DNA of 64,000 nt, from assembly GCA_937959265.1 (NCBI GenBank), contig CALGMA010000020.1, positions 82,473 to 146,472 on the forward strand. Reading direction: 5' to 3'. Positions 1-64,000 of the stretch are shown here, in pieces. The position numbers were made by a program, and so were the translations under genes. The stretch is from an uncultured Anaerolineae bacterium. Its GTDB lineage: Bacteria > Chloroflexota > Anaerolineae > J036 > Brachytrichaceae. How positions within the stretch are numbered: the first letter of the stretch is position 1; each line of letters opens with the position of its first letter. A model generated the notes under the pieces. The model was given only the letters and a program-made list of their open reading frames with translations. It did no database searches and was not told the DNA's origin.

Positions 1-788
1 GGTGCGAGGCTCTCGCCGGCGCGCCGCAGATCTTCGGCCTGCTGTTGGGCGGCTTGGTCGTTCAACGCGTCGAGCTGCGACTGTGCCTCGTTGATCGCGG
101 CCAGTGCTTCCTCCGGGGTGATGTTTGGGTCTTCCAGCTTGCGGCGCGCCTCGTCTAGCGCCTGGATAGCAGCCTGCTTTTGTGCATCGCTCAGCGCCGA
201 GTGCTCGATCATCTGTTTGGCCTGCTCTAGTTGCTCGATCTGTTGTGCGATCGTCTGGCGCAGTTGCTCACGCTGAGCCAACACTTGCTGTTGCGGGTTG
301 GGCAGGAGGATAGCGATGACCAAGGCGATTAGGAAGACGAGCGAGACGATAGCGTCGCGTCGCGAGACGCACAGCGGCATGAGCTTGCGCGCGTCCACGC
401 TTTCGATGACGCGATCAGCGTCCCGGCGCTGTATGTTGCGGATCAAATCGTTCCTGACGCTAAGGTTGCCTTCGCTGATCTCGAGTGCGGTGGAAGTCCG
501 CTCCTGCAGGCCGAAGCGTTGATCGAAGGTGCGCGCCCACTGCATCGGTGGCGTGCGCGCATGCCGCAGCCATGGATAGACGAGCGCACCCATCAGGCCG
601 GTGACGGCCAGCGCGATGGACAACCCGATGAGCGTCGCCGTGCTCATGAGTGGGAACACGCGTGAAGCAAGGGCGATCAGCAGGGCGATGCCCAAGCCGC
701 ATGCCAGCCCGAAAAAGACCAGGCCGACGCTGTGTTGCAGGCGCGCCCGACGCGACCACGCCCGGATACTTTCTTTCAGTTCATCCAT
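1..788 (-). CDS. Membrane-anchored coiled-coil hypothetical protein (C-terminus runs off the window)
   Basis: Reverse-strand reading from ATG at 788 (MDELKESIRAWSRRARLQHSVGLVFFGLACGLG...) stays open to position 1; two hydrophobic segments, then a Gln/Ala-rich helical part (EEALAAINEAQSQLDALNDQAAQQQ). Confidence 0.6.
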   Translation of the reverse strand, partial: MDELKESIRAWSRRARLQHSVGLVFFGLACGLGIALLIALASRVFPLMSTATLIGLSIALAVTGLMGALVYPWLRHARTPPMQWARTFDQRFGLQERTSTALEISEGNLSVRNDLIRNIQRRDADRVIESVDARKLMPLCVSRRDAIVSLVFLIALVIAILLPNPQQQVLAQREQLRQTIAQQIEQLEQAKQMIEHSALSDAQKQAAIQALDEARRKLEDPNITPEEALAAINEAQSQLDALNDQAAQQQAEDLRRAGESLA

Positions 789-843
789 CGTCCTCGCCGG
801 CGCATCAACGCGGTGGCGATATCCTCCTTCATCATCCCACACT

Positions 844-1260
844 TCATCTGCTGCGCTGCTCGCCGGTGCCGCTCAGCCATTCGATGCACCGGCGTGCCCA
901 TACGAATGGCCGCTCTTGACGTGCCCCTAGCAGACTCATCACGCTTCTGATGACGTGGTTGTGACTTACCCAGTTCCGCACACGCGCCGAACTGCGGGCG
1001 AAGCAGAAAAGTGCGACCAGCGCGAATGGCCACACCGGCATGATCGGCGTAATCGCGCCGATGCCGGCCAGGCCCAGCGCACCGAATCCGGCGAAGACCA
1101 CCAGCGTGCGCTTGACGGGATGCGTGACCGGCGTGATGTAAATCGGCTGGTGGTTCGCCGGGTCGGTGTGATGCTTGATCTCGCGCATCAGCTCGCCGAA
1201 GAGCTGTTCGATCGGATGTTGCTTTCTGGTAACTCGCTTGCGATCCTCGCTCATCTTCAT
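844..1260 (-). CDS. DUF454/YbaN-like small membrane protein
   Basis: PVKRTLVVFAGFGALGLAGIGAITPIMPVWPFALVALFCFARSS matches the DUF454 pattern; start chosen at internal Met (MKMSEDRKR). Confidence 0.7.
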   Translation of the reverse strand: MKMSEDRKRVTRKQHPIEQLFGELMREIKHHTDPANHQPIYITPVTHPVKRTLVVFAGFGALGLAGIGAITPIMPVWPFALVALFCFARSSARVRNWVSHNHVIRSVMSLLGARQERPFVWARRCIEWLSGTGEQRSR

Positions 1261-1316
1261 CCAAACACTCGCACGTTCCTGTGAACGTCTGCTGAGAGAA
1301 CGCTTGGCCGCTCTAC

Positions 1317-1976
1317 TTAGCTTAGCAAGTCGGGATGAGAATCCGGTGAGAGTGGGAAGGTGCGCACGGCCATCCAGCATTGTCCGTCGCGGTAGTCGTA
1401 GTACTTCGTGCGCAGCAGGGTCAGGCGCGACGATGCCAGCCCACCGGTCAGCAACGCATTGTGCAGCCGGATCGAGCGATAGTAATGCGGTGATAGCTCG
1501 CTCACTGCTGCTGTATGGCGTGGGCTGGTTCGCCAATGCTCGATGCCCTCCATGCTGCGCATCATGACCAGGTTAGCCCAGTTGCCATCGGGCAGTTGCA
1601 TAGAGCTGTAGCTGAGCAGGTAAGGCTGATCGGTCAGTTCGACGATGAGCGCGTCGTCTACTTCCTCCATCTCCTGCACGAATGATGGAGCGAGGGCGGC
1701 GCGCTTCTGACCACAGAAGCCCACCACAGCCAGTGCTTGGGCGTCCAGGAGCGTGGTGCGATCGGTGACGATGATGCGGTGCTGGCGTCTGTCCGGCTCG
1801 CGCAGGTAGAGGTGGCTGCCGGCGGCCAATCCGGCGTTGTCTTGTATGATCCGATGCAGGCGTCCGCACATGTATTCCAGCGTGGCCAGGTCGCGCCAAC
1901 TGTGCTCGGGATCGCTGAACGGGCGATCGGGGATATGTTCGGCTGGGTCGAGGTGAATGAAACGGTCGAGTGACAT
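1317..1976 (-). CDS. Hypothetical protein
   Basis: Open reading frame MSLDRFIHLDPAEHIPDRPFSDPEHSWRD..., divergent from the downstream FAD/GcvT gene. Confidence 0.5.
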   Translation of the reverse strand: MSLDRFIHLDPAEHIPDRPFSDPEHSWRDLATLEYMCGRLHRIIQDNAGLAAGSHLYLREPDRRQHRIIVTDRTTLLDAQALAVVGFCGQKRAALAPSFVQEMEEVDDALIVELTDQPYLLSYSSMQLPDGNWANLVMMRSMEGIEHWRTSPRHTAAVSELSPHYYRSIRLHNALLTGGLASSRLTLLRTKYYDYRDGQCWMAVRTFPLSPDSHPDLLS

Positions 1977-2000
1977 GGTGCGATTTGAAGTGAGAATGTT

Positions 2001-2029
2001 TTGACTGCTCCTCGTGTTCGGAAAATAAT
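2001..2029 (+). promoter_or_regulatory. Candidate promoter TTGACT-17 bp-AATAAT
   Basis: -35 TTGACT 2001-2006, 17-bp spacer, -10 AATAAT 2024-2029; ATG of next gene at 2037. Confidence 0.5.
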
Positions 2030-2036
2030 CTCGCAC

Positions 2037-4553
2037 ATGGAATATCCATCGCGAGTAAGACTCGTCATCGTTGGCGCCGGCATTGTGGGCAGCAGCGCGG
2101 CATACCATCTCACCCGGCTGGGCTGGCACGACATCCTAATTTTGGACAAAGGTGACTTTTTTGAAAACCCCGGTTCCACCTCCCATGCGCCGGGCGGCGT
2201 CGTTGGGCTCAGCCACTCCAGGCTGCTCACCCAGATGGCGCAATACTCGAGCGATCTGTATCGTCGCCTCAAACCCTGGTCCCCGAATCGCAACAGCTTC
2301 AACGCAGTGGGCGGCCTGGAGATCGCGATCTCGCAGCGCCGCCTGAACGACCTGAAGCGGCTGCACGCCGAGGGCAAGAGCTTTGGCGCCGAGTCGCATT
2401 TGCTCTCGCCGCACGAGGCCGCCGCAAAGCTGCCGCTGCTCGACCCGCAACGCATCGCCGGCGCATTGTTCGTGCCCAAGAGCGCCATCATCGCCGGCAC
2501 GCACGTAAACGGCGCGCTGCAGCGCGATGCCGCTGCGACTGGCGGCGCTACGTTCATCGGCCATACCGAGGTGTTGGACATCGAGGTGATGGATGGCCGG
2601 GTCGTCGCCGTCCGCACCAACAATCCTGAGCTGCCGCGCATCGCATGCGAGGCAGTGTTGTTGTGCACCAACATCTGGGGGCCCGTGCTGGGTGACAAGC
2701 TCGGCGTGCCGCTCCCGCTGTTGGCGTTTGAACACCAGTATGTGGTGACCACGCCGGTAGACGCACTGGCGCAGTTCGACCCAAACAACAAGGATCACGA
2801 GATTGTCTTCCCCACGGCCCGCGAGCTAGACTCGGCAATCTATTTCCGCCAGCACTGGAACTGCTACGGCGTGGGCAGCTATTGGCACACGCCCCGGCCG
2901 GTGCGTGCTCAAGATGTGGGCGATAGCGCGCTGCGTCCATTCACGCCGGAGGATTTCAAGAACGCGTGGGCGCAGGTGACGACGCTGCTGCCGGCGTTGT
3001 GTAAAGCGCAACTTTCGCGCGCGTTCAACGGTATGTTTGCCTTTCCTGTGGATGGCATGCCGATCATGGGCGAGGCGAACGTGCGTGGCCTGTGGACCGC
3101 GGTTGGCTCGTGGATCACCCACGCCGGCGGGGTGGGTAAGTCCATCGCAGAGTGGATGACGTACGGTGAAGGCGCGACTGAATGGGATATGCGGCAGGTG
3201 CATCTACACCGCTTCCATCGCTTCCAATCTACACGTGCCTATATTGATGCGATTTGCAACAAGAACTATGCTGAGTTGTACCACATCGTTCATCCACGCC
3301 AGCCGCTCTCGAAGCCGCGCAATATCCGGCTATCTCCCTTTCATGCGCGTTGGCAGGCACTGGGCGCGGTCTTCGCGCCGTTCGCCGGCCTGGAGCTACC
3401 GAACTGGTGCGAAGAGAATGCGCGCCTGCTGGAAAGGTATGACGCGTGTATTCCGGAGCGAACGGGTTGGGCTGCAGAGCACTGGTCGCGCATCCAGGGC
3501 GCTGAGCATCTGGCGACGCGTGAGGGGGTGGCGCTCTTCGACCTCACCGGCCTTTCGATCTTCGAGGTGAGCGGCAAGAGTGCGTTGGCGTTCGTGAATT
3601 GGTTGTGCAGCAACCAGATGAATGTGTTGCCCGGTCGTGTGGTCTATACCTGCTGGCTCACGCCGGTCGGCGGCGTGCGGCGCGATTTGGCAGTCGTGCG
3701 CTTGCGCGAAGACTGTTTCTGGATGTTCGTGGGCGAGGGCACGCGGCCGCAAGACTGGGACTGGGTAGTGCGACAGTGGGAACGCGCCTGCGAGATGTCG
3801 GGCGACTTTGCCGCGGTCGAGCTGAGTGACCTCTCGGACGTCTATGCTGCGCTCGGCCTGTGGGGTCCGAGCGCGCGCCAGGTGTTGTGCAAGGTGACGC
3901 ACGCGGACGTGAGTAATGCGGCCTTCCCATATTTCACTGGCCGTTGGATTGAGATCGGCTATGCGCCGGTATTGGCGCTGCGTGTGTCATATGCCGGCGA
4001 GCTAGGTTGGGAGCTGCACATGCCGGTGGATCAAGCGCTGCAGGTCTGGGATGCGCTGTGGGAGGCCGGCCAGTCCGAAGGCATCATCGGCGCGGGTATG
4101 GGCGCGTTTGACTCGCTGCGCTTGGAGAAAGGTTACCGGCTGTGGGGCGCCGATGTAGATGCTGAGCGCATACCATACGAAGCCGGCCTGGGCTGGACGG
4201 TGAAGCTGGACAAGCCGGCGTTCGTCGGTCGCGAGGCGTGCTTGAAGTTCAAGGCGAACGGTGCGCCGGGCCGGATGTTGCGCTGCTTGACTTTGGACGA
4301 TCCATCGGCAGCGGTGATGGGCATGGAGCCGATCTTCTCCTCCGCGGCGCTGTCCGGCAGCCGTGCCGTTGGCTACGTGACCAGCACCAACTATGGCTAC
4401 AGCGTGGGCAAGCACATCGCCTATGGCTACTTGCCGGCAGCGCATGCGGCGATCGGCTCGAAGGTCACGATCGAGTACTTCGGCGAACGGCTGCCGGCAA
4501 CGGTGAGCGACGACCCGCAATTCGATCCGGCGATGATGCGGCTGAAAGCGTGA
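2037..4553 (+). CDS. FAD-dependent oxidoreductase with C-terminal GcvT-like domain (dimethylglycine/sarcosine dehydrogenase-like)
   Basis: N-terminal VRLVIVGAGIVGSSAAYHL dinucleotide-binding motif; C-terminal aminomethyltransferase-like region (GVALFDLTGLSIFEVSG..., GMGAFDSLRLEKGYRLWGADVD). Confidence 0.85.
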   Translation: MEYPSRVRLVIVGAGIVGSSAAYHLTRLGWHDILILDKGDFFENPGSTSHAPGGVVGLSHSRLLTQMAQYSSDLYRRLKPWSPNRNSFNAVGGLEIAISQRRLNDLKRLHAEGKSFGAESHLLSPHEAAAKLPLLDPQRIAGALFVPKSAIIAGTHVNGALQRDAAATGGATFIGHTEVLDIEVMDGRVVAVRTNNPELPRIACEAVLLCTNIWGPVLGDKLGVPLPLLAFEHQYVVTTPVDALAQFDPNNKDHEIVFPTARELDSAIYFRQHWNCYGVGSYWHTPRPVRAQDVGDSALRPFTPEDFKNAWAQVTTLLPALCKAQLSRAFNGMFAFPVDGMPIMGEANVRGLWTAVGSWITHAGGVGKSIAEWMTYGEGATEWDMRQVHLHRFHRFQSTRAYIDAICNKNYAELYHIVHPRQPLSKPRNIRLSPFHARWQALGAVFAPFAGLELPNWCEENARLLERYDACIPERTGWAAEHWSRIQGAEHLATREGVALFDLTGLSIFEVSGKSALAFVNWLCSNQMNVLPGRVVYTCWLTPVGGVRRDLAVVRLREDCFWMFVGEGTRPQDWDWVVRQWERACEMSGDFAAVELSDLSDVYAALGLWGPSARQVLCKVTHADVSNAAFPYFTGRWIEIGYAPVLALRVSYAGELGWELHMPVDQALQVWDALWEAGQSEGIIGAGMGAFDSLRLEKGYRLWGADVDAERIPYEAGLGWTVKLDKPAFVGREACLKFKANGAPGRMLRCLTLDDPSAAVMGMEPIFSSAALSGSRAVGYVTSTNYGYSVGKHIAYGYLPAAHAAIGSKVTIEYFGERLPATVSDDPQFDPAMMRLKA

Positions 4554-4561
4554 AGTGGCGC

Positions 4562-4609
4562 TTGACAGCTCAAGTTCGTCATTGTAGTATTGTCATGACA
4601 TTACAACAA
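4562..4609 (+). promoter_or_regulatory. Promoter (TTGACA-17-TAGTAT) overlapped by a 28-bp inverted repeat, candidate GntR operator
   Basis: TTGACA 4562-4567, TAGTAT 4585-4590; inverted repeat TTGTAGTATTGTCA|TGACATTACAACAA at 4582-4609, 12 of 14 pairs matched. Confidence 0.65.
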
Positions 4610-4615
4610 AGTGAC

Positions 4616-5341
4616 ATGGTGATCGATCGCAATTCCCCTGTTCCGCTCTACTACCAGCTCAAGCAGCAGATGCTGGAGAAGATCGAGAAGGGCGAATGGA
4701 AGCCCGGCGACAGCGTGCCGACCGAGCAGGAGCTACAGCAGAGCTACAACCTCAGCCGGACGACCGTGCGTCAGGCGCTGGCCGAGATGGTGATGGAGGG
4801 CCGGCTGACCCGCCAGCGCGGGCGGGGCACCTACGTCGCCCAGCCCAAGTTCCAACACGACCCGCTGCGCCATCGCGGGATTGGGCAGTATTTGCTGGAG
4901 CAGGGGCTGACGCCCGGCTGGAAGGTGCTTGACGAGCGTCACATCGCTGCGCCGGCTGAAATTGCCGCCTCGCTCTACCTGCCGCGCAACGCGCGCGTGT
5001 ACTGCTTGCAGCGCTTACGCTTGGCCAGCGAAGAGCCGATCGGTTACCTGGTCTCGTATGTGCCCGAGGCGCTGGCCGAGGCGATTGACCGCAGCGCGCT
5101 GGACAAAGGCGGCTCGACCGACTACCTCAAGCGCCTGCCGCAGATGGGCGATTACTGCGTTGAGCGCTCCATCGAAGCAGTCGCGGCTGGCGAGCCGGAG
5201 TCCAAGCTGCTGCGCGTCAAGCGCGGCACGCCGATGCTGTCCATCGAGCGGCTGATCTTGGCGCGCGATGGCATGCCGATTGAATTTTTGAGGGCGCGCT
5301 ATCGCGGCGACCGCATGAAATACCAAATCAATTGCTCATGA
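4616..5341 (+). CDS. GntR family transcriptional regulator with UTRA-like effector domain
   Basis: PLYYQLKQQMLEKIEKGEWKPGDSVPTEQELQQSYNLSRTTVRQALAEMVMEGRLTRQRGRGTYVA winged-helix motif; UTRA-type C-terminus. Confidence 0.9.
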   Translation: MVIDRNSPVPLYYQLKQQMLEKIEKGEWKPGDSVPTEQELQQSYNLSRTTVRQALAEMVMEGRLTRQRGRGTYVAQPKFQHDPLRHRGIGQYLLEQGLTPGWKVLDERHIAAPAEIAASLYLPRNARVYCLQRLRLASEEPIGYLVSYVPEALAEAIDRSALDKGGSTDYLKRLPQMGDYCVERSIEAVAAGEPESKLLRVKRGTPMLSIERLILARDGMPIEFLRARYRGDRMKYQINCS

Positions 5342-5817
5342 ATCGGACGGCTAATGCGCAGCTTGTAAACATGACCATGCGAGACTACGGCACACCGCAA
5401 CTCAAGCCCTATCAGTGCTTCATGGGGCGTTGGGAGGGCTTGTGCAAGACCTTCGGCCCGGACGGCGTGTTCATCGAGTCCACCGCCGTGCACATGGACG
5501 TGTACTGGACAGCCGAGGACACATGGCATCTGCACGAGGATTTCGAGAACCTCTACGGCATCGGCCGGCAGGTGTATGACAGCGACTTCCGCGTTGTGGG
5601 CAAGAACTGCTATGCGGAGAACGATCTGATCAAAGTCGTCGGCACCGAGCTTACGCCCTACAACTACAACTTCATCATTGATAGCGCCGTCACCCAGTCC
5701 ATCGTCTTCAACAACCATTACTTCCTCGACCCCAACACGCGCCGGATCATCACGCACAAAATGCGCGACGGCAAGACAACCGTCTTCCAGATACAGGATT
5801 TCGTCCGAGTCGGCTAG
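5338..5817 (+). CDS. Lipocalin-like (DUF3598-type) protein
   Basis: Begins with FMGRWEGLCKTFGPDGVFIEST (GxWxG...F..DG), beta-rich; ATGA overlap with the GntR stop. Confidence 0.55.
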   Translation: MNRTANAQLVNMTMRDYGTPQLKPYQCFMGRWEGLCKTFGPDGVFIESTAVHMDVYWTAEDTWHLHEDFENLYGIGRQVYDSDFRVVGKNCYAENDLIKVVGTELTPYNYNFIIDSAVTQSIVFNNHYFLDPNTRRIITHKMRDGKTTVFQIQDFVRVG

Positions 5818-5840
5818 GCCAAAGTCTGTCAACGCAAGCC

Positions 5841-6653
5841 ATGATCGTCCAGTCTGCTCCCCTCGGTTCGCCGCACTTCGTGATCACCCAGGTGGATCAC
5901 GCGCGGTTCAGCGGGCAATTTGCGCGCGCGTTTGGCAATTCGCGATTCGCCGCGCCGCAGCCGCATGAACTGATGGCCTATGTGACGGCGCATCACGACG
6001 AGGGGTGGGCTGCGGTGGACGCTGCGCCGAAGCACGACCCGCGCACCGGTCTGCCTTATCACCTGACGCAAACGCCGATGCCCGACCTGCTGCGCACCGG
6101 CGCCGGCTCGCCCGATTTCAACCAGCGTCATCATCCCTTCTGCGGGCTGCTCTCCTCGATGCATACCTACGGCCTATATCACGGCCGATATGGCCTGAGC
6201 GACAAAATCGTTATCAACATGGTGCCGCCGGAATATCAAGCAGACGCGCGGCGCATGTTGCAGGGTGAGCTGGAGCGCCAAGCATCGCTGAAGGCGCAAC
6301 TCCGCAGCCATCCCGAGACGGCTAAGTGGGCGAGCGACGCATTCCTGTTCCGTTGCTACAAGCTGTTGCAGTTCTTCGACATGCTCGCCCTCTATTTCAA
6401 CACGACTCATGTCACCCAGCGATTACCGGCGACGCTGACGCATGTGCCGGCCGGTCCGAATGACGACGTAGACATCACGATCACGCCCGTCGGCGATGCC
6501 TACGCGCTCTCGCCTTTTCCGTTTGCCGAGAGCGGCATGACCTTCTGGTGCGAGGGGCGCTATCTCAGCCCACGCGCCGAAGAGACCGATTGGGGTGCCG
6601 TGATGCGCGAGACGCCATGCGAGCGCGAAACGGTGAAATTGATCGCGCAGTGA
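5841..6653 (+). CDS. DUF3891-like protein
   Basis: HHDEGWAAVDAAPKHDPRTGLPYHLTQTP and FCGLLSSMHTYGLYHGRYG resemble the DUF3891 family. Confidence 0.65.
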   Translation: MIVQSAPLGSPHFVITQVDHARFSGQFARAFGNSRFAAPQPHELMAYVTAHHDEGWAAVDAAPKHDPRTGLPYHLTQTPMPDLLRTGAGSPDFNQRHHPFCGLLSSMHTYGLYHGRYGLSDKIVINMVPPEYQADARRMLQGELERQASLKAQLRSHPETAKWASDAFLFRCYKLLQFFDMLALYFNTTHVTQRLPATLTHVPAGPNDDVDITITPVGDAYALSPFPFAESGMTFWCEGRYLSPRAEETDWGAVMRETPCERETVKLIAQ

Positions 6654-6704
6654 AGCAGGATACAAGAAGCTAAGCAGGAAGCGCAAAGCTAAGCGCTTGA
6701 ACCG

Positions 6705-7586
6705 ATGACGCTTTCACTCTTCGGCCAGTGGATTGGCAACGCCGAGGTGTTCGCCGGCGATGGCCGCTTCGTTGGGAACGGCATGGACATGCGTCGCGTC
6801 CAGCAGGTGGACGATTGCCGTGCGCGCATTGATGTCGCGTTCATCGGCCCGTTTAAGGTCAGCGGCCACTACTTCATCCGCGACCGCGGCGATCATCGCA
6901 TTTACGAGGGGCCGGTCAACGTCGGCTATGCCGAGACGCTGTGTGAGGGCGTGGTGGATGCGCATGCCTACTGGCCGGCGCTGGGTCTGAGCCAGCGCTT
7001 CATGCTGGCCGTGTTGCCCGACGGCGATACCCAGGCGTCCCTTGCCCTGATGTCGCGCGGCGATCAACTGGTCTATGTCGTGGTCGGCCAGAACCGGCGC
7101 GTGGTTGGCGAGGCGGGATTGCCGGAGCTGGTGTGCGGCACGTCGCTTGACCTGGCCGATGACCCCACGGCTGGCCGCTCGGTGATGCTCCTGCATCGCC
7201 AAGGCGCTTGGCAGGGAGAGCTGATTGCATTGGATGCGCAGCGTCGCCTGACCGGACGGGTGGCCTATTGTGAATCGTTCTTCGCCGATGGCCGCGTCGT
7301 GATGGAGGGTGGGCGTTTCGACCCGACGCGCCGTGAGTTCTGCCTGAAAACCAACGGCTGGCAGGCCTGGACGACGCCTGATTGTGAGGTCGCCGGCAGT
7401 TGCGGCCTGGCCGGCGGACGCGCTTCTCACGGCTATTTCCATCATCTGCCGGTTCAGTTGCGCGTCTGGCGCCGCGAAGTCGTCACGCTCGACGGGACGC
7501 GCAAGGTGTTGCTGCAGCATTGGTATCGCGGCGGGGAGCGCATCGGCAGCGAGTTCGGCGTGCTCGCGTTCAGCCCTGGAGGATGA
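6705..7586 (+). CDS. Lipocalin-like protein, YxGPxxxG-motif family
   Basis: LFGQWIGNAEVFAGDGRFVGNG start motif; YEGPVNVGYAETLCEG shared with neighbours. Confidence 0.5.
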   Translation: MTLSLFGQWIGNAEVFAGDGRFVGNGMDMRRVQQVDDCRARIDVAFIGPFKVSGHYFIRDRGDHRIYEGPVNVGYAETLCEGVVDAHAYWPALGLSQRFMLAVLPDGDTQASLALMSRGDQLVYVVVGQNRRVVGEAGLPELVCGTSLDLADDPTAGRSVMLLHRQGAWQGELIALDAQRRLTGRVAYCESFFADGRVVMEGGRFDPTRREFCLKTNGWQAWTTPDCEVAGSCGLAGGRASHGYFHHLPVQLRVWRREVVTLDGTRKVLLQHWYRGGERIGSEFGVLAFSPGG

Positions 7587-7589
7587 GCG

Positions 7590-8438
7590 ATGGCAGGCGA
7601 CGCCTTTCTTGGCTGCTGGCGGGTGACCGAGTATGTCTTTGACGACCTCGGCGCGCTTGTCGGCGTGAATTATCAGCAGCGCGAGCTGGAGCGCCTCGAT
7701 GAATCGCGTATCCGAGTGACGCAGCGCTGTCAACCGGACGCTATGTTGGCGCGGCATCCCATGGCGGCCTTCGCCGGCGAATGGGTCTTCGATCTCGCGC
7801 TCGAAGGCCGGACGCGTCGCTATCTCGGGCCGGACGTAGTGGGCGCCGCGGCGAGCTGGGGCAACAACGCGATGACCGGCCGCGGCGTTTGGCCGCGCTT
7901 CGGCCACAACTTCGTTTCGTGGTCGGTGATGCTGACCCCGCGACGGCAGTTGACCGGCGGGCGATTCTTCCGCGCCGGCGCGTGCATGGCGCACATCATC
8001 GGCGTCGGGCAGGCGCTGGCGCCCACAGACGAGTCGGCGGGTTATCCCTCGCTCGATCTCGCGGCCCGTCCGGAATCATTCGCGCGCGAATGGCGCGGCG
8101 CGCGGACGCGCTTTGACGCCGGGGGTGATTGCCTGGGCGAGGAGCCGTTAGCGCGCCGCTATCACGCGAACGGTTGGCGCGAGGACGATTGGCCGGTGGA
8201 GTGGACGGCCTGCGGCGATTATCTGCGCGTCGCTGGGTTCGGCCTGGATGCTGTGGCCCGGCGGGTGGGTCCGTCGTTCGAGCTGGAGGGCGCGCTGGCC
8301 AGCGGCGCCCAGGTCTCTATGCTCGAGGTCGTGGATGCGACGACGCGGACGCTGACCGGCATCCATCGCGTGATCGAAGCGGAACGCTTGCAGCGCGTGG
8401 CGGTGATCCGGCTAGGCGCTGTTGTGGAGGGAGAGTGA
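7590..8438 (+). CDS. Lipocalin-like protein, YxGPxxxG-motif family
   Basis: FLGCWRVTEYVFDDLGALVG start motif; YLGPDVVGAAASWGN. Confidence 0.5.
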   Translation: MAGDAFLGCWRVTEYVFDDLGALVGVNYQQRELERLDESRIRVTQRCQPDAMLARHPMAAFAGEWVFDLALEGRTRRYLGPDVVGAAASWGNNAMTGRGVWPRFGHNFVSWSVMLTPRRQLTGGRFFRAGACMAHIIGVGQALAPTDESAGYPSLDLAARPESFAREWRGARTRFDAGGDCLGEEPLARRYHANGWREDDWPVEWTACGDYLRVAGFGLDAVARRVGPSFELEGALASGAQVSMLEVVDATTRTLTGIHRVIEAERLQRVAVIRLGAVVEGE

Positions 8439-8439
8439 C

Positions 8440-9486
8440 ATGCTGAAAAACTTTTGGTGGCCGATCGAATTCAGCGAAGCCATCACGCGCGAACCGAAGC
8501 AGTTGCGCGTGATGGGCAAAGCGTTTTGGGCCTATCGCCAAACGAACGGTCAAGCGGTGATCATGCGCGACCTGGATATGGCTGCGCGCCGGCCGCTCGG
8601 CGCGGTGCGCGTCGAAGGCGATGACCTGATCGCCCAAGACGGCCGGCGCTACGCGCCGGATGGTTCGGCAAGCGAAGCGTATGCGCTGGCCTATCCGACG
8701 CAAGACCGCTACGGCTGGTGCTTCGTCTTCTTCGGCGACCTGCCGGAGTCTGAACGCATCCCCATCCCCAACTTGCCTTACATCGAGGACACCGCCACTT
8801 ACAAGGTCGTGCATGGCAACTTCGAGTGGAACGTGCACTACGCCCGCGCGCTGGAGAACGGCGTGGACGCTGCGCACACGCCGTTTGTGCATGGTGGCTC
8901 GTTCGGCAACCCGGACGAACCAGAAATTGAGGATTACCAAGTCGAATCTACTGAGACCAGCGCCATGGCGACGATCCATCTCAAGCCCACGCCGGCCAAG
9001 GGAATGTGGAGCCGCATCTACACCAGCAAGAAGCGCGACACGGTGGTGAAAACGGTCGTCGGCTGGTGGATGCCGAATATCTCCATCCTAGAAGTGCATC
9101 TGCCGTTGGGCACGCTGATGATCTACAACGCCCATGTGCCGGTGGATGACATGAAGACGGTGAGCAAATATATCGGCCTGCGCACCTTCTTCAAGGGCAG
9201 TTGGGCCGATAGCAACATGCACCAGCGCGTGATCAAGATTTTTAAGCAAGACCAGAAAGTGGTCGAGGCGCAGCGCCCGGAGATTCTGCCCTACGACTTG
9301 GGCGCCGAATTGCACGTGCGCAGCGACGCGATTCAGATCGCGTTCCGCAAGACCCGTCAGCATTTCTTCGACCGGGGCTGGGGGCTGTATCCGCGCGGCA
9401 AAGCGCAGGACGACATTGAAATCCCTTCGCCCTATCGGCTGGCGTTGCGCCGGGATGCTGCGCGTTTGGAGGGCGTGACTGCTTGA
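8440..9486 (+). CDS. Rieske-oxygenase-like protein: mononuclear Fe site retained, Rieske ligands absent
   Basis: MLKNFWWP start shared with the paralog at 10547; NGVDAAHTPFVH (D143, H146, H151) and FKQDQKVVEAQRP (D271) retained; Rieske region reads DLDMAARRPLG...DLIAQDGRRYAPDG with no CxH/CxxH. Confidence 0.85.
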   Translation: MLKNFWWPIEFSEAITREPKQLRVMGKAFWAYRQTNGQAVIMRDLDMAARRPLGAVRVEGDDLIAQDGRRYAPDGSASEAYALAYPTQDRYGWCFVFFGDLPESERIPIPNLPYIEDTATYKVVHGNFEWNVHYARALENGVDAAHTPFVHGGSFGNPDEPEIEDYQVESTETSAMATIHLKPTPAKGMWSRIYTSKKRDTVVKTVVGWWMPNISILEVHLPLGTLMIYNAHVPVDDMKTVSKYIGLRTFFKGSWADSNMHQRVIKIFKQDQKVVEAQRPEILPYDLGAELHVRSDAIQIAFRKTRQHFFDRGWGLYPRGKAQDDIEIPSPYRLALRRDAARLEGVTA

Positions 9487-9508
9487 GGGGGTAGGCAAGA
9501 CAGGGGGT

Positions 9509-9531
9509 GGGCGAAGGCACTGCCTTCGCCC
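9509..9531. repeat. Perfect inverted repeat GGGCGAAGGCA-C-TGCCTTCGCCC (hairpin)
   Basis: Direct reading; intergenic; not followed by a T-tract. Confidence 0.75.
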
Positions 9532-9562
9532 CCTTCCGGCTTACTTGAGGAATGTTGCGCCG

Positions 9563-10531
9563 ATGATTCGTTCGCTCTACACGGCCGTCAAAGCTGAAGG
9601 CGCGCCGGCGCCGTTCGACACCTTGCACCTCAAGGTGTTCTATCCGGCTGCGCCGACCGGCGGCGAGACGGAGCGCATGACCGGCGTCATCCCGGCTGAC
9701 CTGGCGCGCGGGCGGATGCCGGTGGTGATCTTCTTCAACGGCATCAACGTGGGAGCCGAGTCGTATGCTTGGTTGGCGATCGCGCTGGCGCGGCAGGGCA
9801 TCGTCGTCGTGTTGTTCAACTGGGTGGGCGAGACCCTGCCCGGCGTGATCGGCCTGACGAACGGGCTAGACCTGACGCGGGTGACGCCGCAAACCTACGG
9901 CAGCGCGCCGACGGCGCCGGCTATCGCGCCGATGCTGGACGAGTTGGAACGGCTGGATCGGTCTGGGCCGTTGCGAGGCGCATTGGCGCTCGATCGCGTG
10001 ACGCTGGGCGGCCATTCGGCCGGCGGCACGGTCGCGCTGCACAACGCTAACCCGCGCTACTTCCCACAAGTGGTCGCCGGCTTCAGCTACGCCGGCCATA
10101 CCATGGCGGCGACGATGCTGGGCTTTGCGCCGGGGACGGTGCTGGCCTGCGCGTCCGACCTGCCGTTGTTGCTGATGTGCGGCGGGCGCGATGGCGTAGT
10201 CGCTGCCAGCGGAGCGCGCTACGGCCAGGCGGGTGATCCCGTTGCGCCTGTGCGCTGCACGTTTGACGAAGGCATCGCCGGCGCGCGCGGTGATCGCCAT
10301 CTGGTGATCTGGCATGGCGCCAATCACTTTACTCTGGCGCATCCGCTCGACGAGACGGCCGGGCGCAGCTTCCTCGACTGGCCGCCGGAGGGCGATGAGT
10401 CGGCCATGCGCGCGCGCATGGCCGAGGTGATCGGCGCGTTCATCCTGTCGGCGGCCCGCGGCGATGCCGCCGCGTCTGCGCGCCTGCGCGCGTTATCCAA
10501 CGATGCGTCTGTGGAATGGCGCACGAAGTAA
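9563..10531 (+). CDS. Alpha/beta hydrolase, chlorophyllase/dienelactone-hydrolase-like
   Basis: PVVIFFNGINVGAESYAWLAIALARQGIVVVLFNWVG oxyanion region and GGHSAGG nucleophile elbow; His in HGANHFTL. Confidence 0.75.
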   Translation: MIRSLYTAVKAEGAPAPFDTLHLKVFYPAAPTGGETERMTGVIPADLARGRMPVVIFFNGINVGAESYAWLAIALARQGIVVVLFNWVGETLPGVIGLTNGLDLTRVTPQTYGSAPTAPAIAPMLDELERLDRSGPLRGALALDRVTLGGHSAGGTVALHNANPRYFPQVVAGFSYAGHTMAATMLGFAPGTVLACASDLPLLLMCGGRDGVVAASGARYGQAGDPVAPVRCTFDEGIAGARGDRHLVIWHGANHFTLAHPLDETAGRSFLDWPPEGDESAMRARMAEVIGAFILSAARGDAAASARLRALSNDASVEWRTK

Positions 10532-10546
10532 TCAAGGTGAGATGAG

Positions 10547-11608
10547 ATGCTCAAGAACTTTTGGTGGCCGCTGGCCTTCAGCTCCGAGGTGAGTCGCAAG
10601 CCGATCCGCGTCACGGCCCTGCAAGAGGAGTTCGTCGCATACCGGCTGCCGGATGGGCGCGCGAATGTGCTGAGCGACCTATGCGTGCATCGCGGCGGCG
10701 CGTTGAGCGATGGCTGGACGCAAGAGGATCGCATCGTGTGTCCCTATCATGGCTGGGAGTTTCGCGCCGATGGCGCGTGTGTGCGCATCCCGGCCAATCC
10801 GCCCGATGCGCCAGTGCCGCGCAAGGCGCGCGTGGACGCCTATCCGACGGTCGAGCAGATGGGATGGGTGTGGGCTTTCCTCGGCGACATCCCTGCCGCC
10901 GAGCGTCCGCCGATGCCGACGCTCCAGGATGCCGGCGCGGCGACAATCGTTACCGGCGCGATCTCCTGGCGCGCGCCATACGAACAGGTGATTGCACATC
11001 TGGCCGAGCCGGCGGTGGCCGCGCTTGCGCTGGACGGCGAGTTCGTCGCCGAAGCGCCGCGGGTCGGCGATGTGTCGTCTGCCCTCAGCGACTGGGGCGC
11101 GCGCCTTATGGCGACGCTCACCCCGCCGGATCGCGTCGAGCGCAGCCTGTTGGGGCTGATGAAGAAGCGCATGCCCTGCGCGCCTTGCGAGGCGCTGGTC
11201 GCGTTCCACATGCCGTGCATTACGCTCTACCGCGCCGGTGATGACCACATGATGATGGCGCACCTGCCTGTGGACGCTCAAACGACTGTGACGAAGTGGA
11301 TGGTGGCTCGTAAGTCCGGCCAGACCGAACCCCCAATCGCCCACCAGCGCATGACGGCTGCGCTCGAGCGGATGCGACCGCAGGTCGAGGGTCAACCGTC
11401 GCCGCAGCATCCGATTGCGCAGGCCTTCGTCCGGCTGCGCGATGAAGCCATCGCGCGCGGTTGGGGCATAGATGCCCACCTCATCCAGGCGGAATACGCC
11501 AACATCAAAGCAGTCGTCATCCCTTCTCCGGCGCGGCGCGAGGTGCCCGAGCTGGCCGCTGCATGGGTGATGAAGGAAGCGCCCACCATCAAGCCGCGCG
11601 ACGCCTAG
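10547..11608 (+). CDS. Rieske-oxygenase-like protein: Rieske ligands retained, mononuclear Fe ligands absent
   Basis: CVHRGGAL...CPYHGWEF (C46, H48, C65, H68) intact; catalytic region reads HLAEPAVAALALDG (E154, V157, L162) and ALERMRPQVEGQ (M in place of Asp). Confidence 0.85.
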   Translation: MLKNFWWPLAFSSEVSRKPIRVTALQEEFVAYRLPDGRANVLSDLCVHRGGALSDGWTQEDRIVCPYHGWEFRADGACVRIPANPPDAPVPRKARVDAYPTVEQMGWVWAFLGDIPAAERPPMPTLQDAGAATIVTGAISWRAPYEQVIAHLAEPAVAALALDGEFVAEAPRVGDVSSALSDWGARLMATLTPPDRVERSLLGLMKKRMPCAPCEALVAFHMPCITLYRAGDDHMMMAHLPVDAQTTVTKWMVARKSGQTEPPIAHQRMTAALERMRPQVEGQPSPQHPIAQAFVRLRDEAIARGWGIDAHLIQAEYANIKAVVIPSPARREVPELAAAWVMKEAPTIKPRDA

Positions 11609-11630
11609 AACACAAGACGCAGAACACAGA

Positions 11631-11718
11631 CAAACGTGCAAACGTTCAAACGTTCAAACGTGTAAACGTGCAAACGCGCAAACGTTCAAACCTGCAAACC
11701 TGCAACCCTGTAAACGCC
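11631..11718. repeat. Tandem repeat of an 8-bp unit (CAAACGTK), about 11 copies
   Basis: CAAACGTG CAAACGTT CAAACGTT CAAACGTG TAAACGTG CAAACGCG CAAACGTT CAAACCTG CAAACCTG CAACCCTG TAAACGCC, ending 4 nt before ATG 11723. Confidence 0.9.
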
Positions 11719-11722
11719 ACCC

Positions 11723-12472
11723 ATGTCACTCGCCCAACGACTCAGCCACGAGACGCTGGACAAGATCGTCCGGCGGTTCGCCCTGCGCGAGATCGGCGAT
11801 CCGTTCATCTCGCTGACCAGCCCGATGGCGCCGCAGCCGGTCGGCGCATGCCGACTGTTTGCCTCGCCGCCGGAGAGCGCAGCCGATGGTTCGGAGCGCG
11901 TGCGCAAGGTGGTGTACATCGGCATCACCGTGCCGCCCATCGGCCTGGACTCGCACATGTTCTTCGCCTTTACGCCGCCGGAGAGCGCTGTGCCGCATTT
12001 CACGCTGGATAGCGTGCTGGCCGGGCCGAGCTTCGCCTTTCACCTGGACCTGATCCCCCGCGTGGACTTGGGGGCGAATCTGGCTTACATGAACGAAGTC
12101 TTCATCCCGCTGACGGCGAGCTTCGACCAGGCGAAGCAAATCGCGGGGTTGGCGCCGGCCAGCCTCTCGCCGCGGCAGTATGCCCTGATGTCGCCGTGGA
12201 TGTTGGCCTACCGCGCGACGGAGGAAGCCTACGCCCAATGCGCGCCGCACATCGAAGCATATCTGCGCCACTGGTTTAGCCTGGTCGAAAATGGCATTCG
12301 CGCGCCGATAGCCATGACGCCGGCGCAGTTGGCCGAACGCGACCGCGCGAATCGTCACGCCATCTTCAGCTACGAAGTGGATCCGGTGTGGAGCCAGATC
12401 GAACGGCTGCTCGGCAGAGCGATGAACCTGCGGCTCATCGAAGTGCTGCGCAACCCGCAAGTCGAATCCTGA
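11723..12472 (+). CDS. Red chlorophyll catabolite reductase / ferredoxin-dependent bilin reductase-like protein
   Basis: Resembles my recollection of plant RCCR: VPHFTLDSVLAGPSFAFHLDLIPRVDLGANLAYMNEVF vs APNFVVELIQSSSKSLVLILDLPHRKDLVLNPDYLKEYY; ERDRANRHAIFSYEVDPVWSQIERLLG vs ERRDKSFRRKSIEDDLDLQFPRMFG. By eye only. Confidence 0.55.
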   Translation: MSLAQRLSHETLDKIVRRFALREIGDPFISLTSPMAPQPVGACRLFASPPESAADGSERVRKVVYIGITVPPIGLDSHMFFAFTPPESAVPHFTLDSVLAGPSFAFHLDLIPRVDLGANLAYMNEVFIPLTASFDQAKQIAGLAPASLSPRQYALMSPWMLAYRATEEAYAQCAPHIEAYLRHWFSLVENGIRAPIAMTPAQLAERDRANRHAIFSYEVDPVWSQIERLLGRAMNLRLIEVLRNPQVES

Positions 12473-12489
12473 CGACGCCACTGCTTGCC

Positions 12490-13443
12490 ATGTCTCAGCC
12501 CAGCGAGTTCCAAAAGCGCATCAGCGGCGAGTGGCACGGTTATCCGAGCACGTTCGACCGCGAAGGCAATCATCTCGGTTACAACAAAGTGGATCGCCAA
12601 AGCATCTTCGATCCGGCGACCGGCGCGACGACTTACATCATGCACACGCGCTTCCACGATTTGCCGTCGGTGGACTTCCATCGCCTGGCCACGCCCGACG
12701 GCTTCAAGTTCGGCGTGAGCGACGGCGACCGAGACCGTGTTTACTTGGGGCCGGATTTCTACGGCAGCGGCCAGCCATACGGCAGCCTGGTCAATTCGCG
12801 CTACTACTCCCCGTTTTGGTGCTGCGACCTGAATACGCTGAACTGGGTGCTGGACGATGGCCAGACGCAGGTGTATTCCTCGTTGCTTTACGAAGGGCCG
12901 ACGCTCAAATATGTCTTCAACGGGCTGTATCGCGTGGCGCATGATTACCGCACCAACCCAGCCACGCGCGTCGAGATAGACGCATTTTGCGAGCGCGAGC
13001 GCGTCAACGGCCCGCAGCCGCATGCGCTGCCCGCCAAGCGCAGCGGCATGTTTGAAGGGGACATGCACATCTATCGCGCCGATCAGACGCGCGCCGGCGC
13101 TGCCCATGTGCGCATCACATACGCGCCCACCAGCCTGCTGACGGCCGCGCAGACCGTCGAGGTCGAAGCGCCGGCCGAGACCGGCCTGAGCCGGCGTTAC
13201 GCCTTCCATCGCGCCCGCGAGGTCAATCGGCACACCTTTCACGGCCCCGATGTGTTCGGCAACGGGCTGGCTTACGGGCGCGCGCTTTTCATCTCGCAGC
13301 ATTTCGCCGGCGCGCCGCTGCGCATTGAGGGGCGCGAGTTCCTGCTGGATGAGCGTTACACGTTAGCCAACGTGTGGATGGTGCATCAGAGCAATCGGCT
13401 GGCCTACGTCATGTTCGGCGTCTTGCATTGGACGGAGCAGTAA
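12490..13443 (+). CDS. Lipocalin-like protein with duplicated YxGPDxxGxGxxYG motif
   Basis: ISGEWHGYPSTFDREGNHLG start; YLGPDFYGSGQPYG and FHGPDVFGNGLAYG in the two halves. Confidence 0.5.
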   Translation: MSQPSEFQKRISGEWHGYPSTFDREGNHLGYNKVDRQSIFDPATGATTYIMHTRFHDLPSVDFHRLATPDGFKFGVSDGDRDRVYLGPDFYGSGQPYGSLVNSRYYSPFWCCDLNTLNWVLDDGQTQVYSSLLYEGPTLKYVFNGLYRVAHDYRTNPATRVEIDAFCERERVNGPQPHALPAKRSGMFEGDMHIYRADQTRAGAAHVRITYAPTSLLTAAQTVEVEAPAETGLSRRYAFHRAREVNRHTFHGPDVFGNGLAYGRALFISQHFAGAPLRIEGREFLLDERYTLANVWMVHQSNRLAYVMFGVLHWTEQ

Positions 13444-13449
13444 TCACCG

Positions 13450-14895
13450 ATGAGTCGCTACGGGTTGTTCATCGGCGGCCGCGAAGTCGCCGCAGGGACG
13501 GGCGAGGTGTTCCCCAGCGTCGCGCCGGAGACCGGCGACGTGCTGGGCTATGCCGCCCGCGCCGGTTTGGACGACGTGAACGCGGCGGTTGAGGCCGCGC
13601 GCGCGGCGTTCGCTGCTTGGGCCGGTTTGCCTCCCGGCGAGCGCGAGCGCATTCTGCTGCGCTGCGCCGATGCCATCGAGATGGCTGCGCCGCGCCTGCT
13701 CGAGCTGGTGATTGACGAGAGCGGCTCGACGATCGCCAAGGCGCGTTACGAAGTGCAATACAGCGCGGCTTTGCTGCGCGCCGCGGCCGGCGAAGCGCGC
13801 CGCCTCTACGGCGACACCTTCCCCAACGACCGCCCGCATCGTCTGTCGTTGGTGGTGCGCGAACCGCTGGGCGTCGTAGCCGTCATCTCGCCGTTCAACG
13901 CGCCGTTGGCGCTGCTGGTGAAGATGATCGCCTTCCCGTTGGCCGCCGGCAACACGGTCGTCGCCAAGCCGAGCGAGGAGACGCCGCTGGTGGCGATTGA
14001 GCTGGCGCGCGCGTTGCACGAGGCCGGGTTGCCGGCGGGCGTCTTCAACGTGATCACCGGCTACGGCGAAGAATGCGGTGAGCCGTTGGTGAAACATCCC
14101 GACGTGCGCGGCGTTGCCTTCACCGGCTCCACCGCCGTCGGCGCGCGCATCGCCGCGCTGGCGGCGCCGCACATGAAGCGCCTGCAGCTCGAACTGGGCG
14201 GCAAGAATCCCTTGATCGCGCTGCGCGATGTGGACGTGACGCAGGCTGCCGAGGTCGCTGCCGTCGGCGCGTTCTATCACGCCGGCCAGATTTGCATGAG
14301 CAGCGCGCGCGTGATCGTCGAGCAACCCATTGCCCGGTCGTTCGCCGAGACGTTGGCGCGCAAGGCCGAAACCTTGCACTTGGGCGACCTGCGCGACGCG
14401 CGCACGGCCTACGGCCCGCTGATCCACGCGCGCGCCGTTCAAAAGGTGCATGCGCACGTGCAAGACGCCCTGGCGCGCGGCGCGACGCTGCTGTGTGGGG
14501 GGAGCATCCATCACGGCAACACCTACCGCCCGACTGTGCTCTTCGAGCCGCCGCGCGCCGGCCCGGCCTGGTGTGAGGAGACATTTGGGCCGGTGGTGAG
14601 CGTCGTCGGCGCTGCCGATCTGGACGAAGCGATTGCCCTCGCCAACGACAGCGCATACGGCTTGAGCGCCGGCGTGCTCACAAACGACCTGCGGCGCGGC
14701 CTCACGGCGGCGCGGCGCATTCGCGCCGGTTCGGTTCACGTCGGCACGCACTCATTTTGGAGCGATGCGCTCGCGCCGATTGGCGGCTACGGCATGAGTG
14801 GCATTGGCCGCAGCGGCGGCAAATACTCCGTCGAGCATTTCACCGAGCTGAAATGGATGAGCATCGAGCTGGGCGAGACGCCCCGACCGTTTTAA
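13450..14895 (+). CDS. NAD(P)-dependent aldehyde dehydrogenase
   Basis: LQLELGGKNPLIAL, HAGQICMSSARVIV (catalytic Cys), EETFGPVVSVV. Confidence 0.92.
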   Translation: MSRYGLFIGGREVAAGTGEVFPSVAPETGDVLGYAARAGLDDVNAAVEAARAAFAAWAGLPPGERERILLRCADAIEMAAPRLLELVIDESGSTIAKARYEVQYSAALLRAAAGEARRLYGDTFPNDRPHRLSLVVREPLGVVAVISPFNAPLALLVKMIAFPLAAGNTVVAKPSEETPLVAIELARALHEAGLPAGVFNVITGYGEECGEPLVKHPDVRGVAFTGSTAVGARIAALAAPHMKRLQLELGGKNPLIALRDVDVTQAAEVAAVGAFYHAGQICMSSARVIVEQPIARSFAETLARKAETLHLGDLRDARTAYGPLIHARAVQKVHAHVQDALARGATLLCGGSIHHGNTYRPTVLFEPPRAGPAWCEETFGPVVSVVGAADLDEAIALANDSAYGLSAGVLTNDLRRGLTAARRIRAGSVHVGTHSFWSDALAPIGGYGMSGIGRSGGKYSVEHFTELKWMSIELGETPRPF

Positions 14896-14899
14896 TCCC

Positions 14900-15829
14900 A
14901 TGAACATCCCAACGCGCGTCACCATAGTGGAAGTCGGCCCCCGCGACGGGTTTCAGATGGAGCGGGAGTTCATCCCGACCGATTTCAAAGTCGAGATCAT
15001 TGATTTGCTCTCGTCATCCGGTTTGCCGGCTATCGAAGCCACGTCCTTTGTCAATCCCAAAGTCGTTCCGCAGATGGCCGACAGCGACGCCGTGATGCAG
15101 CGCATCCGGCGGCGCCCCGGCGTGCGCTACAGCGCGCTGATCCTGAACGTGAAGGGCGCGCAGCGCGCGATTGCCGCCGGTGTGGATGCGGTGCGCTTCG
15201 TGGTCTGCGCCAGCGAGACCTACAACCAAAAGAACATGAACATGAGCGTGGCCCAATCGCTGGACGCGCTGCGCGAAGTGGTTGCGATGTGCGCGCCGAA
15301 CGGCATCCACGTCGAGCCGGCCGTCTCTGTGGCGTTCGGTTGCCCCTTTGAGGGCGAAGTGCCGGAATCGCGCGTCATCGCCCTGGCCGAGGCGTATGCG
15401 GCGTTGGGGCTGCGCGACATTTGTATCGCCGACACGGTCGGCTTGGCCAATCCGCGCGCCGTCCGCCGACTGCTGGGCGAGCTGCGCGCGCGTTTGCCGG
15501 ATTGCACCTTTGCATTACACCTGCACGACACACGCGGCCTGGGGCTGGCTAACGCGCTGGCGGCGATGGACATCGGTGTGACGACCTTCGAGTCGTCGCT
15601 CGGCGGGTTGGGCGGTTGCCCGACAACTAAGGTGTCCACAGGCAACATCAGCACCGAGGACTTGGTGAACCTGTGCGATGAGATGGGCATCGAAACCGGC
15701 GTGGACGTTGAGATCATCCGCGAGGCCTCGCGTCGTATGCAGGAGTTCCTCGGCCGGCCGCTGCCCAGCCATGTCCTGGCCGCCGGCACGCGCCGCATGT
15801 TGTTCGCCGGCGCAAGTCAGCCATGTTGA
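14900..15829 (+). CDS. HMG-CoA lyase-like / pyruvate-carboxyltransferase (DRE-TIM) family lyase
   Basis: TIVEVGPRDGFQMEREFIPT; GGLGGCPTTKVSTGNISTEDLVNL signature. Confidence 0.9.
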   Translation: MNIPTRVTIVEVGPRDGFQMEREFIPTDFKVEIIDLLSSSGLPAIEATSFVNPKVVPQMADSDAVMQRIRRRPGVRYSALILNVKGAQRAIAAGVDAVRFVVCASETYNQKNMNMSVAQSLDALREVVAMCAPNGIHVEPAVSVAFGCPFEGEVPESRVIALAEAYAALGLRDICIADTVGLANPRAVRRLLGELRARLPDCTFALHLHDTRGLGLANALAAMDIGVTTFESSLGGLGGCPTTKVSTGNISTEDLVNLCDEMGIETGVDVEIIREASRRMQEFLGRPLPSHVLAAGTRRMLFAGASQPC

Positions 15830-15893
15830 TTCGCCTATCGCTCGCGCCTAGTTCGCTATGCGGACGCATGAGGTGAGGCGCAAAACCCAAACA

Positions 15894-17198
15894 ATGTCAA
15901 TGACGCAACAAACGATTGCCGAGAAGATCCTTTCGCGCGCGGCGCGGCGGCGCGTGCGCGCCGGCGAGATCGCCATTGTGCATGTGGACGGCGCGATGGC
16001 GACCGACGCGACCGCCCCGCTGGCCATTCAGGCCTTCCGCGAGATGGGCGGGCGGCGCGTGTGGGATGCGCATCGTGTGGCGTTCGTCCTCGACCATGCT
16101 GCGCCCGCGCCCAACGAGCGCATCGCTAACCTGCACGCGATGATGCGCCGATTCGCGCGCGAGCAAGGTTGCCATTTCTACGATGTGGGCGAGGGCATTT
16201 GCCATCAGCTCATGGTCGAGCGCGGCCATGTGCGCCCCGGCGACCTGTTCCTCGGCGCAGACTCGCACACGCCGACCTACGGCGCGCTAAACGCTTTTGG
16301 CGCCGGCGTCGGCTCCACCGACCTGGCCGGCGTCTTGCTCACCGGCAAGACCTGGCTCCGCGTGCCTCACAGCATCAAGATCGAGCTGGTCGGCGCATGG
16401 CCGCTCGGCGTGACCGCCAAAGACCTGGCGCTCTTCCTGGTCGGGCGCATCGGCCTGGAGGGCGCGAACTACCACTGCGTCGAGTTCACCGGCGAGGCCA
16501 TTGAGCCGCTGCGCTTGAGCCAGCGCATGACTCTGGCGAACATGGCCAGCGAAATGGGCGCTAAGGCCGGCATCGTCGCGCCGGCAGGCTTGCGCTTGCC
16601 GTATGACTTCGCGCCGGTCAGCGCCGACCCCGGCGCGGCATACGCGCGCGCGCTGCGCTTCGATGTGTCGCGCCTGACGCCGCACGTGGCGCTGCCGCAT
16701 TCGCCGGACAACGTGGCGCCGATTGCGCAGGTCAAGGGCGTCAAGGTCAACGCCGGCTTCATCGGCAGTTGCACCAATGCGCGCCTGGACGATCTCCAGC
16801 AGGCTGCGGCTGTGCTGCGCGGCCGCAGGCTTGCGCCCGGCGTGCGCTTGGTGATTGCGCCGGCGTCGCGCGCCGTCTTCAACGCGGCGCTGCGCGATGG
16901 CACGATTGCTGCGCTGAGCGAAGCCGGCGCGACGTTCATCGGCGCCGGTTGTGGCCCGTGCGTCGGCACGCACGAGGGCGTGCCGGGCGACGGCGAGGTG
17001 GTCATCTCCTCGACCAACCGCAACTTTCAGGGGCGCATGGGCAACCCGCGCGCGCAGATTTATCTCGCCTCGCCGGCCGTGGTGGCCGCCAGCGTGCTGG
17101 CCGGCGAAATCTGCGAACCCGCCGATGTCGTCTCCGACGCTTCAAACAGTCTCTCTTTGATGTCAGAGGCGCCGACTGACGCGATTCCGATCCTATGA
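15894..17198 (+). CDS. Aconitase-superfamily hydratase large subunit (LeuC/HacA-like)
   Basis: GADSHTPTYGALNAFGAGVGSTD; cluster Cys in GSCTNAR and GCGPCVGTHEG. Confidence 0.9.
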   Translation: MSMTQQTIAEKILSRAARRRVRAGEIAIVHVDGAMATDATAPLAIQAFREMGGRRVWDAHRVAFVLDHAAPAPNERIANLHAMMRRFAREQGCHFYDVGEGICHQLMVERGHVRPGDLFLGADSHTPTYGALNAFGAGVGSTDLAGVLLTGKTWLRVPHSIKIELVGAWPLGVTAKDLALFLVGRIGLEGANYHCVEFTGEAIEPLRLSQRMTLANMASEMGAKAGIVAPAGLRLPYDFAPVSADPGAAYARALRFDVSRLTPHVALPHSPDNVAPIAQVKGVKVNAGFIGSCTNARLDDLQQAAAVLRGRRLAPGVRLVIAPASRAVFNAALRDGTIAALSEAGATFIGAGCGPCVGTHEGVPGDGEVVISSTNRNFQGRMGNPRAQIYLASPAVVAASVLAGEICEPADVVSDASNSLSLMSEAPTDAIPIL

Positions 17199-17707
17199 AC
17201 ACGATACTTGGCTTGGCCCACGTCTACGGCGTGGATGATGTAGATACCGACCGGATCATCCCCGGCAAATACACCAAGACGCTGGACATGCGCGAACTGG
17301 CCGGACACGTCCTAGAGGACCTTGACCCGACGTTCGCCGGCCGCGTGCGCCCTGGCGACGTGCTGGTCGTCGGCAACAATTTCGGCTGCGGCTCCTCGCG
17401 CGAGCAGGCCCCGGCGGCGATCAAGGCGGCCGGCGTCGCCTGCGTCGTCGCCCGTTCGTTTGCGCGCATCTTCTATCGCAACGCCATCAACATCGGCCTG
17501 CCGCTGATTGAGCTGGCCGAGGCGCATGACATCGCCAATGGCCACACGGTGCGCGTCGAGCTGCAACGCGGGGAAGTGACCAACTGCGCGACCGGCCGCG
17601 CCTTCCGCGCTGCGCCCATGCCGGCGGTGATGGTGGACATCCTGCGCGCCGGCGGGCTGGTCAACTACCTGAAGCAACATGGGGACTACGTGATCCGTGA
17701 AAGTTGA
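17195..17707 (+). CDS. Aconitase-superfamily hydratase small subunit (LeuD-like)
   Basis: VDTDRIIPGKYTKTLDMRELAGHVLEDLDP; NNFGCGSSREQAP; overlaps the large-subunit stop. Confidence 0.92.
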   Translation: MNTILGLAHVYGVDDVDTDRIIPGKYTKTLDMRELAGHVLEDLDPTFAGRVRPGDVLVVGNNFGCGSSREQAPAAIKAAGVACVVARSFARIFYRNAINIGLPLIELAEAHDIANGHTVRVELQRGEVTNCATGRAFRAAPMPAVMVDILRAGGLVNYLKQHGDYVIRES

Positions 17708-17726
17708 AAGAAGACCCAATAGCACT

Positions 17727-18911
17727 ATGTCTCTCCCATCTTTCGCCAATCTCAAGGTCATCGAATTCAGCCATGCCATCCTCGGGCCGTCGTGCGGCCT
17801 GATCTTGGCCGACCTCGGCATGGACGTGCTCAAGATCGAGCCGGTCGAGGGCGATCCGACGCGCGTGCTCAAAGGCTTCGGGGTGGGCTACTTCCCCATG
17901 TTCAATCGCAACAAGAAGAGCCTGGCGTTGAACCTGAAGAGCGACGCCGGCCGGGCGATTGTGCTGAAATTAGCCGAGCAGGCCGACGTGCTGCTGGAGA
18001 ACTACGCGCCGGGGACGATGGACCGCCTGGGGCTGGGCTACGAGACGCTGTCGCAGCTTAACCCGCGCCTGATTTACTGCGCGCTCAAGGGCTATTTGCC
18101 CGGCCCCTACGAGAAGCGCGTGGCGTTGGACGAGGTTGTGCAGATGCAGAGCGGCATCGCCTACATGACCGGGCCGGTGGGCCAACCCTTGCGGGCGGGC
18201 GTCTCGGTAGTGGATGTCCTGGCCGGCGCGTTCAGCGCGTTGGGGGTGTTGGCCGCGTTGCGCGAGCGCGACCGCACCGGACGCGGGCAACTCGTGCGCG
18301 GCGGCCTGTTCGAGTCGGCGGCTTATCTCGTCGGCCAGCACATGGTGTATCAGCCCCTCCTCGGCGAACCCATCCCGCCCATGCCGGGCAAACCCCGCTC
18401 GTGGGCTATCTACCAGCCTTTCGAGACGCGCGACGGCGACCTTGTCTTCGTCGGCGTCACCAGCGACAAGCACTGGCAGCGCTTCTGCGAAGTCTTCAAT
18501 CGCCCTGACCTGCTGGCCGACGAATCGCTGGCCACCAACAACCAGCGTTACCACGCCTTCGAGCGCTTGACTGCCGATCTGACCGCCATGTTCAAGCGGA
18601 TGAGCACGGCCGAGGTGCTGGCCGGCTGCGAGCGCGCCGAGATTCCGTTCGCGCCGGTCGCGCGCCCCGAGGATTTGCTCGAAGACCCGCACCTGTTGGC
18701 GGCCGGCGCGTTGTGGCGCGTGCAAGTCGGCGAAGCGGTGAGCTGCAACCTGCCGACGCTGCCGCTGGCTTTCAGCAGCGGCAAGTTGGAGCTGCGCCTG
18801 CAACCGCCCAGGGTCGGCGAACACAGCGCCGAGGTGCTGCGCGCGCTGGGATACACCGATGCCGAGATCGCGCAGTTGAAACGCGAGGGCGTGATAGGCG
18901 GGTGCGAATAA
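17727..18911 (+). CDS. Class III (CaiB/BaiF) CoA-transferase family protein
   Basis: KVIEFSHAILGPSCGLILADLGMDVLKIEPVEGDPTR; NKKSLALNLKSDAGR; ALDEVVQMQSGIAYMTG. Confidence 0.92.
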   Translation: MSLPSFANLKVIEFSHAILGPSCGLILADLGMDVLKIEPVEGDPTRVLKGFGVGYFPMFNRNKKSLALNLKSDAGRAIVLKLAEQADVLLENYAPGTMDRLGLGYETLSQLNPRLIYCALKGYLPGPYEKRVALDEVVQMQSGIAYMTGPVGQPLRAGVSVVDVLAGAFSALGVLAALRERDRTGRGQLVRGGLFESAAYLVGQHMVYQPLLGEPIPPMPGKPRSWAIYQPFETRDGDLVFVGVTSDKHWQRFCEVFNRPDLLADESLATNNQRYHAFERLTADLTAMFKRMSTAEVLAGCERAEIPFAPVARPEDLLEDPHLLAAGALWRVQVGEAVSCNLPTLPLAFSSGKLELRLQPPRVGEHSAEVLRALGYTDAEIAQLKREGVIGGCE

Positions 18912-18936
18912 TCGCAGACGCACGGAGCAAGGCAGC

Positions 18937-20409
18937 ATGGCACAGCTCGATTTGATCATCAAGCATGCGCGCGTGGTTCGCCCGAACGCGAGCGACATCC
19001 ATCCCATGGACATTGGCATCGCCGACGGCCGGATCGTCGCGCTAGCGCCGACCCTTGCTGCGGAGGCCGCGCAGACCTTCGACGCGGCCGGTTTGCTGGC
19101 CTTCCCTGGGGCCATTGATGCGCATACCCACATCGGCATCTACGTCCCTCCCCACGAGGACGCGCTCACCGAATCGGCGGCTGCCGTCAGCGGCGGCGTG
19201 ACCACGTTGATCACCTATGCGCGCACCGGCAGCCTCTATCTGAATCGCGGCGGGTCGTGGCGCGAGTTTTACCCGGAGCTGCTGCGCCAAAGCGAAGGGC
19301 GCTACTACACCGACTATGGCTACCACATGTCGCCCATCGAGGGCCGGCAGATCGCCGAGATGGAATACATGTTGTGCGAGGGCGGCGCGCCCAACTTCGG
19401 CGAGGTGTTCATGTTCTACGGCCTGCACGGCCTACACGGCCGCAGCGATGCGCAGGCTCAATGGCTCATGCTCGGCGAAGGCGACCATTACGACCTGGCC
19501 CATTTTGATTTCATCTGTCGCGAGGCGGCGCGGTTGCAGCGCGCATATCCTGATTGGGCGCCTTACATCCAGGTCAGCTTTCATTGCGAGACGCCGGAGC
19601 TGCTGCGCGCGTATGAGGCTCGCGTTCAACGCGACGCCGATATGCAGCAGCGCACCCCCCTGCAGCAATACAGCGCTGCCCGGCCGCCGCACAGTGAGGC
19701 CATCGCCATCAGCATCGTGGGCGCCTTGGCCCACGCCGCCGGCTTGAGCCAGGTCAACATCTTGCACATCACGTCGCGCCAAGCCATGGAGGCCGCGCTG
19801 CGCGTCCGCGATAGCTATCCAGAGGTGACGTTCGGCCTGGAGGCGACCGCCGGCCATCTGCTCCTGGACGACTGCTCGCCATGCGGCGTGTGGGGCAAGG
19901 TCAATCCGCCCCTGCGCTCGCGCGAAGACGTTGAGTGCCTGTGGGCGCACGTGCTGAACGGCGCCATCGAGTGGCTGGTGACCGATCACGCCAACTGCCC
20001 GCGCGCGATGAAGGTGGACCCGACCGATCCCGAAGACATCTGGAAGGCAAAAGCCGGTTTTGGCGGCGCGGAATATCTCCTGCCGGGCATCTTCAGCGAG
20101 GGGACGAAGCGCGGCCTCTCGCCTAACCGCGTGGCTGCGTTGGTGAGTTGGAATCCGTCGCGTCGCTTTGGCCTATTGCGCAAGGGCGACATCGCCGAGG
20201 GCTTCGACGCGGATATTGCATTGCTCGATCCGAATGAGGCATGGACGATTCGCGCCGCCGACTCGCTCTCGGCGCAGGGCTATACGCCGTTCGAGGGGAT
20301 TCGGGTGCAGGGCCGCGTGAAGCATACCTTCGTGCGCGGCCGGCGTGTGTTCAGTGAGGGTCGGGTCGTCGGGCAGCCGGTTGGTCGCTATGTCCGACGA
20401 CCCATGTAA
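18937..20409 (+). CDS. Dihydropyrimidinase/hydantoinase-like cyclic amidohydrolase
   Basis: DLIIKHARVVRPNASDIHPMDIGIADGRIVAL...GAIDAHTHIG; LHITS; WLVTDHANCP; carbamyl-Lys position reads NFGEVFMFYG. Confidence 0.85.
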   Translation: MAQLDLIIKHARVVRPNASDIHPMDIGIADGRIVALAPTLAAEAAQTFDAAGLLAFPGAIDAHTHIGIYVPPHEDALTESAAAVSGGVTTLITYARTGSLYLNRGGSWREFYPELLRQSEGRYYTDYGYHMSPIEGRQIAEMEYMLCEGGAPNFGEVFMFYGLHGLHGRSDAQAQWLMLGEGDHYDLAHFDFICREAARLQRAYPDWAPYIQVSFHCETPELLRAYEARVQRDADMQQRTPLQQYSAARPPHSEAIAISIVGALAHAAGLSQVNILHITSRQAMEAALRVRDSYPEVTFGLEATAGHLLLDDCSPCGVWGKVNPPLRSREDVECLWAHVLNGAIEWLVTDHANCPRAMKVDPTDPEDIWKAKAGFGGAEYLLPGIFSEGTKRGLSPNRVAALVSWNPSRRFGLLRKGDIAEGFDADIALLDPNEAWTIRAADSLSAQGYTPFEGIRVQGRVKHTFVRGRRVFSEGRVVGQPVGRYVRRPM

Positions 20410-20422
20410 ATAGGAGGAAAGC

Positions 20423-21124
20423 ATGTTCACACTCATCCACATTGTGTTTGGCGTGGCGCAACTTGCGCTGGCCGTCGTTGGCGCGCGGCACTGGCTGGCC
20501 CATCGTTCGTCGTATGGCCTGATCGCCGTCTTGGTGATCGCCGCGCTGGTGTACGACAACTTCGCCATCGCCGCCGGGGCCTTGCTGGGCGAAGGGGACG
20601 CGCTGAAGGCCGTCAACACGCCGCGCTACATCTTTCACTCTCTGCTCACGCCGCTGCTGATCATCTTTGCTTGCGGCGTGGCGCGGCGCGCCGACCTGCG
20701 CTGGTCACAGGGCAGGGGAGTGCATGCGGCGTTTTGCATCCTGGCCACGGCGCTGGTGGCCTATAGCGCATATGTGGATGTGATCAACCTGCGGCTGGAG
20801 CCGGCGCGCTTTCAGGACACGCTGCGCTATTCCAACGAATTCTCGCTGCTGAAAGGCCCGCCCCTGCCGTCGTTCACGGCGATGATCGTGCTGGTGGTGG
20901 TGGGCGTGATGGTGTGGGTTCGGGCGCGCTGGCCCTGGCTGTTTGCGGGCGCGTTGGCCATGCTCATCCTGGCCGGCGCCGGCGCGCGCGCGATCACCGT
21001 CGCCAATCTGGGCGAGGTGTTCTTGAGCGCGGCGCTCGTCGCCACGCTGATCGCCATGGACGGCCGTATTCCCGAGGCGGCCCGCGCGCGCGCGTTGCAG
21101 CGCGCTTCGACCGCGGCCGCGTAG
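20423..21124 (+). CDS. Integral membrane protein, unknown function
   Basis: Multiple hydrophobic segments; good RBS (aggagg) upstream. Confidence 0.75.
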   Translation: MFTLIHIVFGVAQLALAVVGARHWLAHRSSYGLIAVLVIAALVYDNFAIAAGALLGEGDALKAVNTPRYIFHSLLTPLLIIFACGVARRADLRWSQGRGVHAAFCILATALVAYSAYVDVINLRLEPARFQDTLRYSNEFSLLKGPPLPSFTAMIVLVVVGVMVWVRARWPWLFAGALAMLILAGAGARAITVANLGEVFLSAALVATLIAMDGRIPEAARARALQRASTAAA

Positions 21125-21135
21125 CCGTTGCGCCT

Positions 21136-22419
21136 ATGGCTGATATATCCGATCTCTTGACCGGCGCGCGGTTGGTCGAGCGCATGACCGAGCGCGAGCG
21201 CGAGAACGCGCGCCGCGTGGAGCAGGTGCTGCCGGTGCTGCGCGCCAACGCCGAGCAGGCCGACCGCGACGCGCGCTTCCAGATGGATAACCTGCGCGCC
21301 ATTCGCAACGCCGGCTTGCTCGGCCTGATCGTGCCGGAGCGTTACGGCGGGTTGGGCGGCACGCTGCGCGACCTGTGCGCTGCTACCTTCGCCATGGGCA
21401 CTGCCTGCCCCTCGACTGCGCTGGCCTATTTCTTTCACTGCACCAGCGCCTCGCGCGGGCTGTTGCCGCTGGAGGCCATCGAAGCCGGCCTATACACGCC
21501 TGAGGAAGCGCCGGTCGTGCGCGCGTTCGCCGAAAAGCTGCTGCGCAAGATGGGCGAGCGGCGCATGTGGCTGGCCAATTTCGCCAGCGAGAGCGGCAAG
21601 ACCGAAGGCGCCAACGTCACCATTTCGACCGAGGCGACGCCGGCAGCGGGCGGCTGGCGGCTGAACGGCGTCAAGTCGTTCGGTTGCGCCACCGGCGTGG
21701 CCGACGAGTACCTGGTCACGGCGAAGTTGGCCGGCAGCGCCGACGTGGACGGCTTGGCGCTGTTCTTCGTCCCGCGCGACGCCGAGGGCGTTTCGCCCCG
21801 CGCGCCGTGGCAGCCCATCGGCATGCGCGCCACCGCCACCGATGGCATCGTCCTCAAGGATGTGTTCGTGCCGGCGGATGAGGCGTTGACCATCCCCGGC
21901 GCGTTTGCCCGCGCTACGCAGATGTCGCGCGGCACGTGGGTAGGCAACCAGGTCGCCATCGCGGCGGTCTATCTGGGGATCGCGCAGGCTTGCTACGACC
22001 ACACCATTCAGGCGTTGCTTGACTTCAAATTTCAGGACACCGGTCGCAGCATCGCCGCCAGCCCGATGCACCAGGAACTGATCAGCCACATGGCGGTGGA
22101 CCTAGAGACCGGCTACCTCTGGTTGCGCCGACAGTTGGAGCTGGAGACCGCCGAACCGCCGCTCAAGCCGAAAGCCGAAGTAGCCAAGCAGTGGCGCATG
22201 TGCAAGGGTCAAGTGTGCGAGGCGGCTTTCCGCGTGGCCGTCAGCGCCTTCAAAGCGAGCGGCACCAGCGGCAGCGCCAACAGCGGCGTGGTGGCCCGGG
22301 CGCTGCGCGATCTCAGCATGGGTCTGGTGCAGGCCTTCCCCGCCGAGCGCGGCCGCTTGGAAGTGGCCAGGATGATCGTCGAGGGAAGCGGGTATCGTGG
22401 ACTGGACGTGAAGCGATGA
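21136..22419 (+). CDS. Acyl-CoA dehydrogenase family flavoprotein
   Basis: LIVPERYGGLGGTLRDLCAATFAMGTACPSTALAY; WLANFASESGKTEG; GLGIAQACYDHTIQ-type C-terminal domain. Confidence 0.85.
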   Translation: MADISDLLTGARLVERMTERERENARRVEQVLPVLRANAEQADRDARFQMDNLRAIRNAGLLGLIVPERYGGLGGTLRDLCAATFAMGTACPSTALAYFFHCTSASRGLLPLEAIEAGLYTPEEAPVVRAFAEKLLRKMGERRMWLANFASESGKTEGANVTISTEATPAAGGWRLNGVKSFGCATGVADEYLVTAKLAGSADVDGLALFFVPRDAEGVSPRAPWQPIGMRATATDGIVLKDVFVPADEALTIPGAFARATQMSRGTWVGNQVAIAAVYLGIAQACYDHTIQALLDFKFQDTGRSIAASPMHQELISHMAVDLETGYLWLRRQLELETAEPPLKPKAEVAKQWRMCKGQVCEAAFRVAVSAFKASGTSGSANSGVVARALRDLSMGLVQAFPAERGRLEVARMIVEGSGYRGLDVKR

Positions 22420-23855
22420 GACAACTTCCACCTCTCGTTGATCTGATTGACGGCCAGACCGGCGCGCCGGATGTGGCGCTGGGCGCCTGGCTCGAAGACC
22501 CCAACACCGGCGAACGCCTGCAAGCGCAGATGGCGACGAGCGCGGCTCAGCTTGAGCGCGCGCTGGCCGCCGCGTGGCGCGTGCATCAGGAGGGCAGTTG
22601 GGCGCGCTTGCCGGCCGATGAGCGCGCCGGCTATCTGGCCGCGATGAGCGCCGAGCTGGACAAGCGCAAAGCGCACATCGCCCAGCTTGAAGCGCTCACC
22701 ACCGGCGCGGTGATCCGCCTGACCACCATGCTCAGCGTCATCACGACCGGCGCGTGGCTGCTGGCCATCGAACAGATGAAAACCACCGGCGCGACCAGTT
22801 TCATGGACGGCCCGAACGGGCGCACGGTTGAGATCCACCGTTTGCCATGGGGGCCGGCGCTGGCGCTGGTGCCGTGGAACGCGCCTGCGCCGATGGCCGC
22901 GCACAAAGTCGCTAATGCCCTTGCCGCCGGATGCCCAACCATCCTCAAGCCGAGCGAATGGGCGCCGCACGGCTGCGACGTGTTCGTTGAGGCGGCCCAG
23001 GCTGCCAAGTTGCCGCCGGGCGTATTCCAGGTGGTGCACGGCGGGCCGGCCGTGGGCGGCGCCCTCGTCAAAGACCGGCGCATCCGCGCGGTGAGCTATA
23101 CCGGCGGCGTCGCCAGCGGGCGGGCGATCGCGCACGCTTGCGCCGAGGACTTTAAGCCTGCGCAACTTGAGCTGGGCGGCAACAACCCGATGGTGGTGCT
23201 GGAAGATGCCGATTTGGACTTGGCCGCTCAGGGCGTTGTGAACCTGCTCATCTCGCTGAACGGCCAGTGGTGCCGCGCGCTCGGACGCTTGATCGTCCAT
23301 GAGCGCATCGCCGACGACCTGCTGAGCCGAGCGCTCGACCGACTCAGCCGCGTCCGCTTGGGCGATTCGCTCTCGCCGGAAAGCGACATGGGGCCGCTGA
23401 TTCACTCGCAGCACAAGGCGAAGGTCGCGTCGCAGCTCCATGCGCTGATTGAGAAGGGTGGGCAAGCCCATCACAGCACGCCCTTGCCCGACCTCCCCGG
23501 CCACTTCCTGGCGCCGACGCTGGTGACCGGTGTGCGCGCCGAGGATGCGACCGAGGAGATCTTTGGCCCGGTTGCCACCGTTCACACTTTCGCCGCCGAA
23601 GAAGAAGCGCTGGCGCTGGCGAACGGCACGCCCTATGGCCTGGAGGCCTATGTGTTCACCCGCGACGAGGCGCGCGGGTTGGCCATGGGACGACGCATCC
23701 ATGCCGGCGGGGTGAAGGTGAACGGCAGCAGCATGCTCAGCCTGAACTTGTTTGCCCCGCGGCCGGCCTGGGGCTGGAGCGGTTTCGCCGAAGAAGGCAC
23801 GATCGAGACCTTCCGCTTCTTCTGCGGCACGCGCGTCGTGGGCGCGGAAGGGTAG
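22416..23855 (+). CDS. Aldehyde dehydrogenase family protein
   Basis: WGPALALVPWNAPAPMAAHKVANALAAGCPTILKPSEWAP; LELGGNNPMVVLEDADLD; GQWCRALGRLIV; EEIFGPVATV. Confidence 0.9.
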   Translation: MRQLPPLVDLIDGQTGAPDVALGAWLEDPNTGERLQAQMATSAAQLERALAAAWRVHQEGSWARLPADERAGYLAAMSAELDKRKAHIAQLEALTTGAVIRLTTMLSVITTGAWLLAIEQMKTTGATSFMDGPNGRTVEIHRLPWGPALALVPWNAPAPMAAHKVANALAAGCPTILKPSEWAPHGCDVFVEAAQAAKLPPGVFQVVHGGPAVGGALVKDRRIRAVSYTGGVASGRAIAHACAEDFKPAQLELGGNNPMVVLEDADLDLAAQGVVNLLISLNGQWCRALGRLIVHERIADDLLSRALDRLSRVRLGDSLSPESDMGPLIHSQHKAKVASQLHALIEKGGQAHHSTPLPDLPGHFLAPTLVTGVRAEDATEEIFGPVATVHTFAAEEEALALANGTPYGLEAYVFTRDEARGLAMGRRIHAGGVKVNGSSMLSLNLFAPRPAWGWSGFAEEGTIETFRFFCGTRVVGAEG

Positions 23856-23939
23856 GGCGGCCGGCAGTGTCATTCTGCGCCGTTAACCCGTGTCATTTTG
23901 TACTGCGCCGCGCGCCGGGGCGGTGCTATATTCTTCGCC

Positions 23940-24980
23940 ATGGCGCCGCTGCCCGACGTTCTGAAGGTAGAACTTCGCATCGAGGTCAACGATCAACCGC
24001 TGGTCATCAGCGCGCAAGTGCAAGGGGAAGGGGAACATGCGCGCCGCGCTGCGGCTGAGCTGTCTGCGGCGATTGCCGCCGTGCTGGCCGCAGTAGATAA
24101 GCCGACCGATTCCACCGCGCCCGAGGGCGACGCGGCATCCCGATTGGCGCAGCCCGCCATGGGGTTAGCCGCGCAAGTCGCGCCGGAGGCGCCGGCGTCC
24201 GCCGCCATCACCGATGCTTCGCGGAACAAAACTGCCGATGGGGCGCGCGCGCCGCATGCCGATGCCTCGGCCGGTCCGCCCCCGTCGCCGCTCGTGGGCC
24301 AGATGCAACGCTATCGCGCGCGGATCAACCTCGGCCTGGGCGGATTGTTGCTTGCGCTGGCCGTGCTGGTGCCGGCTGTTGTCCCGCCCGATCAGCGCCG
24401 CGAGGTGTTGATCATGACCATCCTGTTTGGGTTGACCGGCGCCCTGTTGTTGTTCACGGCGATGTTGCCTGGTCAGGGGCGGCAAGCGGCGTTTGCGGAT
24501 GCGGCGCCGGCGCGCAGGCTGTCTGCATCGGCGGCGATGAAAGAGCAGGCTGCGGCCGCGCGGCTTCGCTTGTCCGCCAAACGCCGGACGCCGATGAAAG
24601 CCGGATGGGGAATCGCCCTCGGCGCGGCGTTCGTGTTGCTTGGGATGCTGGCACCGTTCACGCTTGGCGCAACAACGGCGGACGAGCGCTTCGTCATCAT
24701 GCTTGGCTTTGCGCCCATTACCGTCATAGGCTTCTTCATGATCGCTATCTTTGGGCGCGGTCTCGTCGCCGGGCGGCTCCCGCAGCACGCTGCCGTTCAG
24801 CCTCAGCCCGCGATCCGGCCATCGAGCGCGCCGGCGGCTAAGCGCCCGCCGGTGGCGCGCGTGCCGCAGACGTTTGAGTATCGGGCCATCGTGCCGGCGG
24901 CGATCATCGGCTTGCTGGTGGTGATGATCGCCGTCGTTGGTTTGGTGATCTACGCTACCGTCACGTCGGCTCTGCGATAG
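23940..24980 (+). CDS. Hypothetical membrane protein
   Basis: Ala/Pro-rich N-terminus followed by about five hydrophobic helices. Confidence 0.65.
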   Translation: MAPLPDVLKVELRIEVNDQPLVISAQVQGEGEHARRAAAELSAAIAAVLAAVDKPTDSTAPEGDAASRLAQPAMGLAAQVAPEAPASAAITDASRNKTADGARAPHADASAGPPPSPLVGQMQRYRARINLGLGGLLLALAVLVPAVVPPDQRREVLIMTILFGLTGALLLFTAMLPGQGRQAAFADAAPARRLSASAAMKEQAAAARLRLSAKRRTPMKAGWGIALGAAFVLLGMLAPFTLGATTADERFVIMLGFAPITVIGFFMIAIFGRGLVAGRLPQHAAVQPQPAIRPSSAPAAKRPPVARVPQTFEYRAIVPAAIIGLLVVMIAVVGLVIYATVTSALR

Positions 24981-24984
24981 CGGC

Positions 24985-25758
24985 ATGGATTCTGTTGCTA
25001 TGAGTTTGAATTTCATCATCGGTTTTTTAACGGCAATCGTTTCCGGCGTCTTCGCGTATCTGGTGCTGAACCGTTACCGCCTACGCGGTGGGACGCATCT
25101 GTTGGTGTGGGGGTTGGGCCTGGTGCTGTATTTCATCGGCGGCCTGACCGAGACCTGGTTGAACTTCGGCTGGAATGCGCTCGCCTTCCGGCTGTGGTAC
25201 TGGTCTGGCGCGTTGATGGTAGCGCCGGTGCTGGGGCAGGGCACGCTGCACTTGCTTGCACGAAAGCCCTATATCGCCGACATCCTTTCCATCGTCGTCG
25301 GCATCGTCGCGTTCGTCAGCTTGGTGTGGATGCTCTCGCTGCCGCTCGATGCGTCGAAGTTCACACCGGGGGCCGACGTGGGCAAGTTCCTCACCGAGAG
25401 CTATCGCGCCATCTTGCCGGATACGCCGGTGCGGCGCATCCTGCCGCCGGTGTTGAACGCCTATGGCACGATCTTGCTGGTGGGTGGCGCCGTCTATTCG
25501 GCCTATCTCTTCCTGCGCAAGCAAATCCTGCCCAATCGGGTGATCGGCAACATTTTCATCGCCATGGGTGGTTTGTTGCCGGCGCTGGGCGGCGCGATCA
25601 TCAAGCTGGCTGAGACGTCGCCGATGCTGAGTGAGGTCGGCTCGGTGCTGAAATACCTGGGCATCTTCCTGGGCGTAGTTTTCTTGTTCATCGGCTTCCA
25701 ACTGGCGACCATGGGCGCGCCGCAGCCACGGCCGATGGTGGCGAAGTCCGCCGTTTGA
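24985..25758 (+). CDS. Hypothetical multi-pass membrane protein
   Basis: Seven or so hydrophobic segments (FIIGFLTAIVSGVFAYLVL..., VFLFIGFQLATMG). Confidence 0.7.
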   Translation: MDSVAMSLNFIIGFLTAIVSGVFAYLVLNRYRLRGGTHLLVWGLGLVLYFIGGLTETWLNFGWNALAFRLWYWSGALMVAPVLGQGTLHLLARKPYIADILSIVVGIVAFVSLVWMLSLPLDASKFTPGADVGKFLTESYRAILPDTPVRRILPPVLNAYGTILLVGGAVYSAYLFLRKQILPNRVIGNIFIAMGGLLPALGGAIIKLAETSPMLSEVGSVLKYLGIFLGVVFLFIGFQLATMGAPQPRPMVAKSAV

Positions 25759-26717
25759 GGACGAGACGCCGCCTGCATGTGCAGCCGCAAGAGGCTGCCT
25801 CACCCTCGATCGAAGTCGCCCGCGCTGAGTCGCGGCGCGGGTTGCTGTGGGTGATGCTTGCCGCCGTGCTCTGGGGCACGGTAGGGGTGACGACGAAATC
25901 GCTCTACGCCTTATCGCCGACCAATCCGCTCTCGGTGGGGTTCTTTCGGCTGGCGCTCTCGGCGCCGGCGCTGCTGGCGGCGTGCGGGCTGGCGGTCGGC
26001 GCGCGGATGTTTGCCATCGCCCGGCGCGACGCAATCGCAGTGGTCGTGATCGGCGCGATGATGGCGCTGTATCAGGCGTGCTACTTCGCTGCGATTCCGC
26101 GCGTAGGCGTCGCCATTGCGACGCTGGTCACCCTGTGCACCGCGCCGGTGATCGTCGCGGCGTCGTCGGCGCTTTTCCTGGGTGAGCGGTTTACGCGGGC
26201 GATTGGCGGGGCGATGGCCTGCGCGTTAGCCGGCGTGGCGCTGCTGGTCGGCTTCGCGCCCGGCGCGTCGTCGGTGCAGGCAGATGCGCCGAGCGGCGTG
26301 CTGCTCGCGCTCGGCTCGGCTACGGCGTACGCCGTGCTGACGTTGTGCAGCCGGCGCCTGGCCGGCCGTTATCATCCGCTGCAGCCGATCGCTATCGGGT
26401 TTACCTTGGGCGCGCTGGCGCTGGCTGCGTTTGCCATTGCCTCGCCGGGCGGCCTGGTTGTGAGCTACCCGGCTGTCGGCTGGCTGCACTTGCTCTACCT
26501 TGGCCTTGTGCCAACGGCGTTCGGCTACTTCGTCTTCTTGGCCGGCATGCGCACGACGCCGGCGACGGTCGCTACCCTCGTCACGCTGGTCGAGCCGCTC
26601 ACTTCAACCTTTCTGGCGTGGCTGCTCTTCGACGAGCGATTGGGGCCGACCGGCGGGCTAGGCGCGCTGCTGTTGCTGGCCGCGATGGTCGTTCTGTATC
26701 GTGACGCCCGGCAATAA
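25755..26717 (+). CDS. EamA/DMT-superfamily transporter
   Basis: LLWVMLAAVLWGTVGVTTKSLYALSPTNPLSVGFFRL; second repeat ALGSATAYAVLTLCSRRLAGRY. Confidence 0.88.
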   Translation: MRTRRRLHVQPQEAASPSIEVARAESRRGLLWVMLAAVLWGTVGVTTKSLYALSPTNPLSVGFFRLALSAPALLAACGLAVGARMFAIARRDAIAVVVIGAMMALYQACYFAAIPRVGVAIATLVTLCTAPVIVAASSALFLGERFTRAIGGAMACALAGVALLVGFAPGASSVQADAPSGVLLALGSATAYAVLTLCSRRLAGRYHPLQPIAIGFTLGALALAAFAIASPGGLVVSYPAVGWLHLLYLGLVPTAFGYFVFLAGMRTTPATVATLVTLVEPLTSTFLAWLLFDERLGPTGGLGALLLLAAMVVLYRDARQ

Positions 26718-26723
26718 GCGATG

Positions 26724-28337
26724 TCACCGACTCTCGATCACCACGACCCAATCTTGGAAGGTCGGCGGTTGTGGCAGCATCCAGTTGCCTTTCGAGTCGG
26801 GTTGTATCTGGCCGACTGGGTGCTCGGCGCCGGTGCGCGGGTCCCAGAAGAAAGCATGATGCTGGCGATCTCGCTCCAGCCGCTTGATCACGATGCGGTC
26901 TTTCGTCCAGGGGAAGACGGGATCATAAAAGTAGATCACGCGTATCTGGCCAGGGATGCCGGCAGCGAAGGGCGCGCCGATGTGCTCCGCATCGCCGCTC
27001 GGATCGGTCCACTCGGGATGCGCTTCGAATTGTTGCCATGGGTAACGTTCGAGTAAGCGTCTCGCCAGACCGAGCTGGGTCGAGCCGGGTAGGCGATAGG
27101 CCTCGTCCCACGGCGTATTGCCCCACGTACCGCCGTGCGGCGATGGGCCGAATGGTTGCGCTTGGGTGTTGACTTGCCAGATGCCGTTTGCACCGTAGGT
27201 GTAGCCGGCGGCACCGGAGAGGATGGATGACCAGAATGTCAATCGTTGTACCTCGTCCTGTGTGCTGTGGATGATGCCTTCGTAGTTGGCTTCGCCTACC
27301 ACGACCGGCATGGTCGGCTTGCGCTTGTGCTCGGCTATCACGGTGCGGACGGTGTTGGGTACGCTGCTGTGGCCGCTGTGCCCCGTCTGCAGCATGTCGA
27401 AGTCGAGCACGGCGTCATCTTCCACCTGGTCGCGTCCGATGTGGGTGGGGTGGGTGGTGATGAGCCGCCGGTAGGGATCGGTGGTACGCACGTAGCGGGC
27501 AATTTCGGTCCAGCCGGTGATCTGCCTGCGCATGTCGCCGGTCTTGTCTTCCGATAGGTAATAGGGCATGGCAGTCTCGCCGGCCAGGCACCATACCACC
27601 TGATAAGCCGACCAGCGCGCGATGAGGTAACGCCAGTGCTGCTTCATCTTGTCCATGCCGAGCCAGGGCAGGTAATAGCCCCAGCACGACAAGATGCACG
27701 GCATTAGTCCGGATCGCACCAGCCATGCGATGCGCAGGTCGGCCATGTCGAAGTAGGCCGGGTTGATGCGTGCAAAGCTGGCTTCCCAGGGAAAGCCGGC
27801 TTCGTTGGCGCCGCGTGGGTCGAACGCCGGCATATCCGGGTATAGCCCGGCCACGATTTGGATAATGGTGAACCCTTTGGCAGCCCGGTCGGCGGCCAAC
27901 CGCTGGAAGTCGTCCGGCCAGGAGAGCCGTTTACACAATCCCATCCACCACGTGTCGCCGAGCCAGAAGAACGGCGTGCCGTCGGCATACTCAAAGGTGC
28001 GTTTGGATCGGGCGACGTGCAGTGGGCCGTGGCGTAGAAGCGGGTTGTCGCCGATATACGGCTCGGCGATGAGCGTCGCGCGCCGGCCATGGAGGTCGAC
28101 GTTGGTTGCATCGGTGCAAGCCGTCTCAATTGTGTAGTGGCCGGGCCTGGGTGGCGCGAAGCGTACGCGCCAATCTTGCTCGCCGGCCCAATATGCTGGC
28201 ACGCGCCAGCGCTTGCCATGTTCGTGTTGCACAATGGCGTCGAGTTCGATCTCATTGAAGGGATCGCGATAGGACTTGCCCGAGGTGTAGCTCCATTCGG
28301 TTGCCTGGCATTGCGTGGCGTGGATCGTGTGTGGCAT
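26724..28337 (-). CDS. DUF5060/DUF4038-type glycoside hydrolase (apiosidase-like)
   Basis: RTFEYADGTPFFWLGDTWWMGLCKRLSWPDDFQRLAADRAAKGFTIIQIV; VVWCLAGETAMPYY. Confidence 0.8.
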   Translation of the reverse strand: MPHTIHATQCQATEWSYTSGKSYRDPFNEIELDAIVQHEHGKRWRVPAYWAGEQDWRVRFAPPRPGHYTIETACTDATNVDLHGRRATLIAEPYIGDNPLLRHGPLHVARSKRTFEYADGTPFFWLGDTWWMGLCKRLSWPDDFQRLAADRAAKGFTIIQIVAGLYPDMPAFDPRGANEAGFPWEASFARINPAYFDMADLRIAWLVRSGLMPCILSCWGYYLPWLGMDKMKQHWRYLIARWSAYQVVWCLAGETAMPYYLSEDKTGDMRRQITGWTEIARYVRTTDPYRRLITTHPTHIGRDQVEDDAVLDFDMLQTGHSGHSSVPNTVRTVIAEHKRKPTMPVVVGEANYEGIIHSTQDEVQRLTFWSSILSGAAGYTYGANGIWQVNTQAQPFGPSPHGGTWGNTPWDEAYRLPGSTQLGLARRLLERYPWQQFEAHPEWTDPSGDAEHIGAPFAAGIPGQIRVIYFYDPVFPWTKDRIVIKRLERDRQHHAFFWDPRTGAEHPVGQIQPDSKGNWMLPQPPTFQDWVVVIESR

Positions 28338-28455
28338 GGGTGAACTCCTGGCCCTATATAGGCGCTGAGGGCCAAAGGGTGCGCCGTCTGATCAGAACAA
28401 ATTGGCGGCCAGCACCAGCACAAGATCGAACAATTTGCTCATGACGGTTGCACTT

Positions 28456-30018
28456 TCACTCCGTCTCGCGCCTGGCGGCGTAGTGCGCTTCCAGCGTATC
28501 GCGTGGTTGCCAGCCTAACAGCCGCTTAGCCTTGTCGTTGCGGAACACGCCATGGGGTAGGTCGGCGCCGATGTGAAAGTACTCGAACGGCGCCGGCAGC
28601 TCGGCCACTTCGAGCGCGCAGCGGATCGCCCGCGCGGCGTCCCCCCAAGAAATGGCCAACGGATGAATGCGTGAGCCGTAGAGCGTAGTGGGTTCAACGA
28701 ATTGGCAGAAGGTGAGCGTCGGCGCGACCAGCCCATAGTGCTCCGCGAAGATGCGGCAGATCTCCTGGCCAAAGTACTTGCTCATCAAGTACACCCAGTC
28801 CTTGCCGGGGCGAGGCGGCACGTCGTCCACGATGTCGTGATCCCAGTCGTAGCCGGTGCGGTCGTGCGCGCCGAGCATGAACGGGCCGGTGTGCACGACG
28901 CGCCGGATGCCATGCGCGACGGCGGCGCGCATCACGTTATACGCGCCGATGGTGTTCACCAAGAAGGCATCCGTCGGATCGTTGCGCAGCACGGTGCAGT
29001 TGATGATCGCATCCACGCCTTTGCAGGCTGACATGACCTGAGCGGGATCGCGCACATCCATCACGCGCCAGGTGTGGGGCGGCCGGGGCGCTTCCGGCAT
29101 CGGCGCGCCGGGAGACTGCGGCTGACCCGTCGCCAAAATCTCCTCGACCGGCTTGATGTCGGCAAGGCACAGGATGTAGTCGGGCGCCAGCTCGCGCGCC
29201 GTCGCTGCGGCCAGCGGCCCGCCTGCGCCGAGCAGCGCCACCCTGTGGATGGCCGGCCGCGACGAGATCGGCGATGGGCGTGCGGGCGGCGCGCTTGCGC
29301 GCGACTCGGCATGTCCGGCGAAGCCTCGCCGGGGGGCGAAAGCGAATTCCTCCGGCGTCCGCGTGAACTGAAAGCGCGCGCGGGAGTCGGCAGAGGGCAC
29401 GTGGACGATGAACCATCCATCCGTCGGGTGTTCCAACGCCGCCTGAATTGCGGCGGCGGCGTCGTCGGCATGTACCCACATCGGGTCGAACGGTTGGCCG
29501 GCGGTGGCAGCGTCGTCCGCTACCTGACCGAGGCGCAGGCAGACGGCTGAGAGGCGCGTGGAGCGGGCCATCTCGCGCGCGCCCAACTCGGCCAACCAGG
29601 CGCATAGGTCATCGAGGCGCGGGGTGGGGCGCGGTCGCCATCCCTCGTCCACGCGAAACTGAGCCGGTGTATCGGCAAACAGCGCCAGTGCGCTGCCCAG
29701 CACGACGCGCCTGGCGCCGGACTTCGCCGCAGCGTCCATCAACTGGAATGTGCCGCGCGTGGCATGGTCAAGCGACGCCTCATCGCTTGCCAGACGGGTG
29801 TAGAGCGGCGCGAGATGAATCACGTCGGCGACGCCGTCGCAAATGGCCTGCGTGAATGCCAAGTCGCGCAAGTCGCCCGCGCGCGCCTCGATCCCTTCGG
29901 GAAGCGCGCGGTCGAGCTGTATGTCCACTGCGCGGATGCGCCGCGTGTGGCGCAGGGCTTCAATGGCATGATGCGCCAGGAGGCTGTTGGCGCCGGTGAT
30001 CAAAAGCAGGTCGTTCAT
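28456..30018 (-). CDS. Tandem two-domain NAD-dependent epimerase/dehydratase
   Basis: LLLITGANSLLAHHAIEALR (domain 1) and HRVALLGAGGPLAAATARELAPDYILCLADI (domain 2). Confidence 0.8.
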   Translation of the reverse strand: MNDLLLITGANSLLAHHAIEALRHTRRIRAVDIQLDRALPEGIEARAGDLRDLAFTQAICDGVADVIHLAPLYTRLASDEASLDHATRGTFQLMDAAAKSGARRVVLGSALALFADTPAQFRVDEGWRPRPTPRLDDLCAWLAELGAREMARSTRLSAVCLRLGQVADDAATAGQPFDPMWVHADDAAAAIQAALEHPTDGWFIVHVPSADSRARFQFTRTPEEFAFAPRRGFAGHAESRASAPPARPSPISSRPAIHRVALLGAGGPLAAATARELAPDYILCLADIKPVEEILATGQPQSPGAPMPEAPRPPHTWRVMDVRDPAQVMSACKGVDAIINCTVLRNDPTDAFLVNTIGAYNVMRAAVAHGIRRVVHTGPFMLGAHDRTGYDWDHDIVDDVPPRPGKDWVYLMSKYFGQEICRIFAEHYGLVAPTLTFCQFVEPTTLYGSRIHPLAISWGDAARAIRCALEVAELPAPFEYFHIGADLPHGVFRNDKAKRLLGWQPRDTLEAHYAARRETE

Positions 30019-30073
30019 CCGATGCGGAATGATAGGCGGGCGGCCAGAAAGGGCAAGCGCAGATGGAGATGCG

Positions 30074-31051
30074 TTAGCGCGTCGGATGCCAACTTGGAAC
30101 AAAGTCGTTCACGCGCAGCGCGCGATCCGGACCGGGCGCCGGCCAGCGGTTAGGGTGCAGCAGGCCGGCCAGGATTTCCACGCCGTCCACGACGCGCGGG
30201 CCGGGCCGACTGAAGTATGACGTTGCATCCACGGCGTAGAGCTGCCAAAGGTAGGTCGCCGGCAGATCGCGCCAGATCTCGCGCGCGGCGACGTTCTGAA
30301 ACTCCCGCGCGCTGCCAGCCAGGTCAAAACCACAAGGCATGGCGATCACGCACTCAGCTTGTGTGCGCGCGACATCATCCCAGGCGCAGCGGAAGCTAGG
30401 CTTGCCTTTGCGGCCGAGCACCGGGTTGCCGCCGGCGATTTCGATCTGCTCCGGCACCCAATGGCCGGGGGCGAACGGCGGGTCTAGCCATTCCAGCGCG
30501 GCGACGGTCGGGCGATGGGCGATGCCGGCCAGCGCTTCGCGCACGCGCTCCAGCCGGTCACGCAACGCTTGCACGCGCGTCCTGGCTACAGCGTTTGTCC
30601 CCGTCAGCTCGCCGACGGTGAGAATGGTCTGGAAGATGCCCTCGATGTCGGTTGGCTCCAGCGAGACGACTTGCGCCGGGCCTTCCCACTTGTGGCTGAG
30701 GTCGCGCACTGCGGCGCGCACCGTGGCGTATGACACGGCGCACACGTCGCACAACTCCTGGGTCAGGATGAAGTCGGGCTTGGCGGCGTCGAGCCGATCG
30801 GTGTGCAGGCCGTAGAGGCTAAGGCCGTCGCGCAGTTGTTGCGATACGCGCGCATCTATCTCTGCGCTGGTCAGCTCGGGGTTGATCGCGCCGTCGTCGC
30901 CGGTGACGCCAATGCTGCTGTAGGTCATCACCGGCACATCGGCGACGTCGGATGGGTAGTCGCACTCGTGGCTGCGGCCGACCAGCGAATCGCGCAGGCC
31001 GAGCAAGCACACGATTTCCGTTGCGCTGGGCAGGAGGGAGACGATGCGCAT
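30074..31051 (-). CDS. BtuF-like cobalamin/iron-chelate binding family protein
   Basis: MRIVSLLPSATEIVCLLGLRDSLVGRSHECDYP; PDFILTQELCDVCAVSY; no signal peptide seen. Confidence 0.85.
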   Translation of the reverse strand: MRIVSLLPSATEIVCLLGLRDSLVGRSHECDYPSDVADVPVMTYSSIGVTGDDGAINPELTSAEIDARVSQQLRDGLSLYGLHTDRLDAAKPDFILTQELCDVCAVSYATVRAAVRDLSHKWEGPAQVVSLEPTDIEGIFQTILTVGELTGTNAVARTRVQALRDRLERVREALAGIAHRPTVAALEWLDPPFAPGHWVPEQIEIAGGNPVLGRKGKPSFRCAWDDVARTQAECVIAMPCGFDLAGSAREFQNVAAREIWRDLPATYLWQLYAVDATSYFSRPGPRVVDGVEILAGLLHPNRWPAPGPDRALRVNDFVPSWHPTR

Positions 31052-31092
31052 TTTGCTTGATTTTTTGATTGATTATTGATGCTTGAAGGGCG

Positions 31093-32181
31093 CTAGTCGG
31101 CGCTTGGCTGGATAGCCACTTCCCGCCCCTCTTGGGATGAGCGGTAGATGGCGTCAATGATCTGCAAGCCGATCAGGCCGTGCTCGCCGGGCGATTCCGG
31201 CGTGGCGCCGCTCAGTGCGCAGTCCACGAAGTGATGCACGGCGATGCGATGGCCGCTGACGCCGGCCGGCAGGCGCGGCACGATCGCCGCCGGCTGATCG
31301 TTGACGAGTTTGTACATCACCACGGTCTCGCCGTTCGGCGCGCCGGTGTAGAAATTTGCGCCGGCTTCGCTGCCGAACAGCCTCACGTAAAAGCCGTCTT
31401 GCAGTGGCTCGCGATGCGATGCCCAGGCCGACTCGAACTGCAGCACGGCGCCGTCGGCGAAGCGCACGAAGCCGAGGCCCATGTCGTCCACGTCAAAGTG
31501 GGCCGGCTTGACATCGCGCGGTTTGGTCTTCTGCCCGCGTGGGCCGAACTCGGCGAACGCCGCGCCGCTCACCGCGACCGGCTGCGGGTAGCCCATCAGC
31601 CACAGCGCTAGGTCGAGCACGTGCACGCCCAGGTCAATCAACGCGCCGCCGCCGGCGCGCGCCTTCTGCGTGAACCATTGGCCATGCGTCGGGATCCAAC
31701 CCTCGCGCAGCCAGCCCGCCTTGGCCGCGTAGATGTGGCCGAAGTCGCCGGCGCGGATCTCGCCTTTCAGCCAGACGATCTCCGGGCGATAGCGATGGTT
31801 GTAGCACACCATCAGCGTTTTGTTTGCGGCGCGCGCGGCCTCGATCATGCGCCGGCCGGACTCGACCGACACGGCGAGCGGCTTCTCGCACAGCACATGC
31901 TTGCCGTGGGCGAACGCTTCCAAGGCGACCGGCTCGTGCAGCCAGTTGGGCAGGGCGATGCTGATGGCGTCTATTTCGCTCGACTTCAACACCTCGCGAT
32001 AGTCGGTGAAGCGGCGCGACTCAGGGACGTTAAACCGATCGCCGCGTTCCTTCAGGATGGCCGGGTTGATGTCGCAGATTGCGGCCAGTTCACAGTTCGG
32101 GTGGGTTTGATAGCCCTCGATGTGGTTCCAACCCACGCCTACGCCGATTACTGCGGCACGGAGTTTCGATGAAGGCGTCAT
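31093..32181 (-). CDS. Gfo/Idh/MocA family oxidoreductase
   Basis: AAVIGVGVGWNHIEGYQTHPNCELAAICDIN; HVLCEKPLAVSVESGRRMIEAA. Confidence 0.92.
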   Translation of the reverse strand: MTPSSKLRAAVIGVGVGWNHIEGYQTHPNCELAAICDINPAILKERGDRFNVPESRRFTDYREVLKSSEIDAISIALPNWLHEPVALEAFAHGKHVLCEKPLAVSVESGRRMIEAARAANKTLMVCYNHRYRPEIVWLKGEIRAGDFGHIYAAKAGWLREGWIPTHGQWFTQKARAGGGALIDLGVHVLDLALWLMGYPQPVAVSGAAFAEFGPRGQKTKPRDVKPAHFDVDDMGLGFVRFADGAVLQFESAWASHREPLQDGFYVRLFGSEAGANFYTGAPNGETVVMYKLVNDQPAAIVPRLPAGVSGHRIAVHHFVDCALSGATPESPGEHGLIGLQIIDAIYRSSQEGREVAIQPSAD

Positions 32182-32263
32182 AGTTACGTGTTCTGCATTT
32201 GGCTCTCGACTTCCCCCCTGTAGTAATAGGGGCTTTGGGAGCGAGAAGTCGGTGCGTCTAAGC

Positions 32264-33586
32264 TCACGTCAATTCTGCCAGGGCTTCTACCAGCGCGTCA
32301 ATCTCCTCGCGCGTGTTCGTCTCGGTGCAGCACAGCAGCATGTGATCTTGCAGTTCGGGGTAGTCCTGACCCAAGTCGTAGCCGCCGATGATGTCATGCT
32401 CATCGAGCAGATAGTCGTTGATCTCCTTCACCGGCGCGGGACAGGCGACGACGAACTCGTTGAAGAAGGGTTTGTCCGTCCAGACGCGCCAGCCGTCCAG
32501 CTTGCCGATTTGGTCGGCGGCATAGTGCGCTTTCTGGTAGCACAGGTTCGCGGCCTGGCGCAAGCCCTGCTTGCCCATCACGCTCATGTAGACGCAAGCG
32601 GCCAGTGCCATCAACCCCTGGTTGGTGCAGATGTTGCTGGTGGCTTTCTCTCGGCGAATGTCTTGCTCGCGCGTCTTGAGGGTGAGCACATAGCCGCGCT
32701 TGCCCTCGCGATCTACCGTCTCGCCGACGATCCGGCCGGGGATGCGGCGCATGAATTCGCGGCGGGTGCAGAAGAAGCCGAGATACGGTCCGCCGAAGTT
32801 CAGCGGGATGCCAAGCGGCTGGCCTTCTCCGGTGACGACATCTGCGCCATACTCTGCCGGCGGTTTGAACAGGCCGAGGGAGATCGGATTTACCACGACG
32901 ACGAATATCGCGCCGGCGGCGTGGATGCGATCGGCCAGGCCGGTGACCTCCTCGAACTGGCCGAAGAAATTCGGATTCTGAATGCAAACGCAGGCAGTGT
33001 TCAGGTCAATCGGGTCGGTCAGGGTTGTCGGGTCGCCCTCGATGATCTCGATGTTAGGGTGAAACTGCGTGTAGGTTCGGAGCACCCGGCGGTAATGCGG
33101 GTGAACAGCGCGCGAGATGATCACTTTGCGACGCTGCGTGATGGCCATGCTCATCAACACGGCTTCGGCAAACGCTGTCGCGCCGTCGTAGTGAGAAGCG
33201 GTGCTGATCTCCATGCCGGTCAGCGCGCTCATCATGCTCTGGAACTCGAAGATGGCCTGCAGCGTGCCCTGGCTGACCTCCGGTTGATAGGGCGTATAGG
33301 CGGTGAAGAACTCGCCGCGCCGGATGATGTGGTCCACTAGGCTGGGGATGTAATGGTTGTAGGCGCCGGCGCCGAGGAAGCAAGCGTGATGGTTCACGTC
33401 GGCGTTCGCGTCGGCCAGCGCTCCCAGCTCCCACATCGCCTCCATCTCGGTCACGGCGTCGGGTAAGTTTAGCCGGGGGAAGCGGAATTTCTCGGGGATC
33501 GCCTCGAACAGGTCTTCGATGCGTTCGACGCCGATACGCGCGAGCATTTCACGGCGCTCGTCGTCCGTGTGCGGGATATAGTTCAT
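32264..33586 (-). CDS. gcvPA: Glycine dehydrogenase (decarboxylating) subunit 1
   Basis: MNYIPHTDDERREMLARIGVERIEDLFEAIPEKFR; TAYTPYQPEVSQGTLQAIFEFQSMMSALTGMEISTASHYDGATAFAEAVLM. Confidence 0.95.
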   Translation of the reverse strand: MNYIPHTDDERREMLARIGVERIEDLFEAIPEKFRFPRLNLPDAVTEMEAMWELGALADANADVNHHACFLGAGAYNHYIPSLVDHIIRRGEFFTAYTPYQPEVSQGTLQAIFEFQSMMSALTGMEISTASHYDGATAFAEAVLMSMAITQRRKVIISRAVHPHYRRVLRTYTQFHPNIEIIEGDPTTLTDPIDLNTACVCIQNPNFFGQFEEVTGLADRIHAAGAIFVVVVNPISLGLFKPPAEYGADVVTGEGQPLGIPLNFGGPYLGFFCTRREFMRRIPGRIVGETVDREGKRGYVLTLKTREQDIRREKATSNICTNQGLMALAACVYMSVMGKQGLRQAANLCYQKAHYAADQIGKLDGWRVWTDKPFFNEFVVACPAPVKEINDYLLDEHDIIGGYDLGQDYPELQDHMLLCCTETNTREEIDALVEALAELT

Positions 33587-33589
33587 GTC

Positions 33590-33985
33590 CTAATTTTCGG
33601 TTTCTTTCAGCAGTTGCGCGTAGGCGTCTGCGTCGAGCAGATTGTCGAACTCGGCGATGTCGTCGGGCTTGATGCGGATCATCCAGCCACCCTGGTAGGG
33701 ATCCTGGTTGATGATCTCCGGCTTGCTCTCGAGTTGGGTGTTCACAGCGGTGATCGTGCCGCTGATGGGCATGTAGACGTCGGAGGCTGCTTTGACCGAC
33801 TCCACCACGCCGAACGCCTCGCCGGCCTTGTACGTTGCGCCGACGCTCGGCAGTTCCACGTAAACCAAATCGTTCATCGCCGATTGCGCGTGGTCGCTGA
33901 TGCCGCACACGATCTCATCACCTTCGATGCGTGCCCATTCGTGGGTTTTTAGATAGCGCGCGGATAGATCAATTTTGGATGCCAT
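33590..33985 (-). CDS. gcvH: Glycine cleavage system H protein
   Basis: RYLKTHEWARIEGDEIVCGISDHAQSAMNDLVYVELPSVG; lipoyl-site VVESVKAASDVYMP. Confidence 0.95.
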   Translation of the reverse strand: MASKIDLSARYLKTHEWARIEGDEIVCGISDHAQSAMNDLVYVELPSVGATYKAGEAFGVVESVKAASDVYMPISGTITAVNTQLESKPEIINQDPYQGGWMIRIKPDDIAEFDNLLDADAYAQLLKETEN

Positions 33986-34199
33986 GTCGTTTCTCTCTGT
34001 AAAGTTCGAGGTCGTCCTGTGGGTTGGCGCTATGATGCATAGGCTTGCATGTTATGATGCCTTCCCCTCGTGAATGATACCAAAGCGCTACGGCTGTGCT
34101 AGAGTTTCACAGCTACTTTGAGTGAGGTTCAAGTTGCTCTTGTTGTCGAGGGTAGGATGGGGCATCTGTAACTTCCCGTCAGTTCCGAGGTGACATTGC

Positions 34200-37100
34200 A
34201 TGTCGAGTGTGCTTGCAGCGGCGCAGACCGCCAGCGTAGTATCGGACGTCGAACGCAGTGCGACGGCTGCGCCAGTCGCCTTCGCCAGCCGCCTGAGCGT
34301 CTGGTGTGACCGGCTGATCGAAGCTGGCTGGTTAGCGGCGATCATCGTCGTGCCGTTGTTCTTCAATATCTACTCCAGCCGGGTGTTCGAACCCGACAAG
34401 TTGACCACCCTGCGCTCGATCGCCCTGGTCATGGCTATGGCCTGGGTGGTGAAGTGGATCGAGGAGCTCCGTAACCCGGATCGTGACCGTAGCGTGACCT
34501 GGCGCACACCGCTCGTGTTGCCCACGCTGATCATCGTCGTCGTGTATATGATCAGTACTGCGCTCTCGATCGCGCCCCGCACGAGTCTGCTGGGGTCGTA
34601 TCAGCGCCTGCAGGGCACTTACACCACCTTCGCTTACATCGTGATCTTCCTGATGATCCTACAGGGGATGCGCCGGCGCGCGCAACTGGATCGGTTGCTC
34701 ACGCTTATGATCGTCACCTCGCTGCCGGTCGCGATCTACGGCCTCCTACAGCGCTTACAGCTCGACCCGCTACCGTGGGGTGGCGACACAGTGGAGCGGG
34801 TGGCCGGCAACATGGGTAACTCGATCTTCATCGCCGCCTACCTGGTGATGGCGTTCTTCATTACCTTCTACCGCATCGCCGACAGCTTCGCGTCCATCCT
34901 GCAAAGTGAGCAGCCACGGTGGTCGGATGCCGGGCGTGCTGCGTGTTACATCTTAATCGCGCTGTTCAACGCAATCGTCGTGCTGATCCTGGCGGGCAGC
35001 CGCGGGCCACAGCTCGGCTGGCTGGTCGGCGTGTTGTTCGTCGTGCTGCTGCTGGCGCAACTCGTTCGCCGTCAAAAGGCCCGGCTGCAGCTCACTGTGG
35101 GGTTGATTGGCCTCGGCATCGCCGGGTTGGCTTTTCTGTATTTCATCAACGTTACGCGCAACGACCCGAACTACGAATGGCTGCGCCAGTTTCCGCTCTT
35201 TCGCCGCCTGAGCACTGTATTCACGACGCAAGAGGGCACTAACGCCGTGCGCGTGTTGATTTGGGAAGGCGCAGCCAACTTAGTTGCGCCACACGACCCG
35301 ATTGCCCGGCCGGATGGCACGCCGGATGCTTTCAACGCGATCCGGCCGCTCGTCGGCTATGGACCGGAATCTATGTACGTCGCCTATAACCGCTTCTACC
35401 CGCCGGCACTGGCGAACTTCGAAGCGCGCAACGCCTCACCGGATCGCAGCCACAACGAGACGTGGGATGCGTTGGTCATCACCGGCGTTTTCGGCCTGCT
35501 CGCCTACATGTTCCTGTTCGGCAGCGTGCTCTACTATGGTTTCCGCTGGATCGGGCTGATCGCGTCGCGATTCGAGGCGCGGCTATTCGTCGTGACATGG
35601 ATCGCTGGCGCGGCGGTGTTCGGCTTGGGCGCGATCGCAGCCGGTCATCGAGAGCTGTTCGGCATCGCCGTAGGCGCCGGCGTGGTGTTCGGCCTGACCA
35701 TCTTCCTGTTCGTCAGCGCGATCATCAACGCGCGCCGCGGTGATGACGAGGCGTTGCCCATTCGGCTTTCGCTGCGCGATCAGTTGTTGCTCATCGCCCT
35801 TGTTTCCACTGTCATCGCCCACTTCGTCGAGATTCACACCGGCATCGCCATCGCGGCGACCCGGACATATTTCTGGGCATTGATCGGCGTGATGGTCGTG
35901 GTGGGTGCCGGCTTGCTGCGGAGCGACGCACCGGAGGTGGCGGATAGTAAGCCGGAAGCTGAAGCCGTTGTGGTGAAACCTGCCGCATCGGTGAACGCTG
36001 GTTTGGGGGATAGTCGTCAGGGTGCAGGCGGCACGCGGCGACAACGTCGCGCTGCTGCACAGCGCGCGGCTGCAGCACGGCGCACAACAGTGTCGGCCGG
36101 ACGCGGCTTCGTGCTGCCTGGATGGTTCGCTACCGTCGCTGCCTATGGGTTGTTCCTGGGCCTGATCCTTGGCATCATGGCCTTTGATTTCACCAACAAT
36201 ATCGAACGCAGCACTGCTGCCGGCCAGGTCTTCATCAATGCGCTGACCCGTGTGAAGGGGCAACCCAGCCTCGGTGTGCTGGCGATGTTCCTCATCACGC
36301 TCATCGTCGGCATCGCGATTGTTCTGGCCGAGCTGCGGTCGGGTGGCGTACTGCGCGACAACGAACACACGGTGGCCGCCGGCGCGCTCATTGCTTCGAT
36401 TGCTGCGTTCGTGTGGGTGGCGTTCGGCACGTTCATCGCTGGCCGCCTGGTGGCATTCTTCACCACTCAGCAAAACTCGGTCAGCAGCGTGCTTGGCATT
36501 GCCGATCAGTTGGCTGCTTTCCCGGCCTACGTGTATCTGTTGATCGTCGCGGTGATGATCGGCAGCGCCTTCTTGTTGCGCAGCGAAGAGTCGGTTTTGC
36601 CACCGCGAGGCGCTTCCTACGCCGGCCTGACCGGGCTGTTCGTCGGTATGATTGCTGTGCCCATTGCCATCGCCTACAGCAACCTGCAGCCGATTGCTGC
36701 CGACATCGTCTACAAGCAGGCCAACCCCTGGGATCAACAAGGCGCGAGCGAGTTGGTGCAAGGCAGCGGCATTCAGGGCTGGGATCTGGCTATCGAGCAT
36801 TACCGCCGTTCGATCCAGCTTGCGCCGAACGAGGACTTCTACTATCTGTGGCTGGGCCGAGCGTTGTTGGAAAAGGCGAAAACCACGCCGAACCCATCGC
36901 AGGCCAAAACCATCCCTGAAGATGCGCCGTTCACGCGTATCATCGGGGATGAGCCCCAGAACTGGAATCGCCCCTATGGCTCCAACGAGTTGCCCTCCGC
37001 CAGCCTGAGCCGCCAGGACCTGCTTACGGCGGCACGCATCATCTTGGAGGAAGCGCGCATCATCAACCCGTTCAACACCGATCACAGCGCCAACCTGGCC

Positions 37101-37769
37101 CGCATGTGGCAGCAGTCGGGCGACATCGTCCGGGCGGAGCTGGATGTAGCGCGCATGCAGGCGAACCCGGATCCGGCATACATCGCCGAACTGGAGGCTG
37201 ATGCGCAGCGTCGCTACGAGAATGCTTCGCAGGAGTATGCGACGGCCACTCGCCTGAGCCCGAACAACGCACAGTTGTGGAACGAGTGGGCGAGCCTGTA
37301 TCTCTCCCGGCTGGGCAACCTGGAGGAAGCGAAGATCCGGCTCGACCGATCGCTCATGCTCGACAAGAAATTCAGCCAGACGTATCTGCTGCGCGCTGCG
37401 TGGCATCTGGAGAAGGCGCGCACGCTCGACCGGCAGGTGAACCCGACCGAATGGCGCGCCGAATTGGAGAACGCCCGCAAAGAGCTGAACCAGGCGGTGA
37501 CCGTGGACCCGAATGCACTCCAGGCATATCAGGAGCTGGCGCGCACGGCGCTGGATTTGGGCGACACGCCGGCTGCGATCAGCGCGATGCAGGCTTTGTT
37601 GGCGCGTAACCCGAACGACTGGAACACGCTCAAGAACCTAGCCGTGCTCTATAGTGACACGAGCCAGATCACGCTGGCGGTTGAATATGCCCGGCGTGCG
37701 CTCGCACTAGCGCCGGCAGATCAGCAACTTGTGCTGGAATCGTTTATTCGGCAGCTCGGCTCACCCTGA
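34200..37769 (+). CDS. O-antigen ligase-like membrane protein with C-terminal TPR-like region
   Basis: Many TM helices; GSRGPQLGWLVG; C-terminal repeats (NAQLWNEWASLYLSRLGNLEEAKIRLDRSLMLDKKFSQ...). Confidence 0.75.
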   Translation: MSSVLAAAQTASVVSDVERSATAAPVAFASRLSVWCDRLIEAGWLAAIIVVPLFFNIYSSRVFEPDKLTTLRSIALVMAMAWVVKWIEELRNPDRDRSVTWRTPLVLPTLIIVVVYMISTALSIAPRTSLLGSYQRLQGTYTTFAYIVIFLMILQGMRRRAQLDRLLTLMIVTSLPVAIYGLLQRLQLDPLPWGGDTVERVAGNMGNSIFIAAYLVMAFFITFYRIADSFASILQSEQPRWSDAGRAACYILIALFNAIVVLILAGSRGPQLGWLVGVLFVVLLLAQLVRRQKARLQLTVGLIGLGIAGLAFLYFINVTRNDPNYEWLRQFPLFRRLSTVFTTQEGTNAVRVLIWEGAANLVAPHDPIARPDGTPDAFNAIRPLVGYGPESMYVAYNRFYPPALANFEARNASPDRSHNETWDALVITGVFGLLAYMFLFGSVLYYGFRWIGLIASRFEARLFVVTWIAGAAVFGLGAIAAGHRELFGIAVGAGVVFGLTIFLFVSAIINARRGDDEALPIRLSLRDQLLLIALVSTVIAHFVEIHTGIAIAATRTYFWALIGVMVVVGAGLLRSDAPEVADSKPEAEAVVVKPAASVNAGLGDSRQGAGGTRRQRRAAAQRAAAARRTTVSAGRGFVLPGWFATVAAYGLFLGLILGIMAFDFTNNIERSTAAGQVFINALTRVKGQPSLGVLAMFLITLIVGIAIVLAELRSGGVLRDNEHTVAAGALIASIAAFVWVAFGTFIAGRLVAFFTTQQNSVSSVLGIADQLAAFPAYVYLLIVAVMIGSAFLLRSEESVLPPRGASYAGLTGLFVGMIAVPIAIAYSNLQPIAADIVYKQANPWDQQGASELVQGSGIQGWDLAIEHYRRSIQLAPNEDFYYLWLGRALLEKAKTTPNPSQAKTIPEDAPFTRIIGDEPQNWNRPYGSNELPSASLSRQDLLTAARIILEEARIINPFNTDHSANLARMWQQSGDIVRAELDVARMQANPDPAYIAELEADAQRRYENASQEYATATRLSPNNAQLWNEWASLYLSRLGNLEEAKIRLDRSLMLDKKFSQTYLLRAAWHLEKARTLDRQVNPTEWRAELENARKELNQAVTVDPNALQAYQELARTALDLGDTPAAISAMQALLARNPNDWNTLKNLAVLYSDTSQITLAVEYARRALALAPADQQLVLESFIRQLGSP

Positions 37770-37815
37770 GCAGCCAGCTCACAGCTCATAGTTTGAAGCC
37801 CACAGCCTAAACACG

Positions 37816-38913
37816 ATGGTCGAACTCCTTCTCCTCTTCTTCGGCGCGCTGGTGATCACCATTGCCGCCACGCCGGTAAGCAAGTGGCTCGCGCCGCGCG
37901 TCGGTATGGTCGCCCAGCCGCGCGCGCGCGACATCCACACCAGGCCAGTGCCAAAGCTGGGTGGGCTGGCCATCCTGCTCAGCGTGCTGATGGCAGCGCT
38001 GATCTTAGGCCGCTGGCTGGAGTTCCAGCAATTTGCGGCCATCGTCGTGGCGGCAGCGCTGATGTCGTTCATGGGACTTGTGGACGATCGCTTCAACCTC
38101 AACGCCTACATCAAACTGGTCATCCAGGTGTGCGCTGCGGTGATGGTCTATCTGTTCGGCGTGCGCGTCATGATGTTCAGCAACCCATTTCTGGATGCGT
38201 TTCTCACCGTGGTCTGGATCGTCGGCATTACCAATGCCATGAACTTTCTGGACAACATGGACGGTCTGCTGGCTGGCGTCAGCGCCGTGATTTCGTCCTT
38301 CTTCTTGGTGTTGGCCATCATCAACGGGCAATACCTGGTCGGCCTGCTCAGCGCGGCGGTCCTGGGCGCATGCGTCGGATTTTTGGTGTGGAACTTCAAC
38401 CCGGCGAGCGTGTTCATGGGCGATTCGGGCAGCATGTTCCTTGGTTTCCTGTTGGCATGCGTCGCCGTCAAGCTGCGCTTCCTGGGTCAAAGCCCGATCG
38501 TTTCTTGGATGGTGCCAGTGATCCTGATGGGCTTGCCGATCTTCGATATGACGCTGGCGACCCTCTCGCGGCTGAGACGCGGCAAAAACCCCCTCACGTC
38601 ACCGGGCAAAGATCACACTTCGCACCGCATCGCCAATCACGGCTTCAGCCGGCGCGAAGCGGTGATGATCCTCTATCTGGTGTGTGGCGCGCTCGGCATC
38701 ACGGCGGTCATCGCTTCGGTCGCCAACGTCTGGGCCAACCTGATCATCGCCGCTGCACTGTTGGTCGTGGGGGGATATATGCTGTGGTTCATGGAGTTTG
38801 GACCTTGGAAGCTGACAACGATCGACTGGGAACGTCCGGAGCCGGGAGTGCCCTCCGGCGTGCTGCGGCCCGTTCCGTCGCCTACCGAACCGATCAGCGC
38901 ATCGCAGTCCTAG
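37816..38913 (+). CDS. MraY/WecA-like undecaprenyl-phosphate glycosylphosphotransferase
   Basis: LGGLAILLSVLMAALILG; MNFLDNMDGLLAGVSAVISSFF; VFMGDSGSMFLGFLLA. Confidence 0.92.
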   Translation: MVELLLLFFGALVITIAATPVSKWLAPRVGMVAQPRARDIHTRPVPKLGGLAILLSVLMAALILGRWLEFQQFAAIVVAAALMSFMGLVDDRFNLNAYIKLVIQVCAAVMVYLFGVRVMMFSNPFLDAFLTVVWIVGITNAMNFLDNMDGLLAGVSAVISSFFLVLAIINGQYLVGLLSAAVLGACVGFLVWNFNPASVFMGDSGSMFLGFLLACVAVKLRFLGQSPIVSWMVPVILMGLPIFDMTLATLSRLRRGKNPLTSPGKDHTSHRIANHGFSRREAVMILYLVCGALGITAVIASVANVWANLIIAAALLVVGGYMLWFMEFGPWKLTTIDWERPEPGVPSGVLRPVPSPTEPISASQS

Positions 38914-40196
38914 GGTTGGGCTACGTCGGCCTGCCTTTGGCAATAGCGTTTGCCAAGGCTGGCCGGAGCGTCATCGGTGTAGACGTGGATGCGCGCAAGG
39001 TGGCGCAACTCAACGCCGGCAAGAGCTACATCGCCGATGTGCCTGGCGAAGACATCGCGCAGGTCGTGCAGACCAGCACATTCACTGCCTCGAGCAGCTA
39101 CGACATCTTGCGCGACTGCGACGTGATCTTCATTTGCGTGCCGACCCCCTTCGACGCTATGCGTGCGCCGGATCTCTCATACGTGGTCGGTGCAGCCGAA
39201 GGCATCCAGTCCCGCCTCTCCAAGGGGCAACTGGTTATCCTGCAGAGTACGACCTATCCCGGCACGACCCAGGAGATCGTACAACCCATACTTGAGCGCA
39301 GCGGCCTAAGAGCAGGCGTGGACTTCGACCTGGCTTTCTGCCCCGAACGCATTGACCCCGGCCGCACCGATTGGACTGTGGCGAATACACCCAAGGTAGT
39401 CGGCGGGGTGACGCACGAGAGCACGCAGCGCGCGGCCGTTGTGCTAGGCGCACTGGGCGCGCCGGTATATTGTGTGTCGTCGCCGCGAACAGCCGAGATG
39501 ACCAAACTGCTGGAGAACATCTTTCGTTCGGTCAACATCGCGCTGGTGAACGAGTTGGCGTTGCTGAGCGAGCGCATGGGCATTGATATCTGGGAAGTGA
39601 TCGAAGCGGCCAAGACCAAGCCTTTCGGTTTCATGCCCTTCACGCCAGGAGCGGGGGTAGGCGGACACTGCATCGGCGTAGATCCCTACTACCTGTCCTG
39701 GAAAGCGCGCGAGTATGACTTCTACACCAAGTTCATCGAGCTGGCTGCCGAGATGAACCAGAGCATGCCCTTCCACGTCGTAGATTTGATCGAGCAAGCG
39801 CTGGACCGGTTGCACATTGCTCTGCGTGATGCAACGGTGATGGTGCTAGGTGTAGCCTTCAAGCGCGACGTGGACGATCCGCGCAACTCACCGGCCGGGC
39901 GCGTGATCGAGTTGTTGCTGCGGCGCGGTGCCAAAGTCATGTATCACGATCCGTATGTGCCGCGCTTCCACGTCGGCGGCAACGTTTTCTATCATGAGCC
40001 GGTCGCGCTGTTGTCTCAGCCCTTGAGCGAGTCGAATTTGCGCAAAACGCACTGTGCTGTGATCGTTACCGGCCACCGCGCAGTGGATTACGGGTTCGTA
40101 GTGCGCACCGCACCGTCAGTGGTAGATTGTTGCAACGCGACCGTGGCGGTGGACGGTGATAAGCGCCATGTAGTGCGTTTGGGTGTGGGGCGCTGA
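38805..40196 (+). CDS. UDP-N-acetyl-sugar dehydrogenase (WecC/TviB-like)
   Basis: RIAVLGLGYVGLPLAIAFAKAGRSVIGVDVD; FCPERIDPGRTDWTVANTPKVVGG; GVGGHCIGVDPYYL. Start uncertain (TTG at 38805 is the best in-frame candidate). Confidence 0.85.
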   Translation: MEADNDRLGTSGAGSALRRAAARSVAYRTDQRIAVLGLGYVGLPLAIAFAKAGRSVIGVDVDARKVAQLNAGKSYIADVPGEDIAQVVQTSTFTASSSYDILRDCDVIFICVPTPFDAMRAPDLSYVVGAAEGIQSRLSKGQLVILQSTTYPGTTQEIVQPILERSGLRAGVDFDLAFCPERIDPGRTDWTVANTPKVVGGVTHESTQRAAVVLGALGAPVYCVSSPRTAEMTKLLENIFRSVNIALVNELALLSERMGIDIWEVIEAAKTKPFGFMPFTPGAGVGGHCIGVDPYYLSWKAREYDFYTKFIELAAEMNQSMPFHVVDLIEQALDRLHIALRDATVMVLGVAFKRDVDDPRNSPAGRVIELLLRRGAKVMYHDPYVPRFHVGGNVFYHEPVALLSQPLSESNLRKTHCAVIVTGHRAVDYGFVVRTAPSVVDCCNATVAVDGDKRHVVRLGVGR

Positions 40197-40267
40197 TCGC
40201 GCAGCCGGTTGGGTGCGCAATTCGGTGTGTGCTCTGGCCGACCGGGTGCGACTAATAACGACGACGG

Positions 40268-41380
40268 ATGAATGCCGAACTGCCGTATTACCTGGCCTTC
40301 GCCCGCGTGAAGGGCATCGGCGCTGCGCGTATTCGAAAGCTGAAGGCGCACTTTGGCTCGCTGCAGCTCGCTTGGTCTGCTGGCGAATGCGACCTTGCGG
40401 CGGCCGGCCTGGATGCCAAAGCGATCGAAACACTGGCGCGCGCGCGTCGGAGCATCATCCCAGAACAAGAGGTCGAACGCTTAGCAAGTGTCGGTGCGAC
40501 GGCGACCACCTGGGAAGATGCTGGCTATCCTAAGCTGCTGCGGGAAGTGGCCGACCCGCCGCCCGTGTTGTTCGTGAAGGGCACACTGAGCGAGTCCGAT
40601 GCGTGGGCGGTGGGCATCGTCGGCACGCGCCGCGCGACGGTGTATGGCCGAGAGGTGACGGAGATGCTGGCCGGCGAATTGGCACGTAACAACATCACTA
40701 TCGTCAGTGGTATGGCGCGTGGAATTGACGCGATCGCCCATGAGGCGGCGCTGAAGGCCGGCGGCCGCACCCTGGCTGTGCTGGGCTGTGGTGTGGATGT
40801 GGTGTATCCGCCCGAACATCGCAAGCTGGCGCAACAGATTGCTGAGAACGGTGCACTGGTCAGCGACTATCCCCTTGGCACGTCGCCGGATGCGTTGAAC
40901 TTCCCGCCGCGCAATCGCATCATCAGCGGACTGAGCCTGGGGGTGGTGGTGGTCGAGGCCGACGAGCGCAGCGGCGCGCTGATCACCGCTGAGTTTGCTG
41001 CCGACCAGGGTCGCGACGTGTTCGCCGTGCCGGGTAACATCTTCAACCGCACCAGCCGCGGAACCAACCGGCTGATTCAACAGGGCGCGCACATCGTGCT
41101 CGATGTGCAGAGCATCCTGGAGGAGCTGAACCTCAATATGGTGGCGGATCGCGTGGAGGTCGAAGCGGCAGTGCCGGAAAACGACACCGAGCGAGAGATT
41201 CTGGCGCGTCTCTCTCACGAACCGACGCAGGTGAACGAGTTGGTGCGCGCGCTGGCGATGTCTGCCGCTGATGTTGCAGCCACGCTGGCGCTCATGGAAT
41301 TGAAAGGGCTGGTGCGCCAGGCGACCGGCACCAGCTACGTGCTGGCGCGCGAAGCGCGTGCAGTGTATCGGGTGGATTGA
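40268..41380 (+). CDS. dprA: DNA processing protein DprA
   Basis: VGIVGTRRATVYGREVTEMLAGELARNNITIVSGMARGIDAIAHEAAL; FPPRNRIISGLSLGVVVVEADERSGALITAEFAADQGRDVFAVPG. Confidence 0.95.
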   Translation: MNAELPYYLAFARVKGIGAARIRKLKAHFGSLQLAWSAGECDLAAAGLDAKAIETLARARRSIIPEQEVERLASVGATATTWEDAGYPKLLREVADPPPVLFVKGTLSESDAWAVGIVGTRRATVYGREVTEMLAGELARNNITIVSGMARGIDAIAHEAALKAGGRTLAVLGCGVDVVYPPEHRKLAQQIAENGALVSDYPLGTSPDALNFPPRNRIISGLSLGVVVVEADERSGALITAEFAADQGRDVFAVPGNIFNRTSRGTNRLIQQGAHIVLDVQSILEELNLNMVADRVEVEAAVPENDTEREILARLSHEPTQVNELVRALAMSAADVAATLALMELKGLVRQATGTSYVLAREARAVYRVD

Positions 41381-41547
41381 AAGTCAGGGGACAGAAATCG
41401 GAGATGAGGGGGCAAAGGTCAAGGCTTGAAGCAAGGACCAGATACTGAGAAGGGGGAATGCCAGTTAGCCCTGACCCTTATTAGTCACAACGGTTGGTCC
41501 ACCGTCAATCATTGCTCGTCAATCAGCAATCACCATCTATTCGAGAC

Positions 41548-42621
41548 ATGTATCACGCACTCATCATGGCTGGCGGAAGCGGCACACGACTCTGGCCGCT
41601 CAGCCGCAAAGATCGTCCCAAGCAGTCATTGGCGCTCGTCGAAGAGCGGACGATGTTTCAAGTGACCGCCTATCGGTTGCAGCCGCTCATCCCGCTGGAG
41701 CGTGTACACGTGGTCACCAATGCCCAGATGGCCGCGATCTTCAAGGAGCAAGTGCCGGGTATCCCGGCGGCCAACTACATCATCGAGCCCAGCGCGAAGG
41801 ATAACGGCCCAGCAGTTGGTCTGGCGCTCACGCATATCGCGCACGCCGACTCGGACGCCACGGTGGCGATCCTGACCGCCGACCATCATATCGGCAAGAC
41901 GGCGGAATTCCACAGGGCGTTGCAAGCTGCTTACGAAGTTGCCCAGGATGACTATATCGTCACCCTCGGCATCATGCCGACGTATCCCTCGACTGGCTTC
42001 GGTTACATCGAGCGCGGTGACGCGATGGAGACGCGACATGGCCTCGACATTTTTCACGCCCGCCGCTTCACCGAGAAGCCGAAACAAGAGGTCGCAGAGG
42101 CTTATCTGGCCGATGGCCGGCACTCCTGGAATAGCGGCATGTTCATCATGAAGTGCCAAGTTGGTTTGCACGAGTTCCGGCGCCAGCAGCCGGAATTCGC
42201 CGCAGCCCTGGCCCGGCTTGGAACGACGATCGGTAGCTCGGCCTATGACGACGCGCTGCGGGCAGCCTGGGATGTCGCACCGAAGAAGTCCATAGACTAT
42301 GCCATCATGGAGGGTGCCGAACGCGTCGCCGTCATTCCCGTAGATATTGACTGGAGCGATATCGGCAGTTGGGCTTCGTTGTTGGACATCTTGCCAAAAG
42401 ATGCGCAGGGTAACGCTTTCTTCGGCGACCAGGTTCTGGCAATTGAGACCAGCAATACCCTCGTGCGCACCAGCGATCGTTTCGTCGCCGTCATGGGCTT
42501 GAAGGACGTTGTCATCGTGGACACGCCCGATGCATTGCTGGTATGCTCGTTGGACCGCGTATCCGATCTTAAGCAGATCGTAGAGCGGCTGCGCCAAGAT
42601 CGGCGCGACGATCTGCTCTGA
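41548..42621 (+). CDS. Mannose-1-phosphate guanylyltransferase
   Basis: MYHALIMAGGSGTRLWPLSRKDRPKQSLALV; YIERGD; FTEKPKQEVAEAYL; WNSGMFIMK. Confidence 0.94.
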   Translation: MYHALIMAGGSGTRLWPLSRKDRPKQSLALVEERTMFQVTAYRLQPLIPLERVHVVTNAQMAAIFKEQVPGIPAANYIIEPSAKDNGPAVGLALTHIAHADSDATVAILTADHHIGKTAEFHRALQAAYEVAQDDYIVTLGIMPTYPSTGFGYIERGDAMETRHGLDIFHARRFTEKPKQEVAEAYLADGRHSWNSGMFIMKCQVGLHEFRRQQPEFAAALARLGTTIGSSAYDDALRAAWDVAPKKSIDYAIMEGAERVAVIPVDIDWSDIGSWASLLDILPKDAQGNAFFGDQVLAIETSNTLVRTSDRFVAVMGLKDVVIVDTPDALLVCSLDRVSDLKQIVERLRQDRRDDLL

Positions 42622-42625
42622 ACGC

Positions 42626-43306
42626 ATGCTTGCAGATTACGCTCGAATTCTGTTGCGACGCTGGTGGTTGGTGCTGTTGCCGGCTGCACTAATCTTGGCG
42701 GTCACGCTGCTGACGACGCGGCCCGCGCCGCCGACATACGTGGTGACGATGTCGTTCGCAGTCGGCCTACTGCCAGAGCCGCTGCGCGAGCAAGCATACA
42801 ACTACGACCGGCATTACAACTGGTTGGCGTCGGAATATGTCACGCAGGGCTTTTCGTTGATCATCAGCAAGGGTGCGTTTGCCGACAACGTCGCCAAGCG
42901 GCTGGCGCGTCGGGATGTGTCGCTGCCTGCGCCGCTGGCAGGCGCGATTCGTTCAGAGTATCGTTCGAGCGTGATGGTCGTCTATGTGTCGTGGCCCGAT
43001 CCCGAGCAAGCGGCGCAAATCGCTCAAGCGGTGGTGGACGAACTGGACGAGAACTACGAAGCCTACTGGCCACAACTGAAAGGCGTGGGCGCTTCGCCAG
43101 TGCGGCTGATGGACCCTATTGTGCCTGTGCCGACGGCGGCGCCCCTGCGCGACCGCTTCGATTTGCCGATGCGCCTTGTGATTGGCTTGCTCGCCGGTGC
43201 GGTGCTGGTCTTGTTGTGGCATCATTTTGACCCGGTGATCAGGGAGCGCCGCGAAATTGAGCACATGGGGCTGAGTGTCATCGGCGAAATCCCTGAGCGG
43301 TTCTAG
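42626..43306 (+). CDS. Wzz-like chain-length determinant family protein
   Basis: LADYARILLRRWWLVLLPAALILAVTLLT N-terminal TM and a C-terminal TM. Confidence 0.7.
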   Translation: MLADYARILLRRWWLVLLPAALILAVTLLTTRPAPPTYVVTMSFAVGLLPEPLREQAYNYDRHYNWLASEYVTQGFSLIISKGAFADNVAKRLARRDVSLPAPLAGAIRSEYRSSVMVVYVSWPDPEQAAQIAQAVVDELDENYEAYWPQLKGVGASPVRLMDPIVPVPTAAPLRDRFDLPMRLVIGLLAGAVLVLLWHHFDPVIRERREIEHMGLSVIGEIPERF

Positions 43307-43322
43307 AGGTTGCTCGCAAAAG

Positions 43323-43973
43323 ATGGAGCTACAAGATTACATTCAAATCGTCAAGCGGCGCTGGTGGATCGTCGTGCTGACGGCGCTGATCGCAGTGGCC
43401 AGCGCGTTTGTCTTCAGCCGGCTGCAGACGCCGATCTACAAATCGTCCATGAAGCTGACGATTCAGCCGGCGCGCACCGACTTCGGCCAAACCCAGGCTG
43501 CCAAGCAGTTGCTATCTTCCTACATTAGCATCATTCGCACCGAGCGCAACGCAGCGGAGGTCGGCAAGCGCTTGCAGTTGGACTACTCACCAGCCTACAT
43601 CTACGGCCAGACGCGCATGGCTGACGATGCTGCCAGCTATGGGGTGGAGATCGAAGTGCGCGATTACGACGGCGAAACGGCCAATCGCATCGCACGGGAG
43701 TGGGCGCAATTGTTCGTCGAGTTTCGCAACCGCGACAACGCCAAGCAGCGTCGTGAAGATCGTGTCGAAGCGATCTTGGGTGATGACCCACGCTACGTGC
43801 AGGATTACCCACGCACCAGCGTGAACACAGCAGCAGGCTTGCTCCTGGGCCTGGTTGCCGGCACAGCAATTGCGGCGTTGCTCGAATGGCGGCAATCTGT
43901 GCTGCTCCGCACACCGAAGGACGTCGAGCGTAATCTGTCGCTGCCCGTCGTCGGTGCCATCCCGGCCAACTGA
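43323..43973 (+). CDS. Wzz/capsular polysaccharide chain-length determinant protein
   Basis: MELQDYIQIVKRRWWIVVLTALIAVASAFVFSRLQTPIYKSSMKLTI. Confidence 0.85.
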   Translation: MELQDYIQIVKRRWWIVVLTALIAVASAFVFSRLQTPIYKSSMKLTIQPARTDFGQTQAAKQLLSSYISIIRTERNAAEVGKRLQLDYSPAYIYGQTRMADDAASYGVEIEVRDYDGETANRIAREWAQLFVEFRNRDNAKQRREDRVEAILGDDPRYVQDYPRTSVNTAAGLLLGLVAGTAIAALLEWRQSVLLRTPKDVERNLSLPVVGAIPAN

Positions 43974-43979
43974 TCCGCT

Positions 43980-44609
43980 ATGAACCTGATCACGCTCACC
44001 GAACCGAAATCCCCTGCTGCTGAGGCGTATCGTACGCTGCGCACGAATCTGCACTTCGCGATGCTCGACGCGCCGCTGCGGACATTGCTCGTCGCCTCGC
44101 CGGATTCCGGCCAGAACGCGGCGAAGGTGCTGGCGAACCTGGCCGTCACGTTGGCGCAAGGCGGGAAGCGTGTCATCGCCGTGGATGCCGATCTGCGTGA
44201 GCCGGCACTGCACCTCGCCTTCGACGTGCCGAATACAACCGGCCTGGCCGATTGGCTCGAAGGCAGCGTGAACGGCTCGGGCGAGCTGCCATTGCACCCG
44301 ACGTCGCTGCCCAACCTAAGCCTGTTGACGAGTGGGACGCTGCCGGCCATCCCCGCCGATCTCATCAGCTCGGATCGTATGGTCTACGCTGTTGAGCGAC
44401 TTGCCGGCATGACCGACCTGGTCTTGTTTAGTGCGCCGCCACTCGGCCACCAGGTCAGTGATGCTGCCGTGCTGGCTTCGCGTGTGGATGGGGTATTGCT
44501 CGTCGTGGAAGCCGGCAAGACGCGGCTCGATCGCGCGCAGCAAGCAAAGGACATTCTGGCTCGTGCACATGCGCGGTTGATCGGCGCTGTGATGTTGGGT
44601 GCAAAGTGA
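43980..44609 (+). CDS. CpsD/CapB-type BY-kinase homolog with degenerate Walker motifs
   Basis: SPAAEAYRTLRTNLHFA; Walker A region reads SPDSGQNAAKVLANLAVTLAQ; Walker A' VIAVDADLREP kept; Walker B reads DLVLFSAPPLG. Confidence 0.8.
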   Translation: MNLITLTEPKSPAAEAYRTLRTNLHFAMLDAPLRTLLVASPDSGQNAAKVLANLAVTLAQGGKRVIAVDADLREPALHLAFDVPNTTGLADWLEGSVNGSGELPLHPTSLPNLSLLTSGTLPAIPADLISSDRMVYAVERLAGMTDLVLFSAPPLGHQVSDAAVLASRVDGVLLVVEAGKTRLDRAQQAKDILARAHARLIGAVMLGAK

Positions 44610-44705
44610 CGAGGTGTTGCACGAATTGTCCAACGACGGATGTGCCGGAAGTCCGAAGAGGCTCCATTCGTGATCGCGCGTCGGGTATAATCTTCATGCT
44701 AACTC

Positions 44706-46289
44706 GTGGAGAAGGTCCTCGATCGCGTGATACATCGCCCAACCCAAACCTCAGATTATTGGTCCGCCCTCTCAATCGCTGCGGACGATGCTGAGTTTCT
44801 TTATGGTTTCATTCTTGAAGCGGGCAGACCTCAGCGCATCGCCGATTTGGCACGGGCGCTTATCCGCCACCGTGTTGACCAAGAGAACGCTGCGCTGCGC
44901 CGCCAGTGGGCCGACAACAACATCTACCAGCCGAAGAAGCGCTACACAATCGGTGAAAGGCTCGTCTTCCCTGCGCTGAAATTTGCCTCGGGCCAGGTTG
45001 TTGATGTGCGTCCGGGCAACAACCCCGACTTGGGCGCATTCGAAGTCATCGCCGTGCAGTTCGATGATGGCCGGCGCCGTGAATTCGCGGCCAACTACCA
45101 TCGCCCGCATCGTCTGAACGATGAAGATGCGACGGCGCTATTCGATGCGGCACCGCTCAAATCGCCCGAGGAATTGTATGAAGTGCATGGCCAACGCGTA
45201 GTCGCCGCGCTGGAAGCTGCGTTCGAGAGCAACAACGAATTCATTCGCATTGGCGATGAGTGGTTCCTGCGCGCCATGATGGCCGAGGTGAATATCGGTC
45301 ACCTGAACCTGGCTGAAGCGGTGCTCGATATGGCGAACGGGGGGCCACTGACGACGGACGTCATCCTGCGTGATTTGGGGTTGCCGCCAGACGTGGGCGC
45401 AAATGTGCAAGAAGCCTCGCTGAATAACGCGCTGGCCATGGATCCGCGCTTCGATGAAGTCAGCTTGAACGACACACCGGCCTGGTTCCTTCGGCGATTG
45501 GAGCCGGTGGAGGTGCGAGAGATGCCCGAGCCGCTGCGCGCCGAACGTTTGTCGGGACGAACCACGATTAGTCCTGAACTCGCCGCGCTGGCCTACGAGC
45601 TGGATGATGAGCTGGAGTTCGACGAAGCGACGCCAGTGTCGCCGGCGCAGAGCGCAACGTTCATCCTAACCTATCCGCATCGCCGCGCCGGCACGCTCGG
45701 GTGGTCGCGTGCGGCAGCGTCCGTTTTGCCGCAATCGCACAAGCCGCGAATTCCGATGCGTTTCAAAGACCGGCTGACGCAGAAAGAGATGATCGTATGG
45801 TTGGTGCGCGAAGGGCGCTACATTTGGGGGCTGGGTGATTGGTTCAAAGCCAACGATCTACCCGCCGGCGCTTATATCGAACTGGCGCGCAGCGACGCCG
45901 AAAACGTCGTGTGGATAGACTACCGCCGGCGCAGACCGAAGCGTGAGTGGGTGCGTGTCGCCAGCATGCGCGATGGTCGGTTGCACTTGGAGACGGCGCA
46001 GCGCGCCGTGGCTTGCGAAGTGGATGAGCTGATGTCAGTGTTCGTGGATGATCCGCGCATGCTCGATGCACTGCGCAACGAGCGCCGGCGTGACGTGATG
46101 CAAGCCGTGCGCGAGGCCTTCCCCGAGATCGCCAAACTGAGTCCGCAAGGCAACGTGCACGCCCGAACGCTCTACGCCGTGGTGAACGTGATCACGCGTA
46201 GTGCGCCGACCGATGTGTTCGCGGCATTGACGGCGATCGGCACATATGTGCCGGTGGGAGACAACTACTGGCACCTGGGCGAGCGTTGA
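44706..46289 (+). CDS. Hypothetical protein, unknown function
   Basis: Long ORF with GTG start; TATAAT at 44686-44691 immediately upstream. Confidence 0.7.
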   Translation: MEKVLDRVIHRPTQTSDYWSALSIAADDAEFLYGFILEAGRPQRIADLARALIRHRVDQENAALRRQWADNNIYQPKKRYTIGERLVFPALKFASGQVVDVRPGNNPDLGAFEVIAVQFDDGRRREFAANYHRPHRLNDEDATALFDAAPLKSPEELYEVHGQRVVAALEAAFESNNEFIRIGDEWFLRAMMAEVNIGHLNLAEAVLDMANGGPLTTDVILRDLGLPPDVGANVQEASLNNALAMDPRFDEVSLNDTPAWFLRRLEPVEVREMPEPLRAERLSGRTTISPELAALAYELDDELEFDEATPVSPAQSATFILTYPHRRAGTLGWSRAAASVLPQSHKPRIPMRFKDRLTQKEMIVWLVREGRYIWGLGDWFKANDLPAGAYIELARSDAENVVWIDYRRRRPKREWVRVASMRDGRLHLETAQRAVACEVDELMSVFVDDPRMLDALRNERRRDVMQAVREAFPEIAKLSPQGNVHARTLYAVVNVITRSAPTDVFAALTAIGTYVPVGDNYWHLGER

Positions 46290-46316
46290 TTTGGCTGGCT
46301 TTGAGCAATACGAACG

Positions 46317-46733
46317 ATGAAGCTTCTTCGACCGACCGAGAACACGCCCTTTCACATTGACTATTCCTGGTTTGAGAAGAACGGCCAGGATGTGAACGTG
46401 CTGATCTACAAATGCCTGACGTCCGAGCAGCAGGAACGACTGGCCGGATCGCTGGCAGACGAAGCATTCGACTTTGTGGACGAAGTCACCGGTGAAGTGC
46501 GGCGCGTGACGCGCGCGATGCAGATGATTCGTACCGAGCGCGCCGACGACCCGACGTTCATCAGCGCGCGTTTGCCTTTGGCCGAGTCCGTCTTCCGCGT
46601 CTTCTTGCTGAACGACAATCATCCGCTGACGCCGGTCGAACTGGCGGCGCGCATCGGGCGTAAACCTTCCGAGATCCTCGCTCAGCTTGGCGGTCGCGCT
46701 GTTTATAATGGTATTCGGCCGATCATGAATTAG
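46317..46733 (+). CDS. Hypothetical protein
   Basis: MKLLRPTENTPFHIDYSWFEKNGQDVNVLIYKCLTSEQQERL...; TAG stop abuts and overlaps the tRNA by 1 nt. Confidence 0.75.
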   Translation: MKLLRPTENTPFHIDYSWFEKNGQDVNVLIYKCLTSEQQERLAGSLADEAFDFVDEVTGEVRRVTRAMQMIRTERADDPTFISARLPLAESVFRVFLLNDNHPLTPVELAARIGRKPSEILAQLGGRAVYNGIRPIMN

Positions 46734-46806
46734 CCCCCGTAGCTCAATAGGATAGAGCAGGGCACTTCTAATGCCGAGGTTGTGAGTTCGAGTCTCGCCG
46801 GGGGCG
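46733..46806 (+). tRNA. tRNA-Arg (anticodon TCT)
   Basis: Cloverleaf: acceptor GCCCCCG/CGGGGGC, D-stem GCTC/GAGC, anticodon loop CTTCTAA, T-arm GTGAG-TTCGAGT-CTCGC, discriminator G; one mismatch in the anticodon stem. Confidence 0.9.
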
Positions 46807-46874
46807 TTCCTCACTGCATCCCTCTCCAAAGGTATAGCTGGTTCTCCGTCGTAAATAGGCTTAGAGTTGAGTTT

Positions 46875-46892
46875 GCCGTGCGACAGCACGGC
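46875..46892 (+). other. Hairpin GCCGTGC-GACA-GCACGGC between tRNA-Arg and the ABC transporter
   Basis: Perfect 7-bp stem with 4-nt loop; no clear T-tract. Confidence 0.5.
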
Positions 46893-46908
46893 TTGACTTC
46901 ATAAGCGT

Positions 46909-48762
46909 ATGGCCCGACCCATCCGAGAACCGCCCCAGAAGAGCTTTCGCCTACGGGAGATCCGTTCTGCTGCATCGAACGTTGTCAGGGCATTCGATCT
47001 GATCTGGCAGGCACACCCGCCCAGCACATTGGGCATGGCCGGTGTGACACTGTTGCGCGCAGCCCTGCCGGCGGCGCAGGCGTGGGCCGGCAAGCTCATC
47101 ATAGACGGCGTGGTGGATGCCATCGGGCGCGCTCCATCCGCCGCCGACTTCTGGACGGCGCTGCAGCCGGCGCTGCCGTTTCTGATCTTGGAGTTCGTTC
47201 TGGTGACTGCCGGTGCGGTCTTGAACCAACTGCGCAGCCTATTCGAGCACGTGTTGCACGCGCGCCTGGCGCATGCCATCAACACCGCTATTATTCGTAA
47301 GTCGCTCACGCTGGATTTATATTTCTTCGAGAACGCGGAGTATTACGACAAACTGGAGAATGCGCGGCGCGAGGCCGACCGCCGGGCGCTGAGCATCCTG
47401 AACGATGGCTTCTCGCTCGTGCAAAACGCGATTACCCTGGCGTCGTTCGTCGCATTGCTGCTTGCCTTCAGCCCGCTGCTGGCGCTGTTGCTGTTGAGCG
47501 CGACGATCCCGCTTTTCGTCGCTCAGACGCGCTTCAGCGAGCTGCGCTTCCGACTGCTTACCTGGCGCGCGCCCGAAGCGCGGCGCATGATGTATCTGGA
47601 GCGCTTGCTGACCAACAACGAGAGCGCCAAAGAGGTCAAACTGTTTGGCCTGGGCGAGCCTTTGCTCAAGCGCTACCACGACCTGTTCTGGAAGTTCTAT
47701 GCCGAGGACACCGCGCTGGCCAAGCGGCGCAGCGCGATCAGCGTTGGTTTTGGTGTGCTCACCAGCCTGTCATACTACGCGGCCTACGCGTGGATCGTCT
47801 TTCGCACCGTCACCGGCGTCATCACCTTGGGGAGCATGGCGCTCTACTTGACGGTCTTCCGCCAGAGCCAAGGCACGTTTCAGGGCATGCTGCAGAGCAT
47901 GAACGCGCTCTACGAAAGCGCGTTATTCATGAGTAATTTGTATGGCTTCCTCGGCCTGGAGCCGCAGATGAAGACGTCCGGTGCGCCTTTGAAAGTCCCG
48001 CGCCCGATTGCCCGCGGCGTCGAGTTTCGCAACGTATCCTTCAGGTATCCGGGCCGAGTCGAATGGGCGTTGTGCAACGTCTCGGTGACCATCAGCCCTG
48101 GCGAGAAGCTGGCGCTGGTCGGGGCGAATGGCGCCGGCAAGACCACCTTCATCAAGCTGCTCACGCGGCTCTATGACCCGACCGAAGGGCAGATCTTGCT
48201 CGATGGCGTGGACTTGCGCGAATATGACATTGACGACTTGCGCTTGCGCATCGGCGTGATCTTTCAGGACTTCGTGCGCTATATGATGACGGCTGGCGAG
48301 AACATCGGCTTTGGACAGATCGAAGCGCTGGATGACCGGCCGCGTATCGCCCGTGCAGCCGAGAAGGGTGGGGCAGATGAGGTCATCGCTACCTTGCCGC
48401 AGGGCTATGACACGATGCTGGGTGCGTGGTTCGAGCGCGGGCGCGAACTCAGCGGTGGTCAGTGGCAGAAGATCGCGCTGAGCCGCGCCTTCATGCGCGA
48501 TGCCGAAGTGTTGGTGCTCGACGAGCCAACGTCTGCGCTTGACGCCGCACGTGAGTACGAGATCTTCCAGCGCTTCCGCCAGCTAACCGAGGGCCGTATC
48601 GCCATCCTGATCAGCCATCGCTTCAGCACCGTGCGCATGGCCGACCGCATCGCCGTGCTGGAAAATGGCGAGTTGGTCGAGCTAGGCACGCATCACGAGT
48701 TGCTGGAGCGGGACGGCGTATACGCTCGACTGTTCAATATGCAAGCGGAAGGATACCGGTAA
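46909..48762 (+). CDS. ABC transporter, fused permease and ATP-binding protein
   Basis: ALVGANGAGKTTFIKLLTRLYDPTEGQI; RELSGGQWQKIALSRAFMRDAEVLVLDEPTSALD. Confidence 0.95.
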   Translation: MARPIREPPQKSFRLREIRSAASNVVRAFDLIWQAHPPSTLGMAGVTLLRAALPAAQAWAGKLIIDGVVDAIGRAPSAADFWTALQPALPFLILEFVLVTAGAVLNQLRSLFEHVLHARLAHAINTAIIRKSLTLDLYFFENAEYYDKLENARREADRRALSILNDGFSLVQNAITLASFVALLLAFSPLLALLLLSATIPLFVAQTRFSELRFRLLTWRAPEARRMMYLERLLTNNESAKEVKLFGLGEPLLKRYHDLFWKFYAEDTALAKRRSAISVGFGVLTSLSYYAAYAWIVFRTVTGVITLGSMALYLTVFRQSQGTFQGMLQSMNALYESALFMSNLYGFLGLEPQMKTSGAPLKVPRPIARGVEFRNVSFRYPGRVEWALCNVSVTISPGEKLALVGANGAGKTTFIKLLTRLYDPTEGQILLDGVDLREYDIDDLRLRIGVIFQDFVRYMMTAGENIGFGQIEALDDRPRIARAAEKGGADEVIATLPQGYDTMLGAWFERGRELSGGQWQKIALSRAFMRDAEVLVLDEPTSALDAAREYEIFQRFRQLTEGRIAILISHRFSTVRMADRIAVLENGELVELGTHHELLERDGVYARLFNMQAEGYR

Positions 48763-48959
48763 TTCGGGGTCTCATACTTCGGCGCGCGCAGCGACCATCA
48801 CCTTGATCTGGATCCATGAATCCTTTGGACGACGCGACGAATTCGCCGGTGGTCTGGGCATGGTAGCGCTCACGGAGGGAATTCCGGCGACTCGATCACG
48901 ACAACTTCGTGTCAAATTAACTATAATCCGGATTCATGCTGAAAGCACTTTCAGTGGCC

Positions 48960-49547
48960 ATGGACGTCCAGCCGGTCACGCTCATCGGGCGCTGGGTGAG
49001 GCTGGAGCCACTGCGGGTGGAGCACGCCGAAGCATTGTGGCCGCAGGCCGATGAGCCCGAGATCTGGCGCTATATGCCCTATGGCGAGGTGAATTCGCCG
49101 GCCAAACTGCGTGCGGTGATCGAGGACTTGCTTGGGCGCCAGGCCCGTGGAACCGATTTGTGCTTTGCGGTGTTCAATTGTGTGACGGACACGGCAGCCG
49201 GCATGACGCGCTACATGACGATTGACCGGCCCAACCGGAGTCTGGAGATCGGCGGCACTTGGTATGGCAAGGCTTACCGCCGTACCGCGATGAACACGGA
49301 GTGCAAATACCTTCTGCTGAGGCATGCCTTCGAAGTGTTGGGGTGCGTCCGTGTGCAACTCAAGACCGATCTGCGCAACGAACGTAGCCAGCGCGCGATT
49401 GAGCGCTTGGGCGCCGTGCGCGAAGGCGTGCTGCGCAAGCACATGATCATGCCGGATGGCTACCAGCGTTCGTCGGTGATATATAGCGTGATTGACGACG
49501 AGTGGCCGGTGGTTAAAGCGCACCTCGAACGACTGCTGAGCGCGTAA
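48960..49547 (+). CDS. GNAT family N-acetyltransferase (RimJ/RimL-like)
   Basis: LIGRWVRLEPLRVEHAEALWPQADEPEIWRYMPYG; LEIGGTWYGKAYRRTAMNTECKYLLLRHAFE. Confidence 0.88.
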   Translation: MDVQPVTLIGRWVRLEPLRVEHAEALWPQADEPEIWRYMPYGEVNSPAKLRAVIEDLLGRQARGTDLCFAVFNCVTDTAAGMTRYMTIDRPNRSLEIGGTWYGKAYRRTAMNTECKYLLLRHAFEVLGCVRVQLKTDLRNERSQRAIERLGAVREGVLRKHMIMPDGYQRSSVIYSVIDDEWPVVKAHLERLLSA

Positions 49548-49693
49548 GTCTGCCCTGCGCTGATCCCCCGAAGCGTTTGTCCCCATGTCCGCGTTCTGTT
49601 TAGTAAGACCCGCTCAGCTCACTAAACCGTTTTAGAAATGGAGATGGTCGAAACCCACGAGAAACTCATTCTCGAAATGGCAGGAGAGATGTT

Positions 49694-50854
49694 ATGCGAA
49701 TTGGAATTTTGACAGGCGGCGGCGATGTGCCCGGTTTGAACGCGGCCATCAAAGCGGCGACTATCCGATTGATCGACGCCGGCCACGAGATGGTCGGTAT
49801 CCGGCGTGGCTGGTATGGTCTGCTGCACTTCAACATGGACGACGAGACGAGCGCCCAGCAGTTCACAGTGCGGCTCGACCGTAACGCCGTGCGCACGGTG
49901 GATCGCACCGGCGGCACCTTTCTGCACACCAGCCGCACCAACCCGGCCAATGTGAAAGCCAAAGACGTGCCGGAGTTCCTCAAACACACGACGGTGTTTG
50001 CCAGCGGCCTGGCCGACCGCTACGACTTCACTCAGCACGTGTTGAGTGTGCTGCGTTTCTTGGGCATAGATGCGCTCATTACCATCGGCGGCGACGACAC
50101 GCTCAGCTATTCGTTGCGACTGCACAACGAGGGCTTCCCCATCGTTGCCATCCCCAAGACCATGGACAACGACGTGCGCGGCACAGATTACTGCATCGGT
50201 TTCAGCACGGCTGTCACCCGCGCGCTCGACTTCATCCACAACATGCGCACCTGCACCGGAAGCCACGAACGCATTGCCGTGATCGAGCTGTTTGGGCGCT
50301 ATAGCGGCGAGACTGCGCTCATGTCCTCCTATCTGGGCAATGTGGATCGCTGCCTGATTGCCGAGGTGCCGTTCGACATCGAGAAGCTATGTGACTATCT
50401 GTTGCACGACAAGCGCGCCAATCCGAGCAACTATGCGATGTTGGTCGTTTCGGAGGGTGCGCGGCCGAAGAACGGCGCGATGGTCGAGCATGGCGAGGTC
50501 GACGCCTATGGGCACCGCAAGCTGGGTGGCATCGGCGATTACATCAGCGAGCAGATCAAGCGTCTCACTGGCGAGCACACGATGTATCAGAACGTGGCGT
50601 ATCTGATGCGCTCCGGAGCGCCGGACGCGCTGGATGTGATGGTGTCCAGCAACTTTGGCACGTTGGCGGCCGATTTGATCCTGCAAGGGCGCTGCGGCCG
50701 GATGGCTGCGCTGCAGGGCGGCAAGTACACCAGTGTCCCGCTGACCGAAGTGGGTGGTGGACCACGTCCGCTCGATGTCGCCGAACTCTATGATGCCGAA
50801 CATTACCGGCCACGCGTGCGCAATGTCGAGAACAAGCCGATGTTCCTGTACTGA
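49694..50854 (+). CDS. 6-phosphofructokinase family protein, PPi-type signature
   Basis: [51 protein letters not shown]. Confidence 0.9.
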
Positions 50855-50950
50855 TGAATCATGATGGATGATCGGTGATGCCTCATCGGCCATCGCCGGG
50901 TCATTGTGCATGTCTGAAGGCTCGGCCGGTGGGCCTCTTCAGACAACCAC

Positions 50951-52630
50951 TCAGATCACCGTCGGCGGGTGATACTCGCCAAAGACGCGGCGCAGCGCTT
51001 TGCCGATCTCGCCGACGGTGACGCCGCCCTCGACGCACGCGATCAGGCGCGGCATGATGTTCTCGCTGCTGCGCGCCGTCTGTTCCAGTTGGGTGATCAG
51101 CGCGCCGACGCGCTCGTTGTCGCGGTTGGCGCGCCACTCTGCCAACCGCCGGCGTTGTTCGGCCTCGATTGCCGGATCCACTTTGAACCGCTCCCCGGCG
51201 CCTGGTCCCTGATCCCTGTCCTCGAACGCGTTGACGCCGACGATGATGCGCTCTTTGTTCTCTGCCTCGCGCTGGTAGCGATAAGCCGACTCGGCGATCT
51301 GTGCCTGCATCCAACCGCTCTCAATCGCTCTGATGGCGCCGCCCATTGCGTCAATCTTCGAAATTAAGTCGCTGGCGCGTTTCTCGATCTCGTCGGTCAA
51401 GTATTCGATGACGTATGAGCCGCCAAGCGGGTCAACCGTGTCGGTCACGCCGCTCTCATGGGCGATGATTTGCTGCGTGCGCAGCGCGGTGCGCGCCGCT
51501 TCAGCAGTGGGGAGCTGCAACGCCTCGTCCCAGCCGTTGGTATGCAGGCTCTGTGTGCCGCCGAGAACCGCCGCCAGCGCCTGAATGGTCACGCGAACGA
51601 CGTTGTTGATAGGTTGCTGTGCCGTGAGCGTGCTGCCGCCGGTTTGGGTGTGGAAGCGCAGCATGCAACTGCGTGGATCCTTCGCGCCGAATCGCTCGCG
51701 CATAATTTTGGCCCACAGCCGTCGTGCTGCGCGAAACTTGGCGATCTCTTCGAGGAAGTCGTTGTGCGCATTGAAGAAGAAGGCAAGCTGGCCGGCAAAC
51801 TCGTCCACGTCCAGGCCGGCTTCGATGGCCGCTTGGGTATAGGCGATGGCGTTGGCCAGCGTGAAGGCTATCTCTTGCACGGCGGTGCTACCGGCTTCGC
51901 GGATGTGGTAACCGCTGATGCTGATCGTGTTCCAGTGGGGCAGGTGATCTTTGCAGAAAGCGAAGATGTCCGTCACCAGCCGCATGGAATGTCGAGGGGG
52001 AAAGACATACAAGCCGCGCGCGGCATATTCTTTCAAGATGTCATTTTGCGTGGTGCCGCGTAGCTTGCGCATGATCTCGGGCGAGCTGCCGGTTTGCTCT
52101 TTAGCCACCGCGATATAGAGCGCCAGCAACACGGCCGCCGGCGCGTTGATGGTCATGCTGGTGCTCACTTTGTCAAGTGGGATGCCATCGAACAGCTCGC
52201 GCATATCGCCCAGCGTGCTGATGCTCACGCCGACTTTGCCGACCTCACCAGCGGCCAGCGGATCGTCGGCGTCCATGCACAATTGTGTCGGCAGGTCGAA
52301 GGCCACCGAGAGGCCGGTCTGTCCCTGCGAAAGCAAATAGCGATAGCGCGCGTTGCTCTCCTTCGCGGTGGAGAAGCCGGCATATTGCCGCATCGTCCAG
52401 TGGCGCGAGCGATACATGGTTGGATGGATGCCCCGCGTAAACGGATGCTCGCCGGGGAACTCGTCGTGGCAGCCTGCGCCGGTCACCGGGTCGCCGTGAA
52501 CGACATCGAGCGGGATGCCGGAAGGCGTCTCGAAGCGTGCTTTGCGCTCCGGCGCGCGTTTCAACGAGGGATGGAGCGTCTCGCGCTCCCAGTCGGCACG
52601 GGTGCGTTGGGCGTGAGCGATCTCAGTCAT
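50951..52630 (-). CDS. Methylmalonyl-CoA mutase, catalytic (N-terminal) subunit
   Basis: [70 protein letters not shown]; no B12-binding domain. Confidence 0.93.
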
Positions 52631-52656
52631 GTGGAGTGAAGTGTACTCACACCTGT

Positions 52657-53688
52657 TCAGCCCGACTGCCGCACGATCAATTCGGTGGGTAGTATGTGAC
52701 GGCGCTGCGATGTCGGACGGCCCTCCAGATGGGCAATGAGCAACTCGGCGGCGCGTTTGCCCATCTCATAGGCTGGCAGCCGCACCGTGGTCAACGGTGG
52801 ATCCACGTAGCGGGCGAATTCGAAGTCGTCGAAGCCGATCACGGCCACATCACCCGGCACGTGTAGACCGCGCTCGCGCAACACGTGCATCGCGCCGACG
52901 GCCAACACGTCGTTGCCGGCCAGAACGGCGTCGGGGTAGGGCAGTCCCTTGCGCTCGCATCGCTCGAGTAAGCCGTGCATCGCAACGGCGCCGCCGGCGG
53001 AAGTCCAGTCTGGGCTAGGCGAGATCAGAATGTTGGCCTCCAGGCCGGCCTCGCGCATCGCGCGGCGATAGCCGTTCAGCCGCAACTCGATCGCTGGCCA
53101 CATCTGCGTGCTATCCAGGAAGGCAATTTGCCTGCGCCCATCGCGGAGGAGTTTCTGTGTTGCCGCATAGGCGCCGTCCTCGTTCGCACCCATAACGCTA
53201 TAAGCGCATTCACCCTCGATTTCCCGCTCCAGCACGGCGAAGAGCACACCGGCCTGGTTGAGCGCATCCAGTGCGTGTTGGTGGCTATCGCTCGTGCCGG
53301 CGAGTGCCACGATCGCAGCATCTATTTGTCCGGAGCGGAAGGGTTGCAGTAATTCGCGCGCCGTGAGGTGGCCGTTGCCGGGCGGCCGGTCGAGCAACAA
53401 GCTGTAGTCATGTTTGGTCGCCGTCTCTGACATCCCGGCCAATACCTCAGCGTGCAACGGATCAGCTGGCCAGCGTGGGTTCGGGTCGAGCACTAGGAAG
53501 CCGATCGCTCGGCTGGCCTGCTGGCGAAGCCCCTGCGCGACACGGCTGGGGTGGTAATCGAGCTTCGCGATAGCTTCTAGTACGCGTTGGCGGGTGTCCG
53601 GCTTGACCACCGGCCGGTTGTGAACGACGTTCGACACCGTCGAAGGAGATACCCCTGCTTCTCTTGCTACATCCCAAATCGTCACCAC
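52657..53688 (-). CDS. LacI family transcriptional regulator
   Basis: [54 protein letters not shown]. Confidence 0.95.
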
Positions 53689-53733
53689 AGGGTGGAATTA
53701 TCTGGTGGTTACAGCAAATCTGCAATTCCCCTA

Positions 53734-53780
53734 TTGACATTTAAAAACGTTTCAATACACTCTCGTTTCAAATTGAAACG
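53734..53780 (+). promoter_or_regulatory. Candidate promoter with LacI-type half-sites
   Basis: TTGACA 53734-53739, 16-bp spacer, TACACT 53756-53761; AAAACGTTTCAA between them and CGTTTCAAATTGAAACG at 53764-53780. Confidence 0.55.
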
Positions 53781-53786
53781 TTGTAA

Positions 53787-55136
53787 ATGAATAAAAGAAT
53801 TTCCATAATAGGAGCAGGCAGCGCGGTATTCTCGCTGAGCATGATTCGCGACATTTGCCTGACGCCGAGCTTGCACGGCTGCGCGGTCGCGCTGATGGAT
53901 ATCAATCTGGAGCGGCTGGACGCAATCCATGAATTGTGCGCGCGCTACGCCGCTGAAGTTGGCATTGACCTGAAGCTGGAGAAGACGGCCGACCGGCGCG
54001 AGGCGATTCGGGACGCCGATGTAGTGGTGAACTCGGCACTGGCTGCCGGCCACCAACGCTTGCGCGCCGGCTGGGATGTCGCGCGCCGACACGGCTATCG
54101 CTGGGGTGGCAGCCTGCACGTCATGCACGATGAGGCGTTCTGGATTAACTTCTACCAGCTCAGGCTGTTCGAGGGCGTGATCGAGGACATGCTCGAACTC
54201 GCGCCGGGCGCGCACTACATCAAAGTCGCCAATCCGGTCATGGCCGGCGTCACGCATCTAGCGCGCAAGTACCCCGAGGCCAAAGTCATCGGCCTGTGCC
54301 ACGGCTTTGGCGGCGTGTATGACATTGCGCATCGCCTCCGCCTGACCGACCGCGACAAACTGAGCTACGAGATCCCCGGCGTCAACCACTTCGTTTGGCT
54401 GACGCAGTTACGCTACGACGGACAAGACGTCATGCCGCTGCTCGACGAGTGGATCGCCGAGCAGAGCCCAGCGTTCTGGGCTTCGACCGATCGGCACGGC
54501 GAGCTCAACCCGAAGAAGGTGGATCTCTACCAACGCATGGGCGCGTTTCCCATCGGAGACACAGCCGGTGATGGGGGTGGCTCGTGGGGCTGGTGGTATC
54601 ACTTTGACGACGCCACCGAGCGGCGTTGGCGGCAGAACCCCGGTCGCTTCTGGTACAGCTTCTTTACGGAGGGCGAGAAAGAAGTAGCCGAGATCAAGCG
54701 TATCAGCGACGACAGAACAATCAAAGTTACCGACCATTTCGAGCCGGTGCATTCGCATGAGGTGATCGTGCCGGTGATCGAGAGCCTGCTGTGTGATGTG
54801 CCGCGCGTGCTGATCGGCAATGTCGTCAACCGTGGTGACTATGTGCCCGGCGTGCCGCGCGACTTTGCCGTCGAGGTGCCGATCTTCATCAATGGCAGCG
54901 GCCTGCACCCAACGCAGACGCATGGTTTGCCCCCTGCGCCGCTTGCTTATCTGTTGCGCGATTGCGTGGCGCAAGTCAACCTCGAACTGGAGGCGTTCAA
55001 CACAGGCAGTCGAAGACTATTGCTGGAGCTGATCATGATGGATCCGTGGACGCGCAGCATGGAGCAGGCGTGTGCGCTGCTGGAGGAGATTCTGGCGCTG
55101 CCCTATCACGCCGATATGCGTGCACACTATAGATGA
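53787..55136 (+). CDS. Glycoside hydrolase family 4 (alpha-glucosidase/galacturonidase-like)
   Basis: RISIIGAGSAVFSLSMIRDICLTPSL; GLCHGFGGVYDIAHRL; IPGVNHFVWL. Confidence 0.9.
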   Translation: MNKRISIIGAGSAVFSLSMIRDICLTPSLHGCAVALMDINLERLDAIHELCARYAAEVGIDLKLEKTADRREAIRDADVVVNSALAAGHQRLRAGWDVARRHGYRWGGSLHVMHDEAFWINFYQLRLFEGVIEDMLELAPGAHYIKVANPVMAGVTHLARKYPEAKVIGLCHGFGGVYDIAHRLRLTDRDKLSYEIPGVNHFVWLTQLRYDGQDVMPLLDEWIAEQSPAFWASTDRHGELNPKKVDLYQRMGAFPIGDTAGDGGGSWGWWYHFDDATERRWRQNPGRFWYSFFTEGEKEVAEIKRISDDRTIKVTDHFEPVHSHEVIVPVIESLLCDVPRVLIGNVVNRGDYVPGVPRDFAVEVPIFINGSGLHPTQTHGLPPAPLAYLLRDCVAQVNLELEAFNTGSRRLLLELIMMDPWTRSMEQACALLEEILALPYHADMRAHYR

Positions 55137-55190
55137 GTTTACAGATAGATGGAAGAAGCCATACCCTCCGCGTCTTCAAGTTAGAAGAGG

Positions 55191-56513
55191 ATGAAGGCGC
55201 TCATTGACACAACGGCGATGGATGTAATGACAAATGCCGGCCTGGCCCAACGGGCCCGGCGTGTGATTCCCGGCGGTGTGAACAGCGTCAACCGCGTCAT
55301 CGCGGACATGCCGCTGGTGATTTGCGCAGCGCACGGCGCCTATTTCACCGATGTCGAGGGTAAGCGCTATCTCGACTACCACGCCGCATTCGGGCCGATC
55401 ATCCTCGGCCACAATCATCCGCGCGTGCGCGCGGCGGTGTGCAAAGCCAGCGAGCAGATTGACTTGATCGGCGTGGGCGTGACCGAGATGGAGATCGCGC
55501 TGGCCGAGAAAATCGCGCAATACGTACCCAGCGCGGAACGCGTGCTGCTGGCCAACAGCGGCAGCGAGGCGACGTATCAGGCGTTGCGGCTGGCGCGCGC
55601 TGCCACCGGCCGCAAGGGCATCGTCAAGTTTCAGGGCACATATCACGGCTGGCACGATGCAGTGGCCATGAACGTGATCAGCGCAGCTGACAAAGTCGGC
55701 AAGGGGCAGCGGGACTTACTTTCGGTCGGTATGTTGCCCGGTGTAGTGGAGCACACGCATATCTTGCCGTTCAACGACGTCGAAGCGATCGCCGACTTCC
55801 TGGAACGGCGCGGTGAAGACATTGCCGCGGTGCTGGTCGAGGTGATCCCGCACAACATCGGCTGCGTGTTGCCGAGACCGGGTTTCCTGCAAGCGCTGCG
55901 CGACCTGTGTGACAAGTTCGGTTGCCTGTTGATCTTCGATGAGGTCATCACCGGCTTTCGACACGATCTGGGCGGCTATCAGAAGATCAGCGGCGTCACG
56001 CCCGACCTGAGCACGTTCGCCAAGGCCATGGCGAACGGCTATCCCATCGCCGCGCTGGTTGGCAAAGCCGAGTACATGCAACGCTATGAGCCGGGTGGTG
56101 GCGTATTCTTTGCCGGCACCTACAACGGTCACCCGCACAGCGTGGCCGCGGCACTGGCCACGATCGCCGAGCTAGAAGATGGCAGCGTGCATGCACACTG
56201 CTTCGCCCTGGCCGTGCGGGCGGCGAACGGCATTCAGCAAATTGCCGATGAGTTGGGCATCCCGATGACGGTGGCGCGCTTTGGTTCGGTGTTCGTGCCA
56301 TATTTCATGGAGGGGCCGATCGTGAGCTACACCGACCTGCTGCGCAACGACGACGCGCGCGACAGGTGGTTTAGATCGCAAATGTGCGCGCGGGGCATCT
56401 TCATGCTGCCGGTGCCGCTCAAACGCAACCACATCAGTGCCGCGCACACGCCAGCCGATATTGACCGCACGTTGGAAGCGGCGAGGGAGGTGTTGCGGGA
56501 GTTGGCAGCGTAA
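55191..56513 (+). CDS. Class III aminotransferase, glutamate-1-semialdehyde 2,1-aminomutase-like
   Basis: ARRVIPGGVNSVNRVIADMPLVICAAHGAYFTDVEGKRYLDY; LLIFDEVITGFR; LSTFAKAMANGYPIAALVG. Confidence 0.88.
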   Translation: MKALIDTTAMDVMTNAGLAQRARRVIPGGVNSVNRVIADMPLVICAAHGAYFTDVEGKRYLDYHAAFGPIILGHNHPRVRAAVCKASEQIDLIGVGVTEMEIALAEKIAQYVPSAERVLLANSGSEATYQALRLARAATGRKGIVKFQGTYHGWHDAVAMNVISAADKVGKGQRDLLSVGMLPGVVEHTHILPFNDVEAIADFLERRGEDIAAVLVEVIPHNIGCVLPRPGFLQALRDLCDKFGCLLIFDEVITGFRHDLGGYQKISGVTPDLSTFAKAMANGYPIAALVGKAEYMQRYEPGGGVFFAGTYNGHPHSVAAALATIAELEDGSVHAHCFALAVRAANGIQQIADELGIPMTVARFGSVFVPYFMEGPIVSYTDLLRNDDARDRWFRSQMCARGIFMLPVPLKRNHISAAHTPADIDRTLEAAREVLRELAA

Positions 56514-56586
56514 CTCGGTTTCACAGGGCTGCGTCGCAGAGTGTCCAGTTGCGAAATGCAGCTCTCAGATGAAGGAGGACGCAAAC

Positions 56587-58287
56587 ATGAACAAGACTAC
56601 AAGTCGTCGCCAGTTTTTAAAGCTACTGGCCGGATCTTCTGCTGTTGGCGCTTTGGTTGCATGTACGGCGCCAACAGCGCCTGGCGAAGGAGCTCAGGTA
56701 CCGGCAGCGTCTGTCGGTGGAGAGCTAGACGCGACTTCTCAAGCAGTGGTGGATAGCGGGCCTCGTGTAGGTGGTACCTACCGCATCGTCGCGGGTGGTG
56801 ATTTTGTGAAAACCCTAGATCCCGGGTCAGCAGAGGCCTTTGAGGATTGGTGGAGCGTGGGCCAGCTACTGTTCAACATGCCTTATGCCTTTGATCGTGA
56901 GGGGAATTTCTATCCCGATTTGGCAGCCGATCTGCCTAAAATCAGTGATGATGGCAAAGTGTATACCATCCCACTGCGTAAGGGCGTAAAGTTTCACAAT
57001 GGCCGAGAGATGACTGCTGAGGATGTCAAATTTACGTTTGAGCGTCAGCTCTGGCCGGAGGTGTATAGCTGGGGTAAGTCCTATCTAAATACAATCGTCG
57101 GTGCCCAGGACGTGCTCGATGGCAAGACGAAAGATCTGGTAGGGGTCAAAGTTACAGATCCTTATACAGTTGAGATAACCTTGGATCGTCCCCAAGCAGT
57201 CTTTGCGGCCTTGATGTCCATCACGATATTTGGCGTTGTGCCAAAGCAAGAGGTTTTGGAAGCTGGCCAAGACTGGGGCACGAAAGTTGTGATTGGGACT
57301 GGACCGTTCAAATTCGTTGAATGGCAACCGCAACAACGCGCTGTATTCGAACGCAGTCCTGTCTACTTCAAGCCGGGAAAGCCGTATCTTGATCGTGTTG
57401 AGCTGAACTTGAATATTGAGGAATCAGTTAGGTTGCTACGATGGGAGAGCGGCGAAGCAGACTTCCTTATCGGTATTCCACCTGCCGAGTTACCGCGTAT
57501 CCTTGCTGACGAGAGCTTGAAAGATGTAGTACGTACGACACCAACGATGGCCGTTCATCGTTTCAATATCCACATGACGGCGAAGCCGTTGGACAATCTG
57601 AAAGTGCGGCAGGCAATTGCATGTGCGATTGACAAAAACGCAGTTGTCAAAGCAACGGGTGCGCCGCATGTGGTGACGGACAGTGTGTTTGCAAGAGCGA
57701 TGCCTCAGTTTGATCCTAACTTCAAGAGTGAATATCAGTATGACCCTGAAAGAGCCAAAGCGTTGCTAAGGGAGGCAGGCTATGAAGGCGGCGTTAGCGT
57801 TGGCAAGATCCTGGGGGGATCAACCAAGGCTTCGCCAGAAATAGAGGTTATTCATGCGCAACTGAAGGCTGTGGGCATCGAATCGGAGATTGTGCTTGGT
57901 CTCTATAATTCGCCCGAGGTGACCGATCGACTTAAGAGTGGTGACATCACACTTCACATTTTGAGCTGGGTTGCGAGCTATCCAGATGGTTATGACTACG
58001 CGGCACCACTGTTCACTTGTAGAGCTCGTGAAGCCTTCAACCGAAGTGATTACTGCAACCCGAGAATTGATGAATTGCTGGATAAGGCGGAGGGTTTGCC
58101 GTTAACGTCTCCTGAGCGGATCGCTGCCTACCGCGAGATGAACAATATCCTGGTCAATCAGGATGTTCAGTCAGTGCCGTTGTTCAATCGTCAGGCCTTT
58201 CAATTGAGTTCTAGGCGGGTGCGCAACGACTTCTTGCATCCAATTTACAGTTTACCCGTGCTAGAAGATGCTTGGATCGAAGGGTAG
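56587..58287 (+). CDS. ABC transporter substrate-binding protein, family 5 (Tat/lipoprotein signal)
   Basis: MNKTTSRRQFLKLLAGSSAVGALVACTAP (twin Arg, lipobox); GREMTAEDVKFTFERQLWPE; LDRPQAVFAALMS. Confidence 0.9.
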   Translation: MNKTTSRRQFLKLLAGSSAVGALVACTAPTAPGEGAQVPAASVGGELDATSQAVVDSGPRVGGTYRIVAGGDFVKTLDPGSAEAFEDWWSVGQLLFNMPYAFDREGNFYPDLAADLPKISDDGKVYTIPLRKGVKFHNGREMTAEDVKFTFERQLWPEVYSWGKSYLNTIVGAQDVLDGKTKDLVGVKVTDPYTVEITLDRPQAVFAALMSITIFGVVPKQEVLEAGQDWGTKVVIGTGPFKFVEWQPQQRAVFERSPVYFKPGKPYLDRVELNLNIEESVRLLRWESGEADFLIGIPPAELPRILADESLKDVVRTTPTMAVHRFNIHMTAKPLDNLKVRQAIACAIDKNAVVKATGAPHVVTDSVFARAMPQFDPNFKSEYQYDPERAKALLREAGYEGGVSVGKILGGSTKASPEIEVIHAQLKAVGIESEIVLGLYNSPEVTDRLKSGDITLHILSWVASYPDGYDYAAPLFTCRAREAFNRSDYCNPRIDELLDKAEGLPLTSPERIAAYREMNNILVNQDVQSVPLFNRQAFQLSSRRVRNDFLHPIYSLPVLEDAWIEG

Positions 58288-58295
58288 CCGATGAA

Positions 58296-59195
58296 ATGCA
58301 GGCGCAAGCAGCTTTGCCCAGAATTGAGGAGTCCATTCCGGCGTCGCACACGTGGCTAAGTGGAGTCGGGCGTCGATTCCTACAGCAGCGAATGGCTGTG
58401 TTAGCCGGAGTCGTATTGCTCGTGATCTTACTGAGTACGCTGCTTGCGCCTGTGATTGCGCCCTACGATCCCGAACGGATATTCCCTGAGGGTCTAGGGA
58501 ATCCGCTCCCACCGAATGAGATGTTTTGGCTCGGCACGGATGGCCGTGGACGTGACCTGCTGAGTCGTCTATTGTGGGGCGGTCGCATCTCATTAGTAGT
58601 TGGAATCACGGCTAGTACGGTGGCGTTGTCCGTAGCAGTGCTCGTGGGTGGATTGGCAGGATTCCTTGGTAGTCGAGTGGATTATCTCATCATGCGTCTG
58701 GTTGATCTGATGATGAGCATTCCATCGTTCTTTGTGATCTTGTTGTTGGTTGCTTTGCTTAGACCTAGTCCACTCGCCGTGATATTCGTCATCGTGCTAT
58801 TTGGCTGGCCGTACCCTACGCGCGTGTTTCGCTCAGAGGTGCTTTCAGTGCGACGCCGCGACTTCATTTTGGCAGCCCAAAGCTTGGGTGCTCCCACGAG
58901 CATGATCTTCGTTCGTCATCTCCTCCCACACGTGCTTCCATTACTAATCGTCTATCTGTCTCTCAGCATCCCGGGAGCTATTTTCACCGAGACGACTTTG
59001 AGCTACCTTGGTCTTGGAGTGCCACCGCCCACTCCAACGTGGGGGTCAATGGTGCTTGATGGACAACCCTATTATCGCGTCGCGCCATGGTTGGTGCTGT
59101 TCCCTGGTCTGGCCATTATGCTCACCGGCGTGTGTTTCAACCTTGTCGGTAACGGCTTACGTGAGGCCATAGATCCTGTCAGGAGAGAAAGATGA
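58296..59195 (+). CDS. ABC transporter permease (DppC-like)
   Basis: NEMFWLGTDGRGRDLLSRLLWGGRISLVVGI; VRRRDFILAAQSLGAPTSMIFVRHLLPH. Confidence 0.93.
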   Translation: MQAQAALPRIEESIPASHTWLSGVGRRFLQQRMAVLAGVVLLVILLSTLLAPVIAPYDPERIFPEGLGNPLPPNEMFWLGTDGRGRDLLSRLLWGGRISLVVGITASTVALSVAVLVGGLAGFLGSRVDYLIMRLVDLMMSIPSFFVILLLVALLRPSPLAVIFVIVLFGWPYPTRVFRSEVLSVRRRDFILAAQSLGAPTSMIFVRHLLPHVLPLLIVYLSLSIPGAIFTETTLSYLGLGVPPPTPTWGSMVLDGQPYYRVAPWLVLFPGLAIMLTGVCFNLVGNGLREAIDPVRRER

Positions 59196-60115
59196 TCCGA
59201 TATCTCACGCGTAGGATTCTCTGGGTGCTGATAACCCTGCTGTGCGTTTCGGTCATCACTTTTACTTTAGTGCTCTCGGCCCCTGGAGACCCAGCACGAG
59301 CGTTGGCGGGTTCCCGAGCCGATGACTTGGCGTTGAGCCAGGTGCGCGAACAATACGGATTAGACCAGCCAATCTATATCCAGTATGTGCGCTATATGAG
59401 GCGTCTGCTGGTTGGAGACTTGGGCTATTCGTATGCTTACAATCGTCCTGTTGCAGAAGAGCTTTTTGAAAAGCTGCGTCCTACCGCGTTGCTAGCGCTT
59501 TCGATCGTCGTCGTCGCGATGCTGATAGGCATTCCGTTGGGGATATTCACAGCTCAGCGTAGTCAATCCACAATCGGTCAGGCGGTAAACATCGTCGGAC
59601 TCATGACGATTTCGATTCCTGCATTCGTGTTCGGGTTGCTGCTAATCTACGTACTGGGATACAGCTTGCGCTGGTTTCCGATCGGGGGATATGGTTCTGT
59701 CAATCACCTGGTTCTTCCGACGTTGACTGTCGCCATACCGTGGTCGGTGTGGTACGCGAATATCTTGCGGACGAATCTGCTCAGCCTTGCCCACAGTGAC
59801 TTTGTGCGCACTGCCCATGCCAAAGGGTTGCAAAAGTGGGCCGTCATCTTGCGTCACGCGTTGCCCAATGCACTTGCGCCGGTGTTAACGATGGTAAGCA
59901 TGGATCTCGCTGCACTGCTTACTGGTCTGGCTATCGTCGAATATGTCTTCAATTGGCCGGGTGTCGGTTGGATGGCAGTGCGGGCCGCTTTGAGTCGTGA
60001 CATTCCTGTCATCATGGCAGCTGTCTTGCTGGGAGGACTGTTTATTGGATTGGGCAACTTGGTTGCTGATTTACTCGTCGCACGCCTGGATCCACGCGTG
60101 CAGTTGGATAACTGA
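59192..60115 (+). CDS. ABC transporter permease (DppB-like)
   Basis: MIRYLTRRILWVLITLLCVSVITFTLVLSAPGDPA; DFVRTAHAKGLQKWAVILRHALPNALAPVL. Confidence 0.93.
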   Translation: MIRYLTRRILWVLITLLCVSVITFTLVLSAPGDPARALAGSRADDLALSQVREQYGLDQPIYIQYVRYMRRLLVGDLGYSYAYNRPVAEELFEKLRPTALLALSIVVVAMLIGIPLGIFTAQRSQSTIGQAVNIVGLMTISIPAFVFGLLLIYVLGYSLRWFPIGGYGSVNHLVLPTLTVAIPWSVWYANILRTNLLSLAHSDFVRTAHAKGLQKWAVILRHALPNALAPVLTMVSMDLAALLTGLAIVEYVFNWPGVGWMAVRAALSRDIPVIMAAVLLGGLFIGLGNLVADLLVARLDPRVQLDN

Positions 60116-60119
60116 ACTT

Positions 60120-62150
60120 ATGGAAGAGCTCCACTTTCTGTATCCCGTAGAAGGCGTAAGGCTCGTTAAGAACGTCATGATCCCGATGCGTGACGGTATA
60201 CACCTGGCAGCAGATCTCTACATGCCGCACGGTGACGCAGCAACACAGGGGAAGAATAAGTTCCCGGTGGTCATGGATTACATCCCTTATCGAAAGGATG
60301 AAGTGAATCCTAGCTATGACTACTATTCCTTTCTACCAAGACATGGCTATGTTGTGGCGCGCGTAGATATTCGTGGCACTGGGGCATCAGAGGGGGTGAA
60401 TGTAGACGAATATACCCTGCAAGAACAGCTAGATGGCTACGATGCTATCGAGTGGTTGGCTGTCCAGCCATGGTGTGATGGTCACGTCAACATGATGGGC
60501 ATCAGCTACGGTGGTTTCACATGCTTGCAGGTTGCCTCACACGCGCCGCCTCACTTAACCAGCATCATTCCGGTAGATTTCACTGATGATCGGTATACCG
60601 ACGATTGTCACTATCGTGGTGGCCTCATGCGCAAGTATTACGACATCGGTCATTACGGAAACATGATGATCGTCTATAACGCCATGCCGCCGCACATGGA
60701 ATGGGCCGGGGAACGATGGGCAGAGCTGTGGGAACAGCACCTGAGCCAGAACGAGCCTTATATTCTCAAGTGGTTCAAACACCAGACCGATGGCGATTAC
60801 TGGCGACCGGGATCCGTACGTGACTTCCCAGAGCAAATCAAGTGTCCGGTATTTATGATCGGTGGTTGGAAGGATGGCTATACGAATCCGCCTCTCCGTC
60901 TGATGCAGGCTCTAAAGGTGCCGTGTAAGGTGCTGATTGGCCCTTGGAATCACGCCATGCCGGACGTCGGAGTTCCCGGTCCGCGTATTGACTATTTGCA
61001 CGAGGTTGTGCGATGGTTGGATTACTGGTGCAAAGGAGAACAAAATGGTGTGATGGACGAGCCACCATTGGTCTTCTACATGCAGCATTACCAAGAGCCG
61101 ATTGTGGATCGTTTGGAAAGTCAGGGCGAGTGGCGCGCCGAGGTGAGTTGGCCACCTCCGGGTTTTGCTCAAAAAACACTCTACATGTCTGCCAGTGGCT
61201 CCTTGGTGGACTCAGCTCCTCATTCATCAGGCCATCATGCATTTGATTACAACCCAACCGTAGGCATTATGGGTGGCCTTTGGTCGGGCGGTCTGCCTTT
61301 TGGTCTGCCTGGTGATCAACGATTAGACGAGGCATACTCCCTGGTATACACAACTGAGCCACTCGAAGAAGATGTCTACATCGTGGGCAATCCACACGCT
61401 GTATTGTTCGTTTCGTCTACATCATCTGTGATTGGCTTTGTGGCGAGCCTCTGTGATGTAGCACCCGATGGTACTTCGCACTTGGTCGCCAAAGGTATGT
61501 TGAACGCAACACGTCGCAAGTCTATGCGTGAACCTGAACCTTTAGTACCAGGCGAAGTTTACAAGCTAGATATCCAGATCGACTGCACCGCTTGGAAGTT
61601 TCAAAAAGGGCATAGAATCCGCCTGAGTGTAGCGAGCGGTGACTGGCCAAATGTTTGGCCCACGCCGGATCTGGCGACGAACAAAGTACATTTTGGCGGA
61701 GTGACGCCTTCGAGGCTCATACTGCCAACCGTACCTGCGCAGGGGAGTGCTAAGCCGCCTGAGTTCCTGCCGTCTCGGCAAACGAGGATGCGACATGCCG
61801 ATTCAGTGTGTCCTCCTGTGTGGCAAACGACGATGAACATGCTCAACGGGTATATCGCTGTCACAATCGTCAACGAGGGCGAAAGCCGTTTGAACGAATA
61901 TACGGTGATGCAACGCAAGCTGTCTGTGAGATGCGAGGTTGATCCGCGCAATCCTGCTAATGCTAGTGCGCACGGTCAGACGATGCTTGGCATTGTGCGT
62001 TCGAATCAGACGATACGTGGTACAAGCGATGTTGTTGTGCAAGCCTCACAGACACACTTCCATGTGACGATTGATCTGGAAGTCCGCGTGAATGATGCGC
62101 TTCATTTTAGCAAGCGTTGGGTGGAGACGATTCGTCGCGAGTTACTCTGA
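60120..62150 (+). CDS. CocE/NonD family hydrolase
   Basis: MIPMRDGIHLAADLYMPHG; VARVDIRGTGASEGVNVDEYTLQEQLDGYDAIEWLAVQPWCDGHVNMMGISYGGFTCLQVA. Confidence 0.92.
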   Translation: MEELHFLYPVEGVRLVKNVMIPMRDGIHLAADLYMPHGDAATQGKNKFPVVMDYIPYRKDEVNPSYDYYSFLPRHGYVVARVDIRGTGASEGVNVDEYTLQEQLDGYDAIEWLAVQPWCDGHVNMMGISYGGFTCLQVASHAPPHLTSIIPVDFTDDRYTDDCHYRGGLMRKYYDIGHYGNMMIVYNAMPPHMEWAGERWAELWEQHLSQNEPYILKWFKHQTDGDYWRPGSVRDFPEQIKCPVFMIGGWKDGYTNPPLRLMQALKVPCKVLIGPWNHAMPDVGVPGPRIDYLHEVVRWLDYWCKGEQNGVMDEPPLVFYMQHYQEPIVDRLESQGEWRAEVSWPPPGFAQKTLYMSASGSLVDSAPHSSGHHAFDYNPTVGIMGGLWSGGLPFGLPGDQRLDEAYSLVYTTEPLEEDVYIVGNPHAVLFVSSTSSVIGFVASLCDVAPDGTSHLVAKGMLNATRRKSMREPEPLVPGEVYKLDIQIDCTAWKFQKGHRIRLSVASGDWPNVWPTPDLATNKVHFGGVTPSRLILPTVPAQGSAKPPEFLPSRQTRMRHADSVCPPVWQTTMNMLNGYIAVTIVNEGESRLNEYTVMQRKLSVRCEVDPRNPANASAHGQTMLGIVRSNQTIRGTSDVVVQASQTHFHVTIDLEVRVNDALHFSKRWVETIRRELL

Positions 62151-62224
62151 AATTGCCTGCCACAAGGAGCGCATTTCTCGTAGGGATAGGCCCATATACT
62201 TACCCGGCATCGTTTGGGGATAAT

Positions 62225-62250
62225 GTGGGCGACCACGCATGGTCGCCCAC
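62225..62250. other. Hairpin GTGGGCGACCA-CGCA-TGGTCGCCCAC
   Basis: Perfect 11-bp stem, 4-nt loop. Confidence 0.7.
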
Positions 62251-62286
62251 ATCTACGCATAAACATGCCTCGCAAAGGTCGAAGAT

Positions 62287-62415
62287 ATGAGGCTCCAAGA
62301 CAAAGTCTGCATCATCACCGGCGCCGGCTCGAGCATCGGGCGCAGCGCGGCGCTCTTGTTTGCCGAACACGGCGCGAAGTTGGTGCTGGTGGATCGTGAC
62401 CTGGATGGGGCGTGA
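62287..62415 (+). pseudogene. Truncated short-chain dehydrogenase (N-terminal fragment)
   Basis: MRLQDKVCIITGAGSSIGRSAALLFAEHGAKLVLVDRDLDGA*; stops after the first beta-alpha-beta unit. Confidence 0.75.
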
Positions 62416-62543
62416 GCACCCTGGTGACCTGAGCCGAAAATTGTAGCCAAGCGGGATGAAAGGGTAGCACCACAAGCTAACGTGGAGCTATCTGCACCGA
62501 ATGCTAAAGCGCAATAGCTCATCAATAGTCCACACATGATCGG

Positions 62544-62819
62544 TCAAGTCGGCAGCCATAGCCGGAGTTGCATCCAGGGTGGCAGCACAGCACAGAAGTT
62601 GTAGACCGCGCCCATCCAGAACATAGCCGCTTCGACGCACGCTGCCATGCGAGTGGGACAACGCGAGCGACGAAACAAGGCTGGCATCCTGGTGCGAAGG
62701 GTTGCGTTCGACCGCTCAACGTAGACGGTGTTGATCACGCCCAATCCGACTTGCGTCATGTGCATAATGGACTCGGCAGTCTGCATACAGCCGTGCGCCA
62801 GCCGACGCTCGACCGACAA
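62544..62819 (-). pseudogene. IS1-like transposase C-terminal remnant
   Basis: GVINTVYVERSNATLRTRMPALFRRSRCPTRMAACVEAAMF resembles the IS1-type VERxNxTLRxRxxxLxRR C-terminal region. Confidence 0.5.
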
Positions 62820-62857
62820 GGAGTATCAGAATAACCGTGTAAATGGCGATTGATGAT

Positions 62858-63895
62858 TCACGGTTGATCGACAGGCACACGATCTGGAAAGTAGATGGCG
62901 AATTGCTGCAATGCCTGCTTCCAATGCTTGATCGGCATTGTCCATTTTTGGCTGGCGTTGTCCAGCGCCAGATACAACAACTTAAAAATCGCCTCATCGT
63001 TGGGGAACAAGGTGCGATTTTTCGTGATAGGTCGAATCGAGGCATTCACCGATTCAATGGCGTGGGTGGTGTAGATCGTCCGGCGAATGTCGTCGGGAAA
63101 CTTGAAGAACGGCACCACGTTTGACCACACGTTGCGCCCGGATTTGGCAATCATGGCCCCTTCGGGCCACTTTCGGATATTGGGCGCCCTACTGTTTGTC
63201 GAAATCATCGAGCTGTCTGTCAGCTTCCTAGGCGTTGGGCGCGGTGGAGATCGGCTTGAGGTCGGCAGCCCCCTCCCGCAGGTGCGGACGTTCCGCCTTT
63301 ATTTCACTGTAGGCCACTGGACGGGTTGACGAACGGATGAAGTGCACAATGCACAACTGAACTTCTGTGTGCGGAAGCACCGATTGAATCGCTTCCGGAA
63401 AGCCTTTCAATCCATCCACGCAGGCAATCCGAATGTCGCGCACACCACGGTTCTTGAGGTCATTCAGCACCCCCCAGCCAGAACTTCGCCCCCGCGGATT
63501 CGCACGCCCAGAAGCCCAACACTGCCTTTTTGCCGGACAGGTTCACACCGATCACGACATAGATCACACGTGTTGTCACTTGCGCACCCGTGCGTGCTTT
63601 GAGGCGCAAGCCGTCCAGATACACGATTGGATACACCTCATCCAGCCGCCGGCTCTGCCAGGCACGCACCTCGTCGGTGACGATATCGGTGATGGATGAA
63701 ATCAGCTCGACTGACACCTCAACGCCGTAGATGGACTGGAGAGGTTCGCGGATCTGGTCTTGCGTCAGTCCGCGCGCATACAGTGAGATGATCAGGTCAT
63801 CGAACTTCCCCAGCCAGCGTTTGTGCTTGGGCACCCAGATCGGCTCAAACGACGCCTGGCTGTCAGGAACGGGCGAGAATGTCCAGAAAGTGCCG
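62858..63895 (-). pseudogene. IS256-family (Mutator-like) transposase, frameshifted and 5'-truncated
   Basis: Pieces in two frames: KFDDLIISLYARGLTQDQI...VYLDGLRLKAR / VLNDLKNRGVRDIRIACVDGLKGFPEAI / FPDDIRRTIYTTHAIESVNASIRPITKNRTLFPNDEAIFKLLYLAL; frame broken at a G6 run (about 63468) and by stops near 63210-63230. Confidence 0.85.
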
Positions 63896-64000
63896 TGTTA
63901 AAAAGTCCACTTTTTGCCGGTAAGAATGTCCTCCGCAGAGGAGGACGAGATGATCAGCAGGGAGGACTTTGTGAAGATCAAAGCGATGCATAAGGCGGGG
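63896..64000 (+). mobile_element. Left end of an IS21-like element with start of an IstA-like ORF (runs off the window)
   Basis: TGTTAAAAAGTCCACTTTTTGCCG terminal-type sequence; RBS gagga then ATG 63950: MISREDFVKIKAMHKAG. Confidence 0.6.

Follow-up and report, generated by a model that had tools for sequence, protein, structure and literature searches.

The locus lies in a 64,000-nucleotide stretch of a Roseilinea-like Chloroflexota genome (hereafter the window, meaning the whole stretch that was analysed), where a run of genes on the forward strand includes two homologous genes encoding proteins A and B (Table 1). Intergenic gaps are mostly below 80 bases, with 114 after B, and such spacing fits co-transcription of the genes as an operon, although transcription is inferred from spacing only. 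Direct repeats roughly 10 bp long also form a run between B and the gene after it, at 11635-11705 (CAAACGTTCAAACGTG...), and are possibly regulatory. Four conserved operon proteins (cal161, cal282, cal293 and cal317) are treated as unknown families because the calycin-like fold that was our initial guess for them received no profile support. No ferredoxin or reductase was identified in the operon, and scanning the window for plant-type ferredoxin patterns yielded two frames, both spurious-looking, and no convincing candidate.

Table 1. Genes of the operon in the window, with the basis for each assignment
Feature	Position	Strand	Basis
GntR-type regulator	4610..5341 (start approximate)	+	Named from sequence; same-place orthologue in most loci reaching that far
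Conserved operon protein, unknown family (cal161)	5332..5817	+	Synteny
DUF3891 protein	5841..6653	+	PF13030 1.3e-34
Conserved operon protein, unknown family (cal293)	6705..7586	+	Synteny
Conserved operon protein, unknown family (cal282)	7590..8438	+	Synteny
Protein A, predicted catalytic (mononuclear-iron) subunit, Rieske ligands lost	8440..9486	+	VanA_C match, ligand table, AF2 model
Alpha/beta hydrolase between A and B, candidate esterase	9545..10531	+	Weak Chlorophyllase-profile similarity; syntenic in pair and single-gene loci
Protein B, predicted Rieske-cluster subunit, catalytic triad lost, conserved C-terminal tail present	10547..11608	+	Rieske match, ligand table, AF2 model
Perhaps distant bilin-reductase/RCCR-group protein	11723..12472	+	Weak RCC_reductase matches in orthologues
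Conserved operon protein, unknown family (cal317)	12490..13443	+	Two copies in Actinomycetota loci
Aldehyde dehydrogenase	13450..14895	+	Named from sequence; present in relatives L017-L019, absent here in single-gene loci
Hydroxymethylglutaryl-CoA lyase-like enzyme	14900..15829	+	Profile 2.8e-104
Isopropylmalate dehydratase-type hydratase, large subunit	15858..17198	+	Profile 2.6e-160
LeuD/DmdB-type hydratase, small subunit	17195..17707	+	Profile 6.1e-60
CaiB-type CoA-transferase	17697..18911	+	Profile match
Allantoinase/hydantoinase-type cyclic amidohydrolase, candidate imidase	18898..20406	+	Profile 1.9e-62

Both A and B are encoded by open reading frames, begin with MLKNFWWP and align end to end with 27% identity (E 2e-31). 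In Pfam searches VanA_C was the sole domain found in A (E 2.4e-26), without a Rieske match, and Rieske was the sole domain found in B (E 5.5e-20), without a catalytic-domain match. According to the alignment and a site table, the four Rieske ligands, normally C/H/C/H, are replaced in A by D/A/A/D, and the iron site of A is intact (bridging Asp143 with His146, His151 and Asp271); B retains the Rieske ligands Cys46, His48, Cys65 and His68 (C-x-H...C-x2-H) and carries E/V/L/M instead of D/H/H/D at the bridging-Asp and iron-ligand positions. The sequence-only reading had claimed the shared start, the full-length alignment and exactly these reciprocal losses and retentions; this residue table thus shows it to be correct, residue by residue. 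The ligand pattern of the pair is uniform in the seven A and six B sequences compared site by site, and the same pattern was read from the translation of a seventh B (L055). In the A proteins of a sister genus (L021 and L022) the Rieske subdomain is mostly deleted and the iron triad is present. Judged by what defines a Rieske oxygenase alpha subunit, the cluster ligands are met by B but not A, and the 2-His-1-carboxylate site with bridging Asp by A but not B. The pair fits the arrangement described for the chlorophyllide a oxygenase that Micromonas pusilla makes as two chains (MpCAO), namely complementary homologous chains with the cluster on one and the iron site on the other. No match to the PaO profile (PF08417) was obtained for A (cut-off 0.1) or for 16 unsplit relatives (cut-off 0.01), and both match VanA_C.

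Single-chain relatives possessing all eight functional residues occur in 26 other bacteria, 21 of them in the site table and five further distinct (a sixth extra protein, L073, is the L028 contig again and was not counted, and some of the 26 are near-identical MAGs). These proteins, from elsewhere in the class and from three Actinomycetota, are about equally near to A and B, being mostly ~45% identical to both (range against A ~38-51%); Rieske and VanA_C were both matched in 16/16 of those scanned with Pfam, and in PDB sequence searches the unsplit proteins matched GxtA/SxtT and NdmA best. Using as reference the 134 sites invariant across the 21 single proteins, we found that A retains 54/67 catalytic and 9/40 Rieske sites, that B retains 17/67 and 35/40, respectively, and that a conserved C-terminal tail is kept at 13 of 15 invariant sites in B and at none in A; 14 of the 134 are absent from both. 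The Fisher values in this study assume independence of sites and of genomes and serve for description only.

Pair and single-gene loci have a common gene order, GntR-cal161-DUF3891-cal293-cal282-[A]-hydrolase-[B or single]-RCCR-like-cal317-HMGL-hydratase-CaiB, and the intact protein occupies B's slot of the same operon on 25 of the 26 single-gene contigs. The remaining contig (L023, equal to L047) lacks any other operon gene, and in the Actinomycetota loci, as on some short contigs, only part of the operon was seen. Several single-gene loci hold a second, clear RCC reductase homologue in A's slot, the gap between cal282 and the hydrolase. The sequence-only reading had named lone orthologues with all ligands intact as a refutation of an A/B complex; such proteins do exist, but only as expected of an unsplit state, given their place in the same operon and their similar distance from both chains. 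As a separate observation, the HMG-CoA lyase-like enzyme of one locus (L029:13678-15078) has a flavin reductase domain fused at its N-terminus, and the corresponding genes of L033 and L038 resemble this fusion in length and N-terminus; the window copy is without that domain.

The survey of co-occurrence proposed alongside the complex found A and B in an identical set of 7 of the 29 family genomes, spread over two genera, and no genome with one alone (Fisher 8e-7, kinship ignored); one of the 29 (G006) has one single related protein. Since the pair is present in a genome assembled as a single contig (G023), it is not an assembly artefact. A second B copy (L046 / L052), 84% identical to the window B, was observed in the Roseilinea NK_OTU-006 assembly (G018), where it and its neighbours lie on a separate short contig and perhaps derive from a mixed strain. 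Phototrophy was considered as a requirement for the pair and rejected: reaction-centre genes are present in 9/9 genomes of the genus and the pair in 5/9, and two sister-genus pair genomes are without reaction-centre genes.

Both genes are under purifying selection, with dN/dS by a simple counting method below 0.35 everywhere within the genus, for both genes and both halves. For A the catalytic half gave 0.05-0.15 versus 0.05-0.23 for the former Rieske half, and for B the Rieske half gave 0.02-0.11 versus 0.14-0.34 for the former catalytic half, so that the retained half had the lower value in every within-genus comparison except the closest one for A. The ligand losses are neither chance nor recent decay, and the pattern is consistent across the A and B sequences; the decay of one gene, which would have counted against the complex, was not seen. 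In the tree, A and B each form one clade (support 100/100 each). The closest unsplit proteins to A are of the L070-L072 type, with support 87/78; B branches deeper. A tree constrained to place A and B together was not rejected (AU p 0.079). A single local duplication of an unsplit gene remains a possible source of both, which the tree does not settle; the split itself is older than the divergence of the two genera carrying the pair.

Single-chain AF2 models of A (pLDDT 81) and B (pLDDT 84) are fairly confident, and each resembles complete two-domain Rieske oxygenases in the PDB, the best match of the A model being SxtT (6wnb). The altered catalytic half of B is therefore predicted to be still folded, with the reservation that unsplit relatives were present in the predictor's input alignments, and their presence biases the models toward a two-domain fold. 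In Rieske oxygenases of solved structure the assembly has C3 symmetry, and the cluster of each subunit lies ~12 Å from its neighbour's iron (PMC12445004). If A and B shared a ring of three, at least one B-to-A junction would form, yet the two chains could not alternate around it, leaving some sites idle unless A/B assembles in another way; a trimer of dimers has been proposed for MpCAO (PMC9615114).

What the operon acts on is less directly indicated. The window gene following B scores 12.9 bits against PF06405, below the curated cut-off of 24.9. Among its orthologues 9/13 have a weak RCC_reductase match (best 0.0029), one matches Fe_bilin_red at 0.0029, and the PDB match to phytochromobilin synthase has E 0.054. 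A clear RCC reductase homologue (best 3.7e-22 against PF06405; 3.7e-13 against RCCR in the PDB) is found in many single-gene operons and not in the window. Homologues above the curated PF06405 cut-off are nevertheless present in 6 of the 7 pair genomes versus none of the 22 other family genomes (Fisher 1.5e-5, kinship ignored). In the three Roseilinea-type genomes examined (L066, that is G000:C5:176000-194706, L067 and L068) this homologue sits at a second locus, where its neighbours are a hydrolase, an isochorismatase-type amidase, a further protein with a Rieske domain and an Asp/Glu-racemase-group protein; relatives of the amidase and of the Asp/Glu-racemase-group protein lie near single-gene or other pair loci. 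Because the RCC reductase homologue tracks the pair and sits in many single-gene operons, tetrapyrrole breakdown is suggested.

RCC reductase and bilin reductases act downstream of oxygen-dependent ring-opening enzymes (PMC10151467), and oxidative opening or trimming of a tetrapyrrole is the probable role of A and B, the substrate being inferred. It is possible, judging by family names only, that the cyclic amidohydrolase, LeuCD-type hydratase, CoA-transferase and HMG-CoA lyase-like enzyme could process substituted maleimides or maleates derived from pyrroles, for which the nicotinate and dimethylmaleate pathways serve as a model. A Staygreen Mg-dechelatase was not found in the family, though the control search was silent too. 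On a bolder reading, which we hold to be possible but less likely than not, the operon would oxidatively open a chlorophyll-type macrocycle and feed the pyrrole and maleimide pieces to central metabolism, and the Roseilinea ring-opening oxygenase would be an obligate two-chain Rieske enzyme independent of the algal case.

The algal case makes the pair less novel than the sequence-only reading assumed: MpCAO consists of two polypeptide chains (Kunugi 2013, cited in PMC9615114), and the purified enzyme together with VanB converts chlorophyllide a to b (PMC9615114). Kunugi 2013 reportedly placed the cluster on one chain and the iron site on the other. Like A/B, MpCAO is a Rieske oxygenase spread over two chains; however, it is algal and biosynthetic, whereas A/B is bacterial and probably catabolic, and the A/B proteins match VanA_C rather than the PaO domain. 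An independent origin of A/B is possible, but it is assumed, with no CAO tree behind it. The N7-demethylase NdmC/NdmD/NdmE of Pseudomonas putida CBB5 likewise has a catalytic subunit without its own cluster, which is supplied in trans (PMC4408171), but in that system the reductase itself carries the cluster as a fusion, whereas in A/B it resides on a full-length oxygenase-like partner lacking its own iron site. SxtT/GxtA, NdmA and dicamba monooxygenase-type enzymes share with A/B the fold and the between-subunit electron path but have both metal sites on every subunit. In plant PaO-RCCR chlorophyll breakdown, as here, a Rieske oxygenase gene is accompanied by an RCC reductase homologue, although the oxygenase here falls outside the PaO Pfam family. 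No report of a bacterial complementary two-chain oxygenase, or of this operon, was found in the literature searched, which is weak evidence since coverage left out most subscription journals. Thus, the two-chain principle has already been published for MpCAO and NdmC/NdmD, and A/B is probably a further, bacterial variant of it. The intact single-gene orthologues, this precedent and the operon's tetrapyrrole context all lay beyond what the sequence-only reading could reach.

Our data are best explained by A and B being two subunits of one Rieske oxygenase, an obligate A/B enzyme (probability roughly 0.8), because one intact protein replaces A and B in the same operon, the two always co-occur, their losses are complementary and selection acts on them reciprocally. 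These losses, the co-occurrence, the synteny with the unsplit enzyme and the selection are shown; the complex, its stoichiometry, the electron path, the activity and the substrate are inferred, so that the complex originally proposed is supported as the best explanation only. The bridging Asp normally connects the iron to a Rieske His of the adjacent subunit. In the proposed enzyme, B would contribute the cluster and C-terminal tail that it retained when its iron site was lost, and A the iron site and bridging Asp retained when its cluster was lost. Electrons would pass from a redox partner (none identified) to the B cluster and then across the A/B interface to the A iron, where O2 would be activated. 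In this way the between-subunit electron path of ordinary Rieske oxygenases may have been reused with its halves on separate polypeptides. Four points stand against this enzyme: there is no direct evidence of A-B contact, which single-chain models cannot test; the C3 form of known Rieske oxygenases does not let A and B alternate; the full but divergent catalytic-domain fold of B has no explained use; and the operon yielded no identified ferredoxin or reductase.

An unlikely alternative is an NdmC/NdmD-like system, in which A would be served by a Rieske domain on another protein and B would be a stand-alone carrier or scaffold rather than a stoichiometric subunit. It has in its favour that NdmC has no Rieske cluster and uses the extra cluster of the reductase NdmD (PMC4408171), and that the former catalytic half of B evolves faster than the remainder of the pair. 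However, B is not a small ferredoxin, since its model has the entire two-domain fold and its tail is kept at 13/15 sites; A and B are never apart, and the pair takes the place of one homologous enzyme in the same operon. A reductase bearing the cluster, as in the NdmC type, remains possible, although no reductase was identified near the pair.

We regard two further explanations as very unlikely. In one, the activity belongs to a different, intact Rieske oxygenase of the genome, and A or B is a pseudoenzyme that is either decaying or moonlighting; the genome does hold other Rieske genes, among them an intact one on contig C19 (G000:C19:70001-70912, L024). Yet that protein is just 28% identical to A and its surroundings are without the operon, dN/dS is well below 1 in both halves of both genes, and the A and B frames are open across two genera. 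In the other, A and B each have a separate new function, such as substrate binding by A and sensing by B, and form no oxygenase. This cannot be excluded from sequence data alone, but the retained halves are what the unsplit enzyme needs, and the bridging Asp of A makes sense beside a Rieske His, as inferred from known Rieske structures.

The obligate A/B enzyme, if confirmed, bears on how electrons cross between subunits and how many interfaces are productive in Rieske oxygenases, questions that are difficult to address in enzymes whose subunits all carry both sites. With a natural pair carrying one site each, every metal site could be separately loaded, mutated and measured, and comparison with the unsplit enzymes assigns residues to the two halves, including the C-terminal tail, which goes with the Rieske half. 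Should the substrate prove to be of the chlorophyll type, bacterial pigment turnover, of which the literature searched holds no genetic description, would have a candidate pathway in this operon.
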